64,000 bases of DNA from Lysobacterales bacterium (GTDB lineage Bacteria > Pseudomonadota > Gammaproteobacteria > Xanthomonadales > Marinicellaceae): positions 1 to 64,000 of the forward strand of contig JALSLV010000048.1 of assembly GCA_026988115.1 (NCBI GenBank), written 5' to 3'. This document shows positions 1 to 64,000 of this stretch, piece after piece. Position 1 is the first letter of the stretch. Each line of letters begins with the position of its first letter. A program made the position numbers and the translations under genes. The notes beneath the pieces were generated by a model. That model ran no database searches and had not been told where the DNA came from. It was given only the letters and a program-made list of their open reading frames with translations.

Positions 1-73
1 GGTTTTTGCTTAGGCAAAAAATGGGGCTAGCCCCAAACCCCAAAGTATTTATAAAACCAAAATAGGGATGTCA

Positions 74-104
74 TTGTTGGGAGTTAGAAAAATTATGCTA
101 TAAT
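74..104 (+). promoter_or_regulatory. Sigma-70 promoter with extended -10
   Basis: A perfect TATAAT at 99-104 is preceded by TGC (96-98), which makes an extended -10. A TTGTTG -35-like hexamer lies at 74-79 with a 19-bp spacer. Transcription would start near 111, about 70 nt before the terminator at 153-183, so the unit would give a very short RNA. Confidence 0.5.
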
Positions 105-110
105 ATAAAT

Positions 111-183
111 ACAGTACAGGTAGAAGTACCGATGGCTGTATACTGAAATAGAAAGCCATGCGTATAAGCATGGCTTTTTTATT
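111..183 (+). ncRNA. Candidate small RNA of about 70 nt
   Basis: The segment lies between an extended -10 promoter (99-104) and an intrinsic terminator, with no coding frame inside. ATGGCT at 132-137 can pair with AGCCAT at 154-159. AGCCATGC can instead pair with GCATGGCT in the terminator stem. The two hairpins are mutually exclusive, as in attenuators or regulatory RNAs. It matches no RNA family I can name. It could also be the leader of a terminated transcript. Confidence 0.35.
153..183 (+). terminator. Rho-independent terminator
   Basis: A 9-bp perfect stem AAGCCATGC / GCATGGCTT (153-161 and 168-176) with a 6-nt loop runs directly into a T tract (175-180, then ATT). The T tract is on the plus strand side. 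Confidence 0.75.
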
Positions 184-429
184 GCGTTAAAAAAATTATT
201 GTTTATACTAAAATGTGTAAAGAATGTACCTTAACAACTGTAAACCATGTACCTTTGCTATACATGTGGGCTTGCGTGAAAATACTTTCCAGAAGTATTT
301 TTGATGTGCATAGGAAGGTCATAAAAACCGTGGTTACCTTATTGATGATGAGGCTTTTTATGAATTTTCTAGGTATATTAAGGACTTGTGCTAGCATCCT
401 ATTTTCTATATCGGGATTTGGGTAATACA

Positions 430-541
430 CAGGTTTCTCAATAAAAAAAGACTGATACAAGAAAACGTAAAAAAAACCTGCATCAGTCTTTACTTGACAA
501 AGTTCTTGTATGAGAGATTATTCCAAACTCTCAGAAACTTT
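430..541. other. Cluster of interleaved inverted repeats
   Basis: CAGGTTT (430-436) pairs with AAACCTG (474-480), and AAGACTGAT (448-456) pairs with ATCAGTCTT (482-490). The order of the arms gives an H-type pseudoknot topology. ATACAAGAA (455-463) can also pair with TTCTTGTAT (503-511), TGAGAG (511-516) with CTCTCA (528-533), and AAAGTT (499-504) with AACTTT (536-541). Such density suggests a structured RNA, a mobile-element end or a protein-binding region. The function is unknown. Confidence 0.35.
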
Positions 542-665
542 ATTTCTTATTAATTTGAAAAGTATATAATTAACCCAAAACAAATGTATTTTAATAAGAA
601 AATGTATTATACAACTATTTATTTTGTTATTATTAAGTGTGTACAATAATGCGCACGTAATTTAA

Positions 666-1448
666 ATGAATCTAATCAACAAACAGCAACAAAAACCAAT
701 ACAATTACAGGTGGCGTTAGTCCCTGTTTGTAAAATGGTCTTACGATTTGGACTGCATTTCAATGAATTTACTAGAAATATACAAAAAGCTTATATACAA
801 GCAGCTAAAGAGATCTTACTTGATACCGATATAAAACCAAATTTACAAGCGATTGCAATTAAGACAGGTATGGATCGAAGAACAATTGCAGAGCACATTA
901 ATAATAGTGATAAATCTTATTCAAACCCATTAAATAAAATGGATATGCTTATAGCTCAATTACAAAGACATTGTACTAAGACCGAAAATAATGAGTTTAC
1001 ACATAAGCAATTGAAGGGCATTATTGATTCTATTTACGGAGGTCATATTCGTTCGGGTGCAATTTCAAAAGAATTAATTTCAAATAATATAATTATCCAA
1101 CTTAAAAACAAGCTATTTAAACTTAACTTAACGGTTCAACAGCAACTTGAAGAAATTAGTCTCATGGCAAATGAAGTGGATTATACGGCAAAACGGTTAT
1201 TCCAAACTTATTATAAAAACATGTTTAAACCTTTAAATTCTCAGACAAAAAATTTATTACAGTCCAGCAGTTACTCGACAAAAATACCTCCACGAAATCA
1301 TCAAAAGGTTAATGAATTAATACAAAAAGAATTGCGTCAATCGGAGAATAATATTAACTTAATTCTAAAAAAATACGGATCAAATCTACCTGAAGGGACT
1401 TTTTCAGAAATTGGAGCCAGCCAATTTCAATTTGATTCTACTTCTTAA
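666..1448 (+). CDS. DUF6502-like protein, possible HTH regulator
   Basis: This is a 260-residue soluble protein. The first 90 residues match the pattern I associate with DUF6502 proteins: a segment of the type V-x-LVLRFGLHFNEF followed by a helical stretch and an IAIKTGMDRRTI helix that resembles a helix-turn-helix recognition helix. The remainder is Lys/Asn/Gln-rich and mostly helical. No signal peptide or membrane segment is present. It stands alone on the plus strand and has no clear Shine-Dalgarno sequence. DNA binding is inferred from the HTH-like pattern only. Family assignment is by recollection of the motif and is moderately secure. Confidence 0.6.
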   Translation: MNLINKQQQKPIQLQVALVPVCKMVLRFGLHFNEFTRNIQKAYIQAAKEILLDTDIKPNLQAIAIKTGMDRRTIAEHINNSDKSYSNPLNKMDMLIAQLQRHCTKTENNEFTHKQLKGIIDSIYGGHIRSGAISKELISNNIIIQLKNKLFKLNLTVQQQLEEISLMANEVDYTAKRLFQTYYKNMFKPLNSQTKNLLQSSSYSTKIPPRNHQKVNELIQKELRQSENNINLILKKYGSNLPEGTFSEIGASQFQFDSTS

Positions 1449-1557
1449 GTTTCACTACGTTATTGACTTGTATTCTCTTTTTTTGAGCTGCGTCATGGTT
1501 TTTAACACAACTCTACTGATACAATACGAACTTATTTACACACGATAGGGTTTAATT

Positions 1558-1848
1558 ATGTACAAGTATATTGCATTTTTTTTAATATTGACTTATCAAT
1601 TTACAGTGTCTTCACACGCGGACACTCTTTTAATAGAAGAAATTAACAAAATCAGCAGTGTTGAGAAACCAACTCGTGGTATGACGATGACTCAAGTTGT
1701 GAGCAAATTTGGTGAGCCTCAGGTTAAAAAAAAGGCTGTTGGTAAACCGCCAATTACCCAATGGGTCTACAATGATTTTATTGTCTATTTTGAAAACCGG
1801 TGGGTCATTCAAGCAGTTGTGGTAAAAAAGGATAAAGCGTTAAATTAA
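1558..1848 (+). CDS. Small secreted protein of the SmpA/OmlA-like kind
   Basis: The product has 96 residues. An N-terminal signal peptide (about residues 1-21, ending SSHA-D) precedes a compact domain with RGMTMTQVVSKFGEP, then PPITQWVY and a final strand pair FIVYFENRWVIQAVV. This is a common small periplasmic domain in Gammaproteobacteria that resembles the SmpA/OmlA (BamE-like) fold, in which a G-M-(S/T)-x-x-x-V-x-x-x-x-G motif starts the first helix. Its specific function is unknown. Its stop overlaps the end of the convergent response-regulator gene by 9 bp. Confidence 0.65.
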   Translation: MYKYIAFFLILTYQFTVSSHADTLLIEEINKISSVEKPTRGMTMTQVVSKFGEPQVKKKAVGKPPITQWVYNDFIVYFENRWVIQAVVVKKDKALN

Positions 1849-2481
1849 TCCTAATTCTAATGCTTTTAACACGGCACGAGTTCGGTCACGAACACCAATT
1901 TTTGATAAAATATTGGAAACATGGTTCTTAACAGTGCCTTCAGCAACGAAGAGTGAACTCGCGATTTCTTTATTGCTGTGACCGCCTGCCATTAACCTTA
2001 AAATTTCTGTTTCGCGTGCAGTTAATGGATCAGGCCTTTCAAAACTGATAAAGTTATTTTTTAAATCTTCTACTCCTTCAAGAATCCTTTTGGTTATTTG
2101 GGGTCTTACCAAGGTTTTGCCTGCTGCTACTTGCTTTATTCCGTCGACTAAATCCTCCAATGGCACATCTTTAAGCAGATATCCCATCGCTCCAGACTTG
2201 ACACCCGCTAAAACGAGCTCATCATCATCAAAAGTTGTCAAAATAATTGTTGGTGGCAGCTGATTTTTTTGTTTTAACTCATGCAATACATCCAACCCAG
2301 ACATTTTGGGCATTCTCATGTCTAACAACACCACATCTGGCTTCACTTCAGGAATATTTTCAACAGCCATTTTGCCCCCATCTGCTTCGCCAACGACTTC
2401 GATTCCTTCAGCAATTTCTAATAAGGCACGAACACCTTGGCGAACTAAATTTTGATCATCAACCAAATAGACTTTTATCAT
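1840..2481 (-). CDS. NarL/FixJ-family response regulator
   Basis: The protein has 213 residues. A receiver domain occupies residues 1-120, with acidic residues D8-D9, the phosphoacceptor D54 in VVLLDMRMP, a Thr in the LTTFDD segment and a Lys in LLKDVP. A LuxR-type HTH follows at about 148-205 (PLTARETEILRLMAGGHSNKEIA... EGTVKNHVSNILSKIGVRDRT). It lies 2 bp downstream of the histidine kinase and so forms its cognate partner. The target genes are not evident in the window. Confidence 0.9.
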   Translation of the reverse strand: MIKVYLVDDQNLVRQGVRALLEIAEGIEVVGEADGGKMAVENIPEVKPDVVLLDMRMPKMSGLDVLHELKQKNQLPPTIILTTFDDDELVLAGVKSGAMGYLLKDVPLEDLVDGIKQVAAGKTLVRPQITKRILEGVEDLKNNFISFERPDPLTARETEILRLMAGGHSNKEIASSLFVAEGTVKNHVSNILSKIGVRDRTRAVLKALELGLI

Positions 2482-2483
2482 AA

Positions 2484-3641
2484 CTAACCCACATTAAATA
2501 TTATTTTTATACCAAACCCTTTCTTGTTAGAAAGAATCTCAATAGCTCCATTAAACTGTTTCACTCTTTCTCTAATTCCAGTTAATCCATTACCTTCTTC
2601 AATAGACATTCTATGCCCTACCCCATCATCTTTAATTTCTATGATAATCAATTCATCAATTTGATCAAATTTTAACCAAAGATTATCCGCTTTTGCATGT
2701 TTGATGCAATTAGTTATTAGTTCTTGAGTGCATCTTAACATTGTTTGAGCTAATTTCGAATCTTCAATAGTATAGTCCTTATCAATATCAAGATGAAGCT
2801 TTAATCGGGGAATACCATCAGTTAATTCCCTTAATGCTTGAGCAAAATTCAAGTTGCCCTTACCTCTAAAGGAGCTCACAACATCTCTGACATCGCTTAG
2901 TAGCAAGCGAGCAATGCTCTGAGCTTTTTTGACTTGTCGTTTTGCCTTTCCATCAGTTATGTGTGTGGCAACTTCTAAATTTAAGCTTAAAGCGGTCAAA
3001 TGATGTCCAATTAAATCATGCAATTCACGTGAAATTCTTAACCGTTCATTAATGCGCGAGCTTTCAGTGAGTAAAACTTGGGTTGCCCTAAGTTCTGAGT
3101 TTAATTTCCTGAGTTCTTCCTTCGCATTTTGCTGTTTAAAGCCAACGTAGGATAGCACGTACGAAAAAGCAGAAATGCCTAACCAGAAAAAAATAAAGAA
3201 CAAGTTGTCAAACTGATAACTATCATGTTTTACAAATTCATCTTGACCAGAAAACATTTGCCACGCTATCAATATATTTTGCAGAACTAATATGATTAAG
3301 CCCTGATAAACACTCATCAACCAGGGCAATAAAATTGTGATAATAAGCGAATAAAACAACCCTGTAATGCTAAATGTAGACCAATTGATAATATAGATAA
3401 CAGCAATCATCGCCAGCAGCAATATCCATTCATCAATAGTTAATTTTGACTGACCTAGGTTGCGTGTAAGAATTAAAAAACCAATGCCAAAAGAAACATG
3501 AGATAAAAACCACAGGATACTGTAAGAATTTAACCAATTATCGTCTAAATATATTTTGGCTACAATTGGTATTGTTAGACTTAACCATATAAAAAGACCC
3601 GCTAGCCTAAATAAAGAAATATGAGAAAATCGATAAATCAC
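2484..3641 (-). CDS. DesK-type sensor histidine kinase
   Basis: The protein has 385 residues. The N-terminal 165 residues contain about five or six hydrophobic segments, with little extracytoplasmic sequence. A short coiled coil (about 170-195) leads to a HisKA_3 domain with the phosphoacceptor H208 in RISRELHDLIGHHLTAL. The HATPase domain has an N box (ELITNCIKHA), a G1 box (DDGVG) and a G2 box (GNGLTGIRERV). This arrangement is typical of membrane-stress or lipid-fluidity sensors such as DesK, but the signal cannot be read from sequence. It overlaps gph by 4 bp, so translation is probably coupled. Confidence 0.88.
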   Translation of the reverse strand: MIYRFSHISLFRLAGLFIWLSLTIPIVAKIYLDDNWLNSYSILWFLSHVSFGIGFLILTRNLGQSKLTIDEWILLLAMIAVIYIINWSTFSITGLFYSLIITILLPWLMSVYQGLIILVLQNILIAWQMFSGQDEFVKHDSYQFDNLFFIFFWLGISAFSYVLSYVGFKQQNAKEELRKLNSELRATQVLLTESSRINERLRISRELHDLIGHHLTALSLNLEVATHITDGKAKRQVKKAQSIARLLLSDVRDVVSSFRGKGNLNFAQALRELTDGIPRLKLHLDIDKDYTIEDSKLAQTMLRCTQELITNCIKHAKADNLWLKFDQIDELIIIEIKDDGVGHRMSIEEGNGLTGIRERVKQFNGAIEILSNKKGFGIKIIFNVG

Positions 3642-4297
3642 AGAAGTTCATTAAAACTATCGATAATGCCATCTGGATTCGCAAATGAAATATTTTCGCC
3701 ATGATTATAGCCATAACTTACTGCTATGACATCACAAGTTGCATTTCGAGCAGCAGCGATATCGTGTTGTGAATCACCTATCATTAAGCAGTCTTTCATA
3801 GGAACATTAAGCTTTTTACTGGCATAAACTAAAGGCCACTTGTTTGGTTTTTTAAACTCAACATTATCACCTGCACAAACTACACTAAAGAACTGACTTA
3901 TCATATTTTGTTGCAATAAAAACTCTGTGAATTCTAAGGGTTTATTTGTAATGCACGCTATTTTAATATTATTTGCTAATAGTTTAACAAGCAACTCTTT
4001 AACATGAGGAAACAAAGTACTGTATTCACCAACACAATCTCGGTAAGCATTTGAGAATAATTCAAATGCTTTATTCAATTCTTTTTGATTTGCTTGTATG
4101 CTATTAAACTCAAGGGCTCTTTCAACTAATTTTAGAGTACCATTACCTATCCAGTTTTTAATATCTTGCAAATCAGGGTTTTTCAAACCTAATTTCTGAG
4201 CCATTGAATTGATTGCGTAGGATAAATCCTTTGCTGAGTCAATAAGCGTCCCATCCAAATCAAAAAATACGGCTTTATAGTTAAATATATTTTTCAC
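3638..4297 (-). CDS. gph: Phosphoglycolate phosphatase (HAD family)
   Basis: The product has 219 residues, a usual length for Gph. HAD motif I is FFDLDGTLIDSA (residues 11-22), where both Asp are catalytic. Motif II is the IACITNK Thr and motif III is the Lys in FKKPNKWP with MIGDSQHDI as motif IV. A helical cap domain lies between motifs I and II. Gph removes 2-phosphoglycolate formed during repair of oxidative DNA damage. Close HAD relatives with other sugar-phosphate substrates cannot be excluded. The start overlaps the upstream gene by 4 bp. Confidence 0.82.
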   Translation of the reverse strand: MKNIFNYKAVFFDLDGTLIDSAKDLSYAINSMAQKLGLKNPDLQDIKNWIGNGTLKLVERALEFNSIQANQKELNKAFELFSNAYRDCVGEYSTLFPHVKELLVKLLANNIKIACITNKPLEFTEFLLQQNMISQFFSVVCAGDNVEFKKPNKWPLVYASKKLNVPMKDCLMIGDSQHDIAAARNATCDVIAVSYGYNHGENISFANPDGIIDSFNELL

Positions 4298-5232
4298 TTG
4301 ATTGCCTTTTTCACTCTGTATTTGCCTTTACCTATTTTATCTAAGCTTGAATTTTCAGTATCTATCGTTGGAAACAACCAGTATTTATTTAAAAATAACA
4401 TCCCTCGTTTCTTTCTTATTACCACTTGAACCTCTCCAAATATATAAATCACATCACCTTTATAGAGGTCAGAAATATTGATACTTTTATCTATAAAATG
4501 ACCTTTATTAATTTTTTTTTCTACGCCTTTACGTTTCAATAAAAGCTCATCTGACACTTTAATTATTTTAATTTCATTAGCTAATTGTTCTGGTGTATTA
4601 AATGCAGCAATATCTTTAGCTAACAACTCCGCATCAACTATCATGTAATGATTTGGTTTAATTAATTTCAATCCTTTTGACTGAAATGGAATATTATGTT
4701 TATATTGATATGTGTAAATGTACTTTCCTTTTGAACGTTCTATAAATAGTTTTGCATTTGTTGATATAATTACATCATTCAGTAAGAGTTGATGCGGTTT
4801 TAAAGATTTGTTTATTGATACAACTCTTCTACGGTATTGTTTATTTGTTTGTTTCTTTGCTTTTTCAGTACTCCTAGTAACAGATTTTGATTTTATTACT
4901 TGTGATTCGTTGAGGTTTCTTTGCGCAACTAATTTTTTCTTAATTGATTTTTTTACAACTTTTTTCAAAGTTCTTGACTTCGCGTGTGAACCATTTGACT
5001 TTTTAACATTTTCGCTACTCACTTTCAATTTAGGTATTTCAAAAATAGGCATAATGTTTTCAATTTTGGGTGTTTCCGTTAGTTCATCACTCTCTATTTC
5101 TGATCGAATAACCTCATCAACAACATCTTTTTTATTGATGGAATCAGGCTCTGTTTGTTCAAAAGAATTAACTTGAGTCGATAGTGCTAAGGCAATTAAT
5201 ATAAGGAGTCGAGGCTTTTTTATAATTTTCAT
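4294..5232 (-). CDS. Lys-rich secreted protein of unknown function
   Basis: The protein has 312 residues. An N-terminal signal peptide (KKPRLLILIALALSTQVNS) is followed by an acidic segment, then a strongly basic disordered linker (about residues 75-140, many Lys/Arg and Ser). The C-terminal half is a folded beta-rich domain (HQLLLNDVIISTNAKLFIE ... GDVIYIFGEVQVVIRKKRG ... YWLFPTID). I do not recognise a family. It is the first gene of a four-gene set with gph and the two-component system. The basic linker could bind anionic cell-wall polymer or nucleic acid, but this is speculation. Confidence 0.6.
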   Translation of the reverse strand: MKIIKKPRLLILIALALSTQVNSFEQTEPDSINKKDVVDEVIRSEIESDELTETPKIENIMPIFEIPKLKVSSENVKKSNGSHAKSRTLKKVVKKSIKKKLVAQRNLNESQVIKSKSVTRSTEKAKKQTNKQYRRRVVSINKSLKPHQLLLNDVIISTNAKLFIERSKGKYIYTYQYKHNIPFQSKGLKLIKPNHYMIVDAELLAKDIAAFNTPEQLANEIKIIKVSDELLLKRKGVEKKINKGHFIDKSINISDLYKGDVIYIFGEVQVVIRKKRGMLFLNKYWLFPTIDTENSSLDKIGKGKYRVKKAIK

Positions 5233-5259
5233 GTATTTATCTCAATAATATTTTTAGTT

Positions 5260-6630
5260 TTACCCTAAACCTCCATGTGTCAGTTTAAGTGGATCTAATA
5301 ATTTTTCAAGTTCTTCACGATTTAAATCGGTATTTTCCAAAGCCACATCAATAACAGCCCTTCCCTCCTTATAGGCTTGTTTGGCTATTTTTGCGCCCAA
5401 ATCATATCCGATAATGGCATTTAATGCAGTCACTAATATCGGATTTCGACTAACTGAATTAGCCACATTTTCTTTATTTACAACAAATCCTTTTATCGCA
5501 TTATCTGCAAGCAAACCAATTGCGTTGGATAATATTTCTACACTCTGTAGAATGTTCAATGCTATTACAGGTAACATGACATTTAATTGAAAATTACCCG
5601 AGGCTCCTGCTACCGTTATGGTGGCATCGTTCCCGATGACCTGAGCACAAACCATAGCCATAGCCTCGGGTATAACTGGGTTGACCTTACCTGGCATAAT
5701 ACTACTGCCTGGTTGTAGGGATGGCAAAGCGATTTCACCAATACCTGCCAATGGTCCTGAATTCATCCAACGCAAATCATTGGCAATTTTCATCATAGTT
5801 GATGCCAGTGTTTTTAATTGCCCAGAAAGTTCAACAACATTATCTTGCGAGCCTATGCCTTCAAATTTATTATCCATACTGTGGAATGAAGTGCCCGTTT
5901 TTGCTGTTAACTGTGCAGCAAATTTGATTCCAAAATGTGGGTCTGCATTGATGCCAGTACCCACAGCAGTTCCACCCTGAGGTAAATAACTTAAGCGTTT
6001 TGCAGCAGCACTGATTCTTTGGTGATTGCGTTTAATTAAATCAGCCCAAGCCGTTAATTCTTGAGAGAATGTGACTGGCATGGCATCCATTAAATGGGTC
6101 CGACCCGTTTTGACTATGCCTTCGACTTCTTTGGCTTTTTCTCGGCAAACAGTTTCAATGTGTTCTAATGAAGGCAATAATTTTTCTCTCACCATTAGCA
6201 CTGCACTCACTGCAATGGCAGTGGGTACTACATCATTGCTACTTTGTCCCATGTTGACGTCATCATTCGGATGAACGTGTGCAAGGTGAGCAATCACTTC
6301 ATTACAATTCATATTTGAACTTGTTCCCGATCCTGTTTGAAACACGTCAATCGGAAAATGCGCGTCGTGTTTGCCTGTTTGCACTTGTTGCGCTGCAGCT
6401 ATAATCGAATCAGCCGTTTGTTGCATCATTAATCCCAAAGAATGGTTTACATTTGCAGCCGATTCTTTAATTAAACCCAGTGCACGTATAAACTCTCTTG
6501 GCATAGACAAACCGCTTATTGGAAAGTTATTAACGGCTCTTTGTGTCTGTGCTCCATACAAAGCATGGGCAGGAACTTTTAATTCTCCCATACTGTCTTT
6601 TTCAATTCTGTATTTTATTTCTTCGCTCAT
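5260..6630 (-). CDS. fumC: Class II fumarate hydratase
   Basis: The protein has 456 residues, close to the family norm of about 460. The signature GSSIMPGKVNP carries the catalytic Ser loop, and the other conserved regions are TGSGTSSNMNCNEV, GQSSNDVVPTA and the catalytic His in KTGRTHLMDAMP. It interconverts fumarate and malate in the TCA cycle as an iron-free, oxygen-stable tetramer. The C-terminal end (LTHGGLG) is complete. It lies in a minus-strand run but is separated from parE by about 30 bp. Confidence 0.96.
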   Translation of the reverse strand: MSEEIKYRIEKDSMGELKVPAHALYGAQTQRAVNNFPISGLSMPREFIRALGLIKESAANVNHSLGLMMQQTADSIIAAAQQVQTGKHDAHFPIDVFQTGSGTSSNMNCNEVIAHLAHVHPNDDVNMGQSSNDVVPTAIAVSAVLMVREKLLPSLEHIETVCREKAKEVEGIVKTGRTHLMDAMPVTFSQELTAWADLIKRNHQRISAAAKRLSYLPQGGTAVGTGINADPHFGIKFAAQLTAKTGTSFHSMDNKFEGIGSQDNVVELSGQLKTLASTMMKIANDLRWMNSGPLAGIGEIALPSLQPGSSIMPGKVNPVIPEAMAMVCAQVIGNDATITVAGASGNFQLNVMLPVIALNILQSVEILSNAIGLLADNAIKGFVVNKENVANSVSRNPILVTALNAIIGYDLGAKIAKQAYKEGRAVIDVALENTDLNREELEKLLDPLKLTHGGLG

Positions 6631-6661
6631 AATAATTTCCTCTAACGGTATTTGGGTGTTG

Positions 6662-8545
6662 TTAAACCGTTGCTAAATCGCCTTTGTCTTGCAGCCAGGC
6701 TTTACGATCAGCTGCTCTTTTTTTGGATAACAACATATCTAACATTTGAAATGTTGTATCTCCTTCTTCTATACTTAATTGTAATAGTCTTCGTGTATCA
6801 GGATCAATTGCACTTTCTCTTAATTGAATGGGGTTCATTTCACCCAAACCTTTAAAACGAGTCACGCTAATTTTGCCTTTTAACTTATCACGCTCAATCT
6901 TATCTAAAATTTGATCTCGTTCAGGACCATCAAGAGCATAAAACTTCTTCTTGCCCACATCAATTCGATACAACGGAGGCATAGCAATATAAATATGCCC
7001 TGCCCGAACCAGCGCTTCAAAATGCCTTAAAAATAAAGCACACAGTAATGTTGAAATGTGCAATCCATCGGAATCAGCATCGGCCAAAACTATCACTTTA
7101 CCATAACGCAATCCAGTTAAATCCGTACTGCCTGGATCAACGCCCATAGCCACTGCCAAATCATGCACTTCTTGCGACGCCATAACTTGAGATGAATCCA
7201 CTTCCCAAGTATTAAGTATCTTACCACGCAATGGCATTATGGCTTGGTATTCTCGGTTGCGTGCTTGTTTGGCAGATCCTCCTGCAGAATCACCCTCTAC
7301 AAGAAATATTTCTCCCATCATTGGGTCACTGCAACTGCAATCTGCCAGTTTTCCTGGTAAAGCAGGTCCTGAGGTGACTTTTTTGCGCACAACTTTTTTA
7401 ATTTGTTTTAATCGATTTTGAGCTTTTTCAATTGCCATATTTGCAATTTGTTCACCCAACGCAACATTTTGACTTAACCACAAAACAAAAGCATCTTTAA
7501 TCGAATTTGCAACAATTGATGCGATACTTCGTGAAGATAAACGCTCCTTAGTTTGACCACTAAATTGTGGGTCTTTCATCTTAACTGACAAAACGTAACT
7601 GACTCTATCCCAAACATCATCGGGTGCTAGTTTTAAATTTCGGGGCAATAAATTATGCGCTTCTGCAAATTCCCGGATTGAATCGGTCAAGCCGGTACGC
7701 AGTCCATTTACATGCGTTCCGCCTTGTGCCGTTGGGATTAGATTTACATAGCTTTCGGCTAAAACTTCGCCATCAGGTTTCCAACTGACAATCCAATCAA
7801 CGGTTTCGCCATCGACAGTATTTGTTCCTTGAAAGCCCTCTTCAGGGATAATATAAGCCTCTTGTAATGCTTCCAGAAAATATTCTTGCAAGCCATCTGC
7901 ATAAAACCATTTCTCATAGTCTTTGCCTTTTTCATCCCGAAATTCAACCGACAATCCTGGACATAAAACAGCTTTAGCTTTGAGTAATCTTTTGAGTTTT
8001 CTAATGGAAATTTGAATGGTGTCAAAATACTGTTTTTCAGGTTTAAAACGAACGCGTGTGCCTGTATTTTTTTGCCCTACAGTACCCACTTCAGTTAATT
8101 CTGAAACCATTTCTCCGTGTTCAAAGGCAATATTGTATTCTTTGCCTTCACGTTTTACCCAGACATCCAGTCGATCAGTTAAGGCATTAACAACCGAAAC
8201 CCCTACTCCATGTAAACCGCCAGAAATAGCATAGTTTTTATCCGAAAATTTACCACCTGCGTGTAATTTAGTCAAAATTAATTCAACACCTGAGACGCCT
8301 TCTTCGGGATGAATGTCAACAGGCATGCCTCGACCATCATCAGAGACTTCAATATAACCGTCTTCTAGCAAGGTTACTTTAATGTTTTTTGCATACCCTG
8401 CTAAGGCTTCATCCACCGAATTATCAATCACTTCTTGGATAAGATGATTTGGCCTTGAAGTATCGGTATACATCCCAGGACGACGTTTGACAGGATCCAG
8501 TCCTGATAAGACCTCAATGTCACTTGATTGGTATTGCTTTGTCAT
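6662..8545 (-). CDS. parE: DNA topoisomerase IV subunit B
   Basis: The product has 627 residues, typical of ParE and much shorter than GyrB of many Proteobacteria. The N-terminal GHKL ATPase includes EVIDNSVDEALAGYA, DDGRGMPVD and GGLHGVGVSVVNAL. The Toprim domain has the EGDSAGGSAKQARNREYQAI motif and the acidic triad DADSDG. The C-terminal sequence QLRESAIDPDTRRLLQL is typical of the family. With ParC, absent here, it decatenates daughter chromosomes. Its start follows the redoxin gene by 3 bp. Confidence 0.95.
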   Translation of the reverse strand: MTKQYQSSDIEVLSGLDPVKRRPGMYTDTSRPNHLIQEVIDNSVDEALAGYAKNIKVTLLEDGYIEVSDDGRGMPVDIHPEEGVSGVELILTKLHAGGKFSDKNYAISGGLHGVGVSVVNALTDRLDVWVKREGKEYNIAFEHGEMVSELTEVGTVGQKNTGTRVRFKPEKQYFDTIQISIRKLKRLLKAKAVLCPGLSVEFRDEKGKDYEKWFYADGLQEYFLEALQEAYIIPEEGFQGTNTVDGETVDWIVSWKPDGEVLAESYVNLIPTAQGGTHVNGLRTGLTDSIREFAEAHNLLPRNLKLAPDDVWDRVSYVLSVKMKDPQFSGQTKERLSSRSIASIVANSIKDAFVLWLSQNVALGEQIANMAIEKAQNRLKQIKKVVRKKVTSGPALPGKLADCSCSDPMMGEIFLVEGDSAGGSAKQARNREYQAIMPLRGKILNTWEVDSSQVMASQEVHDLAVAMGVDPGSTDLTGLRYGKVIVLADADSDGLHISTLLCALFLRHFEALVRAGHIYIAMPPLYRIDVGKKKFYALDGPERDQILDKIERDKLKGKISVTRFKGLGEMNPIQLRESAIDPDTRRLLQLSIEEGDTTFQMLDMLLSKKRAADRKAWLQDKGDLATV

Positions 8546-8548
8546 AAA

Positions 8549-9106
8549 TTATTCGTTAATCCACTTAATTGAACATCCCATACTTGGGATTTGTTGAGTG
8601 CTAATTTTACCATTATCAACCAATTCTTGCATAGCATTTACTAAGTCGCGAGGCAGTTCTTTATCACTGCGTTCTCTTCCTGCCGAATCAAGCCTACCAC
8701 GGTAATGAAGCTTTCCTTTTTTATCCAAACCAAATATATCAGGCGTGCACACAGCTCCATAACTTTTCGCAACTTCTTGGGTATCATCCAATAAATAAGG
8801 AAAAGGATAGTTTTTGTCTTTGGCAACCTTTTGCATGTTTTCAAAAGAATCTTCTGGATAATCATTAACGTCATTGGACATAATAGCCACAACATTGACA
8901 CCAAATTTTTTCATTGCAAGTGCATCATTAACAAGCACTTCTTGAATGGATTTAACATAGGGACAATGGTTGCAGATAAACATGACCACCAAACCGTTTT
9001 CTCCCATGCATTTTTCTCTATTCCAATACTGATTATCAACGCCCAATAAATTGAAATCAGGCATCATTTTTCCAAGTTCAAGCTCGGGAGTATAAAGTAA
9101 AACCAT
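8549..9106 (-). CDS. Thioredoxin-fold peroxiredoxin-like protein
   Basis: The protein has 185 residues and no signal peptide. A redoxin fold carries a CNHCPYVKSI active-site motif at about residues 44-53 (a CxxC followed by Pro). The family (PRX-like, AhpC/TSA superfamily) is usually described as a thiol-disulphide oxidoreductase or peroxide-reducing protein of uncertain substrate. GVNVVAIMSNDVNDYPEDS and AVCTPDIFGLD (with the cis-Pro) fit. It sits immediately upstream of parE, so co-transcription is likely, although no functional link is known to me. Confidence 0.8.
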   Translation of the reverse strand: MVLLYTPELELGKMMPDFNLLGVDNQYWNREKCMGENGLVVMFICNHCPYVKSIQEVLVNDALAMKKFGVNVVAIMSNDVNDYPEDSFENMQKVAKDKNYPFPYLLDDTQEVAKSYGAVCTPDIFGLDKKGKLHYRGRLDSAGRERSDKELPRDLVNAMQELVDNGKISTQQIPSMGCSIKWINE

Positions 9107-9934
9107 TTAATTCTCTCCAGTAAACAAATCTTTAAAAATAACAAAAGAAGAGCAATAAGACAATGCAGTTAAAGAGATAATGCTCAGCATAAACAAACCC
9201 ATGTAAACCAACAAAGCGACCTTAGAATTCTCTCCAAATATCACCACTAATACGGCAACTACCAACTTTAAGAATAAAACAACAAAGGCAATAAATACAA
9301 CAAAAACCAGAGCATATAGGACAAAAGCAGATAGGTTTTTATAGACAGCATAGACGCTTAATTTCAATGCTTCTAATGCCGTTATTGAACTAAATGATAA
9401 CAACGCAGGAGCCACCTGATTAACTGCCATTACAGGCAATAAAAATAACAAGTTAACGGTGACAAATTTAAACAACACAGGTGATGACAGTATTAGTGTA
9501 AAAGTAATTTCATCGCTTTTCTTGAGAAGTGTTACTGCATCCATCACTTCTTGATTAGAAACGCCCAATAGACTTAGTAATAAAGAACTAAATATTTGAG
9601 CAAAAATGATTAAGACAATGACGAGTAATCCGTAGCGAAATATATTCATTCGATTTAAATTATCCTTAGCTTTAACCAAATAGGCAAAAGACATGTTCAT
9701 TCCTTTCTCAATATCGGCACATGCCATTGCCAGTCCTGCGGTAATTAAAGGAAAAACAACAACAAGTATAAGCTGAAACAGCGGAGACAATGCAAACAAA
9801 AAGAAAGTGAATGAAAACAATAACATTAAGGTGAGAAACCATTGACTTTTGTAAGCAAAAAAATACCGTGAACCTTGATTTATCCACTGCCACCCTCGTA
9901 AGGCTGATACTGTTTTGGGCTGATTTATTTTCAT
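9107..9934 (-). CDS. BPSS1780-type integral membrane protein
   Basis: The product has 275 residues. An N-terminal SALRGWQWINQGSRYF segment precedes about six hydrophobic helices (residues 30-60, 95-125, 145-175, 190-230 and 240-265). The SALRG-W-x-W-I-x-x-G pattern is characteristic of the BPSS1780 family of inner-membrane proteins, which has no known biochemical function. It ends 1 bp from the redoxin start and begins 5 bp after the TfpX/TfpZ gene. Confidence 0.7.
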   Translation of the reverse strand: MKINQPKTVSALRGWQWINQGSRYFFAYKSQWFLTLMLLFSFTFFLFALSPLFQLILVVVFPLITAGLAMACADIEKGMNMSFAYLVKAKDNLNRMNIFRYGLLVIVLIIFAQIFSSLLLSLLGVSNQEVMDAVTLLKKSDEITFTLILSSPVLFKFVTVNLLFLLPVMAVNQVAPALLSFSSITALEALKLSVYAVYKNLSAFVLYALVFVVFIAFVVLFLKLVVAVLVVIFGENSKVALLVYMGLFMLSIISLTALSYCSSFVIFKDLFTGEN

Positions 9935-9939
9935 TGTTG

Positions 9940-10617
9940 TTAAAATTTAAGCTCATCAATGATTTGATTTCTCGTTTTTGAAAAAACAACATAGTTTATG
10001 GCCATGTCTCTATCCAGAGTTATAAAGAACAACTCGTCTTCTGGATATTTTTTAACAAATGCTTGAATATCACTGCTTTTGCTTTTAAATTTGTTCATCA
10101 TGCTTTCAACGGATAATGCAGAGGACTCTATAATGCTAAATTCAGTCAATGGCAACATATCTGCATAGGATTCATAAATATCAGATTTTAATTGAGGAAT
10201 ATAAGCCAACTTAGGTTTTGAAAAGAAACTTGTTTTAAGCTCCTTGGATTTTAACTGTTCTTCGTGAGCATACCTCTCAACTAAGTAATTAAATCGCCCT
10301 TCTGCAAATACTATAATCGATGAACGCCCGTTATAGATTGAATAAATACCATAACTCAATGCACAGATTTGCAATAATACAACCAACGATATATCAATAC
10401 GCAGATGTTTTAATGACTTTTTCTTACTAAAAACTATAAATGTTAATGCAGGTCCTACTATTACGTCAATTAAGACTAATAGTTTCAAAGGCTCTACAAC
10501 ATGAGCAATGGAATACAAAGGCTTTGGGTACCAAATAAAAAATACAATTCCAATAAATAAGCCAATGACTATTATGCTTATAGAAAGATGAATTAATGCG
10601 GCTTTAAATCGTGTCAT
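9940..10617 (-). CDS. TfpX/TfpZ family type IV pilin accessory protein
   Basis: The protein has 225 residues. Three hydrophobic helices occupy the N-terminal 110 residues (about 8-28, 43-62 and 75-95), followed by a soluble domain. The sequence IWYPKPLYSIAHVVEPLKLLVLIDVIVGPALTFIVF is the hallmark of the TfpX/TfpZ (FimB-like) family, encoded next to pilin genes and needed for assembly or stability of certain type IVa pilins. No pilin gene is visible in the window, which is unusual. It starts within the end of the glycosyltransferase gene (14-bp overlap). Confidence 0.75.
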   Translation of the reverse strand: MTRFKAALIHLSISIIVIGLFIGIVFFIWYPKPLYSIAHVVEPLKLLVLIDVIVGPALTFIVFSKKKSLKHLRIDISLVVLLQICALSYGIYSIYNGRSSIIVFAEGRFNYLVERYAHEEQLKSKELKTSFFSKPKLAYIPQLKSDIYESYADMLPLTEFSIIESSALSVESMMNKFKSKSSDIQAFVKKYPEDELFFITLDRDMAINYVVFSKTRNQIIDELKF

Positions 10618-11926
10618 GGTCTTTTATAAATAAGTTGAGTTTCGAATCACTCACTTTAACAAATGAGTCATCTTTTAACAACCTCTTATAATCCAATCGT
10701 TCAAACTTTTCATCAAAAAAATGCACGGCTTTTAATATCTTAAATGCATCAAACCATTGATGAATAAATTGTTGCCATCTACGGTTTGAGCTTATCTGTT
10801 TTTGGCTTTTTGAAAAAACCGTTTGGCAATTAAAAAAATGGTATAATTTTTGTAAAAAAGCATCTTTTGGTTTTATAATAGTTAACTGTCCTTGCTTCCA
10901 TAAGGAATCCAAAAATTCTTTCCATAATTTTAAATAAATAAAGCATTGAGGATTGTAATAACCATAATCACTCCAATCCTCAAGACGACTAATTTTCAAA
11001 AGTGCTGGACCTGTACCAAATGGAACCCTATCTGAAAATCTTGAACGGATTTGAATAACACAATCATCGACCTGGTATTTTATAGGTTTGACTTTTGCCA
11101 GTTTATTTAATAAATAAAAATCCTCGCCCGCATTTTTTTTTGGAAAACCACGGACTTGTGCGTAAGACTCCATTGATACAATCAAAGCACTGCCTAGAGG
11201 AATGTACGCATAACCGACTTGTCCATATTCAATACCAGCTAAATAATAACGCATTTTAAAATCATACAAATATTGTAAGTCAGAAAGCCTGGGATTATCA
11301 CTGATGTGATTAAAGTCTAAAACGACTGCTGAATAATGTCTTTGCAATGATTTGATTTGTGAAAAATAATTCCTTGGCAAAACCACATCCGCATCGGTTG
11401 AAAATATCCATGGAAATTCAACTAATCCTTGAGCATATAAGGACAAAGCACAATCTGCCCCGATTTTTCTCGCCAAGCCCACGCCTTGTTTTGGGTTGAT
11501 TTGCAATCCATCAGAATTTCTGTCCACCAATAAAATATCCTGCAACTCATTGTATTTTAACAGTTTAATATTATTACTGATGCGAACTTGAGACAAACAA
11601 TTCTCGTGCAGATAATCGATTAATAATTGATTTTCTTGTTGCCAGTCATCCTGACCAATGGGAGTGTTCACCACCAGAATAATTAAACAGTTGTCTTTTA
11701 TTGACCTAAAAACAGAGTCAAGGAAATTGTATTTTTCGCGACAAAGGGGAATAACAACAACGTAATCGTATGGATTGCTAAAATGCTGAAGTTGTTGAGA
11801 CTCAACCTCTGCATAGGTGCTAAGGTATTGCTGTAAAGCCTTACTTTTTATCTTTTTCAAGCGTATCAATTTCCGAAACCCAATGATTAATAAATTCCTT
11901 AGAGAGTTGTTTGCCCCTGTTATCAA
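10604..11926 (-). CDS. GT2-like glycosyltransferase
   Basis: The product has up to 440 residues. A GT-A fold begins at YDYVVVIPLCREK (about residue 54); the nucleotide/metal motif is STDADVVLPRNYF, and an acceptor-side acidic motif is NAGEDFYLLNKL. It probably transfers an activated sugar, possibly onto surface glycan or pilin given the TfpX/TfpZ neighbour. That link is inference. The only upstream ATG places the start 86 nt inside the previous gene. TTG codons at 11869 and 11860 are plausible alternative starts and would shrink the overlap. Confidence 0.75.
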   Translation of the reverse strand: MITGANNSLRNLLIIGFRKLIRLKKIKSKALQQYLSTYAEVESQQLQHFSNPYDYVVVIPLCREKYNFLDSVFRSIKDNCLIILVVNTPIGQDDWQQENQLLIDYLHENCLSQVRISNNIKLLKYNELQDILLVDRNSDGLQINPKQGVGLARKIGADCALSLYAQGLVEFPWIFSTDADVVLPRNYFSQIKSLQRHYSAVVLDFNHISDNPRLSDLQYLYDFKMRYYLAGIEYGQVGYAYIPLGSALIVSMESYAQVRGFPKKNAGEDFYLLNKLAKVKPIKYQVDDCVIQIRSRFSDRVPFGTGPALLKISRLEDWSDYGYYNPQCFIYLKLWKEFLDSLWKQGQLTIIKPKDAFLQKLYHFFNCQTVFSKSQKQISSNRRWQQFIHQWFDAFKILKAVHFFDEKFERLDYKRLLKDDSFVKVSDSKLNLFIKDHDTI

Positions 11927-13430
11927 GTAAGTTCAATTCATGATTTTTATAATGTATTGAATTTTCTGTAGCAATCAATTCTGAGTTTTCTTGGTGTAAT
12001 TTTAGCAATAAAGCACCTTCAAAACTTTCCTGAAAAATGTTATCAAAAAATGACACGGAAAACTCATGAATTATTGAAGTATCTACTCCTCCATTGTTTG
12101 TTCCTCCATCATCAACCAACTCTAACTGCAATACAGCAACACCTTCATTTGAGGTTAAATCTAAAGTTAAAGTACCATCATTACCAACATCAGTTGTTGC
12201 AGGCACGAGAATCGAATCCGTATCAGAAATTATTGATAAATTAAAATGGTCAACTGATTGAGTCATATTCTCCAGGGGACCAAGGTTAATATTATTAGCA
12301 AAGTTAGGAAATTGAACAAGTAAGTTAGGAGGAGTAATAAATGGAAAAGACACAATATTACTGGAATCATCAAAAGAAGGTTGGTCATTGACAGGCGTGA
12401 CATTAATTGACAAAGATGAAGGCACAACACTAAAACCATCGCTAACTGCAAACGAGAACATTGCCACCCCAAAAGTATTGGCAGGAGGAGTGTAATTTAG
12501 AGTTCCATCACCATTAATAATTAAAGAACCACCAATACCACCTATTGGGTCATAGGTGCCTGGCACCACGATGAACAGTGCATCATTGTCAAAGTCATTA
12601 ACTAAGACTCCATCATCATTGTTGTCATTAACATCACCATTGACATCATCAGCAAATAATACAGAATCTTCGAGTACTACATAAGAATCCGTAATAACAA
12701 TAGGTGAATTATTGCATGTAAGTTGTATGTCCAGTGCATCTGCTGCGGCAATCAATCCTGTACCATCACCATTTGTGCCTCCCGAAACAGTGCAAGTTTG
12801 ATCAGGGCTTGTGGGCTGATTTAAAACCGTTACATTGTAGTTTGTTAAATCTGCCAATTTGGCTGGAAAAACAAAAACACCATTAGCAGAAACCACTAAA
12901 TCATCGGTAAAGTTATTTTGCAAAGTAACCGAAGAAACTCCAAGACCTGAAATATTGCCACCAATGGAAAAAAGTTGACCCACAACAATAGAGCCATCTT
13001 GTGAACCTAATGCTGGTATCGAGTTAGAAGCAGCATCCGAATAATCCTCAGCAATGATAGTTAAAGGATAAGTAAAAGGAATTGCCGAACCAGGAGAAAC
13101 AGTAAATTCTAAAAACCCCATCGAACCACTAGGCAACTCATTTAGTCCAAAATCAATCACCAACAACCTTACATAAGTGCCTTTGTCACTGCAAGAAACA
13201 CCGATACCTCCAAGGTTTCCACAGCCACCAGTAGCTAAAGTAAGCACGGTATTATCAAAAGAAACATCTACTTGTAAAGCAACAACTCCAGAACCGGTTC
13301 CAATATAATCAATTGGGATAGAGACCGTATCTCCTAGTTCGGCGAATGCAGATCCAACAACTACAGCAGGTTGAGCATGTATCTCAAGGGATATAAATAA
13401 AAATAAAATAAATACAAAAATTTTAGTCAT
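11841..13430 (-). CDS. Secreted cohesin/cadherin-like repeat protein
   Basis: The protein has 529 residues with a signal peptide ending ISLEIHA. Residues about 20-150 form a cohesin-like domain (AELGDTVSIPIDYIG, VALQVDVSFDNTVLTL). Next is a repeat of the type SGLGVSSVTLQNN ... LVVSANGVFVFP ... TCTVSGG (about 155-245). A tandem cadherin-like module follows (VLEDSVLFADDVNGD, GTLNYTPPANTFGVAMFSFAVSDG), then a further beta domain. FFDNIFQESFE at about residue 464 resembles the C-terminal end motif of similar proteins, yet about 65 residues continue beyond it. It is probably surface-exposed or exported. Asp-rich loops may bind calcium. Confidence 0.75.
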   Translation of the reverse strand: MTKIFVFILFLFISLEIHAQPAVVVGSAFAELGDTVSIPIDYIGTGSGVVALQVDVSFDNTVLTLATGGCGNLGGIGVSCSDKGTYVRLLVIDFGLNELPSGSMGFLEFTVSPGSAIPFTYPLTIIAEDYSDAASNSIPALGSQDGSIVVGQLFSIGGNISGLGVSSVTLQNNFTDDLVVSANGVFVFPAKLADLTNYNVTVLNQPTSPDQTCTVSGGTNGDGTGLIAAADALDIQLTCNNSPIVITDSYVVLEDSVLFADDVNGDVNDNNDDGVLVNDFDNDALFIVVPGTYDPIGGIGGSLIINGDGTLNYTPPANTFGVAMFSFAVSDGFSVVPSSLSINVTPVNDQPSFDDSSNIVSFPFITPPNLLVQFPNFANNINLGPLENMTQSVDHFNLSIISDTDSILVPATTDVGNDGTLTLDLTSNEGVAVLQLELVDDGGTNNGGVDTSIIHEFSVSFFDNIFQESFEGALLLKLHQENSELIATENSIHYKNHELNLLDNRGKQLSKEFINHWVSEIDTLEKDKK

Positions 13431-13507
13431 GGGTTCCTCTGTTATATTAGCATTCCCTAATTAAAATTTTACTGCATCAACTTATTGATTGCAATTTTAT
13501 TTCTCTT

Positions 13508-15067
13508 TTATTCCCACTCAATAGTCGCAGGTGGCTTAGATGAGATGTCATAAACCACACGGGAAACTTTATCTATCTCATTGATAATGCGCGTAGAAAC
13601 ATGTTCTAAAAATTCATAGGGTAAATGTGCCCATCTGGCAGTCATGAAATCAATTGTTTCAACAGCTCGCAAAGCAATCACGTATTGGTAACGCCTAGCA
13701 TCACCCACCACACCAACGGATTTTACGGGTAAAAATACGGCAAAAGCTTGGGATGTTTTATCGTACAAATCCCATTTGACTAATTCTGTGATAAAAATAT
13801 GATCCGCTTTGGCCAAAATTTGTGCATACTTTTGTTTCACTTCACCCAAAATCCTTACACCTAAACCAGGTCCAGGAAAAGGATGACGATAAACCATGGC
13901 TTTGGGCAAACCTAATGCTACGCCCATTTTGCGTACTTCATCTTTAAACAAATCACGCAATGGTTCGAGTAATTTCAAGTTCATATCCGCAGGTAAGCCA
14001 CCCACATTGTGGTGCGATTTAATTACATGCGATTTGCCTGTTTTTGAGGCGGCTGATTCAATGACATCGGGATATATTGTGCCTTGAGCTAACCATTTAA
14101 CGTTATCTAATTTTCGCGCTTCTTCTTCAAATATTTTGATAAACAAGCCCCCAATGATTTTACGTTTTTTCTCAGGATCTGCCTCACCTTTAAGTGCATC
14201 GTAATACCTTTCTTGCGCATTAACACGAATCACATGAATGTCCATGCCATCTGCCATGGTTTGCATGACCTGATCGCCCTCTTTATAGCGTAATAAACCC
14301 GTATCCACGAACACACAGACTAGGTTATCGCCAATCGCCTGATGCAATAAAGCTGCCACAACTGACGAATCCACGCCACCTGACAATCCCAATAACACCT
14401 TATCATTGCCTGCTTGTTTTTTTATGCTTTTTATGTGCGTTTGGATAATATTATTGGTTTTCCATAGTTTTTCGCAAGCACAAATACCAAACAAAAAGCG
14501 TTCAAAAATCTTCCGCCCTTGAGTCGTGTGCTCCACTTCAGCATGAAATTGTAAACCATAGATTTGAGCATCACCGTTTTCAAATGATGTGATAGGAGCG
14601 GTTGCAGTTTTTGAAGTGGCAACAAATCCCTCAGGCATCATATCCACCTTATCGCCATGACTCATCCATACATCTAAAAACCCCTGTTCTTTATCAAACA
14701 AACCCTGCAATAATGCCGATTTATTTGTCAATTCAACCTGTGCGTAACCAAACTCTTTTTCATCACTAGCAATAACCGAACCCCCAAAATGATGGGCAAT
14801 GGCTTGCATGCCATAACAAATACCAAGAACAGGAATTTTTAAATCAAAAATTCTCCCATCCAACTGCGGGCCATCATCCAAATGCACCGATTCAGGGCCG
14901 CCCGATAAAACAATGCCTTTTGGATTAAATTCTTTAATCAACGCAAAATCCACATCCCAAGGCCAAACCTCACAGTAAACCCCCAACTCACGCACACGCC
15001 GTGCAATTAATTGGGTAAATTGCGACCCAAAGTCTAAGATTAATATTTTATTATTTTTTATGTTCAT
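13508..15067 (-). CDS. guaA: GMP synthase (glutamine-hydrolysing)
   Basis: The protein has 519 residues. The N-terminal class I glutamine amidotransferase has the nucleophile C84 in LGICYGMQ and the His/Glu pair in QFHAEVEHT. The ATP pyrophosphatase domain begins with the P-loop [12 protein letters not shown], and the C-terminal dimerisation domain ends PPATIEWE. It converts XMP to GMP. It lies downstream of guaB in the same direction, as in the standard guaBA operon, but the gap is expanded to about 410 bp by repeats. Its first eleven codons are duplicated upstream. Confidence 0.96.
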
Positions 15068-15287
15068 TTATTCTCTCACAGAGGCTCAGAGCGTTATATT
15101 TAGTTATCGTAGGTTGGTGTTGAGCTTGCGAAACCCAACAATTTATAAATTACATATAGCCTAAGATTAATATTTTATTGTTTTTTATGTTCATTTATTC
15201 TCTCACAGAGGCTCAGAGCGTTATATTTAGTTATCGTAGGTTGGTGTTGAGCTTGCGAAACCCAACAATTTATAAATTACATATAGC
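15034..15287. repeat. 127-bp tandem duplication over the guaA start
   Basis: Two consecutive copies, 15034-15160 and 15161-15287, differ by a single base as far as I can see. Each copy contains the first eleven guaA codons, the GAGAG ribosome-binding region and a leader with one arm of a palindromic repeat. The junction falls within guaA codon 11-12, so the duplication left guaA itself intact and placed a truncated copy of its start upstream. Confidence 0.9.
15150..15194 (-). CDS. 14-codon upstream ORF copied from guaA
   Basis: The upstream copy of the duplication retains the guaA start codon and ribosome-binding region. It encodes [14 protein letters not shown] and then stops, 83 nt before the true guaA start. 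The first eleven residues equal GuaA residues 1-11. It may be translated as an upstream peptide, and could affect initiation at guaA. Expression is untested. Confidence 0.4.
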   Translation of the reverse strand: MNIKNNKILILGYM

Positions 15288-15322
15288 CAATGTTGGGTTT
15301 CGCAAGCTCAACACCAACCTAC
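15236..15322. repeat. 32-bp perfect inverted repeat (long hairpin)
   Basis: The arms 15236-15267 and 15291-15322 are exact reverse complements, around a 23-nt loop. A third copy of the left arm lies at 15109-15140 in the duplicated unit. The arms begin GTAGGTTGGTG and include GCTTGCGAAACCC. The structure resembles REP/MITE-type palindromes. It sits in the guaB-guaA gap, where it would form a strong RNA hairpin in the operon transcript. Confidence 0.85.
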
Positions 15323-15350
15323 ATTATTAGTTTCTTTTTATTCAATGCCG

Positions 15351-15428
15351 TAAGGTGGGTTTTCCCACCAATTTAATACTGTTTAATTATCGAAGCAACT
15401 TAAACACTGATGGTGGGCAAGCCCACTA
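15351..15428. repeat. MITE-like element, copy 1
   Basis: A unit of about 78 bp begins TAAGGTGGG and ends GGTGGGCAAGCCCA, so its ends are partly inverted repeats (CCCACC / GGTGGG). The internal section ATTATCGA-GCAACT is shared with a second copy at 57955-58036. It is non-coding and sits 3' of guaB. With the duplication and long hairpin it fills the 15068-15480 gap, which contains no gene except the short upstream ORF. Confidence 0.75.
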
Positions 15429-15480
15429 TTTAATATTTTACAAAATAATTACCTATTAATGAATCGATATAGAAGGTAAT

Positions 15481-16971
<1,491 letters not shown>

Positions 16972-17021
16972 TTAAAAAATTCGCCGCATTCTAACATAAC
17001 AAAACAAAGATATTTAAATTG

Positions 17022-18356
17022 ATGCACACAAATAACGGAAAAACACCTGAAAATGCCATAAAACCAAGCCAATTAAACCGTTTGGCAAAAAGCAGTTTAG
17101 AAAACAGCATCGGGAGCGTGTGGATTACTGGTGAAGTCACCAACGCCAGCGCTAACCAAAATTTACACATCTACTTTGCTTTAAAAGATGCAAGTGCCGC
17201 GGTTAATTGTGCTTTTTTTAAGAATGCTAATTTTTCCAATATCCGCATCAAAAATGGCGACAATGTGTTGGTTTATGGTCAAGTATCCTTATTTGAAAAG
17301 ACAGGCAACTACCAGATTATTGTTAAACGTATTGAAAAATCAGGTGTAGGCGATCGAGCCAAAGCCTTTGCAGAACTCAAAGTACAACTTGAAGCCATGG
17401 GCTATTTTAGCCAAGAGAAAAAAAAGCCAATACCTAAAATCATAAACTCGCTGGCTATTGTCACCTCTCAAACATCGGCCGCTATTACAGATGTACTAAA
17501 TGTAATTAAACGCCGCAACCCTTTATTAGATGTCTCCATTTATCACGCTAGCGTCCAAGGTGATAATGCTGTAGAAGAGATAATCGATGCCCTACTCACT
17601 GCCGATATTAACAATCACGACGTGATTTTACTGACTCGTGGTGGGGGTTCAATTGATGATTTATGGACTTTTAATGATGTCTCTATAGCCCAGACTTTAT
17701 TTAACCTAGAAACACCTAGTGTTTCTGCCATCGGGCATGAAAGAGATAGTGCAATTACCGACTTAGTTGCCGATAGTTTTGCTATTACCCCAACTGCCGC
17801 AGCTGAAATGTTAACACCAGACATTAACAACCTAAAAATTAAGCTCAATCATAATTTACAAACCTTACAACAGCTAATTATTGCAACAATAAACAATAAA
17901 TCACAACAAATAGACAATTCTTTTCATCAATTAGAAAAATCCCACCCACAAACAAAAATACAATTAGAAAAACAAAAGCTTAAAAGCACTAGTGAAAAAC
18001 TTCAACAATTAATCACTCAATCTATTCAAACTAAATCCAGTCAACTCAGCCTTTCTAACAATTTTTTGAAACATTATGATTTCAATCTCAAGGAGCAAAA
18101 ATCTAAACTTGATTATTTAAAAAACAACTTAACCCAATCCATTGAACACTCATTAGTTTATAAAAAAAACCAATTGCACAACCTTATGCTAACACTTAAT
18201 ACATTAAGTCCTTTATCAACATTATCAAGAGGTTACAGTATTACTTTAAAGTCCAGTGATAATACAATAATAACCGATCAATCTCAAATAAAAATTAATG
18301 ATATAATCACAACACGACTCAAAAATGGAACAATTTGCTCCAAAGTTATCTCATAG
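17022..18356 (+). CDS. xseA: Exodeoxyribonuclease VII large subunit
   Basis: The protein has 444 residues from the ATG at 17022, which is preferred over a TTG one codon upstream. The N-terminal OB fold (SIGSVWITGEVTNASANQNLHIYFALKD) is followed by the nuclease core with TSQTSAAITDVLNVIKRRNP, LTRGGGSIDDLWTFND and AIGHERDSAITDLVADSFAITPTAAAE. A long coiled-coil region rich in Gln/Lys follows to about residue 390. With XseB, absent here, it degrades single-stranded DNA. The 3' end overlaps the convergent gene by 11 bp. Confidence 0.95.
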   Translation: MHTNNGKTPENAIKPSQLNRLAKSSLENSIGSVWITGEVTNASANQNLHIYFALKDASAAVNCAFFKNANFSNIRIKNGDNVLVYGQVSLFEKTGNYQIIVKRIEKSGVGDRAKAFAELKVQLEAMGYFSQEKKKPIPKIINSLAIVTSQTSAAITDVLNVIKRRNPLLDVSIYHASVQGDNAVEEIIDALLTADINNHDVILLTRGGGSIDDLWTFNDVSIAQTLFNLETPSVSAIGHERDSAITDLVADSFAITPTAAAEMLTPDINNLKIKLNHNLQTLQQLIIATINNKSQQIDNSFHQLEKSHPQTKIQLEKQKLKSTSEKLQQLITQSIQTKSSQLSLSNNFLKHYDFNLKEQKSKLDYLKNNLTQSIEHSLVYKKNQLHNLMLTLNTLSPLSTLSRGYSITLKSSDNTIITDQSQIKINDIITTRLKNGTICSKVIS

Positions 18357-18756
18357 CTATAAAACCTGTGAAGTAAAACATACCAAAGAGAAAACTTAAA
18401 GCAGAACTCCAAACAACAAACCAATTCACCTTTGATTTATTATAAATATAAAATGGTAAAATTACCAAACCTCTAAGTAAGTATACGGTGGCTATTATTT
18501 GTATGACCAATTTAAGGTAAGGCAATTCCACCATTAACCCTGCACCAGAAAATGCATACAATCCCCAACTAATCAAAACTGAAGCAATCAAAAATGTGAT
18601 AATTCCAGGTATCCATGAACCCTTATCAGATAATCTTACCAACTTTTCACCTGCCCCAAAAAACTCATACAACTTAGCCCCTTTTACGATAATAAGCAAA
18701 TGCAAAATACCAGCACATATACTTAAACAACCACCGATAATTAACCCATAATTCAT
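18346..18756 (-). CDS. Four-helix integral membrane protein
   Basis: The product has 136 residues with four predicted transmembrane segments (about 3-25, 48-70, 78-102 and 113-133). The loop GAGEKLVRLSDKGSW between helices 1 and 2 is distinctive. I do not recognise a named family. It overlaps the upstream PNPOx-like gene by 4 bp, so the two are probably translated together and share the TetR-type operator region upstream. Confidence 0.6.
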   Translation of the reverse strand: MNYGLIIGGCLSICAGILHLLIIVKGAKLYEFFGAGEKLVRLSDKGSWIPGIITFLIASVLISWGLYAFSGAGLMVELPYLKLVIQIIATVYLLRGLVILPFYIYNKSKVNWFVVWSSALSFLFGMFYFTGFIAMR

Positions 18757-19238
18757 ATAAATTGCTCTCTTGTCATTTTCCCTATAAATACGGGTTTAAA
18801 ATCTATTATCTCAAACTCACGTACATGGGACATATCACTCCACAAAATCTGGTGACCTTTTGTAAACGAAAACATCTTCACTTTTCTTTTAAAAACACCC
18901 CCTTCTTCATCTTTTTCTTGGCGTAATTTTCCAAATTTTATAACCATTCTTATTGCTGGCGGTGTTTTAAACTGTCCTTTAAATAGTGATTTCAACCAAA
19001 ACCAGTTGCCATCATTAACGAACATTATTGTTGCCAATTGATTTTGCTTACTATTTTCTGGTATATTTTTGGTGAATTTTTCAAAAAATATACCCTTGTC
19101 TTTAGTTTTGATAATAACACTACCAATTGGTGTTACATGTGGAATTCCCTCTTTACTTACTGTAGCAATCGAACAATAAGTTGATTGCGCGATTAATGGT
19201 TTTATTTTCTTATTAAATATTTCATCTGTTATTTTCAT
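18753..19238 (-). CDS. PNPOx-like FMN-binding family protein
   Basis: The protein has 161 residues. A split-barrel fold starts with INKKIKPLIAQSTYCSIATVSKEGIPHVTPIGS-type sequence, the standard opening of pyridoxamine 5'-phosphate oxidase-like proteins. The later segment NQLATIMFVNDGNWFWLKSLFKGQF continues the barrel. It is likely a flavin-dependent reductase or cofactor-binding protein rather than true PdxH, since it lacks the PdxH length and C-terminal motif. It is divergent from the TetR gene. Confidence 0.65.
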   Translation of the reverse strand: MKITDEIFNKKIKPLIAQSTYCSIATVSKEGIPHVTPIGSVIIKTKDKGIFFEKFTKNIPENSKQNQLATIMFVNDGNWFWLKSLFKGQFKTPPAIRMVIKFGKLRQEKDEEGGVFKRKVKMFSFTKGHQILWSDMSHVREFEIIDFKPVFIGKMTREQFI

Positions 19239-19304
19239 AATTGTTCCATCTCATTTTTTTAATGTTAAACAAACTCTCTTAATTATTTATTGCATATTTC
19301 TCTG

Positions 19305-19354
19305 ACATACCTTGAGGTATGTTAGTAAGCACTATAACATACTTTGAGGTATGC
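19305..19354. promoter_or_regulatory. Paired palindromic operators for the TetR regulator
   Basis: ACATACCTTGAGGTATGT (19305-19322) is a perfect 18-bp palindrome. A near copy, ACATACTTTGAGGTATGC, lies at 19337-19354. Their starts are 32 bp apart, about three helical turns, so both sites face the same side of DNA. They lie in the divergent region between the PNPOx-like gene and the TetR gene, the classic place for autoregulation and control of a divergent operon. Confidence 0.75.
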
Positions 19355-19477
19355 TGAGAAGTATTTAGTGAAACCTTAATACATCAGCTGCAAATAAAGC
19401 TGGTTTAACTAGCATTAGTATCAATTCAGTTAATAAAGTAAAAAACAGAATGAATTGTGACAACATAGAGGACGATA

Positions 19478-20023
19478 GTGCAAGTAAATACAAACAACAA
19501 TAGGCAGGCTTGGCTAACATTAGGCTTAAGGACATTAGGTGAAGAAGGTTTAAGTTCATTAAAAATCAACGAACTTTGTTTAAAGCTAAACGTAACAAAA
19601 GGGTGCTTTTACCATTGGTTTAAATCAAAAGGCGACTATGAAGAGCAAATTTTAGGGTATTGGAAACACCGATTTACTCAACAATTTATAAAACTAGCAG
19701 AAGTAGGTGTAGATAATAAGCAAAAATTATCACTTTTATGCGAACAATGCATAAGCTCAACAATTAATGGTAATCGCTTAGAATTTGAAATCAATGCTTG
19801 GACTCAAAAAAATGAGAACGTTAAGGATTTTGTTCATAAAGTCTATAAGCAACGTTATACTTATTTATTAAAATTATTATCTGGCATATATACTAATGAA
19901 GATGAGATTAAAAAGCATGCCTTAATCATTTATTCATTAGTCGTTGGGATTGATTTTTTTTACCGAAAATTATCGCGTAAAGAACTTGAGTTGATTTTTT
20001 CAGAATATTTATTTAAAAACTAA
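19478..20023 (+). CDS. TetR/AcrR-family transcriptional regulator
   Basis: The product has 181 residues starting at a GTG preceded by a good AGAGGA at 19467-19472. The N-terminal HTH is ALRTLGEEGLSSLKINELCLKLNVTKGCFYHWFKSKGDYEEQIL, with the typical F-Y-H-W-F-K recognition helix. The C-terminal helical ligand domain is divergent. It probably represses the divergent flavoprotein/membrane-protein pair and itself through the paired palindromes at 19305-19354. The ligand is unknown. Confidence 0.88.
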   Translation: MQVNTNNNRQAWLTLGLRTLGEEGLSSLKINELCLKLNVTKGCFYHWFKSKGDYEEQILGYWKHRFTQQFIKLAEVGVDNKQKLSLLCEQCISSTINGNRLEFEINAWTQKNENVKDFVHKVYKQRYTYLLKLLSGIYTNEDEIKKHALIIYSLVVGIDFFYRKLSRKELELIFSEYLFKN

Positions 20024-20107
20024 TTCATCATTAGGATTTAACTAAAATTCCTAGAGTTCAATTTCTGCTTGTTGTAACATAACATTTTACTAAACACCAT
20101 TTCAAAA

Positions 20108-21271
20108 ATGCTTCATCGATTAAATAATGTCAATCTCTATTCGCCCAGCAGTCAAGGTGTTTGTAATATCTTGGTTGCAGCTGGAAAAATTGTTGAAATC
20201 AACACAAAAGCGATTGTGATTGATTCAAATTTACTTGTAAGCGACCATAACTTTGCTGGCAAAAGAGTTGTTCCTGGCATTATTGATGCCCATGCACACA
20301 TTACAGGCGGAGGTGGAGAGGCTGGATTTAAAACCAAAGTCCCTGCTCTGCATTTATCCCAATACACAAAAGCGGGCGTCACAACCATCATTGGCTTACT
20401 TGGAACAGATGACACCACACGCAATACCTCATCAGTTATTGCTCAGGTTTATGCGCTGCGCGAAGAAGGCTTAAGTGCTTGGTGTTATACCGGTGGTTAC
20501 CACATTCCTTTATCAACATTAACTGGCAGTGTTCGCAAAGACATGGTTCATATTGAACCGATTATTGGCGTGGGAGAACTTGCTATCTCTGACCACCGTT
20601 CCTCGCAACCAACTTTTGATGAAATCGCTCGCATCGCAGGTGATGTGCATGTGGCTGGACTCATGACAGGCAAGGCGGGTATTGTGCATTTTCATTTAGG
20701 TGATGGGTCACGCAAGTTAGACTTAATTGAAAAATTATTAGATGAAACTGAAATCCCTGCTCGCGTGTTAAACCCAACCCATTGCAACCGTAACATTCCA
20801 TTATTCGAGCAAGCCTGTGAACTCACAAAGCGTGGTATTAACATTGACGTCACTGCTTTTCCTGCTACCGATAGTGATGAAGAATATTCCGCAGCCGAAT
20901 CCTTTAGAATTTACATGAAAGGTGGCTTTAATAGAGAAAGGTTCACTATTTCATCTGATGGCGGTGGTTGTTTGCCGCATTTTGATGCACAAGGTGAATT
21001 GCTGCATTTGGACTATGGTCGTTGCACATTACTGAGTGATACACTTAAAGAATTATTGGATGAAGGCTATAAATTGGATGAAGTCATGCCAGTATTCACC
21101 AGTAATGTGGCAAAATTATTGCGCTTAACTAACAAAGGCACACTAGAGATTGGCAAAGACGCCGATTTAATCATATTGGATAATGAAAACAAAATAGAAT
21201 CCGTGATGGCATTAGGAAAATGGCATCAAAAGAATTATAAAACCATTAAAAAAGGTGGTTTTGAACAATAA
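20108..21271 (+). CDS. iadA: Isoaspartyl dipeptidase
   Basis: The protein has 387 residues. It is a metal-dependent amidohydrolase: the first metal-binding motif is IIDAHAHITGG, and KTKVPALHLSQYTKAGVTTIIGLLGTDDTTRN and DPTHCNRN-like FNPTH regions follow the IadA pattern. Later sequence GKDADLIILDNENKI is the usual composite-domain end. IadA hydrolyses beta-aspartyl dipeptides. Its place directly before cphB and cphA strongly suggests it cleaves beta-Asp-Arg released from cyanophycin, yielding Asp and Arg. Dihydroorotase was considered but fits less well. Confidence 0.88.
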   Translation: MLHRLNNVNLYSPSSQGVCNILVAAGKIVEINTKAIVIDSNLLVSDHNFAGKRVVPGIIDAHAHITGGGGEAGFKTKVPALHLSQYTKAGVTTIIGLLGTDDTTRNTSSVIAQVYALREEGLSAWCYTGGYHIPLSTLTGSVRKDMVHIEPIIGVGELAISDHRSSQPTFDEIARIAGDVHVAGLMTGKAGIVHFHLGDGSRKLDLIEKLLDETEIPARVLNPTHCNRNIPLFEQACELTKRGINIDVTAFPATDSDEEYSAAESFRIYMKGGFNRERFTISSDGGGCLPHFDAQGELLHLDYGRCTLLSDTLKELLDEGYKLDEVMPVFTSNVAKLLRLTNKGTLEIGKDADLIILDNENKIESVMALGKWHQKNYKTIKKGGFEQ

Positions 21272-21338
21272 AACATTGCCGTGAATTAGGAGGAATTTCT
21301 ATTTACGGAAATATAAAAATTTATAAGAGGAAAATTAT

Positions 21339-22157
21339 ATGTGCCCAGCTGATGCTGTACAAAACGTAGACCGTGGTTGGATAATTCCAATTGGCGGTGC
21401 TGAAGACAAAGAAAACGACATGACAATTCTTAAACGCTTTTGGGAATTATCAGGTGGCAAAAAAGCCAAGATTTTAATTATCCCAACGGCATCACAACTG
21501 GCTGATACTGGACCGCGATACGTGGAAGTTTTTGAACGTCTTGGCGGCAAAGCCATGTACATAAGAGTGGATGAACGTGAAGATTGTTTTAAAGACCGCA
21601 TCCAAGGCAAGTTAAAACGGGCTACGGGTATCTTTATTACTGGTGGAAATCAATTGCGTTTGTCCACAATTTTGGGAGGAACACCCGTTGCAAAACTTAT
21701 TCGTTCACTCAATGCAAATGGGATTCACGTTGCGGGTACGTCTGCTGGTGCTGCTATTGTTACCGAACACATGATAGCAGGCGGAAAAGCCGGCCCTACA
21801 CCGACAGAAGATGGAGCAACCATGGCTCCGGGACTGGGGTTAACCAATAAACTCATTGTTGACCAACACTTTAGGCAACGCGATAGAATTGGTCGATTAA
21901 TGACAGCTCTATCCTACAATCCTTTTATATCGGGAATTGGTATTGATGAAGACACCGCTGCCTTTATTAATCCACAAGGTGTTTTTGAAGTGGTGGGCGC
22001 AGGCAGCATTACCGTTGTTGATCCAGCCCGATTAACCCATTCTTCAATGCACGATGCCAGGCATCGGGAAAACTTGACGCTTATTGGCATGACTGTACAT
22101 GTTTTGAGTGAAGGGGCAAAATACGACATTAATACTCGGGAAGCATTTGAAGAGTAA
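21339..22157 (+). CDS. cphB: Cyanophycinase
   Basis: The protein has 272 residues, typical of intracellular CphB. The opening WIIPIGGAEDK and the nucleophile motif GTSAGAAIV (about residue 130) match peptidase family S51. LIVDQHFRQRDRIGRLM carries the conserved His region, and GIGIDEDTAAFI is also characteristic. It is an exo-acting serine hydrolase that releases beta-Asp-Arg from cyanophycin. A good AGAGG ribosome site precedes the ATG. No signal peptide is present, so it acts in the cytoplasm. Confidence 0.94.
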   Translation: MCPADAVQNVDRGWIIPIGGAEDKENDMTILKRFWELSGGKKAKILIIPTASQLADTGPRYVEVFERLGGKAMYIRVDEREDCFKDRIQGKLKRATGIFITGGNQLRLSTILGGTPVAKLIRSLNANGIHVAGTSAGAAIVTEHMIAGGKAGPTPTEDGATMAPGLGLTNKLIVDQHFRQRDRIGRLMTALSYNPFISGIGIDEDTAAFINPQGVFEVVGAGSITVVDPARLTHSSMHDARHRENLTLIGMTVHVLSEGAKYDINTREAFEE

Positions 22158-22224
22158 GTTTAACGAACAAATTGTGAGATTCTTGCCCATGCAAGAACAA
22201 TAAATAAGAGAGAGGAAAACAACC

Positions 22225-25029
22225 ATGAAAATATTATCAACCAATGTCTATGTAGGGCCAAACTTGTATGCACATTTCCCTGTTATTAGACAACAGCTAA
22301 ATTTGGGTATTCTAGAACAATGGCCTACAGCTAAAATTGGTGATAGTTTTATTGATGCATTAATTACCGCTCTACCTGGTTTACAAGAACATGGCTGTTC
22401 CTATGGAGTCGAAGGTGGTTTTATTCGTCGTCTACGTGAAGACGGTGGCACATGGATGGGGCATGTCTTAGAGCACGCAACTTTAGAATTGCAAAACATG
22501 GCAGGATCTGATGTCACTTTTGGTAAAACTCGCTCTATAGATGATCAACCAGGTTGTTACAACATGGTATTCCAATACAAACAGCGTGATGTTGGATTGG
22601 AGGCCGCCCGAATTGCTAGACAACTGCTCTACTCTTTAATGCCTAGTGAATTACAATCACAACTGCAAGATGTCATTGATAGCGATTTTGATTTTGAGGA
22701 CGAAAAAACCACTTTTATTCGTTTTGCCCAACGAAAGGAACTCGGCCCTTCAACGGCTTCAATAGTAAAAGCCGCTGAAGCTCGCGGTATTCCATGGTTA
22801 CGATTAAACGAATACTCTTTAGTGCAATTTGGTCATGGTAAATTTCAACAACGTATTCAAGCCACTATTACCTCAAAAACCACCCACATTGCGGTAGAAA
22901 TTTCATGCGATAAAGAAGATACACACAAATTACTCAAAGACTTAGGATTACCATTACCACGACAAGAGCTGGTTTATTCGCCACGACAAGCGGTACGAAT
23001 GGCGCGACGCATGGGTTATCCTGTAGTGGTAAAACCCTTAGATGGAAACCATGGAAGAGGAATTACCATTGATATAAACGAAGACAATGAAATAGAATCC
23101 GCTTTTGCCTTTGCGCGTGAAAAAGGCAACTCCCGAGCCATCTTAATTGAATCAATGATTACTGGTTATGACCACAGAATGTTAGTGGTTAATGGCGAAT
23201 TAGTGGCTGTGGCAAAGCGAGTCCCAGGGCATGTTGTTGGTGATGGCAAAAACAGCATTGAACAATTAGTTGAAATCGTCAACTCTGATCCAAGACGCGG
23301 TGTTGGACACGAAAAAGTCTTAACCAATTTAGAGTTCGATAGGCAAGCTAAATTACTCATTGAACAAGCAAGTTATACAAAAGACACAGTTTTACCAAAA
23401 GACGAAGTCTTTTATTTGCGTTCAACTGCTAACCTTTCAACTGGTGGAACGGCAATTGATGTCACCGATGAAGTGCACCCCGATAATAAAGCCATGGCAG
23501 AGCGTGCTGTTTTAGCCGTTGGTTTGGATGTTGGTGGTGTTGATTTCTTAACTGATGATATATCTCAATCTTACAAAGATATTGGCGGTGGTATTTGTGA
23601 AGTCAATGCCGCACCCGGTTTTAGAATGCACGTAGCACCCTCAGAAGGAAAACCCCGAGACGTAGCCGGCAAGGTCATCGACATGTTATTCCCTGAAGGC
23701 ATGCCAAGTCGCATCCCTATCGCTGCAATTACAGGAACAAACGGCAAAACAACCACGGCACGAATGCTCTCACACATCTTAAAAACGTGCGGACATATCG
23801 TTGGCAATACGGCAACTGAAGGTGTCTATATTGATGGGCGATTAACCGTAAAAGGTGACATGACAGGTCCCATGGCATCGCATATTGTTTTGCGTGACCC
23901 AACAGTCGATATTGCCGTTTTAGAAACCGCTAGAGGCGGCATTGTTCGCGCTGGATTGGGTTATAGCTCAACCAATGTCTCTGCCTGTTTAAATATTTCA
24001 TCAGACCATTTGGGAATTCGAGGAATCAACACCTTAGAACAATTAGCCGAAGCCAAACGTGTGGTAGTAGAAGTCGCAAAGGATGTTGCTGTACTTAATG
24101 CCGATGATCAATTATGTCTTGAAATGGCAGATCATACGCAAGCAGAAAAGGTTTGTTATGTCACCATGAATCCAGGTCACCAACTGGTAAAAGAACACAT
24201 TAAACACGGTGGCATGGCATTTGTACTTGAGCAAGGCATCAATGGCGATATGATTACCATTTACGATAATGGTGCACACATTCCTTTGTTGTGGACGCAT
24301 TTAATTCCTGCAACCATTGAAGGAAAAGCCACACACAATGTACAAAATGCCATGTTTGCTGCTGCCCTTGCCTATTCGATGAAAAAAGATTTGGATGAAA
24401 TTAGGCATGGACTACGAACCTTTGATTCCACCTTTTTCCAAGCCCCAGGACGCATGAATCAATACGATGAACACCCTTACAAAGTTATACTGGATTACGG
24501 TCATAACCAAGCCGCCATTAAAGTGGTTTGCCAAACCATCGACCGATTTGAAGTTAACGGTGAAAAAACGGTTGTTTTAGCGGCTCCAGGTGATAGACGC
24601 GATGAAGATATCAAAGCCATTGCGGCAGAAGCTTCAGGACATTTTGACAATTACATTTTAAAAGCCGATGATAACCGCCGTGGACGTGATGAGCGCGAAG
24701 TGCCTTTGATGTTGCAACAACAGTTATTAGACTCAGGTGTTGCAGAAAACAAAATTCAGATAATTGCCGATGAGACACAAGCCGTAGAACACGCCTTATC
24801 AGCCGCAAATGAAAATGATTTAGTTTTGATATTTGGAGATAATATTACTCGCTGTTGGAAACAAATCATACATTTCAACCCTGAGAATCAAAAATCAACA
24901 ACGGCAACACCTGAGAACATTGTTTCAAATGTTATCGTTGAGGAAGAAAACAGCCATTTAGATTCCATGCAATTAATAAAAGACGAACGTGGAGTCCGAT
25001 TGGCGCGTATCGAAGAAGAGGGAGATTAA
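22225..25029 (+). CDS. cphA: Cyanophycin synthetase
   Basis: The protein has 934 residues. The N-terminal domain (about 1-160) precedes an ATP-grasp module (about 215-475; VVKPLDGNHGRGITI, ICEVNAAPGFRMH) and a Mur-ligase-like module from about 490 with the P-loop AAITGTNGKTTTARM. This order is that of CphA1, which adds Asp then Arg alternately to build multi-L-arginyl-poly-L-aspartate. The length exceeds that of short CphA relatives. The strong AGAGAGGA ribosome-binding site lies 7 nt upstream. It follows cphB by 67 bp. Confidence 0.95.
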   Translation: MKILSTNVYVGPNLYAHFPVIRQQLNLGILEQWPTAKIGDSFIDALITALPGLQEHGCSYGVEGGFIRRLREDGGTWMGHVLEHATLELQNMAGSDVTFGKTRSIDDQPGCYNMVFQYKQRDVGLEAARIARQLLYSLMPSELQSQLQDVIDSDFDFEDEKTTFIRFAQRKELGPSTASIVKAAEARGIPWLRLNEYSLVQFGHGKFQQRIQATITSKTTHIAVEISCDKEDTHKLLKDLGLPLPRQELVYSPRQAVRMARRMGYPVVVKPLDGNHGRGITIDINEDNEIESAFAFAREKGNSRAILIESMITGYDHRMLVVNGELVAVAKRVPGHVVGDGKNSIEQLVEIVNSDPRRGVGHEKVLTNLEFDRQAKLLIEQASYTKDTVLPKDEVFYLRSTANLSTGGTAIDVTDEVHPDNKAMAERAVLAVGLDVGGVDFLTDDISQSYKDIGGGICEVNAAPGFRMHVAPSEGKPRDVAGKVIDMLFPEGMPSRIPIAAITGTNGKTTTARMLSHILKTCGHIVGNTATEGVYIDGRLTVKGDMTGPMASHIVLRDPTVDIAVLETARGGIVRAGLGYSSTNVSACLNISSDHLGIRGINTLEQLAEAKRVVVEVAKDVAVLNADDQLCLEMADHTQAEKVCYVTMNPGHQLVKEHIKHGGMAFVLEQGINGDMITIYDNGAHIPLLWTHLIPATIEGKATHNVQNAMFAAALAYSMKKDLDEIRHGLRTFDSTFFQAPGRMNQYDEHPYKVILDYGHNQAAIKVVCQTIDRFEVNGEKTVVLAAPGDRRDEDIKAIAAEASGHFDNYILKADDNRRGRDEREVPLMLQQQLLDSGVAENKIQIIADETQAVEHALSAANENDLVLIFGDNITRCWKQIIHFNPENQKSTTATPENIVSNVIVEEENSHLDSMQLIKDERGVRLARIEEEGD

Positions 25030-25038
25030 GCAAAAGAC

Positions 25039-25611
25039 ATGAAAATAGAATTTTGCAATTATTGCGGTGCCAAAGTGGAATATAAAATCCCGGCATCCGA
25101 TGACCATAAACGCGCTATTTGTACACAATGCAAGGCTATTCATTATCAAAACCCAAAGATTATCACGGGTGTGATTGTTGAACACGAGGGTCAAATATTA
25201 TTAGCTAAACGTGCAATCCAGCCACGTTATGGAACTTGGACTATACCTGCTGGATTTATGGAATTAGGCGAAACCGTGCAAGCGGGTGCTCGCCGTGAGT
25301 GTTTTGAAGAAACCGAAGCAAAACTCAAAAATGTCGAGTTGTTTGGCATCTATAACACCATTAGCAACTCACAGGTTTACACCATTTTTAGAGCGCAGTT
25401 GGATGGCAAACACTTCACAGCCACTGCTGAAAGCTTGGATGTAAAACTATATTATCCTAAGGATATTCCTTGGGATAATATTGCCTTTCCCTGTGTCGAA
25501 CACGCACTCAAACGCTTTGTAAAAGAAATGAAAACAGGTTTTACAATTGCCTTAGAAGACATTCACGAAGATTTTGAAGGTTCCAGAAAAACAGGGTATT
25601 TTGACAATTAA
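25039..25611 (+). CDS. NUDIX hydrolase with zinc ribbon
   Basis: The protein has 190 residues. A small N-terminal zinc ribbon has CNYCG and CTQCK pairs (residues 5-33), as in NADH pyrophosphatase-type proteins. The Nudix box begins GFMELGETVQAGARRECFEETEA, with the usual Gly near its end replaced by Glu. It likely hydrolyses a nucleoside diphosphate derivative such as ADP-ribose or NADH. It starts 9 bp after cphA, suggesting a shared transcript, but a role in cyanophycin metabolism is not established. Confidence 0.82.
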   Translation: MKIEFCNYCGAKVEYKIPASDDHKRAICTQCKAIHYQNPKIITGVIVEHEGQILLAKRAIQPRYGTWTIPAGFMELGETVQAGARRECFEETEAKLKNVELFGIYNTISNSQVYTIFRAQLDGKHFTATAESLDVKLYYPKDIPWDNIAFPCVEHALKRFVKEMKTGFTIALEDIHEDFEGSRKTGYFDN

Positions 25612-25630
25612 AAAAGAAAAAAACTCACCT

Positions 25631-25663
25631 AAAAGGATACCCTCCTAACTATTATCCTTTTTC
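25631..25663 (+). terminator. Rho-independent terminator after the cyanophycin operon
   Basis: The arms AAAAGGATA (25631-25639) and TATCCTTTT (25653-25661) pair around a 13-nt loop and run into a T-rich tail. It is placed just after the NUDIX gene, ahead of the convergent membrane-protein gene. Confidence 0.7.
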
Positions 25664-26044
25664 TTAAAACCTTTGGATTGCAGCTATTTGCACTAATAGG
25701 ATTGGATACTTGAATACCCAAAAAAGCATAAAACTAATTTTGTCTCTGAATATGTTACCAATCGTATTAGACAAGTGGTGGTATTCGATGTATTGTTCAT
25801 CCATTAATTTTCTTGTTATTAACACATTAAGGGCGATGCCAATTATGAGATAAATACCAACGAGAACAAGTACCCAGCCTTTATTTTTTCGACTATCTAT
25901 AATTCCTGCATGTTCTAAGCCCAACAAGAATTTATAAGACAAGTAAAGCAATAATACAGCGAGAACATAATAAAGCCATGAACGTAAAATCGGGTATTTT
26001 TTCTCTGGTTGTTGTGGGTCGTATTTAACAGGTTCTTCACTCAT
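25664..26044 (-). CDS. Small integral membrane protein, unknown
   Basis: The product has 126 residues with three hydrophobic segments (about 21-43, 55-80 and 103-122). A short hydrophilic N-terminus begins MSEEPVKYDPQQPEKKYP. A small conserved-looking loop RKLMDEQYIEYHHLSNTIGNIF lies between the second and third segments. I cannot assign a family. It lies alone, convergent with the cyanophycin operon. Confidence 0.5.
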   Translation of the reverse strand: MSEEPVKYDPQQPEKKYPILRSWLYYVLAVLLLYLSYKFLLGLEHAGIIDSRKNKGWVLVLVGIYLIIGIALNVLITRKLMDEQYIEYHHLSNTIGNIFRDKISFMLFWVFKYPILLVQIAAIQRF

Positions 26045-26175
26045 TTTTAAGCTCTTTTCAGTTATTTTATTTCCATTAATCGCTGTGCAGGGATTCTTTT
26101 TATTTGATTATTATACATGATTAGACAACTTCTTACTATTTCAGTTTAAATGCAAAGAAAGGTTTGTTTTGCCAA

Positions 26176-26937
26176 TTAAAAAACAAACCTTGTATGAGCC
26201 GTTTTATAGTTAATTGAATCAAGTATGAAATTTCTTTTTCCACCGTTAACTATCCACATCTGAGTTTTGGCTCGAGAACATATTTCAGCAGCCTGAATCT
26301 TAGAGGTCATGCCACCAGTACCAAGTTTATTGTTAGTGTTTTCATCGATGTACTGCATGCAAAGGCTTATCTCAGTAATTTCGGGTAATAATTGAGCATC
26401 TGCGTACTTTTGTGGGTTTTTATCAAATAAACCATCAATATCTGAGGCAAGCATAAGTAAATCGGCTTTGAGTAAGTTGGCAACATAAGCAGACAATTTA
26501 TCATTATCACCAAAAACCAGTTCATCAATAGCGATAGTATCATTTTCATTGATGATTGGAATAAAATCGTTTTCAAATAAATCAGTGAGTGTGTTTAATA
26601 TATTATCTTGTGCTTCTGGGTTATCAAAATCCCTGTAAGTAACTAAACATTGTGCCATGGGTAGTCCAAAGTCACGAAATATCTCGTTGTAAATTTGCAT
26701 TAAAATGGGTTGCCCAATTGCAGCAAGTGCTTGTTTTGATTCGGATTTTTTCCACTTATTGACAGCAATAAAATGTTGAGCCGTGGCAATGGCTCCTGAA
26801 GAAACAATAGCGATATTATAATCTTGGCGAAGTCGGACTAATTGACGCGCTATGTCCTCAATTTTGCCACGGGAAATGCGGTTTGAGCCTGCGGTTAAAG
26901 TTGATGAACCAATTTTAAGAATTAAGGTTTTTTTCAT
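26176..26937 (-). CDS. proB: Glutamate 5-kinase lacking the PUA domain
   Basis: The protein has 253 residues. The amino-acid kinase domain is complete: LILKIGSSTLTA (start), IVSSGAIATA, PIINENDTIAIDELVFGDNDKLSAYVANLLKADLLMLASDIDGL and TGGMTSKIQAAEI. It ends shortly after the kinase fold, so the C-terminal PUA domain of the E. coli enzyme (about 370 residues in all) is missing. Short ProB forms are known in some bacteria. It phosphorylates glutamate in proline synthesis. It follows proA by 3 bp. Confidence 0.88.
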   Translation of the reverse strand: MKKTLILKIGSSTLTAGSNRISRGKIEDIARQLVRLRQDYNIAIVSSGAIATAQHFIAVNKWKKSESKQALAAIGQPILMQIYNEIFRDFGLPMAQCLVTYRDFDNPEAQDNILNTLTDLFENDFIPIINENDTIAIDELVFGDNDKLSAYVANLLKADLLMLASDIDGLFDKNPQKYADAQLLPEITEISLCMQYIDENTNNKLGTGGMTSKIQAAEICSRAKTQMWIVNGGKRNFILDSINYKTAHTRFVF

Positions 26938-26940
26938 AAA

Positions 26941-28122
26941 TCACCCACGAACATTACCATTTCCCGAAATAAACCACTTATTTGTAACCAATTCGTTAAG
27001 CCCAACAGGTCCTCGAAAATGCAGTTTTTGGGTGCTTATAGCAATTTCTGCACCTAAACCAAACTCACCGCCATCGGTATAACGTGTGGAGGCATTGTGA
27101 TAGACCGCTGCACAATCCACCGAGTGCTGAAATTGCTGTGCTTTTATTTTATCATTGGTGATAATAACTGCCGAATGCCCGCCTGAATACTGATTAATTC
27201 CAACAATAGCCTGTTCCAGGCTGTCAACTTGTGCCAATAATATTTTACTGGCTAAAAATTCTTCATAAAAGACCTTGCTATTTTTTATTGGTTTTATTCT
27301 GTTATTTAATGCGGCTATGGCATCATCTGCAACTATTTCTATTTGATTGTTATTCAATGCTGCAATTAATTTTTGTAATTTATCAGCTGCGTGAGACGGG
27401 TGAATATAAACTTTATCCAAAGCATTGCAGACACTGATTCGCGTTTTACCATCAAGTATTATTTTGATAGCCATATCAAAATCAGCGTTTTCATCTATGT
27501 ACATGAAGTTATTTCCACGACCGGATATTATCATTGGAATATCGGTATTTTCACGTATAGAATTGATTAATTGCTCCCCTCCTCGTGGAATAATCACATC
27601 TATTTTAAGCTCTTTACTTTGAATTAATTCTTGTGTTTGCTGACGGTCATAATCTAAGTATTGTACGGCATGTTTATCTTGTCCATTTTTTTCTAAAGCG
27701 TGTTGCCATAAATCTGTTAATACTAAATTGGTATTTCTGGCTTCTTTCCCCCCTTTGAGTAAAATTTTATTGCCTGCTTTAAATGCCGTAATAGCTGCTT
27801 CTATGGTGACATCGGGTCGAGATTCGTAGATAATCAAGATGGTTCCAAAAGGCACAACCCTATTTTCAATTATCAAATTGGGTTCTTTTTCATAACGATA
27901 CAATACCTGCCCTTCAGGATCATTCATTCGCTTAACTTTTAAAACCGACAGTTGCATGCCTTTTATCTTGGCAGCATTGACTTTTAATCGATCATACAGT
28001 GCTTCATCGTCTTGAGAGCAGGCCGATAAATCAATCTGATTTGCAGTTAAAATTGCTTCCGAATTTTTCACAATTAAATCCGATAAATCGTGAAGCACCT
28101 TATTCTTTATTTCAGTATTCAT
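26941..28122 (-). CDS. proA: Gamma-glutamyl phosphate reductase
   Basis: The protein has 393 residues. The aldehyde dehydrogenase-like fold includes VPFGTILIIYESRPDVTIEAA, GNKILLKGGKEARNTN, IPRGGEQLI and the catalytic Cys in GKTRISVCNALDKVYIH. The C-terminal GGEFGLGAEIAISTQKLHFRGPVGLNELVT is characteristic. It reduces glutamyl phosphate to glutamate semialdehyde. Here proA precedes proB, the reverse of E. coli proBA. It is divergent from the RND operon. Confidence 0.92.
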   Translation of the reverse strand: MNTEIKNKVLHDLSDLIVKNSEAILTANQIDLSACSQDDEALYDRLKVNAAKIKGMQLSVLKVKRMNDPEGQVLYRYEKEPNLIIENRVVPFGTILIIYESRPDVTIEAAITAFKAGNKILLKGGKEARNTNLVLTDLWQHALEKNGQDKHAVQYLDYDRQQTQELIQSKELKIDVIIPRGGEQLINSIRENTDIPMIISGRGNNFMYIDENADFDMAIKIILDGKTRISVCNALDKVYIHPSHAADKLQKLIAALNNNQIEIVADDAIAALNNRIKPIKNSKVFYEEFLASKILLAQVDSLEQAIVGINQYSGGHSAVIITNDKIKAQQFQHSVDCAAVYHNASTRYTDGGEFGLGAEIAISTQKLHFRGPVGLNELVTNKWFISGNGNVRG

Positions 28123-28272
28123 GAAACTTAATATTGTTTGTAATCAAGTCCCTATCGTACAACAATTCTAAATATTTTCTATAATTTTTGCGCTTATGTT
28201 ACAATCGACTTGAATTTTATTAAAATATCGCTATATTAGCATCTTCTAATATATCGCTCAAAAGAGTAGCCT

Positions 28273-29259
28273 ATGAAAACAATAACACTATTAATTTTAA
28301 CCCTTGCACATACGGTATCAAACGCACAGTGGTATCAAACAAAGATTGAAACGGTTGATAGTTTCAGGCAACTTAATGGTGAGGTAGAAGCCGTTAATAA
28401 AGCCACCGTATCATCACAAACAGCAGGACGCGTGGAAAAATTGCATTACGATGTGGATGACTTTGTAGCCAAAGGGTCGATTCTTGTAGAATTTACCAAT
28501 ACCGAACAAAAAGCTGCACTAAATCAAGCTTTATCGAATGCAAAAGCGGCAAAAATTGCCTTTGAGCAAGCCCTGACCGATTATGAACGCATCAAAGATA
28601 TTTATGCTAAAAAACTTGTGGCTAAAAGTCAATTAGATCAGGCTCTATCAAATAAAAACGCCTTAGAGGCACGTTATAAAGCTGCGCAATCTGCAGTTGT
28701 CAGTGCAAAAAAGCAACAGGAATACACTGTAATTCGTGCACCCTATGATGGCATTGTTACCAAACGATTTGTTGAACAAGGTGAAGTGGTTAGCCCTGGC
28801 ACACCTATTATGGAAGGATTAAGTTTAAATAAACTTCGCGTTGTCACCTATATTCCAGAAAAAATAATTAATCAAGCCAAAGCCAATCCACAAGCTAAAG
28901 TCATCATTAATGGCAAACAATTTAACCCTAAGAGTATTACTGTTTTTCCTTATGCTGACCGAATGTCTCGAACTTTTAAAACTCGCATAGATTTAGAAAC
29001 TGGAGAAACTTCATTATTTCCTGGCATGACAGTTAAAGTCGCTTTAAAAGTGGGTGAAAAAAACACCATAATTATTCCGCACAATGCGGTAATTCACCGC
29101 AGTGAACTAACCATGGTTTATGTTAAAAGTGGCAATAATAAAATTTTAAGACACATCAAATTGGGTTCATCTTATGGCGATAACATCGAGGTTATCTCTG
29201 GCTTATCAGCAAATGAAGAAATTTTACTCAATCCCCTATCTGAAAAAACAGGGAGTTAA
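28273..29259 (+). CDS. RND efflux periplasmic adaptor (membrane fusion protein)
   Basis: The protein has 328 residues with a signal peptide (about 1-19). The biotinyl-lipoyl-like hairpin comprises EAVNKATVSSQTAGRVEKLHYDVDDFVAKGSIL and YTVIRAPYDGIVTKRFVEQGEVVSPG, separated by a coiled-coil hairpin (about 75-135). Beta-barrel and membrane-proximal domains follow. It links the inner-membrane pump encoded next to it with an outer-membrane TolC-type channel, which is not in the window. The two genes are separated by 3 bp. Substrate is unknown. Confidence 0.88.
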   Translation: MKTITLLILTLAHTVSNAQWYQTKIETVDSFRQLNGEVEAVNKATVSSQTAGRVEKLHYDVDDFVAKGSILVEFTNTEQKAALNQALSNAKAAKIAFEQALTDYERIKDIYAKKLVAKSQLDQALSNKNALEARYKAAQSAVVSAKKQQEYTVIRAPYDGIVTKRFVEQGEVVSPGTPIMEGLSLNKLRVVTYIPEKIINQAKANPQAKVIINGKQFNPKSITVFPYADRMSRTFKTRIDLETGETSLFPGMTVKVALKVGEKNTIIIPHNAVIHRSELTMVYVKSGNNKILRHIKLGSSYGDNIEVISGLSANEEILLNPLSEKTGS

Positions 29260-29262
29260 AAC

Positions 29263-32200
29263 ATGAAACTTTCAATTTCAGGACGATTAGCTGATAAATT
29301 TCAAAACAACCCGATAACGCCATTAATTGCGTTAGTTGCAGTTTTATTGGGTGTATTTGCTATATTCATCACACCACGAGAAGAAGAGCCACAAATAGAT
29401 GTCACCTTTGCCAACATTTATATTGCTTTACCTGGAGCTAGTGCTAAAGAGGTGGAAAATTTAATTTCCTACCCTGCTGAGCAAGTGTTAGATTCAATAG
29501 AAAACATTAAGCACGTCTATTCCGTTTCACGCCCAGGCATGTCTATTGTTAGCGTGCAATTTAAAGTCGGTGTTAAACGCAAAGATGCCATCGTTGCCCT
29601 TTATAATGAAATTCAATCCAATAGCGATTGGCTTCCCTACTCACTTGGTGCATCTCAACCCTTAATTAAACCGATGGGAATCGATGACGTGCCCATTGTG
29701 ACGGCAACACTATGGAGTGAAAATCCAGATAAAGGCAGTTATGAATTGCAACAAGTCGCGCACGCATTAGAGGCTGAAATCAAACGCATTCCCAACACGC
29801 GTATTGTTGAAACAACAGGTGGTCCAAGTCATGTGGTGCATATTGTCCTTAATCCTGAAGATTTATCTGCCTATAATTTAGACTTTAGTGCCATCGAAAA
29901 CGCTTTAAAGATGAACAACATAGCAACATACTCTGGCTATATTACTCAAAACAACCAAACAACGCCTGTTGAAACGGGAACTTTACTTGCCAATGTGGAT
30001 GATATTAAGGAACTCGTTGTTGCAGTTCGTAATGGTTTACCCGTTTATTTAACAGATATTGCAACCATTACCGACGGGGCTGATACGCCAGAAACTTATG
30101 TGTGGATGACTGCGGGTAAGGCTTGGAAAGGCAATAACAGCAAGAAACACCCTGACTTTACCCCAGCTGTAACTATTGCCATTGGCAAAAAAGCAGGTAC
30201 CAATGCTGTCGATATTGCCAATGCCGTGATTAATGCAGGCGAACAATTGAAAAAAACCCATATTCCTGACGATGTTCACGTCGAAATTACTCGAAATTAT
30301 GGTAAAACAGCGGATGCCAAGGCCAAAAAATTAATGACCAAACTGGTGTTTGCCACCGCTTCGGTCGTGTTATTGATTATTTTCTTTTTGGGTTGGAAGG
30401 AAGCCATTGTCGTTGGATTAGCCGTTTCCATCACTTTAGCTGTGACACTATTTGCTTCTTGGGCATATGGATTCACCTTGAATCGGGTGTCCTTATTTGC
30501 CTTAATTTTCTCCATTGGTATTTTAGTTGATGATGCCGTGGTAATTGTAGAAAATATTCATCGCCATTTAAGCCAAGGCAAGAAAAAATTATCCGAACTC
30601 ATCCCAATAGCGGTAGATGAAGTCGGCGGACCAACAATTTTAGCCACTTTTACCGTTATTGCTGCCTTGATGCCAATGGCATTTGTAACGGGTTTAATGG
30701 GGCCTTACATGAGCCCTATTCCAATTAATGCTTCCATGGGCATGTTATTATCTTTATTGATTGCTCTGATTGTTACGCCATGGTTATTTAGAAAAATCAT
30801 TGGAGATAAAATCCATCACAGTGAAGAAAATACAGACAAAAAGAGTATTTTCAACAAACTCATGAGCCCTTTCTTGGGCAACAATAAAAAAGGCAAACTT
30901 AATCGCTATTTACTTGTTTTTGGCGTGGTGTTTTTAATGTTTATTTCGGTTATGCTCGTACCCAGCCAAAATGTCATCTTAAAAATGCTTCCGTTTGATA
31001 ACAAATCAGAAATTCAAATCGTTGTCGATACCAAAGAAGGCACAACCTTAGAAAGTACTAATCAAGTGATGCTAGAAATCAGTCAATACCTTAAGAGCAT
31101 TCCTGAAATCGAACACATGGTGGCATATGCAGGAACAGCCTCACCAATTAATTTCAATGGATTGGTTCGTCAATATTTCCTCAGGCAAGGACCTAACATG
31201 GGAGACATTCAAATCACCTTGGTGGATAAACACGATAGAAAACGAAAATCCCACGAAGTGGCTGTTGCTATTCGAGATGAAATTACAAAAATTGCTAAAC
31301 GACACGACGCCTTAGCTAAAATCATTGAAGTGCCACCAGGCCCTCCTGTGCAATCGCCTTTAGTCGCTGAAATTTACGGACAATCTGATGAAGCAAGAAC
31401 AAAAACAGCACTCGCCGTAGAAAAAGCCTTTCATAAGGCTGATGGCATTGTTGATATTGACACTTCAATCGAAAGCGCTACTCTGCGTCAAATTATTGTT
31501 ATAGACCGAGCAAAAGCCAGCCAATTAGGTGTTTCTCAAGCTCAAATAGCCAAAACCATTCAAACGGCATTAAGTGGAAATGACATCAGTTATTTGCATA
31601 ACCCCAACAATAAATACAGCGTTCCTATTCGCATGGAAATTCCTGCTAATAGACAAAATGATTGGCAAACTTTATTGAATATTCCTATTCAAACCAGCAA
31701 TGGAGGTCGTGTAATTTTGGATGAAGTCGTCAATGTTGAGCAAGCTAACTGGCAACAAACCATCTACCACAAAGATTTATTACCCGTAACATTTGTTACG
31801 GCTGACATGTCTGGGTTTCAGGATTCTCCACTTTATGGCATGTTTGAGTTAGTCGACATTATTGAGGATGAAGGTCACGTTGAACAACAGTTTATTCAGG
31901 CTCCTCAATTTGTCACCAAACCCAGCTTAAAATGGGATGGAGAATGGCAAATTACTTACGAAACATTTCGAGACATGGGCATAGCTTATGGCATAGGTCT
32001 GATATTAATTTATTTGCTTATTGTTGCTCAATTTAGCTCCTACTTTGTGCCCTTGATTATCATGGCACCTATTCCCTTAACAATCATTGGCGTAATGCCT
32101 GGTCACTGGATTGCTGGTGCTCAATTTACCGCAACATCAATGATTGGTATGATTGCTTTGGCTGGTATTATTGTCAGAAACTCTATTCTATTGGTGGACT

Positions 32201-32454
32201 TCATCAAAATGCAAGTCACCGCTGGCACTCCTTTACGCGAGGCAGTCATCAACTCAGCTAAAGTTCGTGCTAAACCCATTATTCTTACGGGTGTTGCTGC
32301 CATGATGGGAGCCTTCTTTATCTTAGATGATCCTATATTTAACGGATTAGCTGTATCATTAATAAGTGGTATACTGGTATCAACTGCTTTGACCTTGATA
32401 TTGATACCAGTCTTATATTTTTGGTACTTATCACGATTTCCAATCAAGAGTTGA
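29263..32454 (+). CDS. RND-family efflux pump permease
   Basis: The protein has 1063 residues, near the AcrB norm. Twelve transmembrane segments surround two large periplasmic loops. The proton-relay Asp pair is in SIGILVDDAVVIVENIH (about residue 420). The conserved opening FQNNPITPLIALVAVLLGVFAIFITPREEEPQIDV and the later AGIIVRNSILLVDFI are typical of the family. The TPREEEPQI motif and P-G-x-S-x-K-E-V-E resemble the CusA-like/HAE1 boundary group. Substrates cannot be inferred. It may export drugs, lipids or toxic metabolites. Confidence 0.92.
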   Translation: MKLSISGRLADKFQNNPITPLIALVAVLLGVFAIFITPREEEPQIDVTFANIYIALPGASAKEVENLISYPAEQVLDSIENIKHVYSVSRPGMSIVSVQFKVGVKRKDAIVALYNEIQSNSDWLPYSLGASQPLIKPMGIDDVPIVTATLWSENPDKGSYELQQVAHALEAEIKRIPNTRIVETTGGPSHVVHIVLNPEDLSAYNLDFSAIENALKMNNIATYSGYITQNNQTTPVETGTLLANVDDIKELVVAVRNGLPVYLTDIATITDGADTPETYVWMTAGKAWKGNNSKKHPDFTPAVTIAIGKKAGTNAVDIANAVINAGEQLKKTHIPDDVHVEITRNYGKTADAKAKKLMTKLVFATASVVLLIIFFLGWKEAIVVGLAVSITLAVTLFASWAYGFTLNRVSLFALIFSIGILVDDAVVIVENIHRHLSQGKKKLSELIPIAVDEVGGPTILATFTVIAALMPMAFVTGLMGPYMSPIPINASMGMLLSLLIALIVTPWLFRKIIGDKIHHSEENTDKKSIFNKLMSPFLGNNKKGKLNRYLLVFGVVFLMFISVMLVPSQNVILKMLPFDNKSEIQIVVDTKEGTTLESTNQVMLEISQYLKSIPEIEHMVAYAGTASPINFNGLVRQYFLRQGPNMGDIQITLVDKHDRKRKSHEVAVAIRDEITKIAKRHDALAKIIEVPPGPPVQSPLVAEIYGQSDEARTKTALAVEKAFHKADGIVDIDTSIESATLRQIIVIDRAKASQLGVSQAQIAKTIQTALSGNDISYLHNPNNKYSVPIRMEIPANRQNDWQTLLNIPIQTSNGGRVILDEVVNVEQANWQQTIYHKDLLPVTFVTADMSGFQDSPLYGMFELVDIIEDEGHVEQQFIQAPQFVTKPSLKWDGEWQITYETFRDMGIAYGIGLILIYLLIVAQFSSYFVPLIIMAPIPLTIIGVMPGHWIAGAQFTATSMIGMIALAGIIVRNSILLVDFIKMQVTAGTPLREAVINSAKVRAKPIILTGVAAMMGAFFILDDPIFNGLAVSLISGILVSTALTLILIPVLYFWYLSRFPIKS

Positions 32455-32468
32455 TTTCTAAATTCTAT

Positions 32469-32499
32469 TTCCACCAAACAAAATAATTGTTTGGTGGAA
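32469..32499. terminator. Hairpin between convergent RND and peptidase-ABC genes
   Basis: TTCCACCAAACAA (32469-32481) is an exact inverted repeat of TTGTTTGGTGGAA (32487-32499) with a 5-nt loop. The position between two convergent genes suits a bidirectional terminator, although the T tracts are weak. Confidence 0.55.
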
Positions 32500-32520
32500 C
32501 CTACCTTTAATATTCAAAAA

Positions 32521-35500
32521 CTACTCTTCGATTAACTCTACAGCAACCATATTATCATTTGAGTTTCTATCAATCATTTTGATATATGGATCAACCCCAG
32601 CGTATTTGGGTAATTCTTTGACTTCATAAGTTAAGGTGTTCATACCCGTTTTGATAAACTCTTTATCAAACTTCAAGACGTGCTCTTCCCCTTTTGCCGT
32701 ATCAGGGTCATCTGAAAAAATACCGATGTCAAAATAATCATCGACCATATCTTTAGTTTCTTCGCCTTTACCATCGGCATAATATTTATCCGCTTCGATG
32801 GTTAGTTCGACTTGGTAGTTGCCATTGGCTAATTTTTTAGCCGTGGCTTTTTTGGTTTTTAAATCAAACAAAGTAATTTTAGCCATGACATCATCAATAA
32901 ATTTCATGTCCTCAGGTTTAGCAACGGCTTTGATGTAACGGACTAAATCCAATGTGGTTGGATAAGGGTCAGAGGCATATTGGTATTTTTCAAGAAATGA
33001 TTTTAATGCGCCATTAAATTTATCCGCTCCCAATCGGTCTTTAAGTGAATACAACACGATACCACCTTTTTCATAACGAATATATCCTTGGTTTTCAACT
33101 CGCATGAGTGGGTTTTCTTCAAGAGTTTCACCACTTCTCCTGCGTAAATACCGATCCATTTCAAATTTCAAGAATTTACGTAACTGGTGGATGCCATAGG
33201 TTTTCTCCAAGACTAAATAAGCAGAGTATTCGGATAAAGATTCTGATAAAACAGTTGAACCTTGTACATTAGCTGATGCCACTTGATGTGCCCACCATTG
33301 GTGACCCATTTCATGTGCTGTGACAAATGTAACGGCATCAATTTTTTCTTTATCACGCAAATCAGCAATAAAGCCAATGTCTTCAGAATAAGGTATTGTG
33401 TTTGAAAAACTCTGTGCAAACGAGGCATAACGAGGAAACTCAATCACACGCACTTGGCGGTATTGATAAGGTGAAAATGTTTCACCGTAAACATCCAAAG
33501 AAGTCTTAACCGTGTTAATCATAGTTTTTATGTTTTTATCGTGATCTTTATGATAATACACTTCAATACCTACGCCATTGTGTATTTCTTTTTGCACTTG
33601 GTATTTTCCTGATAAAAAGGAAAAGAAATTATGAATCGGCACATCCATTTTGTAATGAAAATACTTTCTATCACCATCGACCCACTCTTTCTGCAAATAG
33701 CCTGGAGTAATAGCAAATTGATCTTTGCTGGTAGAAACAGTCGCTTCATAATTGATATAGTCAGCCTCAGGGCCAACAAAGCCAACCCGGTACATGGATT
33801 TGTCTTCTAATTTTGCCATACGTTGTGGGGGTGGTAAATCACGTTTTTTGCGTTCTTGTCGGTCTTGCAACTCGTATTGGTCGTTGTAACCAAAATGAGG
33901 TAACAAAGTAAAGTTATTTATAAACGAGCCATTGGCAACAATTGAAAAATCTGAACCTGAATCCACAAAACCTTTGGCTTGTCTTGTTACTTTAAAACTC
34001 ACCTTTCGGGTTTCATTAGGTTGTATTGGCGGATTAAAATACATCCATGCTTGATTAAACTCTTTATCAAAATCTTGTAACTCTATTTTTTGTGCTGTTA
34101 AATCAACCTGACTTTTTATATCCCAATGAATAATCTGTTTATCAATGGCATTATTAGATTTATTTTTCAGCAAATAATAGCCCTCAGCCGTAACTTTGCG
34201 TTGGTATGGAAATATATTAACATTAACATTAACATCGGTAATTTTGGTTAAATCCCTTTTCTGGAACTGTTTATAGGTCTTTTCATACTTTGCTTGTAAG
34301 TCAAATTGATCATCGCTGCTTAAAAATTTATTGACCACCGTGGTTTGGTTGTAAATATAGGAGCCTAAACCCACAAACATCACTGCTCCGACAATAATCG
34401 CAGCCAAACCAGTTTTACCCAAATTATTTAAGAGTTGTGACCAACGATATTTAAGCCCATATTCTACTCCACGGCGATATAAACCATAACCTAAAGCAAC
34501 CAAAATAATAGTAAAGCCTAACCAATATAAATTATAGGCAATCATGGGTTTGGTGAAATAACCAAACTGGTTCATGTCACTAAATGTCGCTATAGGAGTG
34601 GCAGCAAAATTCCACAGATTGTGCTCTAACCCCAAATTAAATAAAACTAAGGTGCTGATCATATAGAGCACGAATATGCCCATTCCTACATATTTGTTGG
34701 GCGATATAATTTGAAAGAATATGGATAAAATACAGACCATTAAAGTAGGAATCAAAAATATTGTGGTTAAAATTTTAAAATAAACATCCCACTCAAAATT
34801 TGTATAACCTTTGGATACTTGAAACAATGAAGTAAATGCCACACCAAAAGAAACCAAGGCGAAAATCACAACAAATAAAGCAAGTACTTTAGGGAAATAC
34901 AATGCCCAATTGCTAGTCGGCGTGGATTCGACAATATCACCCATACCGACTTGGCGTTCGCGCCAAACGGCTTCTCCTGCGTAAAATACAATGATAATCA
35001 TAATGAGCATGGAGAAACCATTACTAATCAAATTTACCATTGTCCGAGTTAATGGCCAATTATCAGCACCAAATGCACCAGATGAACCAAAGAATACCGA
35101 ACTTAAATTAAACAAACTCAAAATGCCCAATAAAATAAAACCGGGGCTTTTAATCACTTGTTTAATTTCAAAAAAAGTTCTTAGCTTAAATCGTGCCCAT
35201 TGTGATGGCGTTGAGTCTGTTGGTGTTAGCACCAAAAGCTCTTTATTGAAACTGATATTTTTCTGTTTTTTAACTTTCTCAGCTTTCAATTTACGCTCTT
35301 TACGAATATCAATCAAAAAATGAGTTAATGCCACAATGACAGCAGATATCGCTAACCATATGATACGGTTTTGCAGAATAACTCCTTCAAAATTAACCGT
35401 CATGGTGTTCATTTCATGTGGTGTCCAATAACGTGTCACTTGAGAAAAAGCCCGAATACCAAAAGGATCAACCAAAGCCGCAATCGTTAGCATACTTGGA

Positions 35501-36093
35501 TCGCGTAAAAAATAGCCTGAAAAATTATACAAAATAAAGAAACCAATCACACTCAGATACATGCCCATCATCGAGCGAGTCAACATCGCAAATGAGTAAA
35601 AGAGCGCTCCAGTAAAGATAAAATTAGGAATTATAAATATAAGATAGGTTTTAAAATAAGGAATTAGCGAGGTTGCGCCCAATCTGTCAGCATCAACCCA
35701 TGGCATTAAACTGCCAATTAAAGTCCCCAAAGGAGCTGCTGCAAAAACCACCAAGCAAAAAAGGATTGCGCCAACCAATCGACCCCACAAATAACTGCCC
35801 TTTGAAACAGGCAATGCATGAATAATACCATTCATCTTAAAAGTATAATCTCGGGTTGCCGTACCACCAACAAAATTGGCAACCAAAAACATACCGATGA
35901 TAGACATGATAACCATCATTTGTGTAATCGCATGAGGTGAATTAAAATTGACATTCGAACCACCAGCACCAATTCGCACATTATCCGATACCATGGCAAA
36001 ATAGGTCAGCAAGAAAAAGATAAAAGATGTCACATAAAATGACGGTTGTTTGCGAAAGTAATTAAACTCAAATTTAGCTAATTTAGTAAACAT
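32521..36093 (-). CDS. ABC permease fused to an M1-family aminopeptidase
   Basis: The protein has 1190 residues. Residues 1-590 contain two ABC-2-type membrane halves (about twelve transmembrane segments in all), and residues 590-1190 form a periplasmic M1 metallopeptidase domain. The zinc site is HEMGHQWWAHQ (about 927), followed by a Glu in SESLSEY 19 residues after the last His. This is one residue later than in standard M1 (HExxH-x18-E). The ATPase is encoded 4 bp upstream. Such exporter-peptidase fusions are widespread in Gammaproteobacteria and Bacteroidetes, and the substrate is unknown. Confidence 0.88.
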   Translation of the reverse strand: MFTKLAKFEFNYFRKQPSFYVTSFIFFLLTYFAMVSDNVRIGAGGSNVNFNSPHAITQMMVIMSIIGMFLVANFVGGTATRDYTFKMNGIIHALPVSKGSYLWGRLVGAILFCLVVFAAAPLGTLIGSLMPWVDADRLGATSLIPYFKTYLIFIIPNFIFTGALFYSFAMLTRSMMGMYLSVIGFFILYNFSGYFLRDPSMLTIAALVDPFGIRAFSQVTRYWTPHEMNTMTVNFEGVILQNRIIWLAISAVIVALTHFLIDIRKERKLKAEKVKKQKNISFNKELLVLTPTDSTPSQWARFKLRTFFEIKQVIKSPGFILLGILSLFNLSSVFFGSSGAFGADNWPLTRTMVNLISNGFSMLIMIIIVFYAGEAVWRERQVGMGDIVESTPTSNWALYFPKVLALFVVIFALVSFGVAFTSLFQVSKGYTNFEWDVYFKILTTIFLIPTLMVCILSIFFQIISPNKYVGMGIFVLYMISTLVLFNLGLEHNLWNFAATPIATFSDMNQFGYFTKPMIAYNLYWLGFTIILVALGYGLYRRGVEYGLKYRWSQLLNNLGKTGLAAIIVGAVMFVGLGSYIYNQTTVVNKFLSSDDQFDLQAKYEKTYKQFQKRDLTKITDVNVNVNIFPYQRKVTAEGYYLLKNKSNNAIDKQIIHWDIKSQVDLTAQKIELQDFDKEFNQAWMYFNPPIQPNETRKVSFKVTRQAKGFVDSGSDFSIVANGSFINNFTLLPHFGYNDQYELQDRQERKKRDLPPPQRMAKLEDKSMYRVGFVGPEADYINYEATVSTSKDQFAITPGYLQKEWVDGDRKYFHYKMDVPIHNFFSFLSGKYQVQKEIHNGVGIEVYYHKDHDKNIKTMINTVKTSLDVYGETFSPYQYRQVRVIEFPRYASFAQSFSNTIPYSEDIGFIADLRDKEKIDAVTFVTAHEMGHQWWAHQVASANVQGSTVLSESLSEYSAYLVLEKTYGIHQLRKFLKFEMDRYLRRRSGETLEENPLMRVENQGYIRYEKGGIVLYSLKDRLGADKFNGALKSFLEKYQYASDPYPTTLDLVRYIKAVAKPEDMKFIDDVMAKITLFDLKTKKATAKKLANGNYQVELTIEADKYYADGKGEETKDMVDDYFDIGIFSDDPDTAKGEEHVLKFDKEFIKTGMNTLTYEVKELPKYAGVDPYIKMIDRNSNDNMVAVELIEE

Positions 36094-36096
36094 ATA

Positions 36097-36987
36097 TTAC
36101 TCCTTATGGCTAAATTTTTTACAGTTAAAAAGAGTGGAAAAATATACATCTTCCATATCAGGGATGACTTTCTCGAAACCTTGAACTAATAAATCATCAT
36201 CAGATAAAACGTGTATCAAAGTCTGTCCTGCTTTAAGTTTGGTAGAAATTACTTGATATTGTTTTCGGGCATCTGCCAGTTCATTTTTAGCAATAACGGT
36301 TTTCCAGACTTTATCATTTAACTGTACGGTTAAATCATGCGGTTTGCCTTGAACTTGAATTGCCCCATCAGCCAAAATTGCAAAATCAGAACAAAGCTCT
36401 TCGACATCATCAACAATATGAGTGGATAATATCACCACTTTATTTTCACCAATATCAGATAGTAAATTGTGGAAACGGTTACGTTCTTCGGGATCAAGAC
36501 CTGCTGTTGGCTCATCTACAATAATGAGTTGAGGGTCGCCCAATAAGGCTTGAGCAATACCAAAACGTTGTTTCATACCTCCTGAAAAAGAACTAACGGC
36601 TTTTTTGCGTGCATCCCATAAATTGGTTTGGTATAATAAACCTTCCACTGCCTTCTTTCGTTCTTTTTTATTATTTAATCCTTTCAAAACAGCCATGTGT
36701 TCAAGTAAATCAATTGCTGAAATACGTGGATATACATCAAAATCTTGCGGTAAATAACCCAGTTTCAAACGCATATCTTGGGGGGTTTTTAACACATCAA
36801 TGCCGTCAAATTTTATTGAGCCTGTATCTGGTTGTTGCAAGGTGGCAATGGTGCGCATTAGTGATGACTTACCTGCGCCATTGGGTCCAAGAAGCCCAAA
36901 CATTCCATGTTTAAGATTTAGGTTAACTCCGTCAATTGCTTTGACTCCATTTGAGTATGTTTTAGATAGGTTTTTTATTTCAAGCAT
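36097..36987 (-). CDS. ABC transporter ATP-binding protein
   Basis: The product has 296 residues. Walker A is GLLGPNGAGKSSLMR (about 31-45), the signature motif is SSFSGGMKQRFGIAQ, Walker B is LIIVDEPTAGLDPEERNRF, and the switch His is in LSTHIVDD. A C-terminal accessory domain of about 75 residues is present. It is adjacent to the ABC-M1 permease (3-bp gap), so it powers that transporter. The family resembles DrrA/CcmA-type ABC-2 exporters. Confidence 0.92.
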   Translation of the reverse strand: MLEIKNLSKTYSNGVKAIDGVNLNLKHGMFGLLGPNGAGKSSLMRTIATLQQPDTGSIKFDGIDVLKTPQDMRLKLGYLPQDFDVYPRISAIDLLEHMAVLKGLNNKKERKKAVEGLLYQTNLWDARKKAVSSFSGGMKQRFGIAQALLGDPQLIIVDEPTAGLDPEERNRFHNLLSDIGENKVVILSTHIVDDVEELCSDFAILADGAIQVQGKPHDLTVQLNDKVWKTVIAKNELADARKQYQVISTKLKAGQTLIHVLSDDDLLVQGFEKVIPDMEDVYFSTLFNCKKFSHKE

Positions 36988-37147
36988 AATTTATTTACCA
37001 AGTGTGTTTTTGATTGTGCTTAGAATAGAATGAATGCAAAACCAAAACAATGTGCTAATGGTCACTATTTTCCCACCGCTATAGCCCATTAGTCATTAAA
37101 TTCAAGTCAAATGAATCTTATCCATTCATTTTAGGCACAACAAAAGG

Positions 37148-37153
37148 TATAAT
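37148..37153 (+). promoter_or_regulatory. -10 element of the ABC-F gene
   Basis: A perfect TATAAT (37148-37153) lies 36 nt upstream of the start codon. A weak TTCATT lies at 37125-37130 with a 17-bp spacer. The distance suits a standard sigma-70 promoter. Confidence 0.5.
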
Positions 37154-37189
37154 CGCGCCCTTTTTAAGCAACACCACACAGACACAATT

Positions 37190-38788
37190 ATGATAGTTAC
37201 TGCAAATATCGGCATACAATTCGGTTCAAAACCTCTTTTTGAAAACATTTCCATGAAATTTGGCAATGGCAATCGCTATGGTTTAATCGGAGCCAACGGA
37301 TCGGGAAAATCCACTTTCATGAAAATCATCACAGGAGAATTAAAGCCAACTAATGGCACTGTTTCCTATGGCGAGCATGAAAAACTTGGGATTTTAGGGC
37401 AGGATCAATACGCTTTTGAAGAGTATTCCGTATTGGATACAGTCATTATGGGTGATAAAAAGCTCTGGGCGGTTAAAGAAGCCCGTGACAAAATTTATAA
37501 TCAAGCCGAAATGTCCGATGAAGACGGAATTAGAGTTGCCGATTTAGAAACAGAATTTGCTGAAATGGACGGCTATTCTGCCGAGGCTCGTGCTGGTGAA
37601 TTATTGATGGGTTTGGAAATTCCTGAAGAACAACACTATGGACCTATGAGCGAAGTGGCTCCAGGTTGGAAATTACGGGTGCTTTTAGCACAAGCATTAT
37701 TTGGAGAACCTGATTATTTATTACTTGATGAGCCAACCAATAACTTGGATATCAATACCATTCGCTGGCTGGAAGACACACTAAATGCTAGAAAAGCCAC
37801 CATGATTATTATTTCTCACGATAGACATTTCCTTAATTCAGTGTGTACTCACATGGTTGATTTGGATTACAACACCTTGCGTTTATTTCCTGGTAATTAT
37901 GACGAATACATGACCGCTGCTACGCAATCGCGTGAACGCTTACAAAATGAAAATGCGAAGATGAAAGCTCAAATTTCCGAATTAAAACAATTCGTTAGCC
38001 GATTTTCAGCCAATGCATCAAAAGCCAAACAAGCTACGTCAAGACAAAAACAACTGGATAAAATTCAATTGCATCACATTAAACCATCCTCGCGTGTTAA
38101 TCCTTATATAGTTTTTGAGCAAGAGAAAAAATTATTCAGGAATGCCATCAGTATAAAAGACATGACGAAAGGATTTGATGGCAGAAATTTATTTGAAGAC
38201 CTATCATTTACCCTTGAGGTTGGCGAAAGACTTGCCATAATCGGCGCAAACGGTATTGGTAAAACAACTTTACTTAATTGCATGACAGAAACCATTAAGC
38301 CAGATAGTGGTTCGGTTAAGTGGTCTGAAAATGCAGAAGTCGCTTATTTCAAGCAAGATAATATGGCAGAATTTGTTGAAAATACTACTGCCTTTGATTG
38401 GATGATGCAGTGGAAAAAGCCAGAAGATGATGAACAGGCTGTACGCAGTGTTATGGGCCGTTTATTGTTTTCAAAAGAAGATTCACGCAAAAAGCTTAAG
38501 GTTTTATCTGGTGGAGAAAAAGGACGCATGATGTTTGGTAAAATTATGCTACAAAAACCCAATATCTTGTTTATGGATGAGCCAACCAATCACTTGGATA
38601 TGGAATCTATCGAATCATTAAACTTGGCATTAGAAAATTACGAAGGTACATTAATCTTTGTTTCGCATGATAGGCAATTTGTTTCCTCAATTGCGACACG
38701 AATTATTGAAATTGAAGAAGGTAAAGTGAACGACCATCGTGGTACTTACCAAGAATACCTTCTTAAACAAGGTGTAACAACCAACTAG
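37190..38788 (+). CDS. ybiT: ABC-F family ATPase (YbiT-like)
   Basis: The protein has 532 residues. Two ABC domains (about 1-240 and 320-530) have Walker A motifs [12 protein letters not shown] and [12 protein letters not shown], and DEPTNNLD and DEPTNHLD Walker B motifs. Between them lies a linker rich in Lys/Gln ([16 protein letters not shown]). The absence of membrane segments and the presence of the linker place it in ABC-F, a group of ribosome-associated translation factors. The length and the opening [20 protein letters not shown] match E. coli YbiT, so I use that symbol with some reserve. Confidence 0.88.
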
Positions 38789-38813
38789 CTAACCCTCAAC
38801 TCTGATTGGATAC

Positions 38814-38838
38814 ACAGCTACCATTTTATGGTAGCTGT
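38814..38838 (+). terminator. Hairpin after ybiT
   Basis: ACAGCTACCAT (38814-38824) pairs perfectly with ATGGTAGCTGT (38828-38838) around a TTT loop, giving an 11-bp stem. It is followed by AT-rich sequence without a clear T tract, so it may be a rho-dependent or weak terminator. It lies between ybiT and the small convergent genes. Confidence 0.45.
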
Positions 38839-38849
38839 ATGACTTGTAG

Positions 38850-39035
38850 CTAACTTGCTAAACTCACCAAACTTCTTCTTTTTAGTGCTTTTACTTGATT
38901 GATTTTATGATGAAATAAGCGGGTTAAGTCATTTCTTTCTTTATAGGAAAACTTAATTTCTTCCTTATCAAAGGCTGCAATTTTAGTAATAATTTGTTCA
39001 ATTTCATTGAGCAATTCATTCAATTCATCTTTCAT
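38850..39035 (-). CDS. 61-residue coiled-coil protein
   Basis: The product begins MKDELNELLNEIEQIITKI and carries the heptad pattern of a short coiled coil (about residues 3-20) followed by a basic helix. No family recognised. Its start lies within the end of the upstream small gene (11-bp overlap), so the two are probably expressed together. Low codon information makes the coding call modest. Confidence 0.5.
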   Translation of the reverse strand: MKDELNELLNEIEQIITKIAAFDKEEIKFSYKERNDLTRLFHHKINQVKALKRRSLVSLAS

Positions 39036-39210
39036 GATGGCATACCCTATTTACTTGTTTTAGATTAATTAGTTGAGTTTGAACATCTTTTAATGATTCC
39101 AAAGTACTCGAATAAAGTGCTGTTCTTTCATTTTTTGTCGTAAATGAGAGTTGTACTAATAGTCGTTGTAAGTACCGTGCTTTTTTCTGTAACTCTTCTT
39201 TTTTAGCCAT
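39025..39210 (-). CDS. 61-residue Lys/Gln-rich helical protein
   Basis: This product begins MAKKEELQKKARYLQRLLVQLSFTTKNERTAL and has a predicted long amphipathic helix (about residues 1-25), then a shorter one ending ...NLKQVNRVCHHER. I cannot assign a family. It overlaps the next small gene by 11 bp. The paired arrangement of two similar-sized helical proteins suggests a small complex, which is inference. Confidence 0.5.
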   Translation of the reverse strand: MAKKEELQKKARYLQRLLVQLSFTTKNERTALYSSTLESLKDVQTQLINLKQVNRVCHHER

Positions 39211-39335
39211 TATCTTGTCCCCGTAATAGTGTTAATTAAGAATGTGAACTATTGTAAACTTTTATGGAGTAGAATAAATAAGCATAATTCTTAAGGACAC
39301 GTAGGAATTTTCATACACGCATTGTAGGCAAATGC

Positions 39336-39341
39336 TATAAT
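39336..39341 (+). promoter_or_regulatory. Extended -10 of gpmI
   Basis: TGC followed by TATAAT at 39336-39341 lies 31 nt upstream of the preferred GTG start. No good -35 is visible. The extended -10 may compensate. Confidence 0.5.
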
Positions 39342-39371
39342 TCCAGCATAATTTAACCTTTGGATTGTAAA

Positions 39372-40913
39372 GTGAAACAGAATAAAAATAAGCTTTTGTG
39401 TATTTTAGATGGTTTTGGAATTGGTGAAAATACTGATGAAAATGCCATATACATGGCAAACACACCGACTTTAGATAAATTGAATTCACACTACCCTCAT
39501 TCAGAATTACGCTCTGATGGTAACTTTGTAGGCATTCCAGATGGACAAATGGGCAATTCTGAAGTGGGTCATATCACCATTGGAACTGGACGAGTTATTG
39601 AGCAATCATTGGTTAAAATCACCAATGACATGAAAAACAAAACATTCCAATCAAAAAGAGCTTATAAAAACTTTATAAAACAAAGCAGCAATAGCCGCGC
39701 CATACATCTTATCGGACTCTTATCCGATGGAGGTATTCATAGCCATATAAATCATGCTATCCACTTATGCAAGCTTCTTAATAAGTTAGGTATGCCTATT
39801 TTTGTACATGCCATTACAGATGGGCGAGACACCTCTGTAAATGCCGCTAAAGAACAAATTAAGGCATTTCAAAAGCAAATCAAACCACTGAAAAATGTCA
39901 GCATCGTCTCTGTTATTGGTCGTTTTTATGCCATGGATAGAGATAATCGATGGGATAGGACAAAATTTGCATGGGATTTATACACCCAATGTATTGGCAC
40001 CAAGTTTTCATCGGTTAAGCAAGCCCTTAGTTCCGCCTACCGCGATGGTTTATCAGATGAACACATAAAACCTTGCACAATTGAAACGGATGCCACAATC
40101 GATACGTGCATCAAAGACAATGACTCGGTTTTCTTGTTTAACTTCCGTGGAGATAGAATGCGCCAATTAACAAGCTGTTTTTTAAACCAGCTTGATCCAG
40201 AATTTAATTGGGTTATCCCACGATTAAATTCATTGGCCATAATGACTGAATACGACATTAAATTCAGAAATAAATGCAACATCATTTACCAACCCAAAGT
40301 TTGTAAAAACTCCTTAGGAGAAGTCGTATCAAAAGCAGGTTTCAAACAATTACGCATTGCAGAAACAGAAAAATACGCCCACGTCACGTTCTTTTTTAAC
40401 AACGGTCGTGAAAAACCATTTGAACAAGAAGACAGAATTCTTATTCCCTCACCTCGAGATGTAGCGACTTATGATTTAAAACCACAGATGTCACTGCCAA
40501 AATTAACAGAAAAATTAGTCCATATTATCCAGTCAAATAAGTACGATTTAATTGTACTTAATATTGCCAATGCTGATATGGTTGGACACACAGGAAACTT
40601 TAAAGCGGCAGTCAAAGCAGTTGAATACATTGATTCTGCGTTAAGCCAGATACTATCAACATTAAAAGAACTCAAGGGTGAAGCTCTTATTATTGCAGAC
40701 CATGGAAATATTGAAAAAATGAGTACCAATAATCACCCTTCAACAACTCATACCTCCAACCCAGTGCCTTGTATTTATTATGGGCCACGAAAGGTTAAAC
40801 TGCGAAATGGTTCACTGCGCGATGTTGCTCCGACACTATTGGAGATGCTTAATCTTGAAGTGCCAAAGGAAATGACAGGGAAATCATTGTTTATTGATTT
40901 ACCAACTGAATAA
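39372..40913 (+). CDS. gpmI: 2,3-bisphosphoglycerate-independent phosphoglycerate mutase
   Basis: The protein has 513 residues from the GTG at 39372. I prefer this to the TTG at 39360, because a GGA lies 7 nt upstream of the GTG. The phosphorylated Ser is S63 in GNSEVGHITIGTGRV, and the metal ligands include the ILDGFG Asp, RFYAMDRDNRWDR and IADHGN. It is the Mn-dependent glycolytic enzyme interconverting 3- and 2-phosphoglycerate. Usual length about 510. The gene stands alone, with a terminator after it. Confidence 0.95.
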   Translation: MKQNKNKLLCILDGFGIGENTDENAIYMANTPTLDKLNSHYPHSELRSDGNFVGIPDGQMGNSEVGHITIGTGRVIEQSLVKITNDMKNKTFQSKRAYKNFIKQSSNSRAIHLIGLLSDGGIHSHINHAIHLCKLLNKLGMPIFVHAITDGRDTSVNAAKEQIKAFQKQIKPLKNVSIVSVIGRFYAMDRDNRWDRTKFAWDLYTQCIGTKFSSVKQALSSAYRDGLSDEHIKPCTIETDATIDTCIKDNDSVFLFNFRGDRMRQLTSCFLNQLDPEFNWVIPRLNSLAIMTEYDIKFRNKCNIIYQPKVCKNSLGEVVSKAGFKQLRIAETEKYAHVTFFFNNGREKPFEQEDRILIPSPRDVATYDLKPQMSLPKLTEKLVHIIQSNKYDLIVLNIANADMVGHTGNFKAAVKAVEYIDSALSQILSTLKELKGEALIIADHGNIEKMSTNNHPSTTHTSNPVPCIYYGPRKVKLRNGSLRDVAPTLLEMLNLEVPKEMTGKSLFIDLPTE

Positions 40914-40920
40914 AATATAT

Positions 40921-40952
40921 AAAAAGCCACAATTAAACTGTGGCTTTTTTTT
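40921..40952. terminator. Bidirectional terminator between gpmI and the secreted-protein operon
   Basis: AGCCACA (40925-40931) pairs with TGTGGCT (40939-40945). A T tract follows on the plus strand, and an A tract precedes the stem, which gives a T tract on the minus strand. It therefore serves both convergent genes. Confidence 0.85.
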
Positions 40953-40966
40953 CAAAAAAAATAAAA

Positions 40967-42103
40967 CTATTCAAATCCATTCTCAAATAACAAACTGTAT
41001 TGAGAAAGCTCCCAATCACCTACAGGATAAAAAACAGGACCTGCAAACTTACAAACCAAGCCTTGATTAGCGATATCGTTGACCGCTGCACGATACCAAA
41101 AAACCACATCCTCATTCACTATAGATTCGCCATTAACCAATGCATTTTCATTCATACTGCAATTTCCTAAATTATTTTGACCCGGCGTATCTGAGTACTC
41201 TGGAAGAGAGCCTCCAAGAACTAATTTATATTTAGTTACCATCACATCAGTATTGTGGTAGTTGCTGGGGTTGTGAGGTGGTTCATTAATATTAACTAAA
41301 TAATCTTCTGGAGACGCTTCTACACGATAACCTCTTCCTGTTACACTGTCTTTTATCGCCCATGTTTTATTTCTTCTCTCACGCCTAAAATCAAAAAACT
41401 CAGTACTCATTAAATCATTGTCTGTAAAAACCTGATCATTATCTGGCCCATCAATATCAAAATTTATACGCCAATAAGCGTGATGCCAATGCGTTATGGC
41501 TGAATTAGTTCCGCTACTATTACCGAATCCAAATCGAGGAACAACACGACCATCAAGATAAAAAGTATATCGAGATGAGTATTTGTACCAAGCTGCTGAA
41601 TGATTTGTGGTTAAAACCATTCTATCCGCATACTTTTCAACTTGAACACCTGTCATGCAATCAGCAGCATTTCCAACAGTATCATTGGGATCACTTGTTG
41701 ACAAGTCTTTAAATGGGCAATTAAAGACAACTTGATCAGGGCTCGTGGACACATCACATGTGGTAATAGCAGGTCTTGTTGGATTTTCAATTTTATCCGC
41801 TTTTAAAAACTCTGAGTTTGTATTTTTCCAATCTCGATAACAGGTTGAAGTGGTATAGTTTGCAAAAAGCATAGGTATGTGGGCTCTTTCAATAGCGTAA
41901 AAGCCATTATAATAAGCATCTCTAATTTCCAAACTTGAGCCGTCAGCTGCGGAACTATTGCTTGGAGTTAGGTAGCATAACTCCCAAATTGGGTCATTGG
42001 TCGGCCAACTAACTTTAACTTCTCCAGGTCCTGTACATGCGGGAGTTCCTGCAAAGGATAGAGTTGAGTACAACATAAATGTTATGAATGCAGTGTTTTT
42101 CAT
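40967..42103 (-). CDS. Secreted copper-amine-oxidase-fold protein with degenerate active site
   Basis: The protein has 378 residues with a signal peptide ending TLSFA. Internal segments resemble the catalytic domain of copper amine oxidases: the TPQ region aligns with W172-Y173-K174 (in AAWYKYSSRYTFYLDG) where the active enzymes have N-Y-(D/E), and H205-x-H207 in HWHHAYWRINFDIDG matches the copper-binding H-x-H. The usual third His near WYTxGFHHxP appears replaced (FWYRAAVNDIAN, residues 335-346). Twelve Cys suggest disulphides. It ends LLFENGFE, a motif shared with another secreted protein here. Enzymatic activity is doubtful. Last gene of the operon. Confidence 0.5.
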   Translation of the reverse strand: MKNTAFITFMLYSTLSFAGTPACTGPGEVKVSWPTNDPIWELCYLTPSNSSAADGSSLEIRDAYYNGFYAIERAHIPMLFANYTTSTCYRDWKNTNSEFLKADKIENPTRPAITTCDVSTSPDQVVFNCPFKDLSTSDPNDTVGNAADCMTGVQVEKYADRMVLTTNHSAAWYKYSSRYTFYLDGRVVPRFGFGNSSGTNSAITHWHHAYWRINFDIDGPDNDQVFTDNDLMSTEFFDFRRERRNKTWAIKDSVTGRGYRVEASPEDYLVNINEPPHNPSNYHNTDVMVTKYKLVLGGSLPEYSDTPGQNNLGNCSMNENALVNGESIVNEDVVFWYRAAVNDIANQGLVCKFAGPVFYPVGDWELSQYSLLFENGFE

Positions 42104-42124
42104 ATTATATTCTCTTTGTTTTTA

Positions 42125-42721
42125 TTACATGCCTTTAACATGTGTTATCTTACTATTACTTTCCATATCGTATTCGGGGTAAACTACTTTAGCATCCGAT
42201 AGTCTAATTATAGAGTGAGCTAAAATGGCATTTTCAGCAGTCGCTGCAAAAATATGAACACACCTATTGCCAGGCTTACATTTTTTATCATCTTCATAAT
42301 TAAAACCACCATGTAAAGTGATTGCTAGATTTGTTTTTTGCATGTGTTCATGAACATCTTTATTCTTTTTAAACAAGTCATAGGCAATTAACAATTCCTC
42401 TTTTGTTATACCGCCATCTATTTTTTTACTCCATTTTTTATTTAACAGTTTTCCCTCAAGATTAAATACCTTTAAAAAACCTTTTTTCTTATTATAACTA
42501 TAGCCTTGTTGATATTTTCTATAAACCATGCCATCTTTAGTCTTAATTCTATCAACCCATTGGCTCATGACCAGCTCCTTAATTTGACCATTTTTTTTAT
42601 AAGATATAGATAAGGCTTTTTGTGGCAAATCTGCTTCATTAAAAGGGCGAATTTTAATTTCCTTTGCATTCGTACTAAAGCCTAATAACATGACAAGAAT
42701 AAGTATAGTTAATTGTTTCAT
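42125..42721 (-). CDS. Secreted protein of unknown function
   Basis: The protein has 198 residues with a signal peptide ending FSTNA. The middle is beta-rich with Lys/Tyr-rich turns (RKYQQGYSYNKKKGF). A C-terminal segment contains two Cys (KKCKPGNRCVHIFAATAEN), which may form a disulphide in the periplasm. I recognise no family. It sits between the five-heme cytochrome and the amine-oxidase-like gene, with spacings of 8 and 21 bp, so an operon is likely. It could be a chaperone or structural partner for the cytochrome, which is inference. Confidence 0.55.
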   Translation of the reverse strand: MKQLTILILVMLLGFSTNAKEIKIRPFNEADLPQKALSISYKKNGQIKELVMSQWVDRIKTKDGMVYRKYQQGYSYNKKKGFLKVFNLEGKLLNKKWSKKIDGGITKEELLIAYDLFKKNKDVHEHMQKTNLAITLHGGFNYEDDKKCKPGNRCVHIFAATAENAILAHSIIRLSDAKVVYPEYDMESNSKITHVKGM

Positions 42722-42729
42722 TATTTTTC

Positions 42730-44568
42730 CTATAGTTGTATTGTTTGAGCAGCCATGTCAATAGGGGAAGATTTTCCATTATTTTGCCATTGTGATTTCA
42801 TAAATGATGAACGAGACTGATTGGCAGGTCCAACACTTTGAGTACGATTACATAAAATGTTTTCTGATGGTATAGCATTTGCAGTACTTTCAGCATCAAG
42901 AAAATCAATATACTCTTTACTAGCTGTTTGGTATTTTAACGTTGCGGTAACAAAAATAGGCAACACAGCACCATTTGGAATATTAATAATGTATTGTGTT
43001 TCGTCATAATTTACCGTTTGATTTGGAAATCCTGGTCTTTGAGGGTAAGTATAAGCCCTAGGCTTAATTTGAATATTATTACCCCCAGTAAAACCCAAAG
43101 GTGGAATTCTATTATCCTTTGCAATGCAATTATTTAAAACAAAATGAAATATTTTATTTCCCACCTGTTGAAATTCACATGTATTACTTGTTGTATTCCA
43201 TATGCCTTGTAAAGATTCATAAATTTTTGTGTTATTTTCAGTTAACACAGCAGTTGTAGAATCATAGTGACCACTTTCAAAAATCAAATTACCATTTGCA
43301 TCTTTGGCTTGAACATTAATCCACATTCTTCGCCCCTCTGGATAACCCGTTGGTAATTTATGCCCAGTTAAATTTGTTATTTTCACATTAATTATGGCTT
43401 GAGTTGCCATATTTGAAACCACTGATACATCTAACAAAGCACTTTTGTTTTGCAACATATCCAAGGCTGATGCGACGGTTCTATCAAAAGCATCTGAACG
43501 ACTAAAGCTACCATTATCCAATGCATTTCCATATAAGTTTTTCAAAACTTCTGGCATCCAACTATTTCCACCTGCAAACTCGTGTGTTTTAAGGTTTCCA
43601 GCCCTTGCACCAGCCGTATTAAAAGAACACGCCCGAGCATTTGGATCAGTTGCCTGAGGCATATGACAATCTTGACAAGTTGTATTGATACCATCTAATT
43701 GAGGTAATGTTGTTTCAAAACTATTACTAAAAAAACCTTGAGCAAAGCTACTGGCTTTCCACTCATTAAAGGTTTGTTCTATAGGCATAGCAACACCTGT
43801 ATCAACCCCATTTTCATCAATCAAAGTTCGTGCGATTGTTGTCACTCCATTAGTCGTTATTTCAGGAGAAGACACATTGTGGCAAGAACCACAAAACTCA
43901 CCTTTTTTAACAAAGTCAGAATATTCCCATTCATGTGGGACATTGAGCGGTTGTACATATGGGCCTTTGCGACAAGGGCCAAAGCTACTGCTATTAGGGT
44001 TATCACAAACATTATCATCGACCCAAGCATTTGAGTTTTGTAACAATAATGGTTCACCAGTTGGGCCATTTGTTTCTTGTCGATGACAAAAATGACAAGT
44101 TATACCTTGATAATCATTTAATTTTGATTCTATTGATGTTAGTGTCCCTGTTAATTCGCAGCCATTGGCATAGCTCATATTCCCTGTTCCATCTTTTGTA
44201 TGACCACTGTAAAAACCTGTAGGTGTGTGACAGCGAATACAAAAGTCACCAACACCAGGGATATCATTGTTGGCTATATCAACAGCAGCCCAAAATAAAG
44301 GATCACGAGTTGCATTTGCCATCATGGAACCTGACCATGTTGGATATGGCATATAGGTATTGTCCTCAGTGATAGCAGGTATACCTCCATGACAATCACC
44401 GCACGCACTGGCTGAACCTATTGGAAAATTTAAAAATGGTTGAGTTCCATGTGGCGTGAAATCAGTAACTGCTGAACCTTTATTTATAACAGAAACATTT
44501 TGAAACTCAAATTTTAATTGAGCAAAAGCATTGGCACTTAATAAGCACAATAGGATAACTTTAAACAT
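42730..44568 (-). CDS. Five-heme cytochrome c family protein
   Basis: The protein has 612 residues with a signal peptide ending NAFA. There are five CxxCH heme-binding motifs: CGDCH, CIRCH, CHFCH, CGSCH and CQDCH, all in the N-terminal half (about residues 56-320). The C-terminal half is a beta domain with no heme. The opening resembles cytochrome c554-type multiheme proteins. It is exported and probably transfers electrons in the periplasm or at the surface. The operon with two other secreted proteins suggests a redox system with an unknown donor or acceptor. Confidence 0.85.
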   Translation of the reverse strand: MFKVILLCLLSANAFAQLKFEFQNVSVINKGSAVTDFTPHGTQPFLNFPIGSASACGDCHGGIPAITEDNTYMPYPTWSGSMMANATRDPLFWAAVDIANNDIPGVGDFCIRCHTPTGFYSGHTKDGTGNMSYANGCELTGTLTSIESKLNDYQGITCHFCHRQETNGPTGEPLLLQNSNAWVDDNVCDNPNSSSFGPCRKGPYVQPLNVPHEWEYSDFVKKGEFCGSCHNVSSPEITTNGVTTIARTLIDENGVDTGVAMPIEQTFNEWKASSFAQGFFSNSFETTLPQLDGINTTCQDCHMPQATDPNARACSFNTAGARAGNLKTHEFAGGNSWMPEVLKNLYGNALDNGSFSRSDAFDRTVASALDMLQNKSALLDVSVVSNMATQAIINVKITNLTGHKLPTGYPEGRRMWINVQAKDANGNLIFESGHYDSTTAVLTENNTKIYESLQGIWNTTSNTCEFQQVGNKIFHFVLNNCIAKDNRIPPLGFTGGNNIQIKPRAYTYPQRPGFPNQTVNYDETQYIINIPNGAVLPIFVTATLKYQTASKEYIDFLDAESTANAIPSENILCNRTQSVGPANQSRSSFMKSQWQNNGKSSPIDMAAQTIQL

Positions 44569-44694
44569 GCAAAAACAATGGGAAATTATAAAGTCAATTA
44601 ATATAACACAATAATATGCAAAATATCAAATCGCTATTATACATCAACGATAAAATCGTGATAAAGTACGCTTCTTTAAAATTTACACTAAAAC

Positions 44695-46284
44695 ATGTCA
44701 GAAATGCAACATCAAATGCAAAACAGGCGGACGTTTGCCATCATCTCGCACCCAGATGCTGGTAAAACCACCATAACTGAAAAAATTCTTCTCTTTGGAG
44801 GGGCGATAAATGTTGCAGGAGCTGTTAAGTCAAATAAAACAGCCAAAGGAGCAACATCAGATTGGATGGAAATGGAAAAAGAAAGAGGTATTTCTGTGAC
44901 CTCCTCTATTATGCAATTTCCTTACAAAGGTTGCACCATTAACTTACTTGATACACCAGGACATGCAGACTTTTCCGAAGACACCTACCGAACCCTTACC
45001 GCTGTTGATTCTGCCTTAATGGTAATAGATTGCGCTAAAGGCGTGGAGCAACGAACCATTAAATTAATGGAAGTCTGTCGCTTGAGAACGACTCCTATTT
45101 TTACTTTTATCAACAAACTTGATAGAGAAGGAAGAGACCCAATTGAATTAATGGACGAAGTTGAGGATATTTTAAAAATTAAATGCGCACCAATTACCTG
45201 GCCCATTGGCATGGGCAAAAGATTAAAAGGTGTTTATCACTTTATTGATGACACAGTTTTATTATACGAATCAGGTAAAAACTACGAAACACAAAAAGCC
45301 GATATAATTCAAGGTTTAGACAACCCTAAACTGGATGAAGCCTTAGGCAATGAAGCTGAGGATTTTAGAGAAGAAATCGAACTCGTAAAAGGAGCATCAC
45401 ACCAATTTGATAAAACCGCTTACTTACGTGGTGAATTAACTCCCGTTTTCTTTGGTTCTGCTATTAATAATTTTGGTGTTGAGCCATTATTGGATGCCTT
45501 TGCTGAGCACGCACCAGCTCCACAACCTCATGCAACCGAAACACGCATAGTTGAACCTGACGAGCACGATTTTACGGGTTTTGTATTTAAAATCCAAGCT
45601 AACATGGATCCTAAACACCGTGATAGAATTGCCTTCATGCGAATATGTTCAGGTCAATTTACTCAAGGAATGAAAGTTAAACAAGTGCGAACAGGAAAAG
45701 ACCTGAAAATACCAAATGCCCTGACCTTTCTTGCAGAACAAAGAGAACATTTAGAGCATGCTTATACGGGTGATATTATCGGCATTCATAACCATGGAAC
45801 CATTAGTATTGGTGATACTTTTACTATGGGAGAAGAATTAAAATTTACTGGTATTCCTAGTTTTGCTCCAGAACTATTCCGTCGAGCACGTTTAAAAGAT
45901 CCTTTAAAACTCAAAGCCTTGCAAAAAGGTCTTGCACAATTATCTGAAGAAGGAGCTACACAGTTTTTTAAACCAACCATGTCCAATGATTTAATCTTGG
46001 GAGCTATTGGTGTACTGCAATTTGAAGTCGTAGCCTACCGATTACAACGCGAATACAACGTAGAAACTTTGTTCGAGAATGTCAATGTTGCTACCGCTCG
46101 CTGGATTAGTGCCAAGGATGAGAAAGAACTGGCAAACTTTAAAAATAAAGCGGTTGCTAATTTGGCCGAAGATGCCCATGGACATTTGGTTTATATCGCA
46201 CCAACTTATGTTAATCTGCAATTAACCCAAGAACGCTTTCCAAATATTCAATTCCATAACACAACTGAAGGATTAAATAAATAA
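44695..46284 (+). CDS. prfC: Peptide chain release factor 3
   Basis: The protein has 529 residues, the usual length. GTPase motifs are G1 [14 protein letters not shown]3 [14 protein letters not shown] and G4 NKLDREGRD. The sequence after the switch ([12 protein letters not shown]) is specific for RF3 rather than EF-G. It recycles RF1/RF2 from the ribosome after termination. It stands alone on the plus strand, divergent from the cytochrome operon. Confidence 0.96.
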
Positions 46285-46327
46285 GGAATGATTGAAATTC
46301 AATGGTAAAAAAGCAAGGAAGCTTTAT

Positions 46328-46633
46328 TTATTTTTTAATTGAATCCATAACCCTTTCTTTAAGGTCTTTTCCTGGTTTAAAGTGAGGCGCATATTTGACA
46401 CCGAGCGCAACAGATTCGCCGGTCTTAGGGTTACGACCCATGCGGGGTTTTCTTTCACGTAGAGTAAAGCTACCAAAGCCTCTAATTTCAATTCTATCGC
46501 CATTTGATATGGCGGTACTCATGGTGTTAATGAGTTCTTTTACCGACAGAGAAACATCCGATTTCAGTAAGCCTGAGTCGGATAATTTTGCACTTAAGAT
46601 ATTGATGAGTTCAGATCGTGTAACGCTATTCAT
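46328..46633 (-). CDS. ihfB: Integration host factor beta subunit
   Basis: The product has 101 residues. The beta-arm and Pro intercalation sequence is [24 protein letters not shown], and the opening [17 protein letters not shown] matches IhfB rather than HU. It lies downstream of rpsA, as in E. coli (cmk-rpsA-ihfB). The intervening terminator suggests it has its own promoter or depends on read-through. Confidence 0.93.
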
Positions 46634-46663
46634 TATTTAATTATAAACAGTTTTACAAAAAAG

Positions 46664-46697
46664 AAAAGCACCTAATCGAAATTAGGTGCTTTTTTTA
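46664..46697. terminator. Strong bidirectional terminator after rpsA
   Basis: AAAAGCACCTAAT (46664-46676) pairs with ATTAGGTGCTTTT (46681-46693) around a CGAA loop. T tracts occur on both sides. It ends rpsA transcription (minus strand) before ihfB. Confidence 0.9.
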
Positions 46698-46762
46698 TTT
46701 CAGATTCAATTACTTGAACCTTAATTAGTAAAAACTAATATAACTGACGAAAATTTGAATAA

Positions 46763-48427
46763 TTATTTATCCATTTTTTCCTTCAATAAATCTCCAAGAC
46801 TTGTTGTGCTTGTGCTTGCATCTTTATAGTCTTTAAGAACTTTGTTCATTTCATCAAATTCCTTAGCTTTAATAGAAAGAGTTAACATCTTACTGCGTCT
46901 GTCCATTCCGACAAATTTAGCTTCAACTTCATCGCCTTCTTTAAACACTGCTGTTACATCGTCAGTTCTTTCTTTAGCCACATCTTGAGCTTTAATCTGA
47001 CCCAATACGCCATCTTCAAGTTCAACAATTGCCGCTTTCTCAGAAACTTCTTTAACGATTCCTTTAACAATACTGCCTTTAGGATTAGCTGCAACAAAAG
47101 AACCAAATGGGTCTTGTGCTAATTGCTTGATGCCTAATGAAATGCGTTCACGCTCAGAGTCAACAACTAATAACATCGCTTCAACTGTATCGCCTTTCTT
47201 GTATTTACGAATAGCCACATCATCAGCTTCATTCCAAGAAATGTCAGATAAGTGAACCAAACCATCAATTCCACCGTCAAGACCAATAAAGATACCAAAA
47301 TCAGTAATTGATTTAATCTTACCCGTAACCACATCACCTTTCTCATGAGTTGCAGCAAATGCATCCCAAGGATTAGGTTGACATTGTTTCATGCCTAATG
47401 AAATACGACGTTTCTCTTCTTCAATGTCAAGAATAGCCACTTCAACTTCATCACCAGGTTGTACAACCTTAGCTGGATTGATGTTTTTATTAGTCCAATC
47501 AATTTCAGAAACGTGGACTAATCCTTCGATTCCTTCTTCAATTTCAACAAAACATCCGTAATCGGTAATATTAGTCACACGACCAAAGATTCGAGAGCCA
47601 ACAGGTTGTCTGCGCGCTATATCTTTCCATGGATCTTCACCTAATTGCTTAAGACCTAATGATACACGTGTTTTCTCTTTGTCGAATTTAAGCACGCGAA
47701 CTTCAAGCTCTTGTCCAATTTCAACAACTTCTGATGGGTGATTGAAACGTTTCCAAGACATATCAGTAATATGCAGTAAACCATCAATTCCACCTAAGTC
47801 TAAGAAAGCACCGTAATCGGTTAAGTTTTTAACGATACCTTTAATGATAGCGCCATCAACTAATGTTTCTAGTAACTTCTCACGATCTTCAGAGTATTCT
47901 GTCTCAACAACAGCACGACGTGAAACAACAACGTTGTTCCGACGTTTGTCTAATTTGATGACTTTGAATTCTAAATCTTTTCCTTCTAAGTAAGCAGGAT
48001 CTCTAACAGGGCGTACATCGACCAATGAACCTGGTAAGAAAGCTCTTACTCCATCCATGTCAACAGTGAAACCACCACGTACTTTGCCTGTAATTTTACC
48101 CATAACAATGGCTTCATTGTCATGTGCTACTTGTAATTGCTCCCAAACCAACATACGTTTGGCTTTTTCACGAGAAAGAATTGTTTGGCCGTAACCATTT
48201 TCATACTTCTCAAGGGCAACATCGACTTCATCACCAATTTCTAATTCCAAATCACCCGAATCGTTTTTAAATTCGTCCAGTGAAATAACACCTTCAGATT
48301 TAAGGCCCGCATCAACAATAGCAAAGCCATTTTCGATATCAAGCACGACACCTTTGATGATAGTTCCAGGAATTAGTTTTTTTGCTGATAAATCGACTTC
48401 AAGCAGCTGTTCAAAATTTTCGCTCAT
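46763..48427 (-). CDS. rpsA: 30S ribosomal protein S1
   Basis: The protein has 554 residues with the start at [10 protein letters not shown] (48427), seven codons inside the longest frame; this start matches the canonical N-terminus. Six S1 RNA-binding repeats follow, seen in segments such as [34 protein letters not shown] and [35 protein letters not shown]. It recruits mRNA to the 30S subunit. It is encoded between cmk and ihfB. Confidence 0.97.
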
Positions 48428-48496
48428 ATAAATATGCTCTATAAACACAAAGAGTTGTGTTTAAAATGTTTCCGTATCAATATAGGTTGATACTCG

Positions 48497-48527
48497 TTTA
48501 AAAAAAGAATGTTGAACCATTTCAACA
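48497..48527 (-). terminator. Intrinsic terminator/attenuator between cmk and rpsA
   Basis: On the minus strand TGTTGAA (48527-48521) pairs with TTCAACA (48516-48510) around ATGG and is followed by TTCTTTTTTT. It lies in the 114-bp gap between cmk and rpsA. It would separate cmk transcription from rpsA or act as an attenuator in the rpsA leader. Confidence 0.65.
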
Positions 48528-48541
48528 CCCCACTAAAAAAT

Positions 48542-49246
48542 TTATGTAATAGATGCGTTCTTTAGTCCTGTTTTTTCAATAATGTTTTTACAAAACTGAA
48601 ACACCTCATCAATACTTAAGTTACTGGTATCAATGATAATGGCATCATCTGCTGGAACCAAAGGAGAAGCCTTACGATTACTGTCTCTGGCATCTCGAGC
48701 ACCTATCTCTTTTTCAAGAGCGCGGATATTAGCATCAACCCCTTTATTTTTCAACTGTTTCAAGCGTCTTTTTGCTCTTTCCCCTGCACTTGCGGTTAAA
48801 TAGAACTTAATTTGTGCATCCTGGAAAACAACCGTACCCATATCTCGCCCATCAGCAACAAGCCCAGGGGCAACTCTAAAATCTTTTTGGCGCTGTAATA
48901 ACGCCGCTCTTACCTCTGGAATAACGGCAATAATTGAGGCAATATTTCCGCAAGATTCGGTACGCAAATCGTAATTAACACACACGCCATCCAGATAAAC
49001 TAAAGTAGGCTCACCAATGACCGATTCAAAACTCAAATCCAAGCCCTTTGCAAGTTCCACCAAAGTCTCTACATCTGATATTTCTGCATCTGTATTGAGC
49101 ACTTTCAAAGCCAAAGCACGATAAATAGCACCACTGTCCAACAAATGCCAGCCTAGGTAATTTGACAATAATGAAGCCGTTGTGCCCTTACCAACACCTG
49201 AGGGACCATCAACGGTAATGACGGGGATTATTGCTGTGTTTTTCAT
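48542..49246 (-). CDS. cmk: Cytidylate kinase
   Basis: The protein has 234 residues. The P-loop is TVDGPSGVGKGTTASLL (about 12-28); DGRDMGTVVFQDAQIKFYLTASAGERAKRRLKQL is a CMP-kinase hallmark. It phosphorylates CMP and dCMP. Order cmk-rpsA-ihfB is conserved with E. coli. Confidence 0.95.
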   Translation of the reverse strand: MKNTAIIPVITVDGPSGVGKGTTASLLSNYLGWHLLDSGAIYRALALKVLNTDAEISDVETLVELAKGLDLSFESVIGEPTLVYLDGVCVNYDLRTESCGNIASIIAVIPEVRAALLQRQKDFRVAPGLVADGRDMGTVVFQDAQIKFYLTASAGERAKRRLKQLKNKGVDANIRALEKEIGARDARDSNRKASPLVPADDAIIIDTSNLSIDEVFQFCKNIIEKTGLKNASIT

Positions 49247-49385
49247 ATTGTTTTAGGAATTGATGCCACACTAAATTAAAAGCAGGAAATTATAAATCTA
49301 AGTCAGCTTGATTGCCAATTAAACACCTAAATTCACTACTTTTTGTAATAAGACTATAAAACCATTTATTGAGTTCTAATACTGG

Positions 49386-49461
49386 TTCTCCTCCTTCACG
49401 AGGATGACGACATATGGTGTTTTATGTCGTAAGCAGGTAAGGTGGAGTTACCTTTCTTACC
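49386..49461. repeat. REP-like structured element
   Basis: Three consecutive hairpins: TCCTC (49389-49393) with GAGGA (49400-49404), ACGACATA (49407-49414) with TATGTCGT (49423-49430), and GGTAAG (49436-49441) with CTTACC (49456-49461). Read on the minus strand, the first hairpin is GTCATCCTCGTGAAGGAGGA and continues to AACCAG, resembling the widespread repeat GTCATTCCCGCGAAAGCGGG. This suggests a degenerate REP element in the gap between cmk and the zinc-finger gene. Another possibility is a structured RNA or terminator. Confidence 0.45.
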
Positions 49462-49490
49462 GGATTATATATTTATCTATTTTCATATAT

Positions 49491-49979
49491 CTATACTTCT
49501 TCATTCAGTTCTTGGTTAAAATCAACGATACATTTATTACATATAAAAGCAATGTCACTACATATAATCTGCTGTATACCTTCATCAAATTGCATGCTTC
49601 CACAAAAACTACACTTCGTCTTTTCGATTATTTCTTGTTGCTTCCTTAAGTATATTTTTGCTTGTTTTTCAGTGTACCTTGTTTTTATCCAATTTTTATC
49701 AACACCTGCATAATGTGATTCTGCAAGGAGTTTAGCTTCAACTAAAGATAAAGCGTCAAAATAGTCAAAGGCATAAACCACCTCCCATTTTTTATTACAA
49801 TGCAATAAGAAGAACTCGTCTTTACCAACCTTTTTGCAAATAGCCATTCTAGGAACTTTTCCAACATATTTTCCATTGACATTGAGTTTTCTTTTTTTTG
49901 ACAATCTATGCCGCTTATTGGTTTTAGCATATTCAACAACATAATGAGGGTCTAATATAATTAACGGAGGTTTTTTCAT
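49491..49979 (-). CDS. Orphan protein with a ClpX-type zinc finger
   Basis: The protein has 162 residues from the ATG at 49979, chosen because it avoids overlapping the alpha-2-macroglobulin gene. The C-terminal region CSFCGSMQFDEGIQQIICSDIAFICNKCIVDF (about residues 121-152) matches the ClpX N-terminal zinc-binding domain (C-x2-C ... C-x2-C). The rest (about 1-115) is basic, with a mixed alpha/beta pattern, and I do not recognise it. No AAA module is present, so it is not ClpX. It could recognise substrates or bind a ClpX-like partner, which is inference. Confidence 0.6.
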   Translation of the reverse strand: MKKPPLIILDPHYVVEYAKTNKRHRLSKKRKLNVNGKYVGKVPRMAICKKVGKDEFFLLHCNKKWEVVYAFDYFDALSLVEAKLLAESHYAGVDKNWIKTRYTEKQAKIYLRKQQEIIEKTKCSFCGSMQFDEGIQQIICSDIAFICNKCIVDFNQELNEEV

Positions 49980-49983
49980 AATT

Positions 49984-52900
49984 CTACTCAACAACCTCCA
50001 TCTTCCCCTGCTCTGCACTCATCGCACGGACTTCAGGATGGTACATGTCTTCGACCAATGTCGATGGAATGGTGTATTTCCCTGGAGTAACGGCGCGAGC
50101 AAGGTAAAAAACATGACTTGTTCGGTATTTTGATAAAGCCAAAGCGGCAATGTAACGGTCATCGCGGAATTCTTGATGTTTGATTCGGGTATAATTTTGC
50201 CATTGGTAAATGTATTTTTTATCAATTTTTATATCATCTAACGTAAATGAATGCGCTAAGTTTTGGTTTTCCAGCTCCAAACCAGCAGGCAATAATTCAA
50301 TCAACATGGCATCGGGTAAATAGCTGCGGTTCTTGTCTTTTTTATCCAAACTCACCTCTACGTGCACCAAAATCATTTCGCCTGTTTTTAACTGTTTGAT
50401 GTTTTTCTTATTGCCTTTGGTGTCGTAATAATGGCGTTTAATGATTATACCATTATTGCTAAAACTATTATCCTTGCGATAACCTTGCGTTTTGTAATCC
50501 ACAAATAAGGTTTGCTTGCCAGTATTTGTTAATAATAAAGGCACTTTAGCCTCTTTAGCCAACCATAACTTAATTAAGTCATTGGATTGTTTAAAGCCAT
50601 CGGTGTGGTTGTTTCGATTTAAATCTAACTGCCACTCATTGTTGTTTTTATTCTTTTCAAGAGCCTTGGCTAACCGAAATAAACTGCCGCGTTCTTGAGT
50701 TGACATCCAGCGTTTTCCTTTAAGCTCATCAAGCAATTGTGGAAATAATGCATTAGGTGTTTTTGCTAGTTTTTCAGTTAACAGGCTGTCGATACCAAGC
50801 AAAATGACTTGTGAAGTATCGCGAATAGTCGTACCATAATCACCATAGTAATAATAACCCTTTTCATCCGTTTTAAAATCAACTGCCGCAAGCCATGCTT
50901 CATTGGCTCGTCTTTCATCTCCCATCAATTCTAAAGCGGCGGCAAAATGCGCCAAAGGCAAAGCGGTTTTACTGAACTTGGCTTGTTTGTCATAGGCTTG
51001 ACGCACATCTTGCAAGTTAACTTGCTTAATACCAGCCAACACATAAGCCGCATAGGCTTTGTAGGCAACCAAATAATGTTCTTTAGAACTTAAATACCGC
51101 GCTAAATCCGAGCGTGGTTTTTGGTTTTTACGCACATAGGTTCTCATGCGTTTGATGGCTTTTTTCAATACCGTTTCAGGGACGTTATAACCCTTGGCTT
51201 TGGCTTTTATCAGAAAGTCTGAAACATAAACTGTCAACCACCTTTCTTCTGGGGAATTATTACTCCATAAGCCAAAACTGCCATCGTAGCGTTGCATACC
51301 GACTATTCTACTGATAGCATTTTCAATCAATTGAGTGCGTTTTTCGAAAATTTCGACCGCTTTATTATTGCTAAATAGATTCAAATCACTTTGTTCTACT
51401 TGCATCAAAGGCCAAGCACGGCTGGTGGTCTGTTCTAAACAACCATAAGGGTATTGAATTAAATGCTGTAAATGAGCATTTGCATCCAAAATTGGTGTAT
51501 TGGATACTTTTAAGATGGATTTCAAACCATCATCTTCATAAAAATCTAATGATTTTTGAGCAATTTTTATTGATTTTCCTGGCTCAATAACCGCTAATTG
51601 ACTCGTGGTTACCGCAGCAGAAGCAGGTCGAATACCAAGCTTCCAATCACGCTCTAAAGAATAGTTGTTTTTGCCTGTTATTTTCGCTTTAACCGTTACG
51701 GCGCCCAATCCTCGGTGTGTTGTTGCCCTAATCGGTAGTTTTACGACTCGTTTTTCTTGAGCCTTAAGTTCAATAGTTTGCGATAATTTTTGTTCGCCAA
51801 GGTATTTATCAGCCGTTAAATTTAGTTGCATTATTTGAGTAAAGTCTTCGGTGTTTTGCACATCTATGACTGCAAAAGATTCATCGCCTTTGGCTAAAAA
51901 TCTTGGCATTGCGCTGGATACCACAATTGGAGCCGCGACTTTCATGCGTGATTCAATACTCGCAACCTGAATTTCGTTATAAGCCATTGCCATTAAGCGA
52001 ATTTCTCCATTAAAATAAGGAATATCGAGTTTTATTTTCGCTTCGCCATTGGCATCAAAGGCAACTTTTTCGGTAAATAAAGAGACAATTTGCACATCGG
52101 ATTGAGCCGCATCCCCTCCTCGGTTAATATCAGCATCACCGCCGAATTTTTGTCGAGCCAATTGACCCTCGCCATAGGCAATAATCGAACCATACATATC
52201 GCGCAATTCAGCACTGTATTTTCGAGCAGCAAACAACCACGAAAAAGGATTAGGCGTTTTAAAATTACTGACATTTAACACACCTGTGTCAACGGCTGCC
52301 AAAGTCACAAAACTGCTCTGGCTGTGCAAATCTGTTGCTTTAACTGTTACAGTCACGCTAGATTCTGGCAAGATTTTTTCTGGATGGTCAATTTCCAGTG
52401 TTATTTTCCTATCATCACGATCAAGCGGCAGTGCAATGACACCAAAAGAACGAGCCGGAAGGTGTTTGCGTTTGCTATCGCCTTTTTGTATTACCATAAC
52501 ACTGGCATGTAAATCGTGGCGATTCCAACTGTTATCAATAGCAATAGCAACAGTTTGTTCGGCTGAACTTAATTGTACAGCTTTTTTGAATAACAGCTCA
52601 TCACTTTCAACCGTTATGATTGCCAATCCGGCATAAGGCGCAGTAATCGTTAATTCCGCCTCCGAACCTTGGGTAATTGTGTCACTATTCCAAGACAATT
52701 GCACTTGATCTGGACGTTCACCATTGGCGTTTTCCGCATCGTACCAACTCCAACCAGAGAAAAACTGATAACTGCTGATAAGTGTTTGCTTGGCATCCCG
52801 AATTTCCACTCGGTAATTACCATAATCCACTGGCAAGGTCACTTTATTGACTTGATTCTTTTTTAAATTTATTACGGTATCAAAGACCGCAACATTGGTC

Positions 52901-54921
52901 TGGGAACGATTGTAACTCCAGCCATCATCGCCCCAATGCCAATAACGTTGGTCATTTTCACGAATTAATAACACATCAACATTGTTCATGTCCACTTTAT
53001 CGCCTTGTCGATTAACGGCAATTAATTCGATTTCATTATTACTGTTTGGACTGGCATAATCAGCATCATTTTGCAGCCATGATGGTCGCACGCCAATAGC
53101 GGTTTCGTGTGGCCAAATAGTTTGCACAACGCGGCGAGAGATTGGGCGACCACCTGATTCGTAGACATTGACATAGGTTTTAATTCGCAATGGGAATTTA
53201 GTGTCTTTCCATTGATTTTGAATAGTCAAGGACGCAAAACCTTTTTCATCCAACTTCGCTTGCGGTACATCGAAATTTAAATCATAATCGTGGTAACTGC
53301 GTGAACCAAACTCATAGTCTTTAAATTCATCAAACAAACGCGTTTGGTTGCCAACAGAAACAGTGGCATCAAAACGGTTATTGGCAGCAGGTGAACCATA
53401 AAGGTAATCACTTTGCACATCAATAAGACTATCATCGCTTGCATCGATGTGTTTTTTGTTATCGTGGGCTTTTAAAGCCAACTTCAAGCGTTCAGGTAAA
53501 AAATCTTCCACCGAAAATTTGTATTCAAATTTATCGGTATTACCCAAGGTTGCAATAAATGTCCATTCACCCGTTAAAGCATCCTTCGGCACGCTGAATT
53601 CTGAGCTATAGAGTGAACTGTCATCTCCCGTCCATGTAAAAGACTTAAAACTGCGGTAATCGGGGCGTTTCATCTCGACTTTTATAGGCGATGCTTTAAC
53701 TTTTTTACCATCGGCATCACGCAATATGCCATTGATATTAATGGTTTCGCCTGGTCGGTATAAATCACGCGGTGCATACAAGAACAGTTCTTGTGGATGA
53801 TAAGGGCGAGAGGATAAATTAAATTCAGATAAATCCATTTTGGGTTGATTCAAGCGAACCAAATTAAAGTTATCGCTCTTTTGAGCCAAAACAAATCGTG
53901 CTTTTTTTATTTCAGGCGTTTTAAATTCGGCAAAACCTTGAGTGTCTGTGTGAGTCTGATCAATCACAACACCGTTTTCATCAACCAGTTTTATAGAAAT
54001 ATTTTTATACGCTTTGGCTTGTGGCAGTTGGTGAGTAAATACCACCAAAGAATCATCGTATTTTCGTGTATGCAAACCAATATCCGTGCTAACAAACCAC
54101 GTGTTTTGAATATTATACGAATACATATCGTGTGGCATCATGGTGACAAAATACAAACCCGACTTTTGCACTTGTTCAATATTCTTGATATTTATATCGT
54201 GTTGTGCTCGTTTGTTTTTTTCGCTTTTTAACTCAAACTCAGCGGTATACACCACCTTAGCAATTTTATACATGCGTTCTAATGTATAAATTTCATTACG
54301 GTAATTCATTTGTAAAAATTGTGCGTACTTATCAGGATTGATGCGCCAAAATTTCAAATCAACAGCTTCCACATTAACCGCTTCAATCGGTAAAACATTG
54401 CTATCTTTTAGTAGTGTTGAACCCTTTGAAACAAAACGCACACTTTTTTGGTAAGGGCGGGTATTGAGGTCTTTAGTAAAACCGCTTTTTATTTTTTTAC
54501 CGTTTATTGACAGCAAACCCTTATCCACCAGCACTTTATAATGCGTGTCGGCTTCGATAAAAGGAAAATACATGGATGAATTGCTTTCATCGTAAATCCA
54601 ACCGCCTTTTACTAATTGATTGCTTTCCTTGCCTGTATATACTTTTATCAAACTATCTATATTTTGTTGACCATCCACTGGTAAGGTCAGGTTGACTTGT
54701 AAAGCCGGTGCATTTTCAAACAAACCTTCAGTGATGCTTAGCACTTTAAACTCGGTTAAGTCTGAATAGTTTATTTTGTCACGTTTTAAGCTGTTATTAC
54801 TCGGTATCGACTGAGGCTGAGTAAGTTTTTGTACAGCCTCGCTAGATTTATTTGATTGAAGTGAGTCATCAGAACACGATGAAACAAAGAGTAAGGCAAA
54901 AAGAATAAGAAAATTTTTCAT
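49984..54921 (-). CDS. Bacterial alpha-2-macroglobulin lipoprotein
   Basis: The protein has 1645 residues from MKNFLILFALLFVSSC at 54921; a lipobox (VSSC) supports this start over one 47 codons earlier. The length is close to E. coli YfhM (1653). MG domains dominate the N-terminal half. The thioester motif CLEQ (in YGCLEQTTSRAWP, about residue 1161) is intact, and a helical TED domain follows, with a C-terminal receptor-like domain. It is a periplasmic protease trap guarding the cell. The usual partner gene for penicillin-binding protein 1C is not in the window. Confidence 0.92.
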   Translation of the reverse strand: MKNFLILFALLFVSSCSDDSLQSNKSSEAVQKLTQPQSIPSNNSLKRDKINYSDLTEFKVLSITEGLFENAPALQVNLTLPVDGQQNIDSLIKVYTGKESNQLVKGGWIYDESNSSMYFPFIEADTHYKVLVDKGLLSINGKKIKSGFTKDLNTRPYQKSVRFVSKGSTLLKDSNVLPIEAVNVEAVDLKFWRINPDKYAQFLQMNYRNEIYTLERMYKIAKVVYTAEFELKSEKNKRAQHDINIKNIEQVQKSGLYFVTMMPHDMYSYNIQNTWFVSTDIGLHTRKYDDSLVVFTHQLPQAKAYKNISIKLVDENGVVIDQTHTDTQGFAEFKTPEIKKARFVLAQKSDNFNLVRLNQPKMDLSEFNLSSRPYHPQELFLYAPRDLYRPGETININGILRDADGKKVKASPIKVEMKRPDYRSFKSFTWTGDDSSLYSSEFSVPKDALTGEWTFIATLGNTDKFEYKFSVEDFLPERLKLALKAHDNKKHIDASDDSLIDVQSDYLYGSPAANNRFDATVSVGNQTRLFDEFKDYEFGSRSYHDYDLNFDVPQAKLDEKGFASLTIQNQWKDTKFPLRIKTYVNVYESGGRPISRRVVQTIWPHETAIGVRPSWLQNDADYASPNSNNEIELIAVNRQGDKVDMNNVDVLLIRENDQRYWHWGDDGWSYNRSQTNVAVFDTVINLKKNQVNKVTLPVDYGNYRVEIRDAKQTLISSYQFFSGWSWYDAENANGERPDQVQLSWNSDTITQGSEAELTITAPYAGLAIITVESDELLFKKAVQLSSAEQTVAIAIDNSWNRHDLHASVMVIQKGDSKRKHLPARSFGVIALPLDRDDRKITLEIDHPEKILPESSVTVTVKATDLHSQSSFVTLAAVDTGVLNVSNFKTPNPFSWLFAARKYSAELRDMYGSIIAYGEGQLARQKFGGDADINRGGDAAQSDVQIVSLFTEKVAFDANGEAKIKLDIPYFNGEIRLMAMAYNEIQVASIESRMKVAAPIVVSSAMPRFLAKGDESFAVIDVQNTEDFTQIMQLNLTADKYLGEQKLSQTIELKAQEKRVVKLPIRATTHRGLGAVTVKAKITGKNNYSLERDWKLGIRPASAAVTTSQLAVIEPGKSIKIAQKSLDFYEDDGLKSILKVSNTPILDANAHLQHLIQYPYGCLEQTTSRAWPLMQVEQSDLNLFSNNKAVEIFEKRTQLIENAISRIVGMQRYDGSFGLWSNNSPEERWLTVYVSDFLIKAKAKGYNVPETVLKKAIKRMRTYVRKNQKPRSDLARYLSSKEHYLVAYKAYAAYVLAGIKQVNLQDVRQAYDKQAKFSKTALPLAHFAAALELMGDERRANEAWLAAVDFKTDEKGYYYYGDYGTTIRDTSQVILLGIDSLLTEKLAKTPNALFPQLLDELKGKRWMSTQERGSLFRLAKALEKNKNNNEWQLDLNRNNHTDGFKQSNDLIKLWLAKEAKVPLLLTNTGKQTLFVDYKTQGYRKDNSFSNNGIIIKRHYYDTKGNKKNIKQLKTGEMILVHVEVSLDKKDKNRSYLPDAMLIELLPAGLELENQNLAHSFTLDDIKIDKKYIYQWQNYTRIKHQEFRDDRYIAALALSKYRTSHVFYLARAVTPGKYTIPSTLVEDMYHPEVRAMSAEQGKMEVVE

Positions 54922-55070
54922 TGGTGTATTTAATTTTAGTAAAAGATATGATAATAGACAAGTATAGCAAATTAATGCTGAATTTATGATGAATTGTGGC
55001 AGTAATAAAAATCTATTTAATAACGTGTAGCTTGTCATGACAGGTTTCATAGAAAATTTCACGGCAACAT

Positions 55071-55349
55071 TTATCTATCCTCCTTTTTGTGCCAAACTCT
55101 TAGCACCACTAACAAATGTTTTGTATAGGAGTACCTAATTTGATAATCAAGAATATAGAGGTCTCTAGTAATATCAGGGTTTGTTGCATGTTTTACTTTT
55201 ATTCCCATTTCTGGGTTTTTGAGTAAACTCCTAATACCTTTTGCCAGTTTCTTAGCTATTCTATTAGCCGCAATTCGGTTTTTTATCGAAATGAATTTTT
55301 TTAACCTTTTTAAATCGTATGTTACCTTTTCTGATATTTCAAGTTCCAT
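55071..55349 (-). CDS. RelE/ParE-type toxin
   Basis: The product has 92 residues. The ParE/RelE fold is shown by the opening helices (KRLKKFISIKNRIAANRIAKKLAKGIRSLLKNPEMGIKV) and the C-terminal strands RDLYILDYQIRYSYTKHLLVVLRVWHKKEDR. Arg and His near the end are often catalytic in this fold. Its start overlaps the antitoxin stop by one base. It acts either on ribosomal mRNA (RelE) or on gyrase (ParE); sequence alone does not decide. Confidence 0.82.
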   Translation of the reverse strand: MELEISEKVTYDLKRLKKFISIKNRIAANRIAKKLAKGIRSLLKNPEMGIKVKHATNPDITRDLYILDYQIRYSYTKHLLVVLRVWHKKEDR

Positions 55350-55618
55350 TATTTCACTTTAGGCATTTCGAGTTCATTGTCAGTACCCCAACTCTCAACC
55401 CATTCTAAGACCTTTTCACCTTCAATGACTCTACCGTTCTTAACATCTTCGAGCCCTTCAAGAGTATCCAACCATTTCTGTGATTCCATATTTTCTTTTA
55501 TTACATACTCAGCTACAGCCTCATTGATTAACCAGCTTTTACTGCGTTGTTTCTTTTCAGCAAGTTCTTTTAATGATTCATTAAGTTCGTCTTTAATTCT
55601 AACACTTGTAATACTCAT
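55349..55618 (-). CDS. RHH/CopG-type antitoxin
   Basis: The protein has 89 residues with the preferred start MSITSVRIKDELNESL at 55618 (a longer frame begins at 55648). The ribbon-helix-helix motif is SVRIKDELNESLKELAEKKQRSKSWLINEAVAEYV. The C-terminal tail (LEWVESWGTDNELEMPKVK) would bind the toxin. It precedes the toxin in the operon. Three TTGTA repeats at 10-bp spacing lie upstream and probably form the autoregulatory site. Confidence 0.85.
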   Translation of the reverse strand: MSITSVRIKDELNESLKELAEKKQRSKSWLINEAVAEYVIKENMESQKWLDTLEGLEDVKNGRVIEGEKVLEWVESWGTDNELEMPKVK

Positions 55619-55627
55619 ACTGATGCC

Positions 55628-55673
55628 TTGTACTAATTTGTAATACATTGTAATTTAATCCTGATGTTTTGTA
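55628..55673. promoter_or_regulatory. Phased TTGTA operator of the toxin-antitoxin operon
   Basis: TTGTA occurs at 55628, 55638 and 55648, exactly 10 bp apart, with a fourth at 55669. RHH repressors commonly bind short repeats phased on one face of DNA. They lie just upstream of the antitoxin start (55618), consistent with TA autorepression. Confidence 0.7.
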
Positions 55674-55687
55674 AAGTTAAATTTTTA

Positions 55688-55715
55688 TTGACAAAATATT
55701 TCAATTAGGTAATAT
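55688..55715 (+). promoter_or_regulatory. marR-hutU promoter
   Basis: A perfect TTGACA (55688-55693) is followed, after a 16-bp spacer, by TAATAT (55710-55715). The start codon of marR is 28 nt downstream. Confidence 0.75.
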
Positions 55716-55731
55716 ATTGCGAAACATATTA
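55710..55731. promoter_or_regulatory. Palindromic MarR operator over the -10
   Basis: TAATAT at one end and ATATTA at the other enclose an imperfect dyad (about 18 of 22 positions match). It overlaps the -10, which would allow autorepression by the MarR protein. Confidence 0.6.
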
Positions 55732-55743
55732 CATTATTAACTG

Positions 55744-56217
55744 ATGCCAACAAAATTAAAAAAAATATCCGATGCCTTTATCGGTAAACAAGCCGATGAT
55801 TTAAGCAACTTGATTCGTGAACAGGTTAAACCTATTTATGAGTCACTGGGGATAGTAGTGCCAGTCAAGTCATGCTCGGTGATACATTATTTGCATAAAT
55901 TCGATGATTTATCCATTACCGATTTAGCCAAACACTTAAAACAATCGCACCAATTGATTAAACAAAAAATCCCCAAACTGATTCAATTGGGGTTAGTAAC
56001 TGCTAAAAGTGATGAAAATGATAAACGCCGAACCACTTATCATTTAACCACTGCAGGCAGAGAACAAGCCACATTATTAAATGAAAACTCATTAAATACC
56101 GTTTACGAACATTTAAGTGACGAAATCGGTGCCAATTTACACCACGTATTAAATGATGCGATAAAAGCTTTAAAACAAAAAGAACTCTTAACCCGTTTTA
56201 ACGAGATTAACACATGA
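55744..56217 (+). CDS. MarR-family regulator of the hut genes
   Basis: The product has 157 residues. A winged helix occupies about residues 35-100: [50 protein letters not shown], with the DKRR wing. It overlaps hutU by 4 bp (ATGA), so it is translationally coupled to hutU and likely controls histidine utilisation. Histidine operons are usually regulated by HutC, a GntR-type protein, so a MarR here is unusual. The ligand is presumably urocanate, which is inference. Confidence 0.8.
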
Positions 56218-57887
56218 ACTCAAGAATAGACAAAACCCGTAAAATTAAAGCCCCAACCGGCACAACACTAAGCTGCAAATCTTGGTTAACCGAAGCTCCG
56301 ATGCGGATGTTGATGAATAATCTAGATGCACAAGTTGCCGAACGCCCAGAAGAATTGGTGGTTTATGGCGGCATAGGACGTGCAGCTCGTAATTGGGAAT
56401 GTTATGACCAAATTGTTGCAAGTTTAAAGAACCTTGAAGATGATGAAACATTACTGGTGCAATCAGGCAAACCTGTTGGCGTGTTTAGAACCCATAAAGA
56501 TGCCCCACGGGTATTAATTGCTAACTCAAATTTGGTTCCACATTGGGCAAATTGGGAACATTTTAATGAACTGGATAAAAAAGGTTTGATGATGTACGGG
56601 CAAATGACCGCTGGTTCGTGGATTTATATCGGTTCTCAAGGCATCGTGCAAGGCACCTATGAAACCTTTGTTGAAGCTGGGCGACAACATTTTGATGGCG
56701 ATACCAAAGGCAAGTGGATTTTAACCGGCGGACTTGGCGGCATGGGTGGAGCACAACCTCTGGCAGCAACCATGGCAGGCTACAGCATGATAGCGGTAGA
56801 ATGCGATGAAACTCGCATAGATTTTCGCCTAAAAACAGGCTATGTGGATAAAAAAGCCTATTCAATAGAACAAGCCATGGACATGTTAAACCACGCCTTA
56901 AAAAAAGGTCAAGCCATCTCAATTGGCTTACTGGGCAATGCAGCTGATGTATTTGGGCAAATGTACGCTGATGGCATTCGACCCGATTTAGTCACCGACC
57001 AAACCTCCGCACACGACCCCGTTAATGGCTATTTGCCGCAAGGTTGGAGTGTCGAACAATGGCGAGAAACCATTAAAACCAATCCCGAAGAAGTGGCAAA
57101 ACAAGCCCGCAAATCCATGCGTGTGCAAGTGCAAGCCATGCTCGATTTTCACTCACAAGGCATTCCTACTGTTGATTACGGCAACAATATCCGCCAAGAA
57201 GCCTATAACGAAGGCCTAAAAAATGCCTTTGACTTCCCAGGATTTGTGCCAGCTTATGTTCGCCCATTATTCTGTCGAGGCATTGGACCCTTTCGTTGGG
57301 CAGCCTTATCAGGCGACCCCGAAGACATTTACAAAACCGATGCCAAAGTCAAAGAAATCATTGCCGATGACCCACATCTGCACAACTGGTTAGACATGGC
57401 TCGTGAACGCATCCAATTTCAAGGCTTACCCGCACGTATTTGTTGGGTAGGCTTAGGATTACGCGACAAATTAGGCTTGGCATTCAATGAAATGGTACGC
57501 AACGGCGAACTATCAGCCCCCGTTGTTATCGGGCGTGACCACCTAGACTCAGGCTCTGTTGCCAGCCCAAACCGTGAAACCGAAAGCATGGCTGACGGCT
57601 CAGATGCCGTATCAGATTGGCCATTACTCAACGCCATGCTCAATGTTGCCAGCGGTGCCACATGGGTTTCACTGCACCACGGCGGTGGAGTCGGCATGGG
57701 CTACTCGCAACACTCAGGCTTGGTAATCGTTTGCGATGGCACCCTCGAGGCTGACGAACGCATTGCCAGAGTATTGTGGAACGACCCAGCCACAGGTGTC
57801 ATGCGACATGCCGATGCGGGTTATGAAATTGCTAAGCAATGTGCGAAGGAGAATGAGTTGAATTTACCGATGATAAATGGAAAATAA
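56214..57887 (+). CDS. hutU: Urocanate hydratase
   Basis: The protein has 557 residues, typical for the family. Key elements are [33 protein letters not shown], and the region [20 protein letters not shown] with the conserved Cys. It hydrates urocanate to 4-imidazolone-5-propionate using NAD as a cofactor. hutH follows after a repeat-filled gap; hutI and hutG are not in the window. Confidence 0.96.
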
Positions 57888-57954
57888 AGGAAAAAAGCGT
57901 AACGCAAAGGGCGCAAAGAAGGCACAAAGTTCGCAAAGTATAAAATATAAAATG

Positions 57955-58036
57955 TAAGGTGGGCTTGCCCACCAAATTTGATACTGAGCAATTATCGAGG
58001 CAACTGATACACTGCTGGTGGGCAAGCCCAACCTAC
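57955..58036. repeat. MITE-like element, copy 2
   Basis: The unit starts TAAGGTGGGCTTGCCCACC and ends GGTGGGCAAGCCCA, giving inverted ends. The internal ATTATCGAGGCAACT matches copy 1 at 15351-15428. The element is non-coding, about 80 bp, and is placed between hutU and hutH. Confidence 0.75.
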
Positions 58037-58157
58037 GACAATGAGTAATAAAAAGACTCCTACGGATTGTTGGCTTTAGCCGACCCTTTTTAGAAAGTTG
58101 ACTAAAGCCAACTACCCGAAAGAGTTATAAAAGAATGGTGAGTTACACCGAAAAAAC

Positions 58158-58212
58158 CTCTGTGTATCTCTGTGAAACCTCTGCGAACCTCTGCGAGACT
58201 CTGTGTTCCTTA
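58158..58212. repeat. CTCTGTG-type degenerate repeat, left of hutH
   Basis: Several CTCTG(T/C)G(A/T) units follow one another. The segment ends CTCTGTGTTCCTTA (58199-58212), whose exact reverse complement TAAGGAACACAGAG occurs at 59803-59816 beyond hutH. Confidence 0.7.
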
Positions 58213-58258
58213 GCAGAGTTAAACAAAATAAAGAACCAACAGGAAACTGTATAATACT

Positions 58259-59785
58259 ATGAAAAAAATAAAACTAAACAAACAAGGCTTGAGCCTCAAA
58301 CAATTAAGATACATCTGGGAAAACCCAATAAACTTTTCATTAGATGATGAGATGATGGTGGGCATTAAGGCATCTCGCAAGACCGTTACTGATATTGCTG
58401 ATTCGGATGAGACGGTTTATGGGGTTAATACGGGTTTTGGCTTGTTGGCAAGTAAAAAAATTGCGCGGGTTGATTTGGATAAATTGCAACGCAATTTGGT
58501 GATTTCTCATGCCACGGGCGTGGGGAATGCCATTGATGAAAATACCACGCGTTTGATTATGACACTCAAAGCGGTGAGTTTATCCCAAGGGTTTTCGGGG
58601 ATTCATCCCAATACCATAAACTTGTTGATTGAGATGATTAATCATGAGATTTATCCGATTATACCTGAAAAAGGCTCGGTCGGTGCTTCGGGTGATTTGG
58701 CTCCGCTTGCTCACATGAGTTTGGTGATGATTGGTTTGGGTAAAGCCAGATATAAGGGCGAAACCGTTGATGCCAAATTTGCCTTGCACCAAGCAGGTCT
58801 GAAAGAGATAAAACTCGGGCCCAAAGAAGGCTTGGCTTTGCTTAATGGCACACAAGTTTCTACGGCTTTGGCGTTAAAAGGCTTGTTTTTAACCGAAAAT
58901 TGCTTAACTGCGGCGGTTTTATCGGGTGCTTTGTCGGTGGATGCAGCCAAGGGTTCGCTTTCGCCCTTTGATCCGCGTATTCATGCGGCTCGTGGTCAGA
59001 TTGGGCAGATTAAATTAGCTAAGATTTATTGTGGTTTATTACGTGATTCAGAAATTGTAAATTCTCATGAAGATTGCGATCGTGTGCAAGACCCTTATTG
59101 TTTGCGGTGTCAGCCGCAAGTGATGGGAGCGATTTTGGATTCGGTTGAATACACCGCAAGTCGCTTGTTGATTGAAGCCAATGCAGCAACGGACAATCCT
59201 TTGATTTTTTCCGCCGAAGGTGATGTGCTTTCCGGTGGTAATTTTCATGCTGAACCAGTAGGACTTGTGGCAGATTTTATCGCCATTGGTTTGGCTGATA
59301 TGGCGAATATGTCCGAACGCCGCATTGCCATGTTGATTGATCCGCATATGTCACGATTACCTGCATTCTTGGTACCTGATTCGGGAGTCAATTCTGGCTT
59401 TATGATTGCTCATGTGACCGCAGCGGCTTTAGCAAGTGAAAATAAAACCTTGGTCCATCCTGCCAGTTGCGATACCATTCCAACCTCAGCCAACCAAGAA
59501 GACCATGTCTCAATGGCAACCTATGCTGCACGAAAATTAACTGATATTGCTGAAAATACTGCCACCATAATTGGTATTGAAATCATGGCAGCTTGCCAAA
59601 GTATTGATTTTCATGAACATTTAAAAACATCCCCGAGCTTGTATAAGGTCTACCAACAAGTACGTAAACAAGTACCGTTTTTAGACAAGGATAGATTAAT
59701 GACTGATGATTTGCACAATTTACGCAATATGGTTTTAAAAGGTGAACTGAATAAGCATCTTGAAGGTTTGTGCCCGAGTTTGTAG
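58259..59785 (+). CDS. hutH: Histidine ammonia-lyase
   Basis: The protein has 508 residues, the usual length. The MIO prosthetic group forms from A143-S144-G145 in KGSVGASGDLAPLAHM; Y53 in VYGVNTGFG is also conserved. It deaminates histidine to urocanate, the first step before HutU. It is complete but is bracketed by dispersed repeats, which suggests rearrangement around it. Leu codons look richer in TTG than in hutU; I did not measure this. Confidence 0.96.
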   Translation: MKKIKLNKQGLSLKQLRYIWENPINFSLDDEMMVGIKASRKTVTDIADSDETVYGVNTGFGLLASKKIARVDLDKLQRNLVISHATGVGNAIDENTTRLIMTLKAVSLSQGFSGIHPNTINLLIEMINHEIYPIIPEKGSVGASGDLAPLAHMSLVMIGLGKARYKGETVDAKFALHQAGLKEIKLGPKEGLALLNGTQVSTALALKGLFLTENCLTAAVLSGALSVDAAKGSLSPFDPRIHAARGQIGQIKLAKIYCGLLRDSEIVNSHEDCDRVQDPYCLRCQPQVMGAILDSVEYTASRLLIEANAATDNPLIFSAEGDVLSGGNFHAEPVGLVADFIAIGLADMANMSERRIAMLIDPHMSRLPAFLVPDSGVNSGFMIAHVTAAALASENKTLVHPASCDTIPTSANQEDHVSMATYAARKLTDIAENTATIIGIEIMAACQSIDFHEHLKTSPSLYKVYQQVRKQVPFLDKDRLMTDDLHNLRNMVLKGELNKHLEGLCPSL

Positions 59786-59802
59786 ACTTCGTTTGAGGAT
59801 TT

Positions 59803-59880
59803 TAAGGAACACAGAGGTTCACTGAGAATACACAGAGTTACACGGAGTAATTTCCTAGTTCCCATGCTCCGCGTGGGAAC
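59803..59880. repeat. Repeat and hairpin right of hutH
   Basis: TAAGGAACACAGAG (59803-59816) is the inverted partner of the 58199-58212 sequence. ACACAGAG units continue to about 59847. Next is a palindrome with arms GTTCCCA (59858-59864) and TGGGAAC (59874-59880), like the common dispersed GTTCCCACGC-type repeats. The palindrome is followed by T-rich DNA and could end hutH transcription. Confidence 0.65.
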
Positions 59881-59914
59881 TTATTGAAAATTTTTTTACG
59901 TCTCTTTTTGAGGT

Positions 59915-60379
59915 TTATTCAACTCGTGTATATACTGTCTCTACTCCCTTGGCTTCTTCACCTTCTGGAGTTACATTATAGGCAGTGATAGTAAGGTGAT
60001 CATCGTCAATGAGCTCATATTCAGTACGCCAACCCCATTGTTCAATTCCCTCACCCACATCGTATTTACTAAATACACTAAAACCTTTTTCAGTTGCCTT
60101 ACCTTTAGATAATAATAGCGCATAGTTCATGTGAAAACTGTCAAACCACGAGATTTCGTAATCTTTTGATACAGAGTTTTGGACTATTGTTTCTTCACCA
60201 TGATGTGGTTTCCCCTGTATGGAGCCAGTGTAGTAATGACGAATTAATTGACCATCCAACATGGCTTTAAATTCACTAGTAACAGTGGATTCATCGGCTA
60301 ATTTGCCAGGCTCAAACCAAGTTTTGACATCGCCTTGCCATTTGCCAATAAGTTTTTTAAATAATGTTGTTTTTGACAT
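59915..60379 (-). CDS. DUF1579-like protein
   Basis: The protein has 154 residues from the ATG at 60379, preceded by a GGAGA site; this start is preferred to one 19 codons upstream. The motif LIGKWQGDVKTWFEPG and the later IRHYYTGSIQGKPHHGEETI, KDYEISWFDSFH and GWRTEYELIDDDHLTITAYNVTPEGEE are characteristic of the DUF1579 lipocalin-like family. Function is unknown. No signal peptide. Confidence 0.78.
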   Translation of the reverse strand: MSKTTLFKKLIGKWQGDVKTWFEPGKLADESTVTSEFKAMLDGQLIRHYYTGSIQGKPHHGEETIVQNSVSKDYEISWFDSFHMNYALLLSKGKATEKGFSVFSKYDVGEGIEQWGWRTEYELIDDDHLTITAYNVTPEGEEAKGVETVYTRVE

Positions 60380-60537
60380 TTGTATATTCTCCAAAGTGAT
60401 ATTGTAATTAATACAATAATTTTGCATAAAGCCCAATTTATATAATTATTGTAGGTTTAAATTCAGCAAATAAACTGTTTATCGGATATTTCGATAGCCA
60501 ATTTTAACTTATTAGACAATCGGCATCTCTTTATATC

Positions 60538-60570
60538 ATCTGCGTTATTCTGCGTTTATCTGCGGAAAAT
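60538..60570. repeat. TCTGCG-type degenerate repeat upstream of DUF1579 gene
   Basis: TCTGCGTTAT, TCTGCGTTTA and TCTGCGG are spaced about 10-11 bp apart. They resemble the dispersed ATCTGCGTAAATCTGCGG-type sequences found in many environmental bacteria. They occupy the gap between paaH and the DUF1579 gene. Confidence 0.5.
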
Positions 60571-60573
60571 AAA

Positions 60574-62058
60574 TCAAACCCTCCCGCGTAACCATGGTGA
60601 TACACGGTATCTATCATCGCCAAACCAGTGGTGTAAATTATCCAAGGTTTCAACAACTCTTGCTATGCCTATTTTATGCGCCCATGCTATAAGCCCAATG
60701 GGATAGTTGACACCTTTTTGCATGGCTAAATCCACATCATTTTCGTTGCAGACGCCATTTTCTATGGCATCGGCGGCTTCATTGATGAGCAAACAGACGG
60801 TGCGCATGGCGATTAAGGCAGGTTTATCTTTACCAATAACAACTTGTTTGCCAAGTAATTGAAAAACACCGATCACATGATTTTGAGTGGCTTCTGGGCA
60901 GTTTTTATCAAAACTGAGGTGAATGATTGGGCAATTTTCATAATCCAACATTAGATCTATTTGTGCTAGGTGGTTTTGTTGGGTAGTTTTTAGGCGTTCT
61001 TTACAGGTTTGACCATTACTTAATTCAATAGCACAATCGTGGATTTGCATAGCTACTCCACCTTGGTGTTGGGTAACGATAATGTCATCTAGGTTTGAGA
61101 GCTGTTTTTTGAATGCGTCAAATAAAGTGCACTCACTATTAAAACTGATGGATTTAGCGGCTTGTTGTGGGCTTTGATAGTTGACTTGTGGTTTTTCTTC
61201 TCCATTGTAGCGATAAAATCCTTGCCCTGTTTTTTTACCCAGTAAATTGGCAGCAACCATTTCTTCTTGTATCAATGAGGGACGATAACGAGCATCATTG
61301 TACATACTAGCAAAAACGGTTTTACTGACCGATAAATTGATGTCGATACCGATTAAATCCATTAGAGTAAAAGGTCCCATGCGAAATCCTGCAGATGTCA
61401 TGATGGCATCCATTCCCTCTGGTTTTGCCACTTGCTCTTGCAACATTTTCATGGCTTCACCATAAAAAGGGCGTGCCACTCTGTTGACGATAAATCCTGG
61501 AGATGATTGTGCAAGTACGCCTGTTTTGTTCCAAAACACACACAATTGCAGTCCTAAATCCAAACTTTTCTTGGATGAACGCAATCCGGCAACCACTTCG
61601 ACTAATTTCATCACGGGCGCTGGATTGAAAAAATGCAGTCCTATCATATTTTCTGGTTGTTGCAAAACAGATGCTATTGATGTTATTGAAATGCTTGAGG
61701 TGTTGCTGGCAAATAATGTATTTTCGTTGCATATAAATTGCAGTTGAGTAAATAATTTTTGCTTTATTTCTAAGTTTTCAACAATTGCTTCTATAACAAG
61801 ATCTGAATCAGATAATTTTGGCAAATCAGAAATAATTTCAATATTATCTAATATTTTTTGTCGAAATTCTGCTGTAATTTTTCCACGCTGCACACGCGAT
61901 TCAAGGCGTTTTGACATGGTTTGCTTGGCTTGATTAGCAAAGGCATTGTTAAGGTCATAGACCTTGACTTGTTGATTACAACTAGCTGCTACTTCAGCAA
62001 TACCAATGCCCATAGTGCCTGCACCTATTACGGCTATATTTTGTATTTTAGTTAACAT
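60574..62058 (-). CDS. paaH: 3-hydroxyadipyl-CoA/3-hydroxyacyl-CoA dehydrogenase
   Basis: The protein has 494 residues. The NAD motif is GAGTMG (G12-G17). The conserved motif GLHFFNPAPVMKLVEVVAG and a SSPGFIVNRVARPFYGEA segment follow, then a second C-terminal 3HCDH-type domain. The length (about 480 in E. coli PaaH) and the adjacent paaG and divergent paaY support assignment to phenylacetate catabolism. It ends with a one-base overlap with paaG. Confidence 0.85.
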   Translation of the reverse strand: MLTKIQNIAVIGAGTMGIGIAEVAASCNQQVKVYDLNNAFANQAKQTMSKRLESRVQRGKITAEFRQKILDNIEIISDLPKLSDSDLVIEAIVENLEIKQKLFTQLQFICNENTLFASNTSSISITSIASVLQQPENMIGLHFFNPAPVMKLVEVVAGLRSSKKSLDLGLQLCVFWNKTGVLAQSSPGFIVNRVARPFYGEAMKMLQEQVAKPEGMDAIMTSAGFRMGPFTLMDLIGIDINLSVSKTVFASMYNDARYRPSLIQEEMVAANLLGKKTGQGFYRYNGEEKPQVNYQSPQQAAKSISFNSECTLFDAFKKQLSNLDDIIVTQHQGGVAMQIHDCAIELSNGQTCKERLKTTQQNHLAQIDLMLDYENCPIIHLSFDKNCPEATQNHVIGVFQLLGKQVVIGKDKPALIAMRTVCLLINEAADAIENGVCNENDVDLAMQKGVNYPIGLIAWAHKIGIARVVETLDNLHHWFGDDRYRVSPWLRGRV

Positions 62059-62849
62059 TACGAACCTTTAAAATTAGGCTTTCTTTTTTCAGCAAAAGCT
62101 TGCACCCCTTCTTTAAAATCATGGGTTAATCCCATCAGCCTTTGCACATCACGCTCATTGTCTAATTGTTCATCATAAGTGTTTGCATAGGATTTTTCTA
62201 ATAATTCTTTGGTATTGGCGAGAGCCAGAGTTGGACGATTTGCAATAGTTGTGACCAATTTATCTACCTCAGATTGAAAATCATCATCAGCTACACTTTT
62301 ATAAATCATGCCCCACTCTTCTGCCTTTTGTGCAGTGATAGGTTCGGCTAACATAGTCAACGCTTTAGCGCGTGCCAGTCCGACCAACTTTGGTAATATC
62401 CACGAACCATTGCAGTCAGGCACTAAACCCACTTGAGAGAAGGACTGAATAAATTTAGCTGACTCTGTAGCAATAACAATATCACAGTTTAGGGCAATAT
62501 TAGCACCCGCTCCTGCTGCCACTCCATTAACTGCACAGACTATAGGCACACGAATGGATTTTAAAATACGCAGATTAGTGTTGTAGCCTTTCTCTAGAGT
62601 CTCACCCAAATCCATTGATTTATCACCTTTACGTTCGCCTAAATCTTGCCCAGCACAAAAGCCACGCCCTGCTCCGGTAATCAAGATACATCGTAAACCA
62701 TCTTGGCGCGTTAATGATTTTAAAATTGTGTAGAATTCATCGTGCATTGTTTTAGAAAAAGCATTAAGCTTATCTGGACGATTAAGTTCGACCCGTGCGA
62801 TATTGTTTTCTATGGAAAAGTTAAAGGTCTGGTAGCTTGGATTTGTCAT
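62058..62849 (-). CDS. paaG: 1,2-epoxyphenylacetyl-CoA isomerase
   Basis: The protein has 263 residues from the ATG at 62849, which matches E. coli PaaG (262); a longer frame extends 10 codons upstream. The crotonase motif ITGAGRGFCAGQDLGER is typical of PaaG; NGVAAGAGANIALNCDIVIA forms the oxyanion hole. It isomerises the ring epoxide of phenylacetyl-CoA to oxepin-CoA. It is divergent from paaY. Confidence 0.88.
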   Translation of the reverse strand: MTNPSYQTFNFSIENNIARVELNRPDKLNAFSKTMHDEFYTILKSLTRQDGLRCILITGAGRGFCAGQDLGERKGDKSMDLGETLEKGYNTNLRILKSIRVPIVCAVNGVAAGAGANIALNCDIVIATESAKFIQSFSQVGLVPDCNGSWILPKLVGLARAKALTMLAEPITAQKAEEWGMIYKSVADDDFQSEVDKLVTTIANRPTLALANTKELLEKSYANTYDEQLDNERDVQRLMGLTHDFKEGVQAFAEKRKPNFKGS

Positions 62850-62896
62850 AAGTATTAGATTTGTTATTTTCTTGGTCAAACATTATAATACTTGTC

Positions 62897-63481
62897 ATGA
62901 AAAATATCTATGAAATTGATGGTGTCAAACCTGTCATACATCCGACAAGCTTTATTCACCCTACAGCCGTGATAATTGGTTCTGTACAAATCGGTAAAAA
63001 TTGCTACATCGGCCCCAATGCTTCTCTTCGAGGAGATTTTGGTACCATTATTTTAGAGGATGGTGTGAACTTTCAAGATATGTGTGTCGCACATGGTTTT
63101 CCTAATGGTACAACTTTGCTTAAAGAAAATGCCCATATTTCTCATGGTGCTGTTATTCATGGCTGTACAATTGGCAAAAACACTATGGTTGGAATTCAGT
63201 CAGTTATTATGGATAATGCTGTGATTGGTGATGAATGTATGATTGCGGCTTTGAGTTATATTAGACCCAATTTCGTTGCACCCAATCGTTCAATCATTGC
63301 GGGCATTCCTGCCGTAATTAAACGCGAAGTTAGCGATAAAGAAATCAACTGGAAATCAGAAGGAACCGCATTCTATCAACAATTAGCCGTTCGCAGTTTG
63401 GCAACCATGAAAACCTGTGAACCGCTTACGGATAAAAACAAGCAAAAGCCCTTAGCAAAAGGTTCTTTTCAACCGCTTTAA
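62897..63481 (+). CDS. paaY: Phenylacetate pathway hexapeptide-repeat thioesterase
   Basis: The product has 194 residues from the ATG at 62897, near the E. coli PaaY length. A left-handed beta-helix is built from hexapeptide repeats (IGSVQIGKNCYIGPNASLRGD, VVIHGCTIGKNTMVGIQSVIMDNAVIGDECMI-type), and His ligands are in AHGFPNG and ISHGAVIHG, as in the gamma-carbonic anhydrase-like fold. PaaY removes toxic dead-end CoA products. It is separated from paaG by 47 bp. Confidence 0.88.
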   Translation: MKNIYEIDGVKPVIHPTSFIHPTAVIIGSVQIGKNCYIGPNASLRGDFGTIILEDGVNFQDMCVAHGFPNGTTLLKENAHISHGAVIHGCTIGKNTMVGIQSVIMDNAVIGDECMIAALSYIRPNFVAPNRSIIAGIPAVIKREVSDKEINWKSEGTAFYQQLAVRSLATMKTCEPLTDKNKQKPLAKGSFQPL

Positions 63482-64000
63482 TCATTTTTTTGATTCGATG
63501 TATTCTGTTAAATGGCTTTTCAAATCCTTAAGTTGTCGATGAGAACAACAAAATAAACCCAAGTCTTTGGCTCGTTGTTCGGTGTAACGACTTAGCTTTT
63601 GGTAACTGACTAACATCGCTTTACCTGAATTACCACCCAATGTTTCTTTTAAGGTGTCCAGACGATAAATGGCAGCAGCACCTGGTGTATTGGCATCAGC
63701 ATGTTTAGTAAATTTTCGGGTTTTGCATTCAATTAAATGCAAGCGATTATGCGCCATGCAAATGACATCAATCTCATTTTTGACTTTACCTTGTGCGCGA
63801 ACAATTTCCATGCCTTTGGCTAAATCACTAATGGCTGGGTTTTCACTGCGCATTTCATAGAGTAGACTGAAAACATGGTTTTCCAACCACCCACCGTTAG
63901 CATAAAAGCGGCTTTCTTCGTCTTTAAAATAGATAATATTATTGTTAATATGCAAAAGCCCTACGTCTTCAAATTTGTTAAGAATTGCTTGTAAATGTGG
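63482..64000 (-). CDS. DUF1887 (Card1/Can2-type) nuclease domain, partial
   Basis: The frame is open to the window edge, so the N-terminal part is missing. The visible 172 residues match the C-terminal PD-(D/E)xK nuclease domain of DUF1887 proteins: YANGGWLENHVFSLLYEM, the catalytic Asp in NEIDVICMAHNRLHLIECK with E-C-K as the E-x-K motif, then a YRLDTLKETLGG segment. DUF1887 includes Card1/Can2, ancillary nucleases that are activated by cyclic oligoadenylate in type III CRISPR systems. The N-terminal CARF domain would lie upstream, outside the window. Orphan DUF1887 proteins also exist. It is convergent with paaY with no gap. Confidence 0.75.
   Translation of the reverse strand, partial: PHLQAILNKFEDVGLLHINNNIIYFKDEESRFYANGGWLENHVFSLLYEMRSENPAISDLAKGMEIVRAQGKVKNEIDVICMAHNRLHLIECKTRKFTKHADANTPGAAAIYRLDTLKETLGGNSGKAMLVSYQKLSRYTEQRAKDLGLFCCSHRQLKDLKSHLTEYIESKK

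What the first reader, a model, noticed from the sequence alone, without database searches (positions are those of the whole stretch)
63482..64000. Card1/Can2-like nuclease at the window edge: possible type III CRISPR locus beyond
The sequence shows a PD-(D/E)xK domain with NEID and ECK motifs in the order typical of DUF1887. Characterised DUF1887 proteins (Card1, Can2) are CARF-nuclease effectors triggered by cyclic oligoadenylate. The frame is open off the edge, and the locus is not a standard paa or hut gene.
Basis: partly seen in the sequence, partly recalled or inferred. Interest (0 to 1): 0.75.

Follow-up and report, generated by a model that had tools for sequence, protein, structure and literature searches.

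The report
Orphan CARF nuclease, no type III
The gene at the window's edge encodes a nuclease built like the CRISPR helper enzymes Card1 and Can2, but it sits in an ordinary chromosomal operon in a genome without type III CRISPR; its sensor pocket has been rewritten while its cutting site is kept, so it probably answers to something other than the usual CRISPR alarm molecule.

Summary
The frame at 63482-64000(-) is the C-terminal part of a 373-aa protein starting at contig position 64603. It is a CARF + PD-(D/E)XK protein: Card1_endonuc 94.8 bits, cut-off 26.4; the predicted model matches VC1899 at Z 42.6 and Can2 at 34.5. The type III prediction fails: the gene overlaps proC by 4 bp among housekeeping genes, the genome has no RAMP hit, its only Cas10-palm hit is a GGEEF cyclase, and its CRISPR system is type I-F. 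The protein falls in the VC1899 clade, which separates from type III-like Can2s in one step even with pocket columns removed (99/94). Its cA4-pocket signature is replaced, while catalytic E, D, E, K are invariant in 52 rows. dN/dS is 0.04-0.09, near proC, and 0.014-0.066 in related genera, so a 'degenerate' relic does not fit. It occurs in 27 of 33 family genomes, with two clean losses. Most likely: a maintained, non-essential nuclease gated by something other than cA4. Against: one clade member, in Neiella, lies beside a type III locus.

The parts
63482..64000 (-). 3' part (residues 202-373) of the CARF-nuclease gene; the gene continues outside the window to contig position 64603, where residues 1-201 (CARF domain and linker) lie
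63497..63922 (-). Card1_endonuc (PD-(D/E)XK) domain, residues 228-369
   Evidence: PF09002, 94.8 bits against 26.4; place given
63767..63778 (-). N-E-I-D motif, residues 276-279 (catalytic E277 and D279)
   Evidence: N276, E277 and D279 identical in the 52 rows; equivalent to Can2 Glu276/Asp278 named in PMC7969007 (passages)
63722..63730 (-). E-C-K motif, residues 292-294 (catalytic E292 and K294)
   Evidence: invariant in the 52 rows

Best explanation
It is a VC1899-type CARF-PD-(D/E)XK nuclease: a Can2 relative that left the type III pathway and was kept. Shown by computation: the two-domain architecture, an intact active site, a rewritten ligand pocket, purifying selection on both domains, and a chromosomal position in a genome where no type III gene was found. 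Inferred: it works as a homodimer like Can2; its CARF pocket is no longer opened by cA4; the pocket still gates the nuclease, in response to another signal (an unidentified ligand or partner); and the nuclease cuts DNA or RNA in a non-essential stress or defence role.
For: Architecture and fold. Operon with proC, no type III in the genome. Clade with one departure from type III-like Can2s, pocket columns left out of the tree. Pocket replaced at Ser, GG-T-K and Tyr positions, catalytic residues invariant. Published lack of cA4 regulation in VC1899, the nearest solved relative: PMC7969007, passages. dN/dS 0.04-0.09 in the genus (5 of 8 pairs estimable) and 0.014-0.066 in related genera (10 of 11). 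Pocket loops more conserved than the rest of the CARF domain.
Against: The Neiella member lies beside a type III locus with a GGDD Cas10, and 5 further clade genomes have RAMPs elsewhere. Residue 88, the place of the key lysine, varies freely in the window's family (R, K, N, H, Q, S), which fits poorly with any phosphate-bearing ligand. VC1899 was nearly inactive in vitro in the published assays. No candidate ligand, synthase or partner gene was found. The pocket-loop test rests on loops that I chose from the secondary structure.
Confidence: 0.5

Rival explanations
1. A constitutive or substrate-gated housekeeping nuclease (repair or RNA turnover); the CARF domain is only a dimerisation scaffold and senses nothing.
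For: Housekeeping neighbourhood and vertical upkeep; the position of the key lysine varies; no signal synthase seen.
Against: The pocket loops are more conserved than the rest of the CARF domain in the Marinicella group and in Vibrionaceae (153 and 131 of 10,000 permutations as low). The gene can be lost cleanly, which is unusual for core repair. VC1899 was nearly inactive alone (PMC7969007 passages).
Confidence: 0.27
2. A degenerate relic cast adrift from a type III system, without function (the reading offered for VC1899 in PMC7969007).
For: No type III genes; cA4 contacts lost; weak activity of VC1899 reported; lost in some genomes.
Against: dN/dS 0.04-0.09 against 0.03-0.08 for proC and 0.014-0.066 in related genera; catalytic residues invariant in 52 rows; open frame kept in 27 of 33 family genomes.
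Confidence: 0.06
3. A working cA4-gated type III effector whose type III system is elsewhere, was missed, or comes and goes on mobile elements.
For: The family as a whole tracks RAMPs (18 of 26 carriers against 26 of 344 non-carriers); Neiella has a linked type III locus; one genus relative, G021, has RAMP genes on a 3.7-kb contig.
Against: No RAMP in the own genome and in 32 of 33 family genomes; the cA4 signature is lost; VC1899 is not cA4-regulated in the published assays.
Confidence: 0.08
4. An effector that answers a CBASS-type CD-NTase or another anti-phage cyclase instead of Cas10.
For: SMODS-type CD-NTases occur in 4 of 33 family genomes.
Against: None in the own genome; one of the four (G014) lacks the nuclease; no such gene next to it in the neighbourhoods read.
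Confidence: 0.05

Closest known systems
VC1899 of Vibrio cholerae (PDB 1XMX), orphan CARF-nuclease
   Same: Closest solved structure by sequence (140 bits) and by fold (Z 42.6 over 361 residues); outside type III; Ser-to-Asp and Tyr-to-Val at the pocket; Vibrionaceae relatives fall in the same clade
   Different: About 27% identical over the structural alignment; pocket loop NASSGYR here, NASCGLR in Vibrionaceae; proC operon here, other neighbours there
Can2 of Sulfobacillus thermosulfidooxidans (7bdv) and Card1 (6xl1), type III effectors
   Same: CARF + PD-(D/E)XK architecture, catalytic residues, overall fold (Z 34.5 and 26.8)
   Different: cA4 contact residues replaced; no type III system in the genome
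Non-CRISPR CARF genes of the VC1899 family noted in PMC4012209 (for example Daci_4198; passages)
   Same: VC1899-family gene outside CRISPR loci
   Different: That one is described in a secretion/Ter gene cluster; this one follows proC
Half-way lineage in Thiotrichales and an Acidobacteria-labelled MAG (L093, L096, L098)
   Same: Sister to the clade together with gL051; Ser9 and Lys88 already changed
   Different: Keeps GGT and Tyr107 (NASGGTR ... Y)

Membership tests
Card1/Can2 (DUF1887) as a protein family | Card1-like PD-(D/E)XK endonuclease domain | tested here: met
   PF09002 94.8 bits against 26.4
Card1/Can2 (DUF1887) as a protein family | N-terminal CARF domain | tested here: met
   Fold match over the whole chain to VC1899, Can2 and Card1; full-length PADLOC CARF-PDDEXK model 7.5e-98. 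The Pfam CARF_Card1 model alone stays below its cut-off (18.3 against 24.6)
Card1/Can2 (DUF1887) as a protein family | Catalytic E, D, E, K residues | tested here: met
   E277, D279, E292, K294
Can2 as a cA4-gated type III effector | cA4 contacts Ser19, Lys99, Tyr118 (Can2 numbering) | tested here: not met
   D9, R88 (variable in the family), V107 (contacts as given in PMC7969007 passages). The fourth contact, Thr42, could not be placed securely
Can2 as a cA4-gated type III effector | Type III genes in the genome | tested here: not met
   RAMPs 0; Cas10-palm hit is a GGEEF cyclase; CRISPR system is type I-F
Can2 as a cA4-gated type III effector | Nuclease activity switched on by cA4 | not testable with these tools
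   needs purified protein
VC1899 clade | Groups with Vibrionaceae VC1899-like proteins apart from type III-like Can2s | tested here: met
   one change on the tree, support 99/94, 100% of 200 bootstrap trees, pocket columns removed. VC1899 itself was not a row
VC1899 clade | Not linked to type III | tested here: met
   own genome. In the clade: RAMPs in 6 of 36 named genomes, linked to the gene in one, Neiella
VC1899 clade | Homodimer with a shared CARF pocket | not testable with these tools
   a single chain was modelled

The most novel reading that the evidence does not exclude
The VC1899 clade is a retained signalling nuclease: its CARF pocket was refitted, once, to a signal other than cA4 (another cyclic nucleotide, or a metabolite made outside type III CRISPR), giving a CRISPR-independent, ligand-gated nuclease kept on the chromosome of Marinicella-like bacteria, Vibrionaceae and Pseudoalteromonas. 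The Neiella gene beside a type III locus with a GGDD Cas10 would be the place where the old and the new signal can be told apart.
Probability: 0.35. Interest if true: 0.75.

Novelty: new member of a known kind. Interest (0 to 1): 0.42.

Why it matters
CARF proteins tend to be read as type III sensors. Here a clade keeps the nuclease and loses the cA4 pocket, yet evolves about as slowly as its housekeeping neighbour proC. That argues against the reading of VC1899 given in PMC7969007 (a degenerate enzyme cast adrift) and turns 'what does an orphan CARF sense?' into a testable question with a defined set of residues and easy, non-pathogenic hosts.

Tried and rejected
Type III locus beyond the edge: rejected. 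PF22335 (Cas10 palm) gave hits in 32 of 33 family genomes, but it also rings in the E. coli control, and the own-genome hit is a GGEEF diguanylate cyclase; I take the rest as cross-hits too, although I read only the own-genome one. Association with CRISPR or CBASS in the family: the nuclease is absent in 3 of the 9 genomes with Cas1 and in 3 of the 24 without; SMODS in 4 of 33, one of them without the nuclease. A conserved partner gene across the clade: none in the 49 neighbourhoods compared. NCBIfam has no model for the protein. Promoter- or terminator-like sites near the gene: not above shuffles. Literature: searches. I read passages of PMC7969007, PMC4012209, PMC6981274, PMC3974666, PMC12669027 and PMC11229360; the others I saw only in listings. 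In those searches I found no functional study of VC1899 beyond PMC7969007. The 2020 CARF classification (PMC7498327) is not held, so it may already discuss this clade.

Rows dropped: searches used 75 of the 80 loci (left out: L072, L073, L075, L081, L092, partial or near-duplicate), 14 class-level loci and the window protein, 90 rows; 3 duplicates were dropped for and 29 rows in all (duplicates, close copies, long branches). One search kept the best 80 of 304 relatives, found with patterns from the window's family, so the sample leans towards it. One search used 52 chosen rows of the 90. Of the 34 rows with a GG(T/N/A)-Y107 pocket, 30 have Ser at column 9; L132 has T, L093 and L096 have Y, L098 has H. 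dN/dS pairs: 8 and 7 (3 and 1 saturated), 11 chosen pairs (1 saturated); several of the others have dS over 1, so the ratios are rough.

Full report
WHAT IS THERE. The window ends inside a gene. On the whole contig (G000:C48, 112,165 bp) the frame runs from 64603 down to 63482 and encodes 373 aa; the window holds residues 202-373. Pfam Card1_endonuc matches residues 228-369 at 94.8 bits (cut-off 26.4); Pfam CARF_Card1 matches 23-137 below its cut-off (18.3 against 24.6). A PADLOC CARF-PDDEXK model covers residues 1-370 at 7.5e-98. By sequence the best solved structures are VC1899 (140 bits), Can2 (98) and Card1 (42). A model built on 42 sequences (pLDDT 91.9, pTM 0.89) aligns to VC1899 over 361 residues at Z 42.6, rmsd 1.8; to Can2 7bdv at Z 34.5; and to Card1 6xl1 at Z 26.8.

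WHERE IT SITS. The start codon overlaps the stop of proC by four bases (ATGA). Further upstream come a SPFH protein, thrC, thrB, apaH, coq7, ppiD, HU, lon, clpX, clpP and tig; downstream, on the other strand, a PaaY-like protein (names beyond searches are my reading of the translations). No CRISPR-like repeats were found in the window or on the contig to its end. Of 11 genus genomes, 10 have the gene and all 10 have proC on that side, in L019 about 330 bp away. In Marinicella-type loci a carA-like gene lies on one side in 12 of 12, and a threonine-aldolase-like gene follows in 10 of 12 (names from translations). In Vibrionaceae and Pseudoalteromonas the neighbours differ again, and no partner is shared by the clade. 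The nearest named records are Marinicella strains and MAGs labelled Alcanivoracaceae or Lysobacterales.

NO TYPE III. The RAMP family, a standard part of type III complexes (recalled), is absent from the own genome and from 32 of 33 family genomes; the exception, G021, has it on a 3.7-kb contig. The Cas10-palm model hits only a GGEEF diguanylate cyclase in the own genome. The genome instead carries a type I-F system: cas1f, cas3f, csy1-csy4, and 38 repeat copies in the stretch read (csy1 scores 156 bits, under its cut-off of 169). The CARF-nuclease is present in 27 of 33 family genomes, in 7 of the other 217 genomes of the order sample and in 26 of 370 of the class sample. In the class sample it tracks RAMPs: 18 of 26 carriers against 26 of 344 non-carriers, p 5e-13. 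The family as a whole is type III-linked; the window's branch is an exception.

ONE DEPARTURE, ONE REWRITTEN POCKET. The Can2 paper names Ser19, Thr42, Lys99 and Tyr118 as the cA4 contacts shared with Can1, and reports that VC1899 has Asp9, Asp34, Arg96 and Val115 there, is an orphan, and shows weak RNase activity not regulated by cA4 (PMC7969007, passages). In my alignment the type III-like rows carry Ser at column 9, GG at 85-86, Lys at 88 and Tyr at 107, 19 of 19 rows counted. The 19 Marinicella-group rows carry D, H or N at 9, mostly S-G-Y at 85-87, a variable residue 88, and L, V, M or T at 107. Ten Vibrionaceae rows carry D, C-G-L-R and V. Three Pseudoalteromonas rows and Neiella carry D, C-G-D or T-G-S, R or H, and I or M. 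The column of Thr42 is not secure in my alignment. I built trees without the columns 9, 85-88 and 107. In the 87-row quick tree and the 61-row careful tree the changed pocket needs one change; in the latter the 34-row clade has support 99/94 and appears in 100% of 200 bootstrap trees. Its sister group holds a half-way pocket, NASGGTR with Tyr107 kept (L093, L096, L098), and gL051. Caveats: some long branches meet, sampling was led by the window's family, and VC1899 itself is represented by Vibrionaceae relatives.

NOT A RELIC. Within the genus, dN/dS against the window gene is 0.04-0.09 for the 5 of 8 pairs whose dS could be estimated, and 0.03-0.08 for 6 of 7 proC pairs. Both domains are constrained. 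In Photobacterium, Salinivibrio, Enterovibrio/Grimontia and Pseudoalteromonas, 10 of 11 pairs gave 0.014-0.066 and one was saturated. E277, D279, E292 and K294 never vary in the 52 rows compared. The pocket loops, chosen from the secondary structure, are more conserved than the rest of the CARF domain: 0.95 against 1.36 bits in the Marinicella group (153 of 10,000 permutations as low), 0.38 against 0.75 in Vibrionaceae (131), and 0.65 against 1.25 in type III-like rows (3). The gene can still be lost: in G019 and G031 the flanking genes stand close together and the gene is gone, and in G014 another ORF takes its place. The other three genomes without it (G001, G017, G025) were not resolved.

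RESULTS AGAINST THE READING. Among 45 named genomes searched, RAMPs occur in 6 of 6 with a type III-like protein, 1 of 3 with the half-way pocket, and 6 of 36 with a clade protein. In five of those six the RAMP contig has another length than the contig with the nuclease, so no linkage is seen. In the sixth, Neiella litorisoli, the nuclease stands a few kilobases from RAMPs and Cas6 (Pfam), and further on from a Cas10 with GGDD, an RT-Cas1-like protein, an array of some 14 repeats and other CARF-like proteins (Cas10, RT-Cas1 and CARF-like are my reading of motifs in the translations). Its pocket is D9, NASTGSH, I107. Either the neighbourhood is chance, or this protein is an effector that answers to something other than cA4. 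Residue 88 varies freely in the Marinicella group, which weakens the case for a phosphate-bearing ligand.

HOW IT MOST LIKELY WORKS. By homology to Can2 the protein should be a dimer whose two CARF domains form one pocket, with the nuclease domains closing on nucleic acid once the pocket is filled (inferred). Because the cA4 contacts are gone while pocket and active site are still under selection, I favour a gate for a different signal (0.5). A nuclease whose CARF part is only a scaffold is the main rival (0.27). A degenerate relic and a hidden type III or CBASS effector are less likely.

NOVELTY. The kind is known: VC1899 is a published orphan CARF protein, and CARF genes unlinked to CRISPR were noted in 2014 (PMC4012209, passages). 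What is added is the Marinicella-group branch, the single departure, the signature residues and the selection measurements. I did not find these in the searches, but the main 2020 CARF classification is not held.

Noticed in passing
L149 (G000:C103:1-12000), ORF 1221-2051(+): A KilA-N domain protein (PF04383, 74 bits) is inserted between cas1f and cas3f of the genome's type I-F CRISPR-Cas operon.
   Followed up: partly
L163/L105 (Neiella litorisoli, G417:C45:74280-96000): A type III locus with a GGDD Cas10, an RT-Cas1-like protein and several CARF-like proteins stands next to a VC1899-clade nuclease that lacks the cA4 signature.
   Followed up: partly
L003:14680-15084 (G000:C48:94680-95084): A 45-nt tandem repeat codes for a Q/A/K/E-rich repeat (KQEAQRLAEQKAQQA) in a 625-aa protein; the protein next to it lacks the repeat but is otherwise much alike.
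   Followed up: no
window 60574-63481: The three Paa-like genes score below their Paa equivalog cut-offs (PaaH 539 of 669, PaaG 335 of 345, PaaY 256 of 320), so they may be Paa-like rather than true Paa enzymes.
   Followed up: no
G021:C48 (L037, L038): The only RAMP genes seen in the 33 family genomes, on a 3.7-kb contig of a genome rated 5% contaminated.
   Followed up: no
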